Source: a virus. From it: a stretch of 30,043 bases of DNA. Below are positions 1-30,043 of this stretch, in pieces. The notes under the pieces were generated by a model. The model had not been told where the DNA came from. It did no database searches and saw nothing but the letters and a program-made list of their open reading frames with translations. Made by a program: the position numbers and the translations under genes. Each line of letters starts with the position of its first letter. Position 1 is the stretch's first letter. The DNA lies in IMG/VR virus record IMGVR_UViG_3300042528_000450, positions 1-30,043 of that record. One strand, given 5' to 3'.

Positions 1-77
1 AAGAGTTTCTTCTTAAGCAAGAAGCGCACCTAAAAGTTGGTTGATGGAAGTCTTTTCTTGCTTAAGAAGAAACTCTT
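1..77. repeat. Perfect inverted repeat at window edge
   Basis: Bases 1-23 are the exact reverse complement of bases 55-77, with a 31-base loop between. The repeat starts at the very first base and lies inside a capsid gene, where a 23-bp perfect hairpin would be extraordinary. The simplest reading is a fold-back assembly or library artefact at a contig end, so bases 1 to about 23 are probably not true genome sequence. Confidence 0.85.
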
Positions 78-495
78 GGGCCATTCTAGTGAAAACCTTC
101 GAAAGATCGATGCTTCTACCTTTACGAAGATACTTTTTATCAAGAGAAACTGCGCTATCAAGCGAGTAAGTCTTAAACTTAAGTTCGTCATGGGCAGGGA
201 AAAGCTCGTTTGAGCTAAGTCCACCAGCGACAGATTGAGAGTGAATTCTGATGTAATCTTCATCAGTAACGTCGTGGAAGAGGTCCAGTGCAATCGAAAG
301 ATTGTCATCTTCGCTAAATGGAAGGGTTGAGTAAAGATTCGAAACAGTAGGAGCGTTATTGATAACTTCACTGATAACGGGTCCGACTAAATCTGCAACA
401 GCAGCTTTTGCTTCCTCCGCGACCAGCTTATCCTTAGAGGCGCAAGCCTTAATAAGCTCGATTTGTTCTGGGGTTTCTTGAATACGAATTTTCAT
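13..495 (-). CDS. Major capsid protein, N-terminal part (truncated)
   Basis: The readable product is 160 aa, starting MKIRIQETPEQIELIK. It is the last gene of the head operon, after terL, portal, protease-scaffold and an accessory head protein, which is where the major capsid protein normally lies. An N-terminal helix rich in Lys, Ala and Glu is followed by mixed strand sequence, compatible with an HK97-fold capsid protein, but no motif proves it. Phage capsid proteins usually exceed 300 aa, so this is about half or less. The final residues (LLA) and the stop codon come from the inverted-repeat copy at bases 1-23, so the stop is probably artificial and the gene runs off the window. The start at 495 is 29 nt from the stop of the gene before it. 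Confidence 0.6.
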   Translation of the reverse strand: MKIRIQETPEQIELIKACASKDKLVAEEAKAAVADLVGPVISEVINNAPTVSNLYSTLPFSEDDNLSIALDLFHDVTDEDYIRIHSQSVAGGLSSNELFPAHDELKFKTYSLDSAVSLDKKYLRKGRSIDLSKVFTRMAQEFLLKQEKTSINQLLGALLA

Positions 496-524
496 TTTAA
501 ATTGTTAGTTTATATTGGTTAAGA

Positions 525-1139
525 TTACACGGAGAACTTAAGTCTGGCATAAGCACCAGCAGCGAAGTCTGTATTTTGTTGACTCTCTCTGAGACCAGTT
601 CCAATAAAGGTTCCGACCACAGCATTTCTTTGTTCAGTGGTGAGAGAGGAGTAAGCAACCCCAGTAACCCTACCATTAGCCGCGAGAACCGCAGCGTGAC
701 CGACACCGGGGCAAACGCCACCAGCGAGACCGCGAGCATTAATTTCGACAACGCCGCGAGCAAGAATTGGATTTGCTTCACCAGAAAGAACACACTGGAG
801 ATCAAACTTTTTGGCGGGATAATAAAGAAGATTTTCACCATTTTCATCAAATTGGCGAACGTCTCTAAGAATCATGCCAACAACTTGTCCAGCGTCCCCG
901 GTTCCAGAGGTCGCAACAACTCTTTGAGTAGCATAAGGATATTGCGAAGTGGCATTGCCAAGAGTGTTGGCGAATGGACCGAAGTTGCCATACACGACAG
1001 GATCATCGGAAAGGTTTGCAGAGGACACTTTAACGAAAGTTCCAGCTTCGCCAGAATTTGCGTCTAAAGCATACGAGTTGATCACATCGGCTTCCGCGTA
1101 GGAGCGATTAGGGAGTAAGCGAGTAATTTGCTGTGCCAT
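525..1139 (-). CDS. Accessory capsid (head decoration) protein candidate
   Basis: A 204-aa protein encoded between the protease-scaffold and capsid genes. It is rich in Gly, Ala, Val and Asn, with short beta-prone segments, almost no charged clusters and no membrane segment or coiled coil. Composition and position resemble head-stabilising decoration proteins, which often precede the major capsid gene. There is no diagnostic motif, so the role is inferred from context. Spacing is 24 nt from the upstream gene and 29 nt to the capsid gene. A second capsid-lattice protein or head fibre protein are alternatives. Confidence 0.55.
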   Translation of the reverse strand: MAQQITRLLPNRSYAEADVINSYALDANSGEAGTFVKVSSANLSDDPVVYGNFGPFANTLGNATSQYPYATQRVVATSGTGDAGQVVGMILRDVRQFDENGENLLYYPAKKFDLQCVLSGEANPILARGVVEINARGLAGGVCPGVGHAAVLAANGRVTGVAYSSLTTEQRNAVVGTFIGTGLRESQQNTDFAAGAYARLKFSV

Positions 1140-1163
1140 AGTAGTTATTAGTTAAATTTTGTA

Positions 1164-2669
1164 TTAGTTGGTTGAAACTTGAAGTCCGGTTTTTTTAATT
1201 CTGTCTAAGAGAGTGAGTTCTTGAGAACCTTCTCCAGTGTTGTTGGGGAGAGAAGAGGCTTCCGCTTCTTCTGTTTTAAGTTCTAAGGTTTCTTCGGAGG
1301 TAGAAGCCTTGGATTCTAAGAGTTTTTCTGCGGCCTTTTCAATTTCGGCTCTTTTTGCTTCTTCAAGAGAGGCAAGAGCCTCTTTGCTTTGTTTGGAGAA
1401 AATAATTTCAGCCTTTTCTTGAAACTTCTCGAAAGAGGCTTCGCTTGAATCAAGATTTTTGATATCTTCGATAACAACCTTCTCTTGAGCTTCGGTCAGT
1501 TCGTATTTCTCAAGAATGGTTTGGATTCTGGAATTGAAAAGTTCAGCAGCGGCTTTAGCTTCAAGATCTCTCTTGAGAGATTCAAGTTCTTCCGCAGTTT
1601 GTTTAAATTCGTTTTTGATGGACTCAAGTTCCGAACGGGTCGAATCAAGATCTTTTTGAGCAGCCTCGGCTTTTGATTGCCATTCGGTCTGTTGATCAAA
1701 CACTTTTTTGATCTGAAGGGCGATTTCTGAAGAAGCTTTGGCTTCTTCAAGCTTCGCGATAAGTTGGTTAAACTGATTTTCGTCCATTGAAAGAGATGGT
1801 TTGTTAGCTTTTACATATTTTTTATGTTCTTGGGAAATAGAATCATTATTATTATTATCATTTTCTTTTTCATTTTCCATATTATCTTCGTTTTCTTCTT
1901 GGTTTTCTTCTTCCTCTAACATTATATAAACGCCCTTAACATTTGCGGCAGGAGAAGTAGTAATACCAACGCCTAATCCATAAACAGGACCATTAATTAT
2001 TCTTCTGACTCTTCCTTTATTGGAATATCCAGTTCCTCCATATGCCTTTAAATTATCTTTTAGACTAGAATAAGATTCATCTTCTTCTGACAGTTCTTCA
2101 ACTTCTTCTAAAGAACCTTCTCCGATTCCTAATGTATAATTTCTAAAACCAACTTCCCAAGAAGTTGATAAGCTTTGATATTTTTCGCTTTTTTCGTTAG
2201 AGGCTTCAACAATTTCATCGGCTAATTTTGGAAAAATATGACGATAAATAATTCCAGCAGCGGAAATATAGAATGGGTCTTTCCTGTCTTTGTAAGCTTC
2301 GATTTCGTTATATTCGTATTCTGGTTGTTTGTCAGAAAAAGAAGCATTTATAATATGCCCAACAATTTTATCCTTCATGTGTTCAATGTTGATGGGTTTA
2401 TTGATAAATTGTTTTACCAACTCCATTGCAACGGAAGTCTTAATTGCGTCATCGTTTTCGTTAAATCGGTTTACTACAGCCAAATTAAAAACAACAGGAA
2501 GAACGTCAATATTCTTCTCTACATCAAAAGAAGGGGGCATTAAGGTTTTTCTAGCAGAAGCAACAGATTGTTCTGTAATTCCGTATTTTTTAAACTCACT
2601 AGAATCAATTACGCGAATTGAACCAGCAATTTTAGTAGATAAATTTGAGTTTGATTCTTCTGTCCACAT
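1164..2669 (-). CDS. Prohead maturation protease fused to scaffold domain
   Basis: A 501-aa protein. Residues about 50-180 look like a prohead serine protease of the HK97/T4 gp21 fold. The segment INKPINIEHMKDKIVGHI supplies a candidate catalytic His97, and SLSTSWEV (about 166-173) a candidate Ser followed by Trp-Glu. Residues about 250-280 are a Glu/Asn-rich acidic linker. Residues about 295-460 are a long Glu/Lys/Ala-rich coiled coil typical of an internal scaffold. A protease-scaffold fusion lets one gene supply the removable core and the enzyme that degrades it before DNA packaging. The gene lies 4 nt after the portal gene, which fits the classical portal-protease-capsid order. The active-site assignment is by eye. 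Confidence 0.82.
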   Translation of the reverse strand: MWTEESNSNLSTKIAGSIRVIDSSEFKKYGITEQSVASARKTLMPPSFDVEKNIDVLPVVFNLAVVNRFNENDDAIKTSVAMELVKQFINKPINIEHMKDKIVGHIINASFSDKQPEYEYNEIEAYKDRKDPFYISAAGIIYRHIFPKLADEIVEASNEKSEKYQSLSTSWEVGFRNYTLGIGEGSLEEVEELSEEDESYSSLKDNLKAYGGTGYSNKGRVRRIINGPVYGLGVGITTSPAANVKGVYIMLEEEENQEENEDNMENEKENDNNNNDSISQEHKKYVKANKPSLSMDENQFNQLIAKLEEAKASSEIALQIKKVFDQQTEWQSKAEAAQKDLDSTRSELESIKNEFKQTAEELESLKRDLEAKAAAELFNSRIQTILEKYELTEAQEKVVIEDIKNLDSSEASFEKFQEKAEIIFSKQSKEALASLEEAKRAEIEKAAEKLLESKASTSEETLELKTEEAEASSLPNNTGEGSQELTLLDRIKKTGLQVSTN

Positions 2670-2673
2670 TTTA

Positions 2674-4677
2674 TTAAATTGTTGAATGATATAAGATACT
2701 AGATGCTTCTAATGATAATTCGTGTTCATTAGATATATCTAATATTTTGGGGTTTACACTTAATGAAGCAAGAATTGATGGATTTACAATGACTTCATTT
2801 AATTTATCATTCCACTTGTTCTTATCGCAACCCTGTATAATGGCTAAGGAAATATCGTAAATTAAATCCTTTTTATCCTTACTAAGTTTTTTGAGCGAAA
2901 GCTTTTCCTTGTAAAGGTTTTCGGCTTGTTTTTGAAACTTTGAAATGGTTTCAACGGAAGCCTTAATAGCGTCAACGGCAAAATGGGCTTGGCTTTGTTT
3001 TTCAACACCAGTTCCAGTTGGTCTACCGCCCGTTGGGGCAGAAACTGTTGGATTTTGAGATTGTTGTGTTGATTTATTAGAGGATTCTCCATCAACTTCT
3101 CCAATAGAACCACCAAGAGCCAATGGAGACCAAAATCCCTTCTTTCTTTGATCCACAAAATTTTGTTGTTCTGAACCAAGTTCGTCGGCATTTGGAAAAA
3201 CACCCTTGTCAATAACGTCCATACCTTCTTGAGGAGTGAGAATTCCAAGCTCAACCATTCTAGCAATAAGTCTTTGCATTTCAGAATAATTAAGGGCATC
3301 CGTTCTCTTGAATTCAAGACGCGGCGGTTTTTTTAACCCCATGATTTCACAAATTCTATCAACTTCTTGTTGTAAAAAGTCTTTAAAAAATCTCTCTCTT
3401 ACATCTTCGATTCTTTGAAGAAAGATCTTTAATTTAATTTCTGTATCGGCATACTTACTTTCTCCAAGTAAAATATTATTTAATCCTTCACGAATATCTT
3501 GGTTAAGAACCTCATACTTTTCCTTACCCATTACCTTTTGAAGATCAGGAATAACGAATTCGGCTTTAGTTGTATAATCGGAAACTAAAACACGACCGAC
3601 ACTTTTACTTTTAAAAATGTCTTGCATCGCCTTGAGATTTTGATGATTAATCCCTCCTTTGTCAGGCTCTGCTCCCATTGTAACAAGCAAGATTACATTT
3701 TCAATTGATCTGGCAATAGCTTGATCAACCTTCTTCAATTCCATCTTTTTGTTAATATCGTCCAAAACAGAATAACCCGGAGGAATGGCCAAGGGTTCAT
3801 AATCCTGCTTCTTATAAAAAACAGGATGCAGTTTCATAACGTCCAAAGGAATTTGAATTTCCTTATTAACAATGAAGGTGTTTGCTTTTTTATCCGAATT
3901 ACGAATATCTTTTTTGACTTCTGGCGGTAAAGAGTTAAATAACTCTTTTTCTTTTTCCGTCGTAGGATTCTTCAGTTTTGCCATTTCAAAATTTGTCAAA
4001 ACCTTTGCATAACTATATTCACCAAAATTCATTTGCTCCGTAACTTCGATATCAGCAGGGTTTAGCATTATATATCGAACTGGGATTCTTTTTTCAGAAA
4101 GAGATGGCAAAGGGCTTTCGCTAAAGGCTTTTATAGAATCTTTATTAACCTTTGCATCCAAATGAAGCATAAAAACATTTCCGCTTCTATAAATCTCTCT
4201 AAAAAATTGATCTTTTAAATCATAAATTTTGATTTTATTCAACCAAGCTTCTACAAATTTTCTGCTTTTATCCGTTCCTGTATTTTTCTTAAAATAAATC
4301 TCTGAATTAGAGAATTCCGATAATAAATCAATTGTTGATTTGTAAACTGGAACATTAAAATAAGCCTTTTGAGATAGAACAATAGCATCTCTCACAGAAA
4401 CACCATCGGCAGAATAATCCCAAGGAAGAAGTCCGTCGTCAATGTTCTTAAATCTTTTCCTAACAAGAGAAGAGGTGATCAAATTACTTCTTGAAGAGAT
4501 TCTAGAACCCGAAGAAGAAGATAAGCGGCTACTAGCCACACTTTCTTCTGCGTAATAGCCTTCTCCAATCAACTCTGGAGAAAAATCAATAACAAGAGGT
4601 TCATTATTATTCGGAATTGTTGCCTTGGACAAATTGTTCCAATACTCGTTATTCTTTTTAGTATATCTTCTTGGCAT
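2674..4677 (-). CDS. Portal protein
   Basis: A 667-aa protein immediately downstream of terL. The length is high-normal for T4 gp20-like portals. The first 65 residues are Ser/Asn-rich and probably disordered. The core (about 80-480) contains GLLPWDYSADGVSVRDA, a helix-rich stem region, and ILLGESKYADTEIKLKIFLQ, typical of portals in which the clip/stem is followed by a long helix binding the DNA tunnel. The tail (about 505-560) is Ser/Gln/Gly-rich. The portal forms the dodecameric DNA channel at one capsid vertex and docks the terminase. The call rests on position, size and overall pattern; no short motif is diagnostic. Confidence 0.82.
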   Translation of the reverse strand: MPRRYTKKNNEYWNNLSKATIPNNNEPLVIDFSPELIGEGYYAEESVASSRLSSSSGSRISSRSNLITSSLVRKRFKNIDDGLLPWDYSADGVSVRDAIVLSQKAYFNVPVYKSTIDLLSEFSNSEIYFKKNTGTDKSRKFVEAWLNKIKIYDLKDQFFREIYRSGNVFMLHLDAKVNKDSIKAFSESPLPSLSEKRIPVRYIMLNPADIEVTEQMNFGEYSYAKVLTNFEMAKLKNPTTEKEKELFNSLPPEVKKDIRNSDKKANTFIVNKEIQIPLDVMKLHPVFYKKQDYEPLAIPPGYSVLDDINKKMELKKVDQAIARSIENVILLVTMGAEPDKGGINHQNLKAMQDIFKSKSVGRVLVSDYTTKAEFVIPDLQKVMGKEKYEVLNQDIREGLNNILLGESKYADTEIKLKIFLQRIEDVRERFFKDFLQQEVDRICEIMGLKKPPRLEFKRTDALNYSEMQRLIARMVELGILTPQEGMDVIDKGVFPNADELGSEQQNFVDQRKKGFWSPLALGGSIGEVDGESSNKSTQQSQNPTVSAPTGGRPTGTGVEKQSQAHFAVDAIKASVETISKFQKQAENLYKEKLSLKKLSKDKKDLIYDISLAIIQGCDKNKWNDKLNEVIVNPSILASLSVNPKILDISNEHELSLEASSILYHSTI

Positions 4678-4724
4678 AATGCCATTTACACAAAAGTCTG
4701 AAATTTTAACTTTAAAAGTTACTT

Positions 4725-6632
4725 TCAGATAGCAAAAGGAACAAATGTAGAAACAACCCTTTTCTCTTCTTTAACTTCCAAGGAATCAAAATAAACCTTT
4801 GCCCACCAATTTAAAAGAACCAAAGACGAGTATAAGTCTTTTCTTGGTCTATTTGGCCCTCTTTGTTTTCTCATGTGAAGAGGAAGGTCAAAGGATTGAG
4901 TTCCTTGGGGGCTTGTCGTAACTTCAATATTAGATGTTTGAGTTTTGGTAAGTTCAATATTTTGTTTGCAATAATCAATTAAATCCACCTTACAAGCATC
5001 TTCTGAAGAAGCCCTATATTCTGGTTCCCATTTTAAATCGGCAATTGGAATCTTAGCCTTGCTTTGTGCTTCAAAGTGTTTGTCTCCCAAAAATGCCCCA
5101 GAACCAAATAAAATACGCTTATGATCAATGCTTGCTTGCAGCATTTCATTTGCTGTTCTAATCCAAGAAGAGGATGGATTTCTAAGAAAACAAATCTTAT
5201 GATCTTCTGTATTTATTGAATTTTTAAGAGCCAACAAATCTGTGTGATAATCTTCTGGTTTATCAAACTCTCCTTCCACAAACTTAATTTGTATTTTAGA
5301 ATTCTTGAAAAGCTCACTCTCGTTACATGCGCTTATGAATTGTAAACCGCCGTTCCTATCTCCAATCAAGCCTACAATATTAAAGTGAGTATAAAGATAA
5401 TGAAAATAGGTCATATAGACCTTTAGGGGTTGACCAGTTAAAGCAAAAGAATGAACGATTGCTACTTTGTTCTCTGGTTTTAAAATCTTGCCCACATGCA
5501 TACTGAAAAAGTCTGCCTCCTCACTTTCGGACCAAGAAGGGTCAAGGGATAAAATATATTCTGCCGCAGGGTCTCCAATAATTTCAACAGCAGGGAATTC
5601 TCCTTCTGGAATGGTGCATTGCATCATTCGACTCATTTTGAAATAAGAATCTCCTTCGTCGCCAAACTGTGCGCCAAACTCTCTGTCGAATTGAGCCTTA
5701 CTCATTGTTGCTCTTGCTTGATCGAGAAGATTTTGGTCGTAAAGTTCTGGAGGAGCAAGATCATAAGAAAGCTGAAATACTGCCCGATAAGCGGATATTG
5801 CTCCAGCCTCTTCTCTATTAAATTTTTGAGAATCATGTTGACCCATTATGAGGTCAATAAACTGTTTATACAGCTTATACATATATTCAAATTTGAAAGA
5901 AGGAGAAGAAAGAAGGATGAGTTTGTTATTTGGCCAAACGAATCTTTCTGACTCTTGCATCTTTCCTTGGGCAATTAATCTTGTCTCCAAATCCCGAAGT
6001 TCTTTTCGTTGCGTTGGATTTTCAATAACACCCAAGAAGGGCATGATAATTTCGTTAAAAATCTTTTCTGGCATTGTCAAAAACTCATCAATAACAATTC
6101 GATTAAAACGAAAGCCTCGCAGTCTTTCCCCATTGGCAAGAGGAAGGGCAATAGCCCTACTTCTTCCTATTTTCAATGTCCATTGATCGGTCCCTTTTTG
6201 GATGTAGTTTTTGGTTCCTATACAATCCATCGCAAGCTTTGCCGCTGGTTTAGATAAGATATCTTCAATTTTTGTGAAAATCATTTTAGACTGTCGAAAC
6301 GTTCCTGCAATAACCCCTATGTTGGAACCTTGGTTGAATAAGAGTTCCAAAATCAAATAAATAGCCGTCGAGAATGTTTTTGACATGCCTCGCGCCAGAA
6401 CGTGCATTGTATAATCTGAAATAAATAAAGCTTTTATCAAAATAGCTTGGAATGGAAACAATTTAATACCAAGAAAGAATTCGGTAGCAAATGTTATGTT
6501 ATTTCTTAAGAATTTATAAAGAAGGACGCTAGCTTCGTCTTGCTCAAGCCATCCCTCTTTTTCCAGAATTTCGGCATTTGTTTTGCTTGCCGAATAATCC
6601 ATTCTAAAGCCTTGTTTACCTTTTTCCCACAT
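4725..6632 (-). CDS. terL: Terminase large subunit
   Basis: A 635-aa DNA-packaging motor. The ATPase domain has a Walker A-like HVLARGMSKTF (77-87), in the variant (A)RxxxKT form of phage terminases, Walker B RIVIDEF (178-184), and a coupling motif LLSSPSF (240-246). The nuclease domain has acidic positions at SLDPS (Asp364) and IGDRNGG (Asp425), as expected of the RNase H-like fold that cuts concatemers. The predicted start overlaps the preceding nuclease gene by 17 bp. An internal ATG ten codons later (MDYSAS) would remove the overlap and cannot be excluded. A 47-nt gap containing the imperfect palindrome AACTTTAAAAGTT separates it from the portal gene. Confidence 0.95.
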   Translation of the reverse strand: MWEKGKQGFRMDYSASKTNAEILEKEGWLEQDEASVLLYKFLRNNITFATEFFLGIKLFPFQAILIKALFISDYTMHVLARGMSKTFSTAIYLILELLFNQGSNIGVIAGTFRQSKMIFTKIEDILSKPAAKLAMDCIGTKNYIQKGTDQWTLKIGRSRAIALPLANGERLRGFRFNRIVIDEFLTMPEKIFNEIIMPFLGVIENPTQRKELRDLETRLIAQGKMQESERFVWPNNKLILLSSPSFKFEYMYKLYKQFIDLIMGQHDSQKFNREEAGAISAYRAVFQLSYDLAPPELYDQNLLDQARATMSKAQFDREFGAQFGDEGDSYFKMSRMMQCTIPEGEFPAVEIIGDPAAEYILSLDPSWSESEEADFFSMHVGKILKPENKVAIVHSFALTGQPLKVYMTYFHYLYTHFNIVGLIGDRNGGLQFISACNESELFKNSKIQIKFVEGEFDKPEDYHTDLLALKNSINTEDHKICFLRNPSSSWIRTANEMLQASIDHKRILFGSGAFLGDKHFEAQSKAKIPIADLKWEPEYRASSEDACKVDLIDYCKQNIELTKTQTSNIEVTTSPQGTQSFDLPLHMRKQRGPNRPRKDLYSSLVLLNWWAKVYFDSLEVKEEKRVVSTFVPFAI

Positions 6633-7548
6633 ATTTTTTGTCTAAATAATATTGAATATCACATTTATGCAAATCTATTCCAAAGTATAGAATTCTTTTA
6701 GTTATATCTTGTGCATCTTCTCTTGTCTTACAAAAGACAAATTGAATTACTTCTGGATATTTTAAACATAACTTTCTTACATTAGAGAATGCGTATGATA
6801 AATTTGTAGCATATTTTCCTAAAAGATTTGAACGAATTATTTCCGTTATAGAAGACTCTACAACAACAAAAAGAAAACTATTGAATAATTTAGCCCTTTC
6901 GACTTCTTTTGTAAATCTCTCAAAACCAACCCCAAAGGTTCCCTTAAAATCGGTTGGCGATTTCCTGTCTATAAAAGTTTTGTTATAATGAATTCCTCCC
7001 GCGCAGTAATCACCAAAATCCAATTTATTTACGATGTAATTAGAAAAAGAAAAGGGTTTTTGTTCTCTTGTGTCTCTGTGGATTTCTATCTTGTTTAATT
7101 CCTCTTCAGAGACGGTCCAGAAGTTCTCTGGAAGAGGTTTGTCATAGAAAAGATCTAAACCCAAATTATCTGCCAGTTCTTTCTTTGATTCGAAGAAGTT
7201 TTCACAAGTAATCAGTCCTGCTCTTTTCTTGAGAATGTAGTAATTTTGAGAAGGAAGGTGGGTAAGTCCATATTTCTTTTTGTCTGCGCTTAATTCATGA
7301 ATGACAACATCCCTCCCTTCTTTTCTAGAACATCCTTTTAAAAAGGTGTTCCTTGTTTTTAGAGAATTAAAACACTCACCAAGGTATTGTTCTGGATTGG
7401 AAAAGTTTATCAAGGAACCATCTAAACGATCTCTATTTGGAAAGTTTTTTTGATAGTATGCGGCGACTCCTCCATGAATCTTTACATGGATGTGTAAACC
7501 CGCCTCTTTTTTAAAGGAGGCTCCGCATTCTACGCATTTAAAATTCAT
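6616..7548 (-). CDS. C2H2 zinc finger - ERCC4-type nuclease
   Basis: A 310-aa protein with two recognisable parts. Residues 5-25 form a classical C2H2 finger (C5, C8, H21, H25). Residues about 155-260 match the ERCC4/XPF/Mus81 nuclease family: HRDTREQKP, FGDYCAGG and FIDRKSPTDFKG give the GDX(n)-D/ERK-x3-D type active site, followed by ERF and FVVVES. Family members cut branched or flapped DNA. The gene sits directly upstream of terL and overlaps it by 17 bp; its ATG overlaps the stop of the previous gene (ATGA). This suggests a role in resolving replication or recombination branches before packaging, as T4 gp49 and T7 gp3 do with unrelated folds. Function is inferred; the domain is clear. 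Confidence 0.85.
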   Translation of the reverse strand: MNFKCVECGASFKKEAGLHIHVKIHGGVAAYYQKNFPNRDRLDGSLINFSNPEQYLGECFNSLKTRNTFLKGCSRKEGRDVVIHELSADKKKYGLTHLPSQNYYILKKRAGLITCENFFESKKELADNLGLDLFYDKPLPENFWTVSEEELNKIEIHRDTREQKPFSFSNYIVNKLDFGDYCAGGIHYNKTFIDRKSPTDFKGTFGVGFERFTKEVERAKLFNSFLFVVVESSITEIIRSNLLGKYATNLSYAFSNVRKLCLKYPEVIQFVFCKTREDAQDITKRILYFGIDLHKCDIQYYLDKKYVGKR

Positions 7549-8606
7549 AACAATTCAACTCTTCCAATTCCAAAAACCCGACCCTTCAATTCTTCAACTG
7601 ATTCAAGTCTATCGATTTCTTCTTCAATAAGTTTGTTTTGCATCTCTGCCACTAAAATCATTCTTTCTCTTTCTTGGTAATTTTGGAAAATCTCAACTAT
7701 TGCAAGGAAGTTGGTTGACTTTTCTCCATTTTTTTCAAGCCTTTTTGCTCTACTTCCATTAAGTTTGTCAATCAACGAATCAATTCGTTTTTCACACTTA
7801 TCGAGTTCGTCAGAAGTCGCTTTAAGGTGTTCTGTTAATCTTACAGACAAATCTTCCGAAGCAATATCTTCGCTCTCCAACATGTGATTGAATTGATCCA
7901 ATCTTTTTTGGATTTTTGTTTTTCTTACATAATTCGAACAAAGCATCATATACATGTTTAATTCGTCAGCAGTAAGATCGTCCTTATTCCAAACCGCTCT
8001 TACAAATTCTGATTCAAATAAATCTCTATCTCCCAGAGTTTTATAGGAGTTGATTTCTTGCTCTAATTTATACGCCTTATAATATCTAAGAAGGGATTCT
8101 ATGTTCTTCTTGTTTTTAAGGGTTAGTTGCGAAAAGTCTTCAGAAAGATTTTCTCCCGTCCATTTATTCACTCTTCGAATTGCAGAAAGAGGAACTTTGG
8201 GGCAATACCATTTTGCGTCTGCGGCTAGTTCTGATTCGTCTACAATGTCGTTCCTATGTCTGTATAGAAACTCTTGAACTGCGCGATGCTCTGCTGACAA
8301 GGGCTTAAGATCATCATCACCAAACACAAGTTTTGTTATTTCCAAAACATTCATAGAAGAGTTGATCCTATCACTCCTCATGAATTCAATCTGCGAATCA
8401 GTGAAATTAACAAATTTCTTTTTTTCGCTTTTTGTGGTATTGTATTGTCTACCTTGTTCTGCTAAAAAAGAACGAATAGCCCGACCCTCCTTACTTCTTC
8501 CATCGAGGCTTTCGTCTCTAAAAACGGTTTGGGTAATAAGGTTGAGGTCTTGGTTTTTTTTAAATTCCTCCAAGACTTTTTCTTTTTGCTCTTGGGAGAG
8601 GGTCAT
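7545..8606 (-). CDS. DNA-binding protein with duplicated N-terminal domain; terminase small subunit candidate
   Basis: A 353-aa protein. The first 125 residues contain two related units of about 45 aa: ITQTVFRDESLDGRSKEGRA followed by FLAEQ, and ITKLVFGDDDLKPLSAEHRA followed by FLYRH. Both have a helix-turn-helix look. The C-terminal part (about 225-345) is a charged coiled coil. Small terminase subunits commonly pair an N-terminal HTH with a central oligomerisation coiled coil and lie just upstream of terL; here only the nuclease gene intervenes. It is larger than typical TerS (100-200 aa), so a separate transcription or packaging regulator is possible. ATGA overlaps occur on both sides, indicating translational coupling. 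Confidence 0.5.
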   Translation of the reverse strand: MTLSQEQKEKVLEEFKKNQDLNLITQTVFRDESLDGRSKEGRAIRSFLAEQGRQYNTTKSEKKKFVNFTDSQIEFMRSDRINSSMNVLEITKLVFGDDDLKPLSAEHRAVQEFLYRHRNDIVDESELAADAKWYCPKVPLSAIRRVNKWTGENLSEDFSQLTLKNKKNIESLLRYYKAYKLEQEINSYKTLGDRDLFESEFVRAVWNKDDLTADELNMYMMLCSNYVRKTKIQKRLDQFNHMLESEDIASEDLSVRLTEHLKATSDELDKCEKRIDSLIDKLNGSRAKRLEKNGEKSTNFLAIVEIFQNYQERERMILVAEMQNKLIEEEIDRLESVEELKGRVFGIGRVELL

Positions 8607-9289
8607 GGCAAAATGTCATTTTCTATAATTACTTGCTTGGCTAATTCGTAGAATTTCTTTTTAAGATTAGTTATTTGCTTGTATCTGTTGGACTTCCGTT
8701 CTGATGTTGTATCCTTTTTAAAATTCATTTTTTTGGCAACAGTTTCTTCCTCCAAACCTTCGATATATAACATTCTATAAATTTCTCTGTGTCTTGTGTT
8801 TGACAATTGAGAAAGGATTTTGGAATGTATTTCTTCTATCTTTTCTTCATAGTTAAAGCAAGAAACCTCTTTTAATGTATTAATTATTTCTGAATCATTA
8901 ATGCTTACTGGAATTTTTATGTCATAAGCATTTTTTTTGCTTTTTTCCCATTTTAAATAAAGCTTACACGAAGAATCTTGTTTTAAACTCTTTGTTCGAC
9001 TACAGGACTCTGCACCAGTATTGAATTCACACTTCAAACATGGCTTGGCAAAATTTGCATAATTGTTTCTGACCAAATTAAATATTTGATTAGAAATAAC
9101 ACTACTGCACCAAGGTTTAAAAGCTCGACTTTGATCCCACAAACTCCACTTTGTATAAATGTGGGTTCTGATGATTTGACAAACATCGTCGTAATCCATC
9201 CAAGAAAGGGCATCCAGTTGCCATTTCACACGATTACGAACAAGTAGTTCGTTTATTTCGTCAAGTTTATCTTCAAATGAATAATTCAT
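8603..9289 (-). CDS. Sigma-70-like factor with zinc-binding insert
   Basis: About 228 aa from the ATG at 9289; an upstream in-frame start would run into the previous gene. The segment MDYDDVCQIIRTHIYTKW, then FKPWCSSVISNQIFNLVRNN, resembles sigma region 2, the -10 binding and core-RNAP contact helix pair. The C-terminal part (about 155-225: HREIYRMLYIEGLEEETVAK, then a Lys/Arg-rich helix) resembles region 4 HTH. Between them lies a Cys cluster (CLKC, then SCS and SSC), probably a zinc-binding insert. In an operon with head genes this could be a late-gene sigma factor. It starts 2 nt after the zinc-ribbon gene and overlaps the next start by ATGA. A transcription regulator of another family is the alternative. 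Confidence 0.68.
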   Translation of the reverse strand: MNYSFEDKLDEINELLVRNRVKWQLDALSWMDYDDVCQIIRTHIYTKWSLWDQSRAFKPWCSSVISNQIFNLVRNNYANFAKPCLKCEFNTGAESCSRTKSLKQDSSCKLYLKWEKSKKNAYDIKIPVSINDSEIINTLKEVSCFNYEEKIEEIHSKILSQLSNTRHREIYRMLYIEGLEEETVAKKMNFKKDTTSERKSNRYKQITNLKKKFYELAKQVIIENDILP

Positions 9290-9291
9290 TA

Positions 9292-9723
9292 TTAATCCAA
9301 TTCTGTTTGAGACTTGACGGTTCTGCACTCAGATTGAATTTTTCTTAATAAATCCGCGCCTTCTAAATTTTCTTCTCCGCTTCTTGGGGCGCGGGTTTCT
9401 CTACTACCCTGAGAATTGGATGGAGTTAAATCTCCAATCGTAATTCTTTGATTGCTTCCAACTTCGGCAGTAAAAATCTTTTTTCTCTTAAGAGCAGCTA
9501 AATTAATATTAAACTCCCTCAAGTCATCATCTTCGTCATCAAAATCATCTTCGTCGTCATCATAATCTTCTTCGTGTTCTTTTTTGCGAACAGGTTTTCT
9601 AGATGCGCTTGAAAAAGAAGAATCCACACGATTAAATGGTTCTCCGCAACTTGGGCAAAATTTGGGTTTGGAAACACTAAATTCAGCCTTTCCTCCACAT
9701 TTAATACAATATTCGGTTTTCAT
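9292..9723 (-). CDS. Zinc-ribbon protein with acidic low-complexity region
   Basis: A 143-aa protein from the ATG at 9723 (a TTG five codons upstream is possible but less likely). The N-terminus has paired CxxC knuckles, YCIKCGG and FCPSCGE, forming a zinc ribbon. It is followed by a basic Ser/Arg stretch and an Asp/Glu run (about 50-70), then a polar tail. Such small zinc ribbons with acidic tails occur in phages as transcription or replication accessory factors. The position just before the sigma-like gene would suit a partner in RNA polymerase modification, but this is inference. It is the first gene after the promoter at 9738-9766. Confidence 0.7.
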   Translation of the reverse strand: MKTEYCIKCGGKAEFSVSKPKFCPSCGEPFNRVDSSFSSASRKPVRKKEHEEDYDDDEDDFDDEDDDLREFNINLAALKRKKIFTAEVGSNQRITIGDLTPSNSQGSRETRAPRSGEENLEGADLLRKIQSECRTVKSQTELD

Positions 9724-9737
9724 TATTTTTACTTTCA

Positions 9738-9766
9738 ATTATATAGATTTTCCATACGAAAATCAA
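9738..9766 (-). promoter_or_regulatory. Promoter for head/packaging operon
   Basis: On the minus strand: TTGATT, 17-bp spacer, TATAAT. It overlaps the last codons of phoH. The -10 ends 14 nt before the ATG at 9723, so the leader would be only about 8 nt. Confidence 0.6.
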
Positions 9767-10446
9767 TTGCCAATTTTTTCTATCTGATCTAGAAGGAAAA
9801 TAATAACTGGGTCTCTCATCACATCTTCTTTCTCAAAACGAAGATGATAAATTCCGTGAGAATTTGCTTCTTCCGTGCTGAATGTCTTACACATTTTAGA
9901 AAATCCTGTATTTCGTATATCACTTTGGAATTCATCTCCACAGATAAAAATTTTGCTGTTAGTATTGATTCGGGTAAGAATGGTTGTAATTTCTGGTATT
10001 GTGGCATTTTGCATTTCATCTGCAATAACCACCCTGTTTTTCCAATCCTGTCCACGAATAAAGTTAATGGGTTCAGCGTGAAGGGCGTGTTGATCTGTAA
10101 GAAGGGAAACCTCCTTCTCATTCAAGATCTCATTGATTTTGTCCATAAGTGGGGTCATATATGGATCAAATTTGTCTTCCAGAGATCCTTTTAAAAACCC
10201 CAAGCTCTTTTGGGCAGACTCGACCACCGTCCTCAAGTAGTGAATTTTTATGTTTTTAGAATCTTCGTTAAAGAGGTGAAGGGCGGCATAAACTGCTAAA
10301 AAGGTTTTAGAAGTTCCCGCTGGTCCGCTTAGGAAAACAACCTTCGTCCCCTTATGGGTCATGATTTTAAAGAAGTTTTGTTGCTTAGGGGTTAATTCAA
10401 CATTGCCCAAGAGCAAACCCGTCTTGAAACTTTTTCTGCTTGACAT
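9763..10446 (-). CDS. phoH: PhoH-like P-loop ATPase
   Basis: A 227-aa protein made up almost entirely of the PhoH domain. Walker A is GPAGTSKT (41-48), Walker B is VVIADEMQN (139-147), and ICGDEFQSD follows near 178-186. The N-terminal segment LTPKQQNFF is the usual entry to this SF1-helicase-like fold. PhoH proteins are widespread in phages of aquatic bacteria; proposed roles are RNA or nucleic-acid remodelling, but the function in phages is not established. It is the first minus-strand gene and is divergent from the methyltransferase; the methyltransferase promoter overlaps its start codon. Confidence 0.92.
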   Translation of the reverse strand: MSSRKSFKTGLLLGNVELTPKQQNFFKIMTHKGTKVVFLSGPAGTSKTFLAVYAALHLFNEDSKNIKIHYLRTVVESAQKSLGFLKGSLEDKFDPYMTPLMDKINEILNEKEVSLLTDQHALHAEPINFIRGQDWKNRVVIADEMQNATIPEITTILTRINTNSKIFICGDEFQSDIRNTGFSKMCKTFSTEEANSHGIYHLRFEKEDVMRDPVIIFLLDQIEKIGN

Positions 10447-10468
10447 CTCTAATAATTACACATATAAG
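10440..10468 (+). promoter_or_regulatory. Promoter for methyltransferase operon
   Basis: TTGACA, 17-bp spacer, TATAAG; the ATG at 10482 lies 13 nt after the -10. The -35 box overlaps the start codon of divergent phoH, so the two genes could interfere transcriptionally. Confidence 0.6.
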
Positions 10469-10481
10469 TGTAGAAAAGACT

Positions 10482-11042
10482 ATGCCACATTCGTATCCAT
10501 TTGGAAAAAAAGAAGCAATTGAGTTTGTGCAAAAAAACTTCCCCTACTATTCAAAAGTCCTAGATGTAGGTCCGGGGGTAGGGACTTATGCCGATCTTTT
10601 AAAACCTCACGGGTATGAATTAGACTGCCTCGAAATCTACGAGGGATATATTGACGCCTATAATTTAAGAAGCAAGTATAATCAAGCCTTGATAGGAGAT
10701 GTAAGAGAAGAAAAGTGGAATTTGGGCAATTATGATTTGGTTATTTTAGGAGATGTATTAGAGCATCTGACCATAGAACAATCAAAAGAAGTTCTAAATC
10801 GGTGCCAAAATGTTCTTGTGGCGGTCCCTTATCTTTGCCCACAAGGAGGTGTGGATTTCGTATTTGAAGACAAACGCTTGATCAATCCGCACGAAAAACA
10901 CGAACAAGCAGATTTAACCCCACTCGTTATGTTAACCAGATACCCAAATTTGGGTTTAATTTGGAGTAATCATTTGTATGGTTATTATTCAAATGTTCAG
11001 TGGGCGGGATATTATAAAGAAAAAGAATGGACAAAATTATGA
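10482..11042 (+). CDS. Class I SAM-dependent methyltransferase
   Basis: A 186-aa protein from MPHSYPFGKK. Motif I is KVLDVGPGVGTY (about 25-36), the acidic end of strand 2 is LDCLEIYEG, and DLVILGDVLEHL (about 84-95) matches motif post-I/IV of Rossmann-fold methyltransferases. The substrate cannot be read from the sequence; small free-standing members of this family modify proteins, small molecules or glycans rather than DNA. An upstream in-frame ATG would lie within the promoter, so the start at 10482 is chosen. It is followed with an ATGA overlap by a small gene. Confidence 0.8.
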   Translation: MPHSYPFGKKEAIEFVQKNFPYYSKVLDVGPGVGTYADLLKPHGYELDCLEIYEGYIDAYNLRSKYNQALIGDVREEKWNLGNYDLVILGDVLEHLTIEQSKEVLNRCQNVLVAVPYLCPQGGVDFVFEDKRLINPHEKHEQADLTPLVMLTRYPNLGLIWSNHLYGYYSNVQWAGYYKEKEWTKL

Positions 11043-11248
11043 ACTTCCTATACGAATTTGACAAATATCCTACAGGATTCTTTCAAGTCATTACCCCCGA
11101 AAGTGATGCTACTGGAGAGATTATTTTTATAGATAAAGAAGGGGGAGTGAGGTTCTTAGGTGTGGATAGAGATTGTTGTGATTACCTTTCTTATATTGAT
11201 ACTCTTCAACCCTTTTCTGAGTTTCATCGAATTGAAACGAATGATTAA
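11039..11248 (+). CDS. Small hypothetical protein, 69 aa
   Basis: Not recognised. Acidic and aromatic-rich, with two adjacent Cys in VDRDCCDYL. The ATG at 11039 overlaps the stop of the methyltransferase (ATGA), so translational coupling is likely; an ATG four codons earlier (11027) is also possible. Predicted as a soluble strand-rich domain. Confidence 0.65.
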   Translation: MNFLYEFDKYPTGFFQVITPESDATGEIIFIDKEGGVRFLGVDRDCCDYLSYIDTLQPFSEFHRIETND

Positions 11249-11521
11249 ATAGGGGTATTTTTTTGTATGTGATCGCATATAGTCTCGCAATGTATGCGAT
11301 AGGATATATATAGGGGATAGATAATTGGGTGGATTGGAATTGTGTTGGATGGTATTGGATAACGTGGAATTGGTTTGGATTTATAAAAATACCCACCCCC
11401 CCTCTCTTTTTGGGTTTATGTTAGTCTAGTCGGATTTTAATTAACCCCACCCCCTTATGGTGTTCATGTGAACACTACGCGACCGCGTAAATAAAACGCG
11501 AAAAAAAAAGAGAAAATACCC
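11249..11521. other. Non-coding region with phased repeats and hairpins
   Basis: No supported gene. It contains: a hairpin ATCGCATA / TATGCGAT (about 11272-11300); six TTGGAT-like repeats at about 11325, 11334, 11345, 11355, 11365 and 11375, spaced 9-11 bp; outer complementary arms GGGGTATTTTT (about 11251) and AAAAATACCC (about 11385); and a near-palindrome GTGTTCATGTGAACAC at 11460-11475 followed by ACGCGACCGCGT. It lies just after the minus/plus transcription switch, so a control or replication site is plausible. Confidence 0.5.
11460..11475. promoter_or_regulatory. Operator-like palindrome 1
   Basis: GTGTTCATGTGAACAC: 7-bp arms around TG. First of eight related sites. Confidence 0.5.
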
Positions 11522-11549
11522 TTGTGCTTTTCGCGGGATCGGTTATACT
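11522..11549 (+). promoter_or_regulatory. Leaderless-type promoter
   Basis: TTGTGC, 16-bp spacer, TATACT; ATG 6 nt after the -10. Confidence 0.75.
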
Positions 11550-11555
11550 AACATC

Positions 11556-11795
11556 ATGAAAGAAAACCTTGCCCTTGGCTCCCTTGTCACCTTCGCCCCT
11601 TTCACCTCTGACATTCCTTTTGTGGGCCGTAAATCCACAATGCGTCAAGTTCCTAACGGCACCGCTGGCGAAGGCGTTGTCATTTATCAGTGGGTCATTT
11701 CCGCCCTTACCAGTGAGGGAATTGTCTTGCTTCCGATTGAAGACGCGAAGGCGCTTGTTGCCCGTCGCGCTCGTTTGGCGCTTGGCGTTGCCTAA
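11556..11795 (+). CDS. Small hypothetical protein, 79 aa
   Basis: Not recognised. Begins MKENLALGSLVTFAPFTSDI and ends in an Arg/Ala-rich helix. Possibly a small beta-barrel followed by a basic C-terminal helix that could contact nucleic acid. The start is fixed by the promoter directly in front of it, with no Shine-Dalgarno sequence. First gene of the small-gene array. Confidence 0.75.
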   Translation: MKENLALGSLVTFAPFTSDIPFVGRKSTMRQVPNGTAGEGVVIYQWVISALTSEGIVLLPIEDAKALVARRARLALGVA

Positions 11796-11837
11796 AACGC
11801 AAGCGCCTAGAGGGTCAAAAGAAAATCAAAAAAAGAC

Positions 11838-11865
11838 TTGATTCTCCCTTTTCTTCTTGTATATT
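11838..11865 (+). promoter_or_regulatory. Leaderless-type promoter
   Basis: TTGATT, 16-bp spacer, TATATT; ATG 5 nt after the -10. Confidence 0.75.
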
Positions 11866-11870
11866 CTCCC

Positions 11871-12035
11871 ATGAACATGATCAAAGAAATCGAAGACGCC
11901 GCTAAATTCGTTGCCGAATTCGGAGGTGATTTGGAAAAAATCGCGAAAGAAATCGCGGCGATGTTTCCCGGCCATTCATGGTCCTGTATCCGCCTTTCCC
12001 TTGAATATCAGGTTGACGAAATGGCGGCGCAATAA
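11871..12035 (+). CDS. Small helical protein, 54 aa (duplicated at 13099)
   Basis: Begins MNMIKEIEDAAKFVAEFGGD. A short amphipathic helix leads into AKEIAAMFPGHSWSCIRLSL, a pattern like a helix-turn-helix. Almost identical at nucleotide level to 13099-13263; only the last five codons and one silent change differ. A divergent third member is at 18856-19041. No known family recognised; a small DNA-binding or host-takeover protein is possible. Confidence 0.75.
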   Translation: MNMIKEIEDAAKFVAEFGGDLEKIAKEIAAMFPGHSWSCIRLSLEYQVDEMAAQ

Positions 12036-12048
12036 TCGAAAAAAACCC

Positions 12049-12076
12049 TTGCCTTCCCTCTTTAATCGCTTATACT
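12049..12076 (+). promoter_or_regulatory. Leaderless-type promoter
   Basis: TTGCCT, 16-bp spacer, TATACT; 6 nt to ATG. Preceded by a CGAAAAAAACCC A-tract, possibly an UP-like element. Confidence 0.75.
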
Positions 12077-12082
12077 TAGAAC

Positions 12083-12292
12083 ATGATCAACAAAGAGCAA
12101 ATCGAAAAAGCGGAACGTGTCAGCAAAAACGAATACGTTTTTGTTCAAACCCATTACGGGCAACAATACCTCTTTGAAGAGGTTTATAGAGACGACGTTT
12201 TGACGGTCTCGAATGAAGACGGTGAATTGTTTGATGTTCTTGTAAAAGACGTTGAACGTTTTATATGGTGGAATGATTCCGTTGCTGTCTGA
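12083..12292 (+). CDS. Small hypothetical protein, 69 aa
   Basis: Not recognised. A charged N-terminal helix precedes a beta-rich part (YVFVQTHYGQQYLFEEVYRD ... VLTVSNEDGELFDVLVKDVE). The layout resembles the products at 12380 and 13524: charged start, short strands, then an Asp-Val-Glu/Asp element, so these may be distant paralogues. Ends just before a GAAA-loop terminator hairpin. Confidence 0.75.
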   Translation: MINKEQIEKAERVSKNEYVFVQTHYGQQYLFEEVYRDDVLTVSNEDGELFDVLVKDVERFIWWNDSVAV

Positions 12293-12300
12293 AAAGAAAA

Positions 12301-12318
12301 GGGAGGCGAAAGCCTCCC
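12301..12318 (+). terminator. Stem-loop terminator candidate
   Basis: GGGAGGC, GAAA tetraloop, GCCTCCC: 7-bp perfect stem 8 nt after the stop codon, followed by TCCCCTTT rather than a long T-run. Confidence 0.6.
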
Positions 12319-12345
12319 TCCCCTTTAAATAATCGAAAAAAACCC

Positions 12346-12373
12346 TTGCGCTTTCCCTTAAATCCTTTATACT
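12346..12373 (+). promoter_or_regulatory. Leaderless-type promoter
   Basis: TTGCGC, 16-bp spacer, TATACT; 6 nt to ATG. Confidence 0.78.
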
Positions 12374-12379
12374 AACATC

Positions 12380-12616
12380 ATGAACAAAGAATACTACGAA
12401 AAGAAACTTTACACGCAATTCGTTCGTCCCTTTCCCTCTGAAGAGGGAAACTGGCAGATTGTCGGCACTGGCGAAATTGTCAAGGCAATTGAAATTGAAG
12501 ATATCCAAGGCTATCCCATGATGGTGGTTGAAACTGAAGAGGGCCAATTGCTCGATTGCGATTTTCAAGATGAAATCTTTGTCAAGCTTAACAAGAACAA
12601 TGAACCTCTTGTCTGA
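12380..12616 (+). CDS. Small hypothetical protein, 78 aa
   Basis: Not recognised. Begins MNKEYYEKKLYTQFVRPFPS. Acidic, with strands such as YPMMVVETEEGQLLDCDFQD resembling the gene at 12083 in overall plan. A stem-loop follows its stop codon. Confidence 0.75.
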   Translation: MNKEYYEKKLYTQFVRPFPSEEGNWQIVGTGEIVKAIEIEDIQGYPMMVVETEEGQLLDCDFQDEIFVKLNKNNEPLV

Positions 12617-12623
12617 AACGCGA

Positions 12624-12641
12624 AGGGAGGCAAAAGCCTCC
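12624..12641 (+). terminator. Stem-loop terminator candidate
   Basis: GGGAGGC, AAAA loop, GCCTCCC; same stem as at 12301-12318. Confidence 0.6.
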
Positions 12642-12670
12642 CTCCCCTTTAAATAATCGAAAAAAACCCC

Positions 12671-12698
12671 TTGCGCTTTTCTCTCAATCGCTTATTCA
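12671..12698 (+). promoter_or_regulatory. Orphan promoter
   Basis: TTGCGC, 16-bp spacer, TATTCA, with the usual A-tract upstream, but no start codon or gene follows. Probably left after loss of its gene, or it drives a non-coding transcript through the repeats. Confidence 0.45.
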
Positions 12699-12702
12699 AT
12701 AC

Positions 12703-12739
12703 TTCGCTATATAGCGATATAGCGATATAGCGATATAAT
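12703..12739. repeat. TATAGCGA iteron block 1
   Basis: Four overlapping ATATAGCG units, 9-bp period. The leading TCGCTATATAGCGA is itself a perfect palindrome. AT-rich and easily melted. Confidence 0.75.
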
Positions 12740-12755
12740 GCCGCTTTTTCATGTA

Positions 12756-12771
12756 ATGTTCATTTGAACAT
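12756..12771. promoter_or_regulatory. Operator-like palindrome 2
   Basis: ATGTTCATTTGAACAT. Confidence 0.55.
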
Positions 12772-12784
12772 CACGCCGCTTTTA

Positions 12785-12800
12785 GTGTTCAAATGAACAC
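12785..12800. promoter_or_regulatory. Operator-like palindrome 3
   Basis: GTGTTCAAATGAACAC, 29 bp (nearly three helical turns) from site 2. Confidence 0.55.
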
Positions 12801-12813
12801 TTTAAAAACCCTT

Positions 12814-12894
12814 CGTAACTCGTTGAAAATGAACGAGTTATGACGCAAAAACCCGGTCCCGCCGTCGTAACTCGTTGAAAATGAACGAGTTACG
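12814..12894. repeat. Alternating-arm hairpin unit 1
   Basis: Two hairpins, each of GTAACTCGTT-type and AACGAGTTA-type arms with a GAAAATG loop, around a core ending GCCGTC. The inner arms can also pair with each other. Confidence 0.8.
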
Positions 12895-12917
12895 GACATT
12901 TCTACTCAGAAAAAAAG

Positions 12918-12931
12918 TGTTCAATTGAACA
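12918..12931. promoter_or_regulatory. Operator-like palindrome 4
   Basis: TGTTCAATTGAACA, perfect. Confidence 0.55.
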
Positions 12932-12949
12932 TCATTTAAAAAGCAAAAC

Positions 12950-12993
12950 AATATAGCGATATAGCGATATAGATATATCGCGATATAGCGATA
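12950..12993. repeat. TATAGCGA iteron block 2
   Basis: ATATAGCGAT repeats interrupted by AGATATATCGCG, giving one inverted unit. Confidence 0.7.
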
Positions 12994-13004
12994 AACAAAA
13001 AAGG

Positions 13005-13018
13005 CGTTCAATTGAACA
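13005..13018. promoter_or_regulatory. Operator-like palindrome 5
   Basis: CGTTCAATTGAACA, 35 bp before the ATCAGG-containing promoter region of the duplicated gene. Confidence 0.5.
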
Positions 13019-13064
13019 TCACGCAATCGCGGAAACATTGATGAAAAAAAAAGCACAAAATAAC

Positions 13065-13092
13065 TTGCGTATCAGGTTTAAAGTGGTATCAT
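13065..13092 (+). promoter_or_regulatory. Leaderless-type promoter
   Basis: TTGCGT, 16-bp spacer, TATCAT; 6 nt to ATG. The upstream sequence differs from that of the duplicate gene at 11871, so the duplication did not carry its promoter. Confidence 0.7.
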
Positions 13093-13098
13093 TACAAC

Positions 13099-13263
13099 AT
13101 GAACATGATCAAAGAAATCGAAGACGCCGCTAAATTCGTTGCCGAATTCGGAGGTGATTTGGAAAAAATCGCGAAAGAAATCGCGGCGATGTTTCCCGGC
13201 CATTCGTGGTCCTGTATCCGCCTTTCCCTTGAATATCAGGTTGACGAAATCGAAGCGAAATAA
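13099..13263 (+). CDS. Small helical protein, 54 aa (duplicate of 11871)
   Basis: Begins MNMIKEIEDAAKF and ends DEIEAK instead of DEMAAQ. One silent substitution separates the first about 144 bp from 11871-12014, so the copy is very recent or under gene conversion. Both copies are intact and have their own promoter. Confidence 0.75.
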   Translation: MNMIKEIEDAAKFVAEFGGDLEKIAKEIAAMFPGHSWSCIRLSLEYQVDEIEAK

Positions 13264-13276
13264 TCGAAAAAAAGAC

Positions 13277-13304
13277 TTGAACTAAACCAAAAATAGGGTA
13301 AATT
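13277..13304 (+). promoter_or_regulatory. Leaderless-type promoter
   Basis: TTGAAC, 16-bp spacer, TAAATT; 6 nt to ATG. Confidence 0.7.
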
Positions 13305-13310
13305 AACATC

Positions 13311-13469
13311 ATGAAAGAAGAAAGCGGTTACATCTTGGCGATTAAAAAGGCAATGGACGTTGAACATGAAAGGCTTGGGGGGCGTTCGTTTTTTCGCGTG
13401 AAGCACGAAGGAAAGATCTTCTCCTTCTCTTGCGATGGTTCTCTTCTCAAATGGATTCTTTCCCTTTAA
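13311..13469 (+). CDS. Small hypothetical protein, 52 aa
   Basis: Begins MKEESGYILAIKKAMDVEHE. The segment FFRVKHEGKIFSFSCDGSLL resembles VVRVKDKEGKIFTFSFYAQL in the 53-aa product at 15941, so the two look like paralogues. Function unknown. Supported by the promoter at the correct distance from the ATG and by that similarity. Confidence 0.65.
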   Translation: MKEESGYILAIKKAMDVEHERLGGRSFFRVKHEGKIFSFSCDGSLLKWILSL

Positions 13470-13489
13470 GAAAAACACGAAAAAAACCC

Positions 13490-13517
13490 TTGCGCTTTTC
13501 TCTTAATCGCTTATACT
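13490..13517 (+). promoter_or_regulatory. Leaderless-type promoter
   Basis: TTGCGC, 16-bp spacer, TATACT; 6 nt to ATG; A-tract upstream. Confidence 0.78.
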
Positions 13518-13523
13518 TAAAAC

Positions 13524-13754
13524 ATGAAAGAACAAATCAAAAAAGACCTTCAAATCGCAATGGCTCAAACCCTTAAAGGGGAAGAAATTACTCTTCACAT
13601 TGCTGGCGAGTATTGGACACTTGAAAATCTTGTGGGACAAGATCACGTTTTAGTTTCCCGCAAAGGAAAGGAATATGTTATGGAAATTAAAGATATCGAC
13701 TTCATCGATTTGTTTTGTGAAAACTGGATTGAAAGACAAGTGAACCATTGCTAA
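13524..13754 (+). CDS. Small hypothetical protein, 76 aa
   Basis: Not recognised. Begins MKEQIKKDLQIAMAQTLKGE, an amphipathic helix, then short strands (VLVSRKGKEYVMEIKDIDFI). Plan similar to the genes at 12083 and 12380. Followed by a strong terminator hairpin. Confidence 0.75.
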   Translation: MKEQIKKDLQIAMAQTLKGEEITLHIAGEYWTLENLVGQDHVLVSRKGKEYVMEIKDIDFIDLFCENWIERQVNHC

Positions 13755-13777
13755 ATCTGGCAAATAAGAAAGGAAAA

Positions 13778-13803
13778 AGAGAGAAGGTTTTCACCTTCTC
13801 TCT
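13778..13803 (+). terminator. Rho-independent terminator candidate
   Basis: 11-bp perfect stem AGAGAGAAGGT / ACCTTCTCTCT with a TTTC loop, followed by TTTG. It marks the end of the gene cluster that began at 11522. Confidence 0.7.
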
Positions 13804-13811
13804 TTGTTAGT

Positions 13812-13845
13812 CAATACTTCGCTATATAGCGATATAGCGATATAA
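13812..13845. repeat. TATAGCGA iteron block 3
   Basis: Three ATATAGCG units preceded by AATACTTCGC exactly as in block 1, one unit shorter. Confidence 0.75.
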
Positions 13846-13862
13846 TGCCGCTTTTTCGTGTG

Positions 13863-13878
13863 ATGTTCATTTGAACAT
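13863..13878. promoter_or_regulatory. Operator-like palindrome 6
   Basis: ATGTTCATTTGAACAT, identical to site 2. Confidence 0.55.
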
Positions 13879-13892
13879 CACGCCGCTTTTAG

Positions 13893-13906
13893 TGTTCAAA
13901 TGAACA
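13893..13906. promoter_or_regulatory. Operator-like palindrome 7
   Basis: TGTTCAAATGAACA. Confidence 0.55.
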
Positions 13907-13920
13907 GTTTAAAAACCCTT

Positions 13921-14001
13921 CGTAAGTCATTGAAAAAGAACGAGTTACGACGGCTCGCCCCCGTCGCGCCGTCGTAACTCGTTGAAAAAGAACGAGTTAC
14001 A
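13921..14001. repeat. Alternating-arm hairpin unit 2
   Basis: The inner arms AACGAGTTACGACGGC and GCCGTCGTAACTCGTT are perfectly complementary over 16 bp around a GC-rich loop. This is the clearest example of the alternative central stem. Confidence 0.85.
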
Positions 14002-14047
14002 ACGCAATCAATTCAAGATTCGTGCCAATGTCAACACTTTTTTTGGG

Positions 14048-14061
14048 TGTTCAAATGAACA
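14048..14061. promoter_or_regulatory. Operator-like palindrome 8
   Basis: TGTTCAAATGAACA, 36 bp before the -35 of the next promoter. Confidence 0.55.
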
Positions 14062-14096
14062 TGGCGCAATCATGGAAAAGAAAAGGAAATAATTAC

Positions 14097-14125
14097 TTGC
14101 GCCTTTCTTTTTTTTATGTTATCTT
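14097..14125 (+). promoter_or_regulatory. Leaderless-type promoter
   Basis: TTGCGC, 17-bp spacer, TATCTT; 5 nt to the first ATG. Confidence 0.7.
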
Positions 14126-14130
14126 TGTTC

Positions 14131-14226
14131 ATGATGAAAGACCTGTTTGATCTTGCCCTTGCTTTTGTTGTTGCTTGTTTTGTTATCGTTGGCATTGCAT
14201 GGTTCGCCCATGCTGTTTGTCATTGA
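14131..14226 (+). CDS. Tiny single-pass membrane peptide, 31 aa
   Basis: Begins MMKDLFDLALAFVVACFVIV and ends in AWFAHAVCH. Residues about 6-26 form one transmembrane helix. It has its own promoter at the standard distance and the next promoter follows its stop, which makes a random ORF unlikely. A membrane-active early peptide or antiholin-like regulator is possible. Confidence 0.6.
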   Translation: MMKDLFDLALAFVVACFVIVGIAWFAHAVCH

Positions 14227-14245
14227 AAAACACGAAAAAAAACCC

Positions 14246-14273
14246 TTGCATTAAATCGAATTACCCTTATACT
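14246..14273 (+). promoter_or_regulatory. Leaderless-type promoter
   Basis: TTGCAT, 16-bp spacer, TATACT; 6 nt to ATG; A-tract upstream. Confidence 0.78.
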
Positions 14274-14279
14274 AACATC

Positions 14280-14429
14280 ATGACAGTCAAAGAACTCCAA
14301 CTCGCCCTTTCCATCTTCGAATCCGACTCCAGCAAGGACACGAAGGTTGTCCTCCTCATCGATGGAAAGGAGGTTGAAATCAATTCAATCTACCTCTCTT
14401 CCGGGGTTGTCGAAATTGTTGGGGAATAA
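14280..14429 (+). CDS. Small hypothetical protein, 49 aa
   Basis: Begins MTVKELQLALSIFESDSSKD. A helix is followed by a beta hairpin (TKVVLLIDGKEVEINSIYLS). This helix-strand layout occurs in several small phage proteins annotated only as hypothetical. Start fixed by the promoter. Confidence 0.7.
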   Translation: MTVKELQLALSIFESDSSKDTKVVLLIDGKEVEINSIYLSSGVVEIVGE

Positions 14430-14434
14430 TTCCC

Positions 14435-14462
14435 TTGCTTCTTTTCTTTAATCGCTTAAAAT
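14435..14462 (+). promoter_or_regulatory. Promoter with short leader
   Basis: TTGCTT, 16-bp spacer, TAAAAT; 17 nt to ATG, so a leader of about 11 nt without a Shine-Dalgarno sequence. Confidence 0.6.
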
Positions 14463-14479
14463 ATCTTCAATAAATCAAA

Positions 14480-14641
14480 ATGAGCAGAACAAAAAAGAAA
14501 GACTATCCTAGAAAATACGATTCTAAACGTTTCGATAAAACTTGCCGAAACAATGGCTCCTGTTCTTACTGTAGAAACAATCGCCTTCATAATACCCATA
14601 AAGAAGAACAAAGGTCGGTTGATCAATTAAAAGACGAGTAA
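14480..14641 (+). CDS. Basic Cys-rich small protein, 53 aa
   Basis: Begins MSRTKKKDYPRKYDSKRFDK. The core TCRNNGSCSYCRNNRLH has three Cys (C-x5-C-x2-C) plus a His, probably a small metal-binding motif. I recall similar CRNxGSCxYC small proteins in other phages, but no function is known to me. Strongly basic at the N-terminus, so nucleic acid or ribosome binding is possible. The TAA stop lies in the left arm of hairpin unit 3. Confidence 0.65.
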   Translation: MSRTKKKDYPRKYDSKRFDKTCRNNGSCSYCRNNRLHNTHKEEQRSVDQLKDE

Positions 14642-14717
14642 CTCGTTGAAAATGAAAGAGTTACGACGGCTCGCCCCGGTCCCGCCGTTGTAACTCGTTG
14701 AAAATGAAGGACTTACG
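14638..14717. repeat. Alternating-arm hairpin unit 3
   Basis: The left arm begins inside the stop codon of the gene at 14480. Outer hairpins have GAAAATG loops. Confidence 0.8.
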
Positions 14718-14740
14718 TTGCAAGGCCATTTGCGTTGTCA

Positions 14741-14878
14741 CTACGTTATTTTAGGCGTTCGAATGATTTTCGCGCCTACGTTATTTTAGGCGTTCGAATG
14801 ATTTTCGCGCCTACGTTATTTTAGGCGTTCGAATGATTTTCGCGCCTACGTTATTTTAGGCGTTCGAATGATTTTCGC
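14741..14878. repeat. 35-bp tandem repeat, four copies
   Basis: Unit CTACGTTATTTTAGGCGTTC followed by GAATGATTTTCGCGC, starting at 14741, 14776, 14811 and 14846; the copies are identical except at the end of the last. TAGGCG and CGCCTA flank the repeat junctions and can pair. GGCGTTCGAATGA resembles half of the nearby TGTTCA palindromes. An ACGCAATCGCGC box follows at 14885. Confidence 0.9.
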
Positions 14879-14919
14879 ATCCATACGCAATCGCGCTATA
14901 AAAAACACCATTCAATTAC

Positions 14920-14947
14920 TTGCATCTTTTCTTTCTTCTGTTATCTT
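14920..14947 (+). promoter_or_regulatory. Leaderless-type promoter
   Basis: TTGCAT, 16-bp spacer, TATCTT; 6 nt to ATG. Confidence 0.75.
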
Positions 14948-14953
14948 TGATAC

Positions 14954-15127
14954 ATGACTGAAGAACAAGCATACGACCACGGTTTTTACGGCACCCTCAC
15001 CTTGGAGCAGATGCCCGACGACGAGATCCTTCTCGCGGCCTTTGAGCAGGGCAAGCAGGACGAACGCGACGTTCGCAACATCGAAATGGGTTACGAGTCT
15101 CGCATGAGAGACCTTTACGGCCATTGA
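14954..15127 (+). CDS. Small acidic protein, 57 aa
   Basis: Begins MTEEQAYDHGFYGTLTLEQM; mostly helical and acidic (DDEILLAAFEQGKQDERDVR). Not recognised. Its codons are more GC-rich than those of its neighbours, as in the gene at 22615, which may reflect a different origin. Flanked by the 35-bp repeat with its GCGC box upstream and hairpin unit 4 downstream. Confidence 0.7.
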   Translation: MTEEQAYDHGFYGTLTLEQMPDDEILLAAFEQGKQDERDVRNIEMGYESRMRDLYGH

Positions 15128-15138
15128 TGGCTTTTCCC

Positions 15139-15219
15139 TGTAACTCCTTGGTTTTCAAGGGGTTACGGGGGCGCGGCCCCCGCGCAGCGGCGTAACTCGT
15201 TGAGCATTAACGACTTACA
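15139..15219. repeat. Alternating-arm hairpin unit 4
   Basis: The first hairpin is GTAACTCCTTG / CAAGGGGTTAC; the core GGGGGCGCGGCCCCC is palindromic; an ACGCGATTGCGCC box follows at 15234. Confidence 0.8.
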
Positions 15220-15269
15220 AACAATTTGCCATCACGCGATTGCGCCATAAAGAAAGAAGAAAAAGGTTG

Positions 15270-15297
15270 TTGCATCTTTTCTTTCATGCAGTATCTT
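15270..15297 (+). promoter_or_regulatory. Leaderless-type promoter
   Basis: TTGCAT, 16-bp spacer, TATCTT; 5 nt to ATG. Confidence 0.75.
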
Positions 15298-15302
15298 TAA
15301 AC

Positions 15303-15476
15303 ATGAACAAAGAAAACGAAATCAAAGAAGAAGGTCAAGCGATCCTTGACGGAATCAAGTGGGTCGCGATTGTTGAGATCGACAACAAGGAAGTTCTCGT
15401 CTGCGACCAATACGGGGATGAAAAGTGGGTCAACATTAATCGGCTCGATCCGATCATGACTGTTCCCCTTAAGTAA
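15303..15476 (+). CDS. Small hypothetical protein, 57 aa
   Basis: Begins MNKENEIKEEGQAILDGIKW, a helix followed by strands WVAIVEIDNKEVLVCDQYGD and KWVNINRLDP. Possibly a small SH3-like barrel. First gene of a three-gene operon linked by TAATG overlaps. Confidence 0.72.
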   Translation: MNKENEIKEEGQAILDGIKWVAIVEIDNKEVLVCDQYGDEKWVNINRLDPIMTVPLK

Positions 15477-15649
15477 TGAACCTACAAGTTCAAATCCTCG
15501 AAAACAACGTTTTTGTTGTTGATAGTGAGTGGAGCGATTTAAATGACGCCTTGCAGCGAGCCTCCTTTTGCCTTGACTTTATCAGCGATCATGTTAAGAT
15601 TATGAAAGAAGGAAAAACGATAATTGAAGAAAAAGAAACAAATAGTTAA
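15476..15649 (+). CDS. Small hypothetical protein, 57 aa
   Basis: Begins MNLQVQILENNVFVVDSEWS. Not recognised. The ATG shares a base with the preceding TAA (TAATG), and its own TAA overlaps the next ATG in the same way, so translation by re-initiation is likely. Confidence 0.65.
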   Translation: MNLQVQILENNVFVVDSEWSDLNDALQRASFCLDFISDHVKIMKEGKTIIEEKETNS

Positions 15650-15792
15650 TGAAAAAAGAAACTCAGTGGTATTACTTCTGGAACTCTCTTATGGGTTGCG
15701 TTTGGTATAGTGAATACGAAGAGGCTGTTGCCGCTCGCCATGCTTACGCGATGGCAGGTCATAAGGTTGGGCCAGTGTTGTGCAAGAGCTAA
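15649..15792 (+). CDS. Small hypothetical protein, 47 aa
   Basis: Begins MKKETQWYYFWNSLMGCVWY; aromatic-rich N-terminus, then a helix EYEEAVAARHAYAMAGHK. Coupled by TAATG to the gene before. Similar short Tyr/Trp-rich products are common in phages but without function. Confidence 0.62.
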   Translation: MKKETQWYYFWNSLMGCVWYSEYEEAVAARHAYAMAGHKVGPVLCKS

Positions 15793-15800
15793 AAAACCCG

Positions 15801-15883
15801 CGTAAGTCATTGAGTCTCAACGACTTATGACGGCGCGGCCCCCGCGCAGCGTCGTAACTCGTTGAAATACAACGACTTACAAC
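15801..15883. repeat. Alternating-arm hairpin unit 5
   Basis: Arms GTAAGTCATTGAG / CTCAACGACTTA and GTAACTCGTTG / CAACGACTTAC; core GGCGCGGCCCCCGCGC. Confidence 0.8.
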
Positions 15884-15907
15884 GTGAAAAAAAGATGAAA
15901 TAATCCC

Positions 15908-15935
15908 TTGCACCTTGGGAAAAATCGCTTATCTT
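15908..15935 (+). promoter_or_regulatory. Leaderless-type promoter
   Basis: TTGCAC, 16-bp spacer, TATCTT; 5 nt to ATG. Confidence 0.75.
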
Positions 15936-15940
15936 TATCT

Positions 15941-16102
15941 ATGAACGAACATCATGTGACTCTCGCGCAAAACGCTGGCTTCGAAGCTTGGACCGAAAAG
16001 TTTATGAACCGCACGGTTGTCCGCGTCAAGGACAAAGAAGGGAAGATTTTCACCTTTTCTTTTTATGCTCAACTTGCTTCTTTTCTTAAACAAAACGCTT
16101 GA
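15941..16102 (+). CDS. Small hypothetical protein, 53 aa
   Basis: Begins MNEHHVTLAQNAGFEAWTEK. Paralogue-like to the product at 13311 through the shared RVK-x-EGKIF-x-FS element near the C-terminus. Function unknown. Confidence 0.7.
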   Translation: MNEHHVTLAQNAGFEAWTEKFMNRTVVRVKDKEGKIFTFSFYAQLASFLKQNA

Positions 16103-16131
16103 TTTTTTCCGCAAATAACCGATTGTTCCCT

Positions 16132-16284
16132 ATGAACGAAATGAACCTCGCCGAACTGAACGAATACATCGATTACCTCGACTCGCTCGACTACCCCGAG
16201 CAGGTCGATCCCAACGAGCGTTGGGAGACGCTGGCGGAAGAACACGAAAACATTCAATATGGCATGGCCGTAATGGAGGCTTGA
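16132..16284 (+). CDS. Small acidic helical protein, 50 aa
   Basis: Begins MNEMNLAELNEYIDYLDSLD; Leu/Tyr/Asp heptad-like pattern, then a Glu-rich tail. No convincing -10 box at the standard distance; probably cotranscribed from the promoter at 15908. The 3' end carries GGAGG, which serves the next gene. Confidence 0.65.
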   Translation: MNEMNLAELNEYIDYLDSLDYPEQVDPNERWETLAEEHENIQYGMAVMEA

Positions 16285-16285
16285 T

Positions 16286-16549
16286 ATGATCACTTACAAC
16301 TTTGTTTGTCGCCGTGTGATGCTTGGCGATGTTGAACACTCCACGAAAACAACCTTTCTTGGCAAGGGTTGGGGTGTTCGAATCTTTACCAATGGAGAAA
16401 TCAATTCCGAGGCTTTCGTTACGGAAAAAGAGGAAATTGGAACCGCTATTCGTTCCATGTTGAGGATGGAAGATAAGTGTGGAAACTATTCTAAAATGGC
16501 CCACAACTCAAGAATGAGGCCGGGAATTAAAGCAAATAAAACAAAATGA
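16286..16549 (+). CDS. Small hypothetical protein, 87 aa
   Basis: Begins MITYNFVCRRVMLGDVEHST. Mixed alpha/beta, with a basic tail. Unusual here in having a strong Shine-Dalgarno sequence: GGAGG at 16276-16280, 5-6 nt before the ATG. This fits an internal operon position where no leaderless start is possible. Overlaps the next gene by ATGA. Confidence 0.72.
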   Translation: MITYNFVCRRVMLGDVEHSTKTTFLGKGWGVRIFTNGEINSEAFVTEKEEIGTAIRSMLRMEDKCGNYSKMAHNSRMRPGIKANKTK

Positions 16550-16758
16550 AAATCGAACTTGATCACATCCAAATAACAAAAATGTATATCACGGCTTGCG
16601 GCCCATCCACCTTGCCAAGTATTGCCCACGAAATCTTTACCCAAGTAAACTTTGCCACAAAAGAAAACAGCGTCTTTCTTGCTGAAGAAGCCATTGCCAA
16701 TGGAATGAATAATGGCTGGCTCGAAAAATACGACGAACAATCCTATTGCATTGCCTGA
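16546..16758 (+). CDS. Small hypothetical protein, 70 aa (winged-helix-like)
   Basis: Begins MKIELDHIQITKMYITACGP. The order helix, TLPSIAHEIFTQVN, then FLAEEAIANGMNNGWLEKYD is reminiscent of a small winged-helix fold, but there is no clear motif. Coupled by ATGA to the gene before and ending just before the endolysin gene. Confidence 0.68.
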   Translation: MKIELDHIQITKMYITACGPSTLPSIAHEIFTQVNFATKENSVFLAEEAIANGMNNGWLEKYDEQSYCIA

Positions 16759-16759
16759 T

Positions 16760-17311
16760 ATGAAATACCTCCTTTTCTTTCTTGCCCTTGCTTTTCTTGT
16801 ATATCAAGAATTGAAAACCCAAGATTCTCCCGCTGTAGAATATATCCCGCAGCAAAGAATCTTTGCCCCGATTAATCCTATTGAAAAGAAGGAAAGTGAT
16901 GAACTTCTTTCTTTAATTAAATCCTTTGAAGGGTTTAGCCCCACGGTTTACAAATGCCAAGCGGGGGTTGATACGATTGGTTACGGCTTTACTGATCCAA
17001 AGATTGTTCAAAAGGGATTTATCACAGAACAAGAGGCTTCCCTTCTTCTTAAAGATGTTGTAAACAAACATTCTTCTTATGTTGATTCTCTGGTAAAGGT
17101 TGAACTAACAAAAGAACAAAAGATTGCCCTTACTTCTTTTTCTTTTAACTGTGGAAAGGAAAACCTTAAGAACATCACGGCAAGAATTAACAAGGGTAAA
17201 ATTGAAGAGGCAGCAAAGGCTATCCTTCTTTATGTAAAGGCCAATGGCGAAGTATCCAAAGGCTTGCAAAAACGTAGAAAGATGGAATACGAATTGTTTA
17301 TAAGTGCCTAA
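16760..17311 (+). CDS. GH24 endolysin with N-terminal membrane anchor
   Basis: 183 aa from the ATG at 16760. Residues 1-16 (MKYLLFFLALAFLVYQ) are hydrophobic without a clear cleavage site, suggesting a signal-anchor or SAR-type export signal. The GH24 lysozyme domain begins at IKSFEGFSPTVYK, and VDTIGYGFTDP matches the family signature. The catalytic spacing E-x8-[DC]-x5-T gives E57, C66 and T72, so Cys replaces the Asp of T4 lysozyme, as in phage P1 Lyz. The only other Cys is C131. The enzyme cleaves peptidoglycan at lysis. The gene overlaps or abuts small genes upstream and ends in hairpin unit 6. Confidence 0.93.
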   Translation: MKYLLFFLALAFLVYQELKTQDSPAVEYIPQQRIFAPINPIEKKESDELLSLIKSFEGFSPTVYKCQAGVDTIGYGFTDPKIVQKGFITEQEASLLLKDVVNKHSSYVDSLVKVELTKEQKIALTSFSFNCGKENLKNITARINKGKIEEAAKAILLYVKANGEVSKGLQKRRKMEYELFISA

Positions 17312-17379
17312 GAATCAGCGACTTACGAGGTCGCGCAGGGGCCGCGCCGTCGTAACTCCCTGTAAATCAACGACTTACA
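17302..17379. repeat. Alternating-arm hairpin unit 6
   Basis: The left arm is degenerate and uses the last codons and stop of the endolysin gene; right hairpin GTAACTCCCTG ... CAACGACTTAC. An ACGCGATTGCGCC box follows at 17384. Confidence 0.7.
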
Positions 17380-17407
17380 AAATACGCGATTGCGCCAGAT
17401 AAATAGT

Positions 17408-17435
17408 TTGCGGGTTTTGTTTTTTGAGTTACATT
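17408..17435 (+). promoter_or_regulatory. Leaderless-type promoter
   Basis: TTGCGG, 16-bp spacer, TACATT; 5 nt to ATG. Confidence 0.7.
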
Positions 17436-17440
17436 ACCTT

Positions 17441-17770
17441 ATGAAAACGCCACTTGCGACAAAAACGATAGATCGACTCAAAGAAGAAAGGATCTTTGCT
17501 CAAGAATACATTATCAAAGCCATTATCGCTTCAGACAAGGCAGAAGGAGAAAGAAAGGAAGGTATTCTTGATCTTATCCGCGAATTTTCAAACTCTTTAA
17601 TTGAGATCGAAAGAGAAATCAACAAACGAAAAATTGACAATTTTGGTAATTGGATTATTCAAGAATTGATTGACGGTCCCAATCTCACAATTGAACATAT
17701 TCAAGATGCTGCTCTCGATATGGGTCTTGTTGATTGGGATGACAAAAATCAACGCATCATTGAAAAATAA
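17441..17770 (+). CDS. Helical hypothetical protein, 109 aa
   Basis: Begins MKTPLATKTIDRLKEERIFA. Residues about 10-75 are a charged heptad-like coiled coil; the last 35 residues form an acidic globular part (GLVDWDDKNQRIIE). Not recognised. Start chosen at the ATG directly behind the promoter. Confidence 0.72.
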   Translation: MKTPLATKTIDRLKEERIFAQEYIIKAIIASDKAEGERKEGILDLIREFSNSLIEIEREINKRKIDNFGNWIIQELIDGPNLTIEHIQDAALDMGLVDWDDKNQRIIEK

Positions 17771-17772
17771 CC

Positions 17773-17800
17773 TTGACAAACACCGAAAACCTGCTAAATT
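17773..17800 (+). promoter_or_regulatory. Leaderless-type promoter
   Basis: Consensus TTGACA, 16-bp spacer, TAAATT; 7 nt to ATG. Confidence 0.75.
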
Positions 17801-17807
17801 TACCACT

Positions 17808-18263
17808 ATGAACCTACTGAAAGAAACCATCGCCGTTTTTAATGATCATAACCTCGTCCCCCACAACATCCTTTTTATCGGTTGTGAGGAAACTGGACAC
17901 CGTTGTTCTTGGGAACAGTTCCAAACTCTTGCGGATCGTGAATACGACAACGGTTACGGTGGTGCAGAGGTTTTGACCGATATTGTGATTGTCTTTGTTG
18001 ACGGAACAAAGCTTTCCCGTCGCGAATACGGTGGTTTTGAGTGGTGGAATGTCCAAAAGCCCTTTGTGATGCCAGAAGAAACCAAGGAAATCGATTCTCT
18101 TTTTGTTGAGAATTACAATTATCGTTTTCAAGATCTTAAAGAAGAAGAGGGTTCTAGTGATTACTGGAACGATATCGCAAGCGATGGGGAAGCCGATAGC
18201 GATGCCCTCGCGAGTGCTGGTTTTGGGAGCAACGAGGACTATGGGTTCTTTGGTGATGAGTGA
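17808..18263 (+). CDS. Acidic hypothetical protein, 151 aa
   Basis: Begins MNLLKETIAVFNDHNLVPHN. Residues 1-95 look globular (ILFIGCEETGHRCSWEQFQ, DIVIVFVDGTKLSRREYGGF); residues about 105-151 are an acidic Ser/Asp/Gly-rich tail, possibly disordered. Acidic tails of this type occur in DNA-mimic or host-inhibitor proteins, but that is only a possibility. Followed 8 nt later by tRNA-Ile. Confidence 0.75.
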   Translation: MNLLKETIAVFNDHNLVPHNILFIGCEETGHRCSWEQFQTLADREYDNGYGGAEVLTDIVIVFVDGTKLSRREYGGFEWWNVQKPFVMPEETKEIDSLFVENYNYRFQDLKEEEGSSDYWNDIASDGEADSDALASAGFGSNEDYGFFGDE

Positions 18264-18271
18264 TTTTTAAT

Positions 18272-18347
18272 CGGCGTGTAGCTCAGGCTTGGTCAGAGCG
18301 CCCGCCTTATAAGCGGGGGGTCGCGGGTTCGATTCCCGCCACGCCAA
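18272..18347 (+). tRNA. tRNA-Ile (anticodon TAT)
   Basis: Full cloverleaf: D arm GCTC/GAGC, anticodon stem CCCGC/GCGGG with loop CTTATAA, T arm GCGGG TTCGATT CCCGC. Anticodon TAT reads AUA. Most bacteria read AUA with a lysidine-modified CAT tRNA, so this is a supplementary decoder independent of TilS. The 1:72 pair is C-A rather than G-C. CCA is not encoded. Confidence 0.92.
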
Positions 18348-18440
18348 CGAATTTTTCGGGAATCGTTCCTTAAACGGTTCTGATTGGAATAACCCAATAT
18401 CACCCCGCTTGATGGTGGGGAGTCGAAAAAAGCTTTAAGT
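18348..18440. other. Non-coding, possible structured RNA
   Basis: No gene. Contains GGAA-TCG-TTCC and a CCCC/GGGG hairpin (18403-18420), then TCGAAAAAAGC. It may be a tRNA 3' trailer or a short terminator; nothing specific is recognised. Confidence 0.3.
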
Positions 18441-18522
18441 GTCGTAAGTTGTTGAGCCTCAATGACTTACGACGACGCGCCCCGCCCGTTTCGTCGTAAC
18501 TCTCTCATCTTCAACGACTTAA
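18441..18522. repeat. Alternating-arm hairpin unit 7
   Basis: The central stem TTACGACGA / TCGTCGTAA is perfect; the second hairpin is weak. An ACGCAATCGCGCC box follows at 18528. Confidence 0.8.
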
Positions 18523-18563
18523 ACCATACGCAATCGCGCCATATAAAATAAAGAAGAAAAGAG

Positions 18564-18591
18564 TTGAACCTTCCCTTTCTTCTGTTACATT
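18564..18591 (+). promoter_or_regulatory. Leaderless-type promoter
   Basis: TTGAAC, 16-bp spacer, TACATT; 6 nt to ATG. Confidence 0.75.
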
Positions 18592-18597
18592 ACCTAC

Positions 18598-18825
18598 ATG
18601 AACGAAGAAGATTACTCTTTGCTGTTGGAAGAACAAAACGTTCTTGAAAGCTCTCTCAAACAAAAACTGTTTGATGACTTTGTTTCGTCTTGCAAAATGT
18701 ATCTTTACAAATATGGTTCTCCTAAACTCGTTTGCGATATGATCGGTTGCACTGGTCCTTTTTACATGTTTTCCACTAAAAAAGATCTTTTGGAAGCCCT
18801 TGTTTTTGTTGAAGAAAACCGTTGA
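18598..18825 (+). CDS. Small helical protein, 75 aa
   Basis: Begins MNEEDYSLLLEEQNVLESSL. Mostly helical, four Cys-free helices around KYGSPKLVCDMIGCTG. Not recognised. Its TGA lies in the -35 box of the next promoter. Confidence 0.72.
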   Translation: MNEEDYSLLLEEQNVLESSLKQKLFDDFVSSCKMYLYKYGSPKLVCDMIGCTGPFYMFSTKKDLLEALVFVEENR

Positions 18826-18850
18826 CTCAAACAAAAAACTGGACTACATT
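18822..18850 (+). promoter_or_regulatory. Leaderless-type promoter
   Basis: TTGACT, 17-bp spacer, TACATT; 5 nt to ATG; overlaps the stop codon of the previous gene. Confidence 0.75.
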
Positions 18851-18855
18851 TCCCC

Positions 18856-19041
18856 ATGAACAACGACCTCTTCGAAGAAATCGAAAACACCGCCGAATGC
18901 CTTTTTGAGAAGGAAGAAGCGGATCGCGACTATGATGCTGTCGCGAAAGAAATCGCTTCGCGCTATCCCGGCGCATCGTGGAGCAGCATCCGCCTTCAAC
19001 TTGAATACATCGTTTCCGATATCGAAAACCTCGCCGCCTAA
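18856..19041 (+). CDS. Small helical protein, 61 aa (paralogue of 11871)
   Basis: Begins MNNDLFEEIENTAECLFEKE. The C-terminal half AVAKEIASRYPGASWSSIRL aligns well with the 54-aa products at 11871 and 13099 (EIAAMFPGHSWSCIRL), so all three form one small family. The shared EIA-x3-PG-x-SW-S-x-IRL helix pair could be a compact DNA- or protein-binding motif. First gene of a four-gene operon. Confidence 0.75.
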   Translation: MNNDLFEEIENTAECLFEKEEADRDYDAVAKEIASRYPGASWSSIRLQLEYIVSDIENLAA

Positions 19042-19045
19042 TAAC

Positions 19046-19270
19046 ATGCAAACCGAAAAAGAAATCAAACTCTCTTTTCACCGCTTTCAACAAGGTAGCC
19101 TCTATGATCGCGGCTCCGCTGACGCATACTACTGGCGCGGCCCCGATCCGCACTACTATCCTAATGGAACCTACAATCCTCCCCGCATTGGAAAAGAGGA
19201 ATTGTCTAAAGAACAAATTGCCGAATACATGTTTGGATATAACGAAGAAACAACAAGAAAGGAATACTAA
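19046..19270 (+). CDS. Small hypothetical protein, 74 aa
   Basis: Begins MQTEKEIKLSFHRFQQGSLY. The middle has a Tyr/Pro/Asp-rich segment (GSADAYYWRGPDPHYYPNGT). The first segment (FHRFQQGSLYDRGSADAYYW) is reminiscent of small phage proteins of unknown function. Starts 4 nt after the preceding stop with no clear Shine-Dalgarno sequence. Confidence 0.68.
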   Translation: MQTEKEIKLSFHRFQQGSLYDRGSADAYYWRGPDPHYYPNGTYNPPRIGKEELSKEQIAEYMFGYNEETTRKEY

Positions 19271-19271
19271 A

Positions 19272-19469
19272 ATGGAAGAAGATTGCTATCTGGAAAGCTA
19301 CTGGGAAGCTGATATGTTTGGCAATCCCTACTTGCAACCCGATCAAGAAGAAGATGATTCTTTCTATCGCGGTATGGATGGGGAAGAAGAAGAGGAAGAG
19401 GTTGATCCTTTTGAATTTGCAGAAAATTACTTGGAAGAATACGGACGCCCCGACTACTGTGACTTTTAA
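19272..19469 (+). CDS. Very acidic small protein, 65 aa
   Basis: Begins MEEDCYLESYWEADMFGNPY. Contains a long Glu/Asp run near its centre, and net charge is strongly negative. Possible DNA mimic or assembly factor, but composition alone does not show it. Confidence 0.65.
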   Translation: MEEDCYLESYWEADMFGNPYLQPDQEEDDSFYRGMDGEEEEEEVDPFEFAENYLEEYGRPDYCDF

Positions 19470-19470
19470 C

Positions 19471-19695
19471 ATGGAAAGAAAAAGACACAAACAAAAGCCT
19501 CTCCGCAAATTGTTTAACAAGTTTCGATACATGATCGAAGACATTAAACATAGCAGACAAAACGCAGACGCTGCTTACTCTGCTAGATACATTCTGGAAG
19601 ACCTCCAGAATAAAGAGGGAATTGAAAAGCTTTCGGAAATTACGGGATTGCCCGAAGGCGTCATTTCCGCAGCCCTTAAAAACATCGTTCGCTAA
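19471..19695 (+). CDS. Small basic helical protein, 74 aa
   Basis: Begins MERKRHKQKPLRKLFNKFRY, a strongly basic N-terminus, then helices ending in LSEITGLPEGVISAALKNIV, which resembles a helix-turn-helix or UBA-like pair. Could bind nucleic acid. Its stop codon lies at the edge of hairpin unit 8. Confidence 0.7.
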   Translation: MERKRHKQKPLRKLFNKFRYMIEDIKHSRQNADAAYSARYILEDLQNKEGIEKLSEITGLPEGVISAALKNIVR

Positions 19696-19770
19696 GTTGC
19701 TGATAGTCAACGACTTACGAGGGCGCGGCCCCGCCGCCGTGTCGTAACTCCCTAAGTTTCAACGACTTAG
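19692..19770. repeat. Alternating-arm hairpin unit 8
   Basis: Starts in the stop codon of the gene before; core GGGCGCGGCCCCGCC. An ACGCAATCGCGCC box follows at 19776. Confidence 0.8.
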
Positions 19771-19811
19771 GCCATACGCAATCGCGCCATAAGAAAAGAA
19801 GAAGAATGTTG

Positions 19812-19839
19812 TTGCACCTTTCTTTTTCTGTGGTAAATT
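19812..19839 (+). promoter_or_regulatory. Promoter with long leader
   Basis: TTGCAC, 16-bp spacer, TAAATT; ATG 47 nt after the -10. The leader is A/C-rich and lacks a Shine-Dalgarno sequence. Confidence 0.7.
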
Positions 19840-19886
19840 ACCCTTAGAAAGAAACAAAGAAACTACTTCTAATACAATCTTAAATT

Positions 19887-20048
19887 ATGCAAGCAATCAC
19901 CAAAGAACAAATCTTGGCAATTTTGAAGTCTTTCGAAAAAGAGATGGAGGGATACGGCTACTTTAGTTCCAATCCCGGCGTTTCTACGGACGACTTTGAA
20001 GACATCGCAGATGAGATCTTGAAAAAGATTTCTGAAAAAGATTCTTGA
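19887..20048 (+). CDS. Small acidic protein, 53 aa
   Basis: Begins MQAITKEQILAILKSFEKEM. Helix, GYGYFSSNPGVSTDDF loop, helix. Not recognised. One of three genes with a long A-rich leader. Its TGA lies within the next promoter. Confidence 0.68.
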   Translation: MQAITKEQILAILKSFEKEMEGYGYFSSNPGVSTDDFEDIADEILKKISEKDS

Positions 20049-20073
20049 CTTAACCCCTTTCTTCTGTTACCTT
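20045..20073 (+). promoter_or_regulatory. Leaderless-type promoter
   Basis: TTGACT, 17-bp spacer, TACCTT; 6 nt to ATG. Confidence 0.7.
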
Positions 20074-20079
20074 TTCCAC

Positions 20080-20307
20080 ATGAAAACTATCCTCTCTGTT
20101 CTTCGCGCCGTTTGTTTCTCTCTTGCCCTTGGCATTCCGGTGTTTACTGGTTGGCTCCTTGCGGCAAGCTTTGCAATGGATGATGCAGCAATGCCCTTCT
20201 TCTTTCTTTTCTTCCTTGTGTCCACGATGGTTGCCTGTTGTGTCGCCAATCTTGGAGTTGATGTTAACCTTGCTTTGTTTGAACTTTCCTTCTCTGAAAA
20301 CAAATAA
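20080..20307 (+). CDS. Two-helix membrane protein, holin candidate
   Basis: 75 aa with two transmembrane segments, about residues 7-30 and 38-60, separated by a short acidic turn (MDDAAM), and a polar C-terminus. Size and topology fit class II-type holins, but it is not next to the endolysin, and small phage membrane proteins have many roles. It has its own promoter. Confidence 0.6.
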   Translation: MKTILSVLRAVCFSLALGIPVFTGWLLAASFAMDDAAMPFFFLFFLVSTMVACCVANLGVDVNLALFELSFSENK

Positions 20308-20320
20308 CCAAAACAAAACT

Positions 20321-20650
20321 ATGAACCTCTCTAAAGACCTGATCAAGAAACTTCTTCTCGAAAGCCCCTCGTTTTTGGAATACGCCGTTTCTCTTTTGGT
20401 GGAAAAGCTTATTCCCGCAAACAAAAAGCGTCGATTTTTTTGTCATTACGAAAACGAAATTTTCAACGTTTTCGAAAAGCAGGGAAAGGTTGCCGCGATT
20501 AAATATCTTTCCGATTGCACTGCGATGCAGGAAGATATGAGGAAATATTTCATTACTAAATACGAATTGTGTGATCATTTTGAATTGTTGGGCAATGGCC
20601 GCTTGTCTTTGGGCTTTGCTAAATTCATTGTTGAAGACTATTGTAAGTGA
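20321..20650 (+). CDS. Helical hypothetical protein, 109 aa
   Basis: Begins MNLSKDLIKKLLLESPSFLE. All-helical pattern with KQGKVAAIKYLSDCTAMQED and LCDHFELLGNGRLSLGFAKF. Not recognised. It starts 13 nt after the membrane protein, with only an A-rich spacer (AACCAAAACAAAACT) and no Shine-Dalgarno sequence. Confidence 0.72.
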   Translation: MNLSKDLIKKLLLESPSFLEYAVSLLVEKLIPANKKRRFFCHYENEIFNVFEKQGKVAAIKYLSDCTAMQEDMRKYFITKYELCDHFELLGNGRLSLGFAKFIVEDYCK

Positions 20651-20657
20651 TAAACTG

Positions 20658-20740
20658 CGTAACTCTTTGAGTTTCAAGGAGTTGCGCGGTCGCGCCCCGC
20701 CCCGCGCGTCGTAACTCGTTCAAAATAAACGACTTACAAC
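20658..20740. repeat. Alternating-arm hairpin unit 9
   Basis: Arms GTAACTCTTTGA / TCAAGGAGTT with compensating changes; a GGCGCAATCGCGC box follows at 20752. Confidence 0.78.
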
Positions 20741-20788
20741 GAAACAAACATGGCGCAATCGCGCTATGTAAATTAAAGAAGAAAGGTG

Positions 20789-20816
20789 TTGCATTCCTGC
20801 CAAAATCGGTTACATT
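20789..20816 (+). promoter_or_regulatory. Promoter with long leader
   Basis: TTGCAT, 16-bp spacer, TACATT; ATG 50 nt downstream after an AAC/AAA-rich leader without a Shine-Dalgarno sequence. Confidence 0.7.
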
Positions 20817-20866
20817 ACTCTTGTCGAAAGTAACAAACAAAAGACAACAAAACCAAAAAAAACAAA

Positions 20867-21124
20867 ATGAATACTGAATTGAATGCCTTGGATCGTATCT
20901 ATGTTTCCACCCGAATCCTGCTTGGACAACCTGCCCTTGCGGAATTCAACTACGAAGATGCTCGCGGAAACACTTCCGTTCGTCGCGTCTCGGTTGATTC
21001 GGTTCGTGCGGATCACAACGGGAACTTTGTGTGGTATAACTACTCTAACGGAGACGGACACGGCGGGGGCCATCGCGCCTTCAATGCTCGTCGCATCTCC
21101 AACTTCCGCTTTGTTCGTAGGTAA
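20867..21124 (+). CDS. Small beta-rich protein, 85 aa
   Basis: Begins MNTELNALDRIYVSTRILLG. The second half has VSVDSVRADHNGNFVWYNYS and a Gly/His segment GDGHGGGHRAF, then a basic end. Looks like a small beta barrel, possibly an SH3- or OB-like nucleic-acid binder; not recognised. Confidence 0.72.
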   Translation: MNTELNALDRIYVSTRILLGQPALAEFNYEDARGNTSVRRVSVDSVRADHNGNFVWYNYSNGDGHGGGHRAFNARRISNFRFVRR

Positions 21125-21132
21125 TCGGTAAA

Positions 21133-21160
21133 GGGGCGCGGTCTGTGGGGGCCGCGCCCC
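21133..21160 (+). terminator. GC-rich stem-loop
   Basis: GGGGCGCGG, 10-nt loop, CCGCGCCCC: 9-bp perfect stem, 8 nt after a stop codon. There is no T-run, and the next ATG follows 15 nt later, so it may attenuate rather than stop transcription, or protect the upstream mRNA end. Confidence 0.55.
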
Positions 21161-21175
21161 AAATCGTTTCATACA

Positions 21176-21541
21176 ATGAAAACGCGAGTTTACTTTAATT
21201 TGCACAAACGGCTTTTCTCTGTTCAAGAGAAGGTCAACGGAAGCTGGAAGGTCGTTCGCCATACCGACGATATCACGCTTTACAACGTCACCTTTAAGGT
21301 GAGCGAAGCAGGGCGGCAAAGGACAATTAGAAATAAAAGAAAGACAGTTCATGCCTTTGTTGAGGGCTTTGTCTCTTCTTCTCCTCTTGAATGCAATAAC
21401 CCTGTAACCATTCGATACAATCCTTATCGGGTTGGATCGTTTACCGCAGGAGTCTTTAACGTCAAAGAAGCGGGAACCGTTCGTCTTTCTAAGAAAGAAG
21501 GAAAGCCCCTAATGCAAGCCGATTTCTTTTACCTCGTATGA
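21176..21541 (+). CDS. Hypothetical protein, 121 aa
   Basis: Begins MKTRVYFNLHKRLFSVQEKV. The segment VYFNLHKRLFSV..GSWKVVRHTD..TLYNVTFKVSEAGRQRT with basic residues resembles a phage family of about 100-130 aa known only as hypothetical, possibly nucleic-acid binding. It has no promoter of its own between the stem-loop and the ATG. Confidence 0.72.
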   Translation: MKTRVYFNLHKRLFSVQEKVNGSWKVVRHTDDITLYNVTFKVSEAGRQRTIRNKRKTVHAFVEGFVSSSPLECNNPVTIRYNPYRVGSFTAGVFNVKEAGTVRLSKKEGKPLMQADFFYLV

Positions 21542-21837
21542 TCGTAACCATCATTTATCCAAAGGAACTCGCTTTTCCTTTTAACATTCCCTGTATCGGG
21601 GCTTGTAATCAAGCGGACAAAATCAAATGCGCCAATATGATCACAAAGGGTCTTATGGGAGACGGATGGGAAAAAGAAACTCCTGTTTCTAAAAACCTTG
21701 GTGTTCGTCCTATGCGATGGGGTGACATGATTCTCTTCCCCGATGGGGAATCGTGGGTTCTTGATCAAAATGATATCTTTCGTCTTGATCGTCAAAAAAT
21801 GATCGAATACCAAAAAATCGAAGTAAACAAAAACTAA
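21538..21837 (+). CDS. Hypothetical protein, 99 aa
   Basis: Begins MIVTIIYPKELAFPFNIPCI. Three Cys near the N-terminus (IPCIGACNQADKIKC) could hold a metal; a beta-rich part follows (MILFPDGESWVLDQNDIFRL). Not recognised. Coupled to the gene before by ATGA. Confidence 0.72.
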   Translation: MIVTIIYPKELAFPFNIPCIGACNQADKIKCANMITKGLMGDGWEKETPVSKNLGVRPMRWGDMILFPDGESWVLDQNDIFRLDRQKMIEYQKIEVNKN

Positions 21838-21846
21838 AAAAACCTT

Positions 21847-21929
21847 CGTAACTTGTTGAATGATAACGGGTTACGAGGGTTCGCCCCGGCCCCTCAGTCG
21901 TAACTCATTAACAGTCAACGTCTTACAAC
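21847..21929. repeat. Alternating-arm hairpin unit 10
   Basis: Arms GTAACTTGTTGA / TAACGGGTTAC; core GAGGGTTCGCCCCGGCCCCTC; the second hairpin is weak. Confidence 0.75.
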
Positions 21930-21957
21930 AAAAGCATTCTTTTCTTTCAAAAGGCTG

Positions 21958-21985
21958 TTGACATTTACAGAAGGTGTGTTATATT
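21958..21985 (+). promoter_or_regulatory. Leaderless-type promoter
   Basis: TTGACA, 16-bp spacer, TATATT; 5 nt to ATG. One of the closest to consensus. Confidence 0.82.
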
Positions 21986-21990
21986 ACCCC

Positions 21991-22167
21991 ATGCAGAACA
22001 TCGAAAACCACGCTGGCCGCTTTTGCGGATTCACCACCAAAACCCAAAAGAAAATCCATTGCGCGAAGGTCTATCGGATCACTTCGCAATACATCAAGAT
22101 CGAGGATCGAAATGATCACAAGACTTATAAATACAAGAGAAGTTCTGTTGTTGATTGTCGGTTTTGA
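21991..22167 (+). CDS. Small basic protein, 58 aa
   Basis: Begins MQNIENHAGRFCGFTTKTQK. Basic, beta-rich (KVYRITSQYIKIEDRNDHKT), three Cys. Likely a small nucleic-acid-binding barrel, not recognised. Confidence 0.7.
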   Translation: MQNIENHAGRFCGFTTKTQKKIHCAKVYRITSQYIKIEDRNDHKTYKYKRSSVVDCRF

Positions 22168-22183
22168 TTGAGAGCTTTCCATG

Positions 22184-22267
22184 TGTAACTCGTTGAAAAA
22201 CAATGGGTTACGCAGGACCGCCCCCCCCGCCGCGTCGTAACTCGTTGAAAACCAACGACTTACGACG
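22184..22267. repeat. Alternating-arm hairpin unit 11
   Basis: Arms GTAACTCGTTG / CAATGGGTTAC and GTAACTCGTTG / CAACGACTTAC; C-rich core. A CAAGAACCATGCCAA box follows at about 22278. Confidence 0.8.
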
Positions 22268-22340
22268 ATTGCTTTTCAAGAACCATGCCAAGTCCCCTTT
22301 CTTTTTCCACCATAGCGTAAAAAATAGATTCACCTTTTTT

Positions 22341-22368
22341 TTGACTTTGGGAGAAAATGCCTTAACAT
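22341..22368 (+). promoter_or_regulatory. Leaderless-type promoter
   Basis: TTGACT, 16-bp spacer, TAACAT; 7 nt to ATG. Confidence 0.7.
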
Positions 22369-22375
22369 ATTCACC

Positions 22376-22555
22376 ATGAGAAACGAACTCTTCATCACCG
22401 AAAATCCCCTCGACATTATCCGCGACATTGAAAACTTCTCTGGCGCATATCGCACTAACTCGATCCACGAAAAAGCCGACTTCTACCGTCACGAATGGGA
22501 AGAGGACGAAGATCGGGAAAGTTTCGAATTCGACCATTTTTCTTTTGACAAATAA
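22376..22555 (+). CDS. Small acidic protein, 59 aa
   Basis: Begins MRNELFITENPLDIIRDIEN. Highly acidic C-terminus with alternating Phe/Glu/Asp (EWEEDEDRESFEFDHFSF). Not recognised. The -35 box of the next promoter is in its last codons. Confidence 0.68.
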   Translation: MRNELFITENPLDIIRDIENFSGAYRTNSIHEKADFYRHEWEEDEDRESFEFDHFSFDK

Positions 22556-22573
22556 GCAAAACTGTGTTACATT
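22545..22573 (+). promoter_or_regulatory. Promoter with long leader
   Basis: TTGACA, 17-bp spacer, TACATT; ATG 41 nt downstream after a leader with repeated AACCTAAC/AAC and no Shine-Dalgarno sequence. Confidence 0.75.
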
Positions 22574-22614
22574 ACTCTCGTTAACCTAACTAACCTAAAC
22601 AAAAAACAAATACT

Positions 22615-23598
22615 ATGATCGTTATCGGAAAAAACCATGTTACTGCCGCCGAACTTCTGAATGTCGCTACCCCTGCGGAAACCGACACCTTCAAGCCGCT
22701 TCCGCATCACCTGCTTTGCGAATATACCCGCGAAGCTTTGGCCGATGCTGGTTTCGAGATCGTGGAAGAGGACCACGTTATCGCCAAGGAGGGGTTGCGC
22801 TACTTTGGCGGATTCGCCCTGTCTCACCGCTCGCTTTCGGGCGAACGTCGCCAGATCGTGTGCGGAATCCGCAACGCGAACGACAAGTCGTTTCCTGCCG
22901 CTATCTGTATCGGCAATCGGATGATGGTTTGCGAAAACCTTTGCTTCTCTTCTGAGGAAAAGCTTACCCGCCGCCATACGAAGAACATCATGCGCGACCT
23001 TCGCGGCGTCATCACCGCCGCCATTTCTCGCCTGATGAAGGCTTGGAACGACATGGAACAGCGGATCACCGCTTACGAAAACGTCACCCTCACCGAAGAA
23101 CAGGCTTCGCACCTTGCGCTTCGTCTGATCGACGCTTCCGCCCTTCCTGCCCGTGACTTTTATAACGTCATGCTGGCTTGGCGCAATCCCGAAGGTGCCG
23201 CGATTGATATCGTGGATCGCAATGCCTTTGTGATCGAGCAAGAGGACGGTTTCGGTTTCGATGAGGAAGCGTATCAGGCCGCGCTTGCCAACAAGCAAGC
23301 GGAACTGATCGCGGAGTTTGGCGGGGATACCCTGTGGGGTCTTTACAACGCCGCGACTCACGTTCTCAAGGGGTCTTGCCTCGACAAGCTTCCGCAACGG
23401 ACGATGAACATGCAAACCGTTTTTGATGGTCTTGCTGGTGTTGTTTTGTCTGTTGGTGAAGCCATCAATTCGGTTGGTCTTGATGAGAACAATCAGGAAA
23501 CGGACGAAGCGAACGCGGAATTCATTGATACCTTCGCGGAGGTTCTTCCTGAGCCTCCCGCTGAAATCGAGATTCCGATCTTCTCTCTTGAGCGATAA
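22615..23598 (+). CDS. DUF932-like phage protein, 327 aa
   Basis: The largest gene of the plus-strand array. The middle part (residues about 60-150: GGFALSHRSLSGERRQIVCG, then ICIGNRMMVCENLCFSSEEK, then a helical RRHTKNIMRDL) resembles the DUF932/phage-plasmid-like family, whose function is unknown but which is abundant in phages and plasmids and often highly expressed. The C-terminal 40 residues are acidic. Codon use is distinctly more GC-rich than in the neighbours, which suggests high expression or separate ancestry. It has its own promoter with a long leader and is followed by a strong terminator, so it forms a single-gene operon. Confidence 0.75.
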   Translation: MIVIGKNHVTAAELLNVATPAETDTFKPLPHHLLCEYTREALADAGFEIVEEDHVIAKEGLRYFGGFALSHRSLSGERRQIVCGIRNANDKSFPAAICIGNRMMVCENLCFSSEEKLTRRHTKNIMRDLRGVITAAISRLMKAWNDMEQRITAYENVTLTEEQASHLALRLIDASALPARDFYNVMLAWRNPEGAAIDIVDRNAFVIEQEDGFGFDEEAYQAALANKQAELIAEFGGDTLWGLYNAATHVLKGSCLDKLPQRTMNMQTVFDGLAGVVLSVGEAINSVGLDENNQETDEANAEFIDTFAEVLPEPPAEIEIPIFSLER

Positions 23599-23605
23599 CC
23601 CTAAC

Positions 23606-23621
23606 AGACTCACAAGAGTCT
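23606..23621 (+). terminator. Small stem-loop
   Basis: AGACTC, ACAA loop, GAGTCT; 7 nt after the stop codon, just before the main terminator. Confidence 0.4.
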
Positions 23622-23635
23622 AACAAAACAACAAG

Positions 23636-23669
23636 AGAGGCGCGGGTTACACTCGCGCCTCTTTCTTTT
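23636..23669 (+). terminator. Rho-independent terminator
   Basis: AGAGGCGCG / CGCGCCTCT perfect 9-bp stem, 9-nt loop, followed by TTCTTTT. The most canonical terminator in the window. Confidence 0.85.
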
Positions 23670-23684
23670 GTCTGATAAAAGATT

Positions 23685-23769
23685 GTCGTAACTTGTTGAC
23701 GCTCAACGAGTTACGACGGCGCGGCCCCGCCGCCGCGTCGTAACTCCTTCACTATCAACGACTTACAAC
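23685..23769. repeat. Alternating-arm hairpin unit 12
   Basis: The first hairpin CGTAACTTGTTGA / TCAACGAGTTACG has 13 pairs (one G-T) and loop CGC. The inner-arm stem GAGTTACGACG / CGTCGTAACTC is perfect. A CAAGAACCATGCCAA box follows at about 23780. Confidence 0.85.
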
Positions 23770-23815
23770 ACAAGCAATTCAAGAACCATGCCAACCATTC
23801 CTTGTTTTTTTTCGC

Positions 23816-23843
23816 TTGCATTTCCTGCGGGGCATGGTAGTTT
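23816..23843 (+). promoter_or_regulatory. Leaderless-type promoter
   Basis: TTGCAT, 16-bp spacer, TAGTTT; 5 nt to ATG. Confidence 0.65.
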
Positions 23844-23848
23844 AGAGA

Positions 23849-24034
23849 ATGGAAATCCTGATCACCACTAAAAACGTTTACGGAAAGACGCTAATCTATG
23901 TTGTCAAACAAGAACAGCGCGAAGCAATCAAAACCCTCACCAAAAAGGAAACCATCGACACATACGATATTCGCGCTTTGGAAAAGCTAGGATTCAGTGT
24001 TCTATTCACTGCCTCCCTCCCTTCTTTGCCTTAA
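23849..24034 (+). CDS. Small hypothetical protein, 61 aa
   Basis: Begins MEILITTKNVYGKTLIYVVK; beta hairpin, then helix (IKTLTKKETIDTYDIRALEK). This strand-strand-helix plan with a final hydrophobic strand is seen in small phage proteins of unknown function. Confidence 0.7.
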   Translation: MEILITTKNVYGKTLIYVVKQEQREAIKTLTKKETIDTYDIRALEKLGFSVLFTASLPSLP

Positions 24035-24041
24035 TCTCTTC

Positions 24042-24070
24042 TTGACAAATCCCGCAACCTGTGATATATT
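24042..24070 (+). promoter_or_regulatory. Leaderless-type promoter
   Basis: TTGACA, 17-bp spacer, TATATT; 6 nt to ATG. Confidence 0.82.
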
Positions 24071-24076
24071 CCCGCA

Positions 24077-24772
24077 ATGAAACTACTGAACGAAGGAAAC
24101 TATAAAACGAAGAAGGGAGAATCCCTTGGTTGGAAAACCTACGGAATCCACCTTGCCCCCTCTCGCGTGTCTGGCTTCAATACCTGCCAGAATGCAACGG
24201 CAGGTTGTGCCGCCGCCTGTCTCAATACGGCAGGACGCGGGGCAATGTCCAACGTGCAAAAAGCACGGGTTGAGAAAACCCTTTTCTTCTTTAAGAAGCG
24301 CGAAGAATTCCTTTCGAATCTTCGAAAGGAAATCGCGGCGGCAATTAAGTCTTGCGAAAAATCGGGGCTTAAACCCTGCTTTCGTTTGAACCTTACTTCC
24401 GACATTCCCTTTCACAAGTTTGGAATCATGGAAGAGTTTTCCAACGTGCAATTTTACGATTACACGAAGGATTATAAAAGGGCTTTGCAATACATGCATG
24501 GCGAAATGCCGAAAAACTACCATCTGACTTTCTCCCGCGCCGAATCGGAAGACAATCAACAACAAGCCAAGTCTCTTCTTTCTATGGGAATGAACATCGC
24601 CGCCGTCTTTCGTAAATCGCTCCCCGCTACTTGGAACGGTTTCAACGTCGTGAATGGAGACGAAACGGACCTTCGGTTTCTTGATCCGAATGGCGTTGTT
24701 GTCGGGCTTGTCGAGAAAGGCAAGGCAAAAAAAGATACCAGTGGATTCGTAATCGAAAGCCATCATGGATGA
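24077..24772 (+). CDS. Gp88-like protein, 231 aa
   Basis: The start MKLLNEGNYKTKKGESLGWK, the Cys cluster FNTCQNATAGCAAACLNTAG (C-x6-C-x3-C, about 37-48) and KPCFRLNLTSDI, then VQFYDYTKDYKRAL, match the phage Gene product 88 family first named in mycobacteriophages. Its biochemical function is not established; the three clustered Cys suggest an Fe-S or zinc site, reminiscent of but not identical to a radical-SAM signature. The final helix-strand part is more variable. The start follows the promoter by 6 nt. A tiny ORF overlaps its stop. Confidence 0.82.
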   Translation: MKLLNEGNYKTKKGESLGWKTYGIHLAPSRVSGFNTCQNATAGCAAACLNTAGRGAMSNVQKARVEKTLFFFKKREEFLSNLRKEIAAAIKSCEKSGLKPCFRLNLTSDIPFHKFGIMEEFSNVQFYDYTKDYKRALQYMHGEMPKNYHLTFSRAESEDNQQQAKSLLSMGMNIAAVFRKSLPATWNGFNVVNGDETDLRFLDPNGVVVGLVEKGKAKKDTSGFVIESHHG

Positions 24773-24830
24773 ACTTCTAGCGTTGTGCTGTTTCGTCGTG
24801 ATGGGATTCGTTTTGTCTAAACACTGGTAG
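24765..24830 (+). CDS. Tiny membrane peptide, 21 aa
   Basis: Begins MDELLALCCFVVMGFVLSKH, ending in Trp: nearly a single hydrophobic helix. The ATG overlaps the end of the Gp88-like gene by 8 bp in another frame, permitting re-initiation. It may be chance, but two other tiny membrane peptides occur in similar settings in this window. Confidence 0.35.
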   Translation: MDELLALCCFVVMGFVLSKHW

Positions 24831-24849
24831 AAAGGAAACTTTAATAAAT

Positions 24850-24933
24850 GGCGGTGTGGTGAAACGGTAGACACAGTGGACTTAAAATCCGCTGGGCATC
24901 GCGCCCGTGCAGGTTCGATTCCTGTCACCGCTA
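24850..24933 (+). tRNA. tRNA-Leu (anticodon TAA)
   Basis: Class II tRNA with long variable arm. Anticodon loop CTTAAAA on stem GTGGA/TCCGC; T arm GCAGG TTCGATT CCTGT; acceptor GCGGTG/CACCGC with a G-T 1:72 pair. Reads UUA. CCA is not encoded. Confidence 0.92.
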
Positions 24934-24953
24934 TCTAACATTCAAACAAAAAA

Positions 24954-25029
24954 GCACCCTTAGCTCAGAGGATAGAGCAACGGATTTCTAATCCGTGGGT
25001 CATAGGTTCGAATCCTATAGGGTGTGCCA
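24954..25029 (+). tRNA. tRNA-Arg (anticodon TCT)
   Basis: Acceptor GCACCCT/AGGGTGT (1:72 G-T), D arm GCTC/GAGC, anticodon stem ACGGA/TCCGT with loop TTTCTAA, T arm ATAGG TTCGAAT CCTAT. Reads AGA. It is the only tRNA here with an encoded CCA end (GCCA). Confidence 0.93.
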
Positions 25030-25043
25030 CTTTAAATAGCGAA

Positions 25044-25265
25044 ATGAAAGACGAAACGGAACACCTAAACGAAGTAAATCAAAAGCTTAAAGAAGCTTTC
25101 GAGGAGGAATTCCTTTTTGTCTATAACTTCGCATTGCGTAGTTTCTTTCAAGGAAACATTTCACAAATGCAGGACAAGGAAAGATGCGCGAGGATTACGC
25201 TGGCAAATCTAAAGGATTGTTTAGATGATGTTTTCGATGAGTTTTTGAAGGACAACGCTTTTTGA
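25044..25265 (+). CDS. Small acidic helical protein, 73 aa
   Basis: Begins MKDETEHLNEVNQKLKEAFE. Two or three amphipathic helices, Glu/Asp/Leu/Phe-rich. No own promoter; probably cotranscribed with tRNA-Leu and tRNA-Arg. Last plus-strand gene. Confidence 0.68.
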   Translation: MKDETEHLNEVNQKLKEAFEEEFLFVYNFALRSFFQGNISQMQDKERCARITLANLKDCLDDVFDEFLKDNAF

Positions 25266-25275
25266 TGAAAAGAGA

Positions 25276-25356
25276 TGCAACTCGTTGAGAATCAACGAGT
25301 TACGACGGCGCGGCGGGGGCGAAGCGTCGTAAGTCGCTGAAAATAAACGACTTACG
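25276..25356. repeat. Alternating-arm hairpin unit 13
   Basis: AACTCGTTGA / TCAACGAGTT with loop GAA, core GACGGCGCGGCGGGGGC, then GTAAGTCG / CGACTTAC. It sits between converging gene clusters, where a two-way terminator would be useful. Confidence 0.82.
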
Positions 25357-25363
25357 AAACCTT

Positions 25364-25768
25364 TCAAGCCTCGGCAAGGTCTCGCCAGTAACGCCCGTGA
25401 GAAGCGTTTTCGTCCTTGCAAACGGCCAAACTCCACCTACGGAAAAGGCTTTCAAGATACTCTTCATTTCCAAGGTCTTTCCACCCAGACGGAGCGCAAA
25501 GAAAAGGAAAGGATTTCCCTTCTTGATCATTCACAACAACAACGTCGCCAACCGAAAGAGAATAACACCTCCCCACCTTCTCTTCAGAAAAGGCCGGGGG
25601 TTCTGGATGGTTGGTAAGCATAAAGGCAATTTCTGCAAAAGCCTCTGGATCGACTCCGCTAGAAACGTCTCGGAAGATGGTCCTAATTCCGATGTTACCA
25701 TACTCCGCAAAAGAGGTATGATAAACAACAATAGAATTGGGGCGGTCGTGGTGAGCTGTTACTTTCAT
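25364..25768 (-). CDS. YodL-like domain protein, 134 aa
   Basis: Begins MKVTAHHDRPNSIVVYHTSF. The segment GRCYSLSVGDVVVVNDQEGK, followed by FLCAPSGWKDL, matches the YodL-like domain found in many phage and Firmicute accessory proteins, whose function is unknown. The last 35 residues (FRRWSLAVCKDENASHGRYW) are basic/aromatic. Overlaps the upstream gene by ATGA; it is the last gene of its operon and ends 7 nt from hairpin unit 13. Confidence 0.75.
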   Translation of the reverse strand: MKVTAHHDRPNSIVVYHTSFAEYGNIGIRTIFRDVSSGVDPEAFAEIAFMLTNHPEPPAFSEEKVGRCYSLSVGDVVVVNDQEGKSFPFLCAPSGWKDLGNEEYLESLFRRWSLAVCKDENASHGRYWRDLAEA

Positions 25769-26040
25769 ACGTTAGCCGGAGAAAGAGACATTTGGTAGCC
25801 GCCTCCCATGATTTCCAGACCTATCTCCTTATCATGGCATCGTCGCGCCATGGCCAGTATGTCGGCATCTGGCACGTTAGGATCAGCCTCGATAATTATC
25901 CGGCGAGTGATTGGGAACTCATACACGTTGCGCGTCTCTCCCTTTTTCCACGGGTGTGGGATCACTCGGGCAACGGCTAACAAGTCGCTTGTGGACAACG
26001 GCAACCCGCCGTCCTGTTGGTGTGTTTCTGGTTGTTTCAT
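25765..26040 (-). CDS. Hypothetical protein, 91 aa
   Basis: Begins MKQPETHQQDGGLPLSTSDL. Strand-turn-helix plan: TRNVYEFPITRRIIIEADPN, then DADILAMARRCHDKEIGLEI. Not recognised. No clear promoter at the ATG; coupled to the YodL-like gene by ATGA. Confidence 0.7.
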   Translation of the reverse strand: MKQPETHQQDGGLPLSTSDLLAVARVIPHPWKKGETRNVYEFPITRRIIIEADPNVPDADILAMARRCHDKEIGLEIMGGGYQMSLSPANV

Positions 26041-26085
26041 AGATTTTTGGTGTGTCGGAGTTCGCTCTCAGATGCCGTGCCACAG

Positions 26086-26328
26086 CTAGGCGTTAGGATA
26101 ATAGAATTCACTAAAAAGAGCAATAAAAAGTTCATCTCTTTCATTAAGATAGTCGTTAACTTCAACATCTTTGCCACGATACTTTTCGTGAAGATAATCG
26201 CGAGCAATTTCTGTCAGATAGCCATTAACGTTTCCTTCTGGAATTCTGCCAGCATCGACAAGTTCCTTTAGCGTCAAGCCCGTCCAATTAAATGGGGCAT
26301 CAAGAAGTTTTTTGGCAATTTCTTTCAT
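26086..26328 (-). CDS. Small hypothetical protein, 80 aa
   Basis: From MKEIAKKLLDAPFNWTGLTL; the ATG shares a base with the stop of the gene before. KELVDAGRIPEGNVNGYLTE could be a helix-turn-helix. Acidic C-terminus. Upstream in-frame starts would overlap the previous gene by about 120 bp and are rejected. Confidence 0.68.
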   Translation of the reverse strand: MKEIAKKLLDAPFNWTGLTLKELVDAGRIPEGNVNGYLTEIARDYLHEKYRGKDVEVNDYLNERDELFIALFSEFYYPNA

Positions 26329-26495
26329 TAGTTTGGTTTTACAAAATAAGCTTGATTCATAAACGTGGACAGTTCCATGTTCCGCCCGTCCTTTTCGTAG
26401 CCGTAATAAAGCCAACCGTGAAAGGTTGTCATCCACACAAGTCTCCACCCCTTCTCTTTAAGAAGTTCGCTTTTTTGTTCAAAGGTCTTTCTCAT
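26328..26495 (-). CDS. Small basic protein, 55 aa
   Basis: From MRKTFEQKSELLKEKGWRLV; a GTG start at 26579 is possible but would overlap the leaderless gene before it. A helix, then WMTTFHGWLYYGYEKDGRNM, aromatic and beta-rich. Overlaps the upstream ORF by 17 bp. Confidence 0.6.
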   Translation of the reverse strand: MRKTFEQKSELLKEKGWRLVWMTTFHGWLYYGYEKDGRNMELSTFMNQAYFVKPN

Positions 26496-26610
26496 TTTTT
26501 CGGCAGTGCGATTTGTTTTGTTGTTTCTTTTTGTCTGGAACGCACTTCGTTCCCATGTTGAGAACGAAAGCGGCTCCACGTTTAACCTTGTAGGGTGGAA
26601 TGCTTTTCAT
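26479..26610 (-). CDS. Tiny basic protein, 43 aa, leaderless
   Basis: Begins MKSIPPYKVKRGAAFVLNMG; Lys/Asn-rich with two Cys and no hydrophobic core. Supported mainly by a near-consensus promoter whose -10 ends 5 nt before this ATG. First gene of a three-gene operon. Confidence 0.5.
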   Translation of the reverse strand: MKSIPPYKVKRGAAFVLNMGTKCVPDKKKQQNKSHCRKNEKDL

Positions 26611-26615
26611 GCACT

Positions 26616-26644
26616 ATAATACAATGAAAAGCCAAAAAGTTCAA
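26616..26644 (-). promoter_or_regulatory. Leaderless-type promoter
   Basis: Minus strand: TTGAAC, 17-bp spacer, TATTAT; 5 nt to ATG at 26610. Confidence 0.72.
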
Positions 26645-26657
26645 CCCTTTTCTTCGA

Positions 26658-26927
26658 TTAGATCGTGATTTTAATAAACACGTTTTTGTCGAAAGAAAAG
26701 GAGACAGGATAAGTATAACCAGAGGAATCAAGAGTTTGACCCCCCATCGTCATGCTGGAAACTCTATCGACGCGCACCACATGAACATAATCTGACCATT
26801 CCTTTTTGGCAACAACCAGAACCAAGTCTCCCTCCTTGATGTCGTAGATGTTAAGATCCCTTTGAAGATCTTTGAGTTCTTTTTCCAAAAGGGTGATTTG
26901 ACGTTCGACTTCTTCTTTGCTTTTCAT
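26658..26927 (-). CDS. Coiled-coil plus SH3-like small protein, 89 aa
   Basis: Begins MKSKEEVERQITLLEKELKD. Residues 1-30 are a Glu/Lys/Leu coiled coil; residues about 33-89 are a small beta barrel (IKEGDLVLVVAKKEWSDYVH ... KNVFIKITI). The start at 26927 is chosen because the promoter ends 5 nt before it; the upstream hydrophobic extension is not expected to be transcribed. Confidence 0.72.
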   Translation of the reverse strand: MKSKEEVERQITLLEKELKDLQRDLNIYDIKEGDLVLVVAKKEWSDYVHVVRVDRVSSMTMGGQTLDSSGYTYPVSFSFDKNVFIKITI

Positions 26928-26932
26928 GCAGA

Positions 26933-26960
26933 ACAATACAGCCAAAAGAGACAAATGCAA
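26933..26960 (-). promoter_or_regulatory. Leaderless-type promoter
   Basis: Minus strand: TTGCAT, 16-bp spacer, TATTGT; 5 nt to ATG at 26927. Confidence 0.7.
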
Positions 26961-27001
26961 CCTCTTTTTTCTTCAAAACCCCAATTTTCTTGATCAGGAA
27001 A

Positions 27002-27185
27002 ATAAGTCGTTGGGAGAAAGCGACTTACGACGGTATGGAAAAAAACGTCGTCGTAACTCGTTAAACATCAACGACTTACGACGCTACGCCCCAGCCCCGC
27101 CCTCATAACTCCCTCATACTCAAGGACTTACAACACAAAAAAATCCATGCTGTAGTAACTCGTTTAGGATCAAGGACTTACATCA
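27002..27185. repeat. Extended hairpin array, unit 14
   Basis: Four stem-loops in a row (about 27002-27030, 27049-27083, 27103-27133, 27153-27183), built of the same GTAACTCGTT / AACGACTTAC arms. It is the only unit lying between two minus-strand genes. The rest of 26961-27240 holds no gene. Confidence 0.78.
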
Positions 27186-27240
27186 TTGTAGTATATATGT
27201 TATTTGTGTTATTTGGGGTAAACCTAGTGATTTTTATTTG

Positions 27241-27525
27241 TCAATTTTGCAATGAAATTTCCCTTTTGATTCTATCGTATTTGGCGATGACGCCGAGATT
27301 TTTGTCCCCATTGTATTTAACTATTTGGAAGTAACTATAGTGAAAATCGAGGGCATTGAATCCATTCCATTTGCCTTTAGTGGGATCGACGTTAGTGTCA
27401 ACGCCCTCTTGGATATTATCAAGGGACTTGATGTATTTGGAAGCTTTCATGACGTTATCGAACACGCCAAGAACCTGATCACGATAATCAAGACTATTAA
27501 ATCCAAAAACAAGGTAAGCAATCAT
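27241..27525 (-). CDS. Small hypothetical phage protein, 94 aa
   Basis: Begins MIAYLVFGFNSLDYRDQVLG. The plan YLVFG...DYRDQVLGVFDN.. A..YIKSLDN ... FQIVKYN resembles a family of small phage proteins in which a strand is followed by a helix and a final strand pair, seen in many phages without function. It starts 1 nt after the stop of the glycosylase gene, so it is the end of the repair operon. Confidence 0.7.
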   Translation of the reverse strand: MIAYLVFGFNSLDYRDQVLGVFDNVMKASKYIKSLDNIQEGVDTNVDPTKGKWNGFNALDFHYSYFQIVKYNGDKNLGVIAKYDRIKREISLQN

Positions 27526-27526
27526 A

Positions 27527-28072
27527 TTATTTATTTGAGTAAGTTTTCCAGATGTGAAGATCTCTTTCGGCTACGGTCATATTTGGGAACTCCTGCTCTG
27601 AAAGAGAAAGAAAGAGGAGACCCAGTTCTTGATACTTATTTAAATCTTGGGGGGTTTGTTTTGGGGCATCGTGTCCCTTGCTTCTAAGGTATTTGAGGAT
27701 ATGGGTATCGAGGACGGCAATGCTTTCGTTCTCTCTGGTGTGGGTAAGGAAGAAGGAAGCAGTCTTTGGGCCAATGCCTTTTATTTGCATTAACTCCACA
27801 AAACTAGCAGTCCTCAAATTCACCTTTCTTGTTTCATAAATAGCATGGGAGATTCTATTGTATTGCCCAACCTTACAAGCACGAAGCATTGCATCAACCA
27901 AGTGAAACTCACAACTAAAGACAACCTCAAGGTTAAACACCTTATCTATTTCTTCCACTTTCCTTGAGACGAGGGAAGACTTCTTCCCCGCCACAAGGAT
28001 GCAGAACAACCAAAACTCAAGCAATTCCCTGTCCGATCTATCGTATTTGGTGATGTTGTTTGGATCGATCAT
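27527..28072 (-). CDS. HhH-GPD DNA glycosylase (endonuclease III / 8-oxoG type)
   Basis: A 181-aa protein. Residues 95-110, LMQIKGIGPKTASFFL, are a helix-hairpin-helix with the Lys103 expected of bifunctional glycosylase/lyases; IAVLDTHILKYL supplies the conserved Asp122. The protein lacks the four-Cys Fe-S cluster of Nth and MutY, and resembles the compact archaeal-type or thermostable 8-oxoguanine glycosylases. It should remove a damaged or modified base and nick the strand. The substrate is unknown; base excision repair or attack on modified host or competitor DNA are both possible. It follows a RuvB-like gene, with a tiny ORF between. Confidence 0.85.
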   Translation of the reverse strand: MIDPNNITKYDRSDRELLEFWLFCILVAGKKSSLVSRKVEEIDKVFNLEVVFSCEFHLVDAMLRACKVGQYNRISHAIYETRKVNLRTASFVELMQIKGIGPKTASFFLTHTRENESIAVLDTHILKYLRSKGHDAPKQTPQDLNKYQELGLLFLSLSEQEFPNMTVAERDLHIWKTYSNK

Positions 28073-28073
28073 A

Positions 28074-28151
28074 TTAAAACAAGAGAGAGATTAACCAAGC
28101 AAAGGTCACCCCAATGGCAACCCCAATATAGAAATGGTATGTGCAGGTCAT
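28074..28151 (-). CDS. Tiny single-pass membrane peptide, 25 aa
   Basis: Begins MTCTYHFYIGVAIGVTFAWL and ends ISLLF. The ATG overlaps the stop of the RuvB-like gene (ATGA), and its TAA is 1 nt from the ATG of the glycosylase, so it fits exactly between two real genes. One transmembrane helix from about residue 7 to 25. The exact tiling makes a genuine gene more likely than its length suggests. Confidence 0.6.
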   Translation of the reverse strand: MTCTYHFYIGVAIGVTFAWLISLLF

Positions 28152-29098
28152 GCCAACTGCCTCATGAGGTCTCTGCCCTTGTTGGTAAGGAAACGCTTAC
28201 CATCAATGTCCATCAAACCATTGCCCAAAAGGTGCTTCTCATACTTCTTCTGGATGACGGAGCGGGAGTAACCCGTAGCCGCACTCAGGGCTTGAAGAGA
28301 AATGGGACCAGTTGCCTTGTGCAGCACCTTAAGGACACGAACCTCCGCAGGAGAAAGGCCGAATTCGGAAACGCCCATGTCTCCCTTGAAGCTATTCCAA
28401 ACATCAGGAGTAAGGAAGGTTTTATTCATGGCAGTCATGTAATCCTTCAACTCTTCCGCCTTCGCAACAACGTCGCGAGGATGACCACGGAAAGAAGAGA
28501 TGACAGTATCTTTCATGGAATCAGGCACCATGATGGTCTTGGGCAGATTCATCTTGAAGATCTCAAACAATTCATGATGATCATACTTGGCCAAGGAAAT
28601 CTCGGTCAGACGATCAAGGAGGGGTTCGGGTAACTTCTGCGGATCAGTGGTCGCAAGGATGATACCCATCTGGGTAAAGTCAAAGATCAATTCCATTTCT
28701 CCCATCTCGCGATCATTGTAGATGACGCGGCGAATAGGGTTCTTGTCCCGCTCAAGAATGGTAAGAAGATAAGTGAGAATCTGACGACCAGCACCAGTTT
28801 CCGCCAGTTCGTGAACCTCATCAATGAAGAGAATAGCCTTTTCATTTCTCCAAGTAGGATAAACTTGGGTAGCAAAGACATTCATGCTCTTGATGCTGGC
28901 AGCATTGATCTCGATGATCGGGGGAATGCTACCGTCAGGACGCTTAAGAGAGCGACGGAACTCGCGGACAAGTTTGGTCTTGCCTCCTCCACGTTCACCT
29001 TCAAAAAGAAGGAATGGGAGTCTGCCACTGTTGGCATAAGCTTGAGAGAAGACGGTGAGTTTTGCTTTAGCTTGATGTTGACCAATGATTTCGTTCAT
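28148..29098 (-). CDS. RuvB-like Holliday junction AAA+ ATPase
   Basis: 316 aa from the ATG at 29098. Walker A is GERGGGKT (34-41), Walker B is ILFIDEVHEL (89-98), sensor 1 is ILATTDPQ, and the arginine-finger region is LLDRLTEISL. The C-terminal 75 residues (LSPAEVRVLKVLHKATGPIS ... GYSRSVIQKKYEKHLLGNGL) form the winged helix of RuvB. RuvB drives branch migration as hexamers with RuvA; no RuvA or RuvC is seen here, but the ERCC4-type nuclease at 6616 could resolve junctions. Transcribed from a consensus promoter 6 nt before the ATG, giving a leaderless mRNA for a large protein. Confidence 0.9.
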   Translation of the reverse strand: MNEIIGQHQAKAKLTVFSQAYANSGRLPFLLFEGERGGGKTKLVREFRRSLKRPDGSIPPIIEINAASIKSMNVFATQVYPTWRNEKAILFIDEVHELAETGAGRQILTYLLTILERDKNPIRRVIYNDREMGEMELIFDFTQMGIILATTDPQKLPEPLLDRLTEISLAKYDHHELFEIFKMNLPKTIMVPDSMKDTVISSFRGHPRDVVAKAEELKDYMTAMNKTFLTPDVWNSFKGDMGVSEFGLSPAEVRVLKVLHKATGPISLQALSAATGYSRSVIQKKYEKHLLGNGLMDIDGKRFLTNKGRDLMRQLA

Positions 29099-29104
29099 GG
29101 CGGA

Positions 29105-29132
29105 AATATAATGCATTCTGTGGATTTGTCAA
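29105..29132 (-). promoter_or_regulatory. Leaderless-type promoter
   Basis: Minus strand: consensus TTGACA, 16-bp spacer, TATATT; 6 nt to ATG at 29098. The distance excludes the in-frame ATG at 29116, which would fall inside the promoter. Confidence 0.85.
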
Positions 29133-29176
29133 GTGCAGAGAGAAAATATTCTCATTCGTTCTTTTCTTTTCGTTAA

Positions 29177-29247
29177 TTGCGGGAACGGGAGTTGAACCCG
29201 TATCTATAGGTTATGAGCCTATTATGCTACCGTTACACCATCCCGCT
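29177..29247 (-). tRNA. tRNA-Met (anticodon CAT)
   Basis: Anticodon stem ATAGG/CCTAT with loop CTCATAA; T arm ACGGG TTCAACT CCCGT; acceptor GCGGGA/TCCCGC, with the first pair A-A mismatched or the acceptor one pair short. No C1-A72 plus three G-C pairs at the anticodon stem, so elongator Met is more likely than initiator; an Ile2 (lysidine) role cannot be excluded. Confidence 0.88.
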
Positions 29248-29260
29248 TTTTAAAAAGGCA

Positions 29261-29332
29261 AGGCCCATTAGAGACTTGAACTCTACTCACCGGATTACAA
29301 AACCGGAGCATCGCCATCTATGCTTATGGGCC
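29261..29332 (-). tRNA. tRNA-Thr (anticodon TGT)
   Basis: Acceptor GGCCCAT/ATGGGCC, D stem GCAT/ATGC, T arm TAGAG TTCAAGT CTCTA, anticodon loop TTTGTAA. The 31:39 pair is T-T. Reads ACA. CCA is not encoded. Confidence 0.87.
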
Positions 29333-29338
29333 ATTTTA

Positions 29339-29500
29339 TTAATGCGATTCAATATATCGAAGAAGGGAATCAAGGTCTTGGTTGAGGCTATTATTGATTT
29401 TATTTGCTTGTTTTCTGTCAGAAATTGTTCTACAAGAACTTAATACACCCAAATAAATAACACCACTGATTGCCACAATTAGAAAGAGTTTGTTTTTCAT
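29339..29500 (-). CDS. Small lipoprotein, 53 aa (o-spanin candidate)
   Basis: Begins MKNKLFLIVAISGVIYLGVL, followed by SSC at 21-23, giving a lipobox LSSC after a hydrophobic signal segment. The mature part is about 31 residues, polar and helical (SDRKQANKINNSLNQDLDSL). Length and layout fit small phage outer-membrane lipoproteins such as Rz1-type spanins, which would imply a Gram-negative host, but there is no Pro-rich stretch and no overlapping i-spanin. Lies between tRNA-Pro and tRNA-Thr. Confidence 0.6.
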   Translation of the reverse strand: MKNKLFLIVAISGVIYLGVLSSCRTISDRKQANKINNSLNQDLDSLLRYIESH

Positions 29501-29532
29501 ATATTATTTGCCAAAAAATCGGGCGAAATTGG

Positions 29533-29603
29533 TCGGGGATGTCGGAATCGAACCGCTCTTCTCGGACCCAAACCGAACGTGCAGCCATCACACCCCATCC
29601 CCG
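29533..29603 (-). tRNA. tRNA-Pro (anticodon TGG)
   Basis: Acceptor CGGGGAT/ATCCCCG (7 bp), anticodon stem TTCGG/CCGAG with loop TTTGGGT, T loop TTCGATT. The D arm and T stem are imperfect: only the inner three T-stem pairs form. Reads CCA codons. It may be decaying or need modification to fold. Confidence 0.82.
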
Positions 29604-29608
29604 TTTTA

Positions 29609-29938
29609 TTATCTGCGAGTAATTGTTTGCCAAGTCCTCCAAGTTCCATTGGAGTAATGATCACAATAAGTAGTAACTACCACAGGATAAGTTACAATAA
29701 ACCCACAATGATTCATTACACTCTGACTAGAAACATAAGAACCAAGAACTTCCCTTCTTACCATCTTTATTTGTATATTATTTGGGCGAATTTGGGGCAA
29801 ACTTGACTTGCTTTTATTTAGGTTATTTTGAAACGAAATTGAAGCCCCAGAGCTTGGCCTTACTTGTCGAGTTTGGGCAAAACAAGTTTGGAAAGAAAGA
29901 AGGAAGGTTAGTAGTAATATATTATTTCGGATTTTCAT
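29609..29938 (-). CDS. Secreted protein, 109 aa
   Basis: Starts MKIRNNILLLTFLLSFQTCF: positive N-terminus, hydrophobic core and an AQ cleavage context (CFA-Q, residues 20-22), so a Sec signal peptide is likely. The mature part is Ser/Gln/Asn-rich, then VVVTTYCDHYSNGTWRTWQT with two Cys that could form a disulfide. Not recognised. An in-frame upstream ATG would overlap the previous gene. A periplasmic or surface protein, for example superinfection exclusion, is possible. Confidence 0.7.
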   Translation of the reverse strand: MKIRNNILLLTFLLSFQTCFAQTRQVRPSSGASISFQNNLNKSKSSLPQIRPNNIQIKMVRREVLGSYVSSQSVMNHCGFIVTYPVVVTTYCDHYSNGTWRTWQTITRR

Positions 29939-29951
29939 GGGCGATCTTGGC

Positions 29952-30043
29952 TTATTTCCAGATTTCATCATTCCATTTAAATTCAGTAACACCATTTTTG
30001 GTGATTAGAATTGCGGCATGGTTTTCTAAAGCTCTCTTCTTAA
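29952..30043 (-). CDS. Partial hypothetical protein (C-terminus only)
   Basis: The last 29 codons of a gene that begins beyond the window; the end reads VTEFKWNDEIWK. Too short to identify. Its stop is 13 nt before the ATG of the secreted protein, consistent with one operon. Confidence 0.5.
   Translation of the reverse strand, partial: KKRALENHAAILITKNGVTEFKWNDEIWK

Follow-up and report, generated by a model that had tools for sequence, protein, structure and literature searches.

Several phage groups are known to carry dispersed intergenic repeats, with functions that are mostly open. T4-type phages are said to carry PeSL (promoter early-stem-loop) cassettes, reportedly described by Arbiol and colleagues in 2010, in which a hairpin and then an early promoter stand before small genes. 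The Cluster O mycobacteriophages (Corndog) contain lineage-wide 17-bp inverted repeats of unknown function, single dyads with invariant arms, many of which lie in short intergenic gaps and about a third inside genes; occasional deletions through recombination of copies and some leaderless promoters have also been described (PMC4351075). In Cluster A mycobacteriophages, stoperators are single, asymmetric sites whose orientation follows transcription (described in PMC4351075), and the class I and class II intergenic repeats of halovirus HF2, found in early-middle regions, are themselves promoters (PMC8707807). We analyzed a paired-hairpin element of uncultured phages for which we found no description in the openly accessible literature.

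The window, that is, the whole stretch of DNA analyzed here, is a virus record of 30,043 bases with a GC content of 40.7%. Minus-strand genes for the terminase large subunit, a sigma-factor-like protein and PhoH lie on the left, followed by a central block of small plus-strand genes, among them an endolysin gene (16760-17311); the right end is again occupied by minus-strand genes, one of which encodes a RuvB homolog (genes were called with a home-made caller). We found no close isolated phage: the best terminase matches among the isolates listed reach 22-28% identity and cover only part of the protein, the block has no DNA match among isolated phages, and two of the hairpin units searched against them gave no convincing match, only chance-like hits of 20-26 bp. 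Uncultured viral relatives were recovered through the terminase and the proteins encoded at 24077-24772 and 28148-29116, with terminase identities of 88-100% at best, then 59-62%. An Rfam search returned tRNAs only. A related hairpin in a Flavobacteriaceae bin (L085) was rejected as host evidence, since this contig has phage-type genes (clamp-loader-like, Mom-like) and is therefore probably a phage contig misbinned as a bacterium, which carries no host information. The LexA motif of Verrucomicrobia was likewise considered as a host clue and set aside. As a separate observation, the region 11461-17904 contains eight TGTTC-N4-GAACA dyads versus about 0.03 expected; these dyads, possibly repressor (LexA-like) operators, are also present in the relatives G018, L009 and L010 and absent from the other lineages checked.

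The hairpin search gave 30 matches in the window and none in its shuffle, and in 14 pairs the hairpins lie exactly 52 bp apart from start to start. In each hairpin, positions 2-3 and their TT counterpart were fixed by the search pattern, so that their invariance is not evidence. The window carries 13 two-hairpin units of 77 bp each and one four-hairpin array, all read on the plus strand. A unit consists of two palindromic dyads with similar half-sites (TAAsTCnnTnA); in the one at 18445-18521, the first hairpin (H1, 18445-18469) and the second (H2, 18497-18521) enclose a centre at 18470-18496. Further units lie at 12816-12892 and 13923-13999 (both with a spacing of 52), at 14639-14715 and 19693-19769, where the first TAA serves as stop codon for ORF 14480-14641 and gene 19471-19695, respectively, at 15141-15217 (orthologous to L123:7641-7715), at 17301-17377, overlapping the end of the endolysin gene, and at 20660-20736. 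Those at 15803-15879, 21849-21925 and 22186-22262 lack the box described below; the first is followed by a leaderless promoter before the ATG at 15941, and the second has a TTGACA promoter 32 bp downstream. The unit at 23689-23765 is preceded by a canonical intrinsic terminator (23634-23664), the one at 25278-25354 sits between convergent genes, and the four-hairpin array (27003-27180, start-to-start distances of 51, 52 and 50) between minus-strand genes. Like stoperators, these are dispersed sites for which an effect on transcription can be proposed, but stoperators are single and asymmetric, whereas the units are paired palindromes. Box-less units show a second downstream motif, approximately AAGCnATTCAAGAnCCATGCCAA, at 13999-14040, 22262-22300 and 23765-23800, which is found in G018 too. 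Two pairs of matching segments, 11870-12051/13098-13279 (96% identical) and 12714-12893/13821-14000 (91%), look like a duplicated operon with its unit, the middle genes of which have since been replaced.

The preliminary description had read 18441-18597 as a cassette of hairpins, operator box, A/G-rich spacer, leaderless promoter and ATG, and all of these parts are present. Just after the unit comes the box TACGCAATCGCGCC (18527-18540, plus strand), 35 bp before the -35 hexamer, followed by the A/G-rich spacer (18541-18563) and a plus-strand promoter, TTGAAC-16-TACATT (18564-18591), 6 nt from the leaderless ATG at 18598. The same order had been claimed for 14638-14953, 15139-15302, 17302-17440, 19692-19886 and 20658-20866, and it was found in six of the six listed cassettes. 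The box, which follows six units, is a near-palindrome, ACGC(A/G)AT(C/T)GCGC (GGCGCAATCGCGC in one case), and occurs in either orientation (ACGCAATCGCGC or ACGCGATTGCGC): with plus-strand coordinates, it lies at 14885-14897 and 19776-19788, in the other orientation at 15234-15246 (ACGCGATTGCGCC) and 17384-17396, and as GGCGCAATCGCGCT at 20752-20765. The corresponding promoters (14920-14947, 19812-19839, 15270-15297, 17408-17435 and 20789-20816) are sigma-70-like, as is that of the first cassette, and the hexamer spacing is 16 in all six. From the box start to the -35 hexamer there are 34-35 bp in five of the six cassettes and 23 in the sixth, and the box follows the unit at 7 or 17 bp in five cassettes and at 170 bp in one, where a 35-bp tandem repeat (14741-14880) intervenes. 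Contig L010 ends at about this repeat, probably through an assembly break. Leaderless starts, claimed for the cassettes in general, hold for four of the six (ATGs at 14954, 15303, 17441 and 18598, 5-6 nt after the -10 box), but the genes starting at 19887 and 20867 have leaders of about 41 and 45 nt, respectively, as read in the sequence from the expected transcription start to the ATG. In the block as a whole, a promoter lies 5-7 nt ahead of the gene start in 18 of 34 plus-strand genes, versus 1.4% of random positions, and only one of the 34 shows a Shine-Dalgarno-like motif. Some block promoters stand without a unit. The distances between units and promoters (up to 60) carry a phase signal (p about 0.002, orthologous duplicates included), and an exact 19-nt box pattern, searched in viral contigs, gave no match. 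The likeness to PeSL cassettes lies in a stem-loop and a promoter before small genes, "early" being inferred here from the promoter type, while two dyads at fixed spacing, a box and leaderless starts set our cassettes apart from the PeSL ones. As in HF2, repeated intergenic elements are kept in related viruses, but in HF2 the repeats are the promoters, whereas our cassettes carry the promoter as a distinct part downstream of the unit.

Dozens of related contigs contain the hairpin pair, and the unit is present throughout a broad group of uncultured phages with terminases down to 59% identity. In the relatives, too, it is concentrated in blocks: the hairpins are confined to 64.1-73.8 kb in G019 (9.7 kb of 134 kb), to 3.1-16.8 kb in G018 and to 0.1-2.1 kb in G008, while in G022 and G023 copies are found near both ends of the record and would form one block each if these genomes are circular; a reversed-pattern control in whole records gave 0 to 1 hits. 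None of 140 distinct units lies inside a called gene. Among the 129 with neighbours, the flanking genes are tandem for 110, convergent for 11 and apparently divergent for 8, a group that mostly reflects weak ORF calls, and three window units overlap the upstream stop codon. The repeats of Cluster O are similar in being dispersed, lineage-wide palindromes, often intergenic and with some leaderless promoters around, but the pairing of the dyads, the variable arms and the avoidance of called genes differ, and the units do not qualify as Cluster O-type repeats.

The distance between the two hairpins behaves as a genome-specific ruler. It is 52 in 17 of the 19 units of the window and L010, 50 in 16 of the 17 units of G018 and also in most other relatives, and 58 in all 47 units of five records of the 58-bp group. 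The L094-L109 group has 58 in every unit, with the exception of L095 (50 in eight of eight units) and L108 (50). Orthologous units of the window and G018 have arms that are 80% identical, versus 75.5% for non-orthologous pairs, and differ in length at 11 of the 11 places compared (one G018 unit serving two window units). In the pair formed by 15141 and 7641 of L123, the two additional bases look like a further base pair of the GC-rich centre. In sequence, copies of one genome mostly diverge widely, with near-identical centres in several G018 units, and orthologous units retain individual features across relatives. This wide variation within a genome makes wholesale copying unlikely as the sole cause of the constant spacing, and the simplest inference from these comparisons is that a partner reads the distance between the hairpins.

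Tentatively, and at somewhat less than even probability, we propose that the unit is a DNA-level boundary element separating the short transcription units of the small-gene block. We favour this reading because the unit sits at the junctions of transcription units, avoids genes, and combines a fixed dyad geometry with a fixed geometry of box and promoter where the box is present, in the order stop codon, two dyads at the genome-specific spacing, box in six cases, and, for most units, a sigma-70-like promoter. The paired dyads would be bound by a protein of the phage or the host, whose need to contact both together would fix their spacing, and the bound dyads would stop read-through from the preceding operon and/or set up the next promoter; polymerase block, DNA looping and hairpin extrusion are candidate modes of action. 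The main rival, which we consider less probable, is an element acting as RNA, in which the transcribed hairpins would end or protect the upstream mRNA, as a terminator without U-tract or as processing or stability hairpins. Such a role would explain why units abut stop codons and precede promoters, and it accords with their position at gene 3' ends (three on the upstream stop codon in the window), with their presence at convergent junctions and with folding z values between -3.2 and -6.1 in four units of the window. Covariation also speaks for it: 71 units of the 50-bp group show strong covariation in the centre stem (0 of 500 shuffles) and a weak signal in the two hairpins (18 and 37 of 500), and the strong signal of the centre counts against a boundary element, since simple protein sites would not require pairing. 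A long-rod folding, outer arm with outer arm, was rejected, its pairing and covariation score lying below all shuffles. If the RNA form were selected, G.U should outnumber A.C among the departures from pairing, yet the two are similar in the 50-bp group for H1 (50:45) and the centre (47:53), with only a mild excess in H2 (48:29, p = 0.04), and no excess exists in the window lineage (centre 9:12, H2 1:11). The 58-bp group departs from this pattern, with 21:4 in the centre and 19:3 in H2 (11 thinned sequences sharing ancestry) and a centre that forms a GACCCC-3-nt-GGGGTC hairpin (UUC, UAC, GAA or GUA triloop), often followed by T's; this would suit an RNA hairpin, so the rival may be right for that lineage. 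A canonical intrinsic terminator was rejected for the unit itself, as a hairpin with U-tract occurs in or just after only 9 of 139 units (1 of 16 in the window and L010), and 22 of the 139 have a separate canonical terminator within 130 nt upstream, versus 3 in shuffles. Nor does an RNA 3' element account for the fixed spacing. GNA-type DNA triloops in H1 and H2 are only slightly above expectation (0.36 versus 0.29 by composition). With strand-symmetric departures from pairing and no U-tracts, the unit of the window lineage seems to be an element of the DNA, not a terminator at the RNA level.

The homology of the repeated cassette had also been suggested to shuffle the small genes between copies, as in T4-type phages, and this holds for single events. 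Relatives with the same gene order and unrelated intergenic sequences were not seen; instead, the relatives differ in gene order and have units in common. Three unit-bounded differences of operon scale separate the window from G018: gene 14954 occupies another slot, together with its box and promoter and the unit that follows, G018 lacks the operon of three genes that stands between units 19693 and 20660, and G018 carries an additional unit-bounded operon at 11548-12401. For the second, the junction is resolved inside the cassette: the single G018 unit and box are nearer the first window copy (0.84 and 0.95 versus 0.76 and 0.53), and the following spacer, promoter and leader are nearer the second (0.91, 0.73 and 0.70 versus 0.67, 0.46 and 0.58). 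Likewise, L109 has one unit where L100 and L103 have two units enclosing genes for proteins of 103 and 68 aa. These events, to which the duplicated segments with genes and units (11870/13098 and 12714/13821) can be added, would fit a cassette in the PeSL sense, with units kept because their repeated homology shuffles small genes. Junctions do not map to cassettes as a rule, however. Among 50 breakpoints from 17 pairs of relatives, a count that replaced one of 6 points from one pair, 34% lie within 25 bp of gene starts (versus 10%, p = 2e-5), 32% near gene ends (versus 11%, p = 1.5e-4) and 16% near units (versus 11%, p = 0.20); these p values are approximate, as the points are ends of BLAST alignments and the pairs share sequences. 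Broken gene adjacencies are not significantly enriched at places with a unit between the genes (eight comparisons, Fisher p 0.06-1.0). Gene 18598 is absent from G018, where its promoter runs straight into the 18856 gene, with the join at the start codon, and the segment 26090-26928, with 97.4% identity to G018 compared with 74-78% in the blocks on either side, points to a recent exchange of three minus-strand genes with edges at about a start codon and a stop codon, not in units. Breakpoints here are not concentrated at the hairpins, a difference from PeSL cassettes, with which the single events of gene exchange at the cassette agree. Selection for future shuffling does not account for the fixed spacing either, and we consider it improbable that the units are kept for recombination. 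In a boundary element, the dispersed units of about 77 bp with box and promoter would serve as patches of homology that incidentally permit operon exchange.

Still less probable is a role as cruciform or tandem-hairpin DNA whose length is a genome-wide ruler and on which a Holliday-junction machine of the phage would act. The candidate enzyme is encoded at 28148-29116 (minus strand), a full-length RuvB homolog with RuvB_N and RuvB_C domains and matches to RuvB structures in the PDB, which scores 4.6e-19 against NCBIfam ruvB, below the equivalog cut-off, and is labelled clamp loader in PHROGs. Its distance to the block is about 1 kb in the window and G018 and 3 kb in G019, and the RuvB_C domain is also found in G018, G019, G022 (two) and G023. 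Were this reading true, it would couple boundary function, homogenisation of length and operon exchange. Finally, a selfish dispersed element of REPIN or MITE type moved by a transposase would fit the many dispersed palindromic copies of similar length and the near-identical centres of G018, but called genes are never interrupted, copies sit at orthologous places in relatives, and no Y1 transposase was detected in nine records (positive control; the records may be fragments), so that we regard this origin as very improbable and reject a REPIN/RAYT system. Integron attC cassettes were rejected as well, no tyrosine recombinase being found in the same number of records with the same control and the same proviso.

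With regard to gene turnover in these phages, whole operons have been swapped at units in a few events, which is not the main route; counted over the relatives, cassettes sometimes drive the exchange of whole operons, but gene edges matter more. Compared with the dispersed repeats of other phage groups, the unit stands out as a family-wide element with a measurable rule. Each genome keeps to one spacing, and between related phages nearly every copy has shifted to another, a pattern that suggests a partner acting in trans and that can be tested by moving one dyad.
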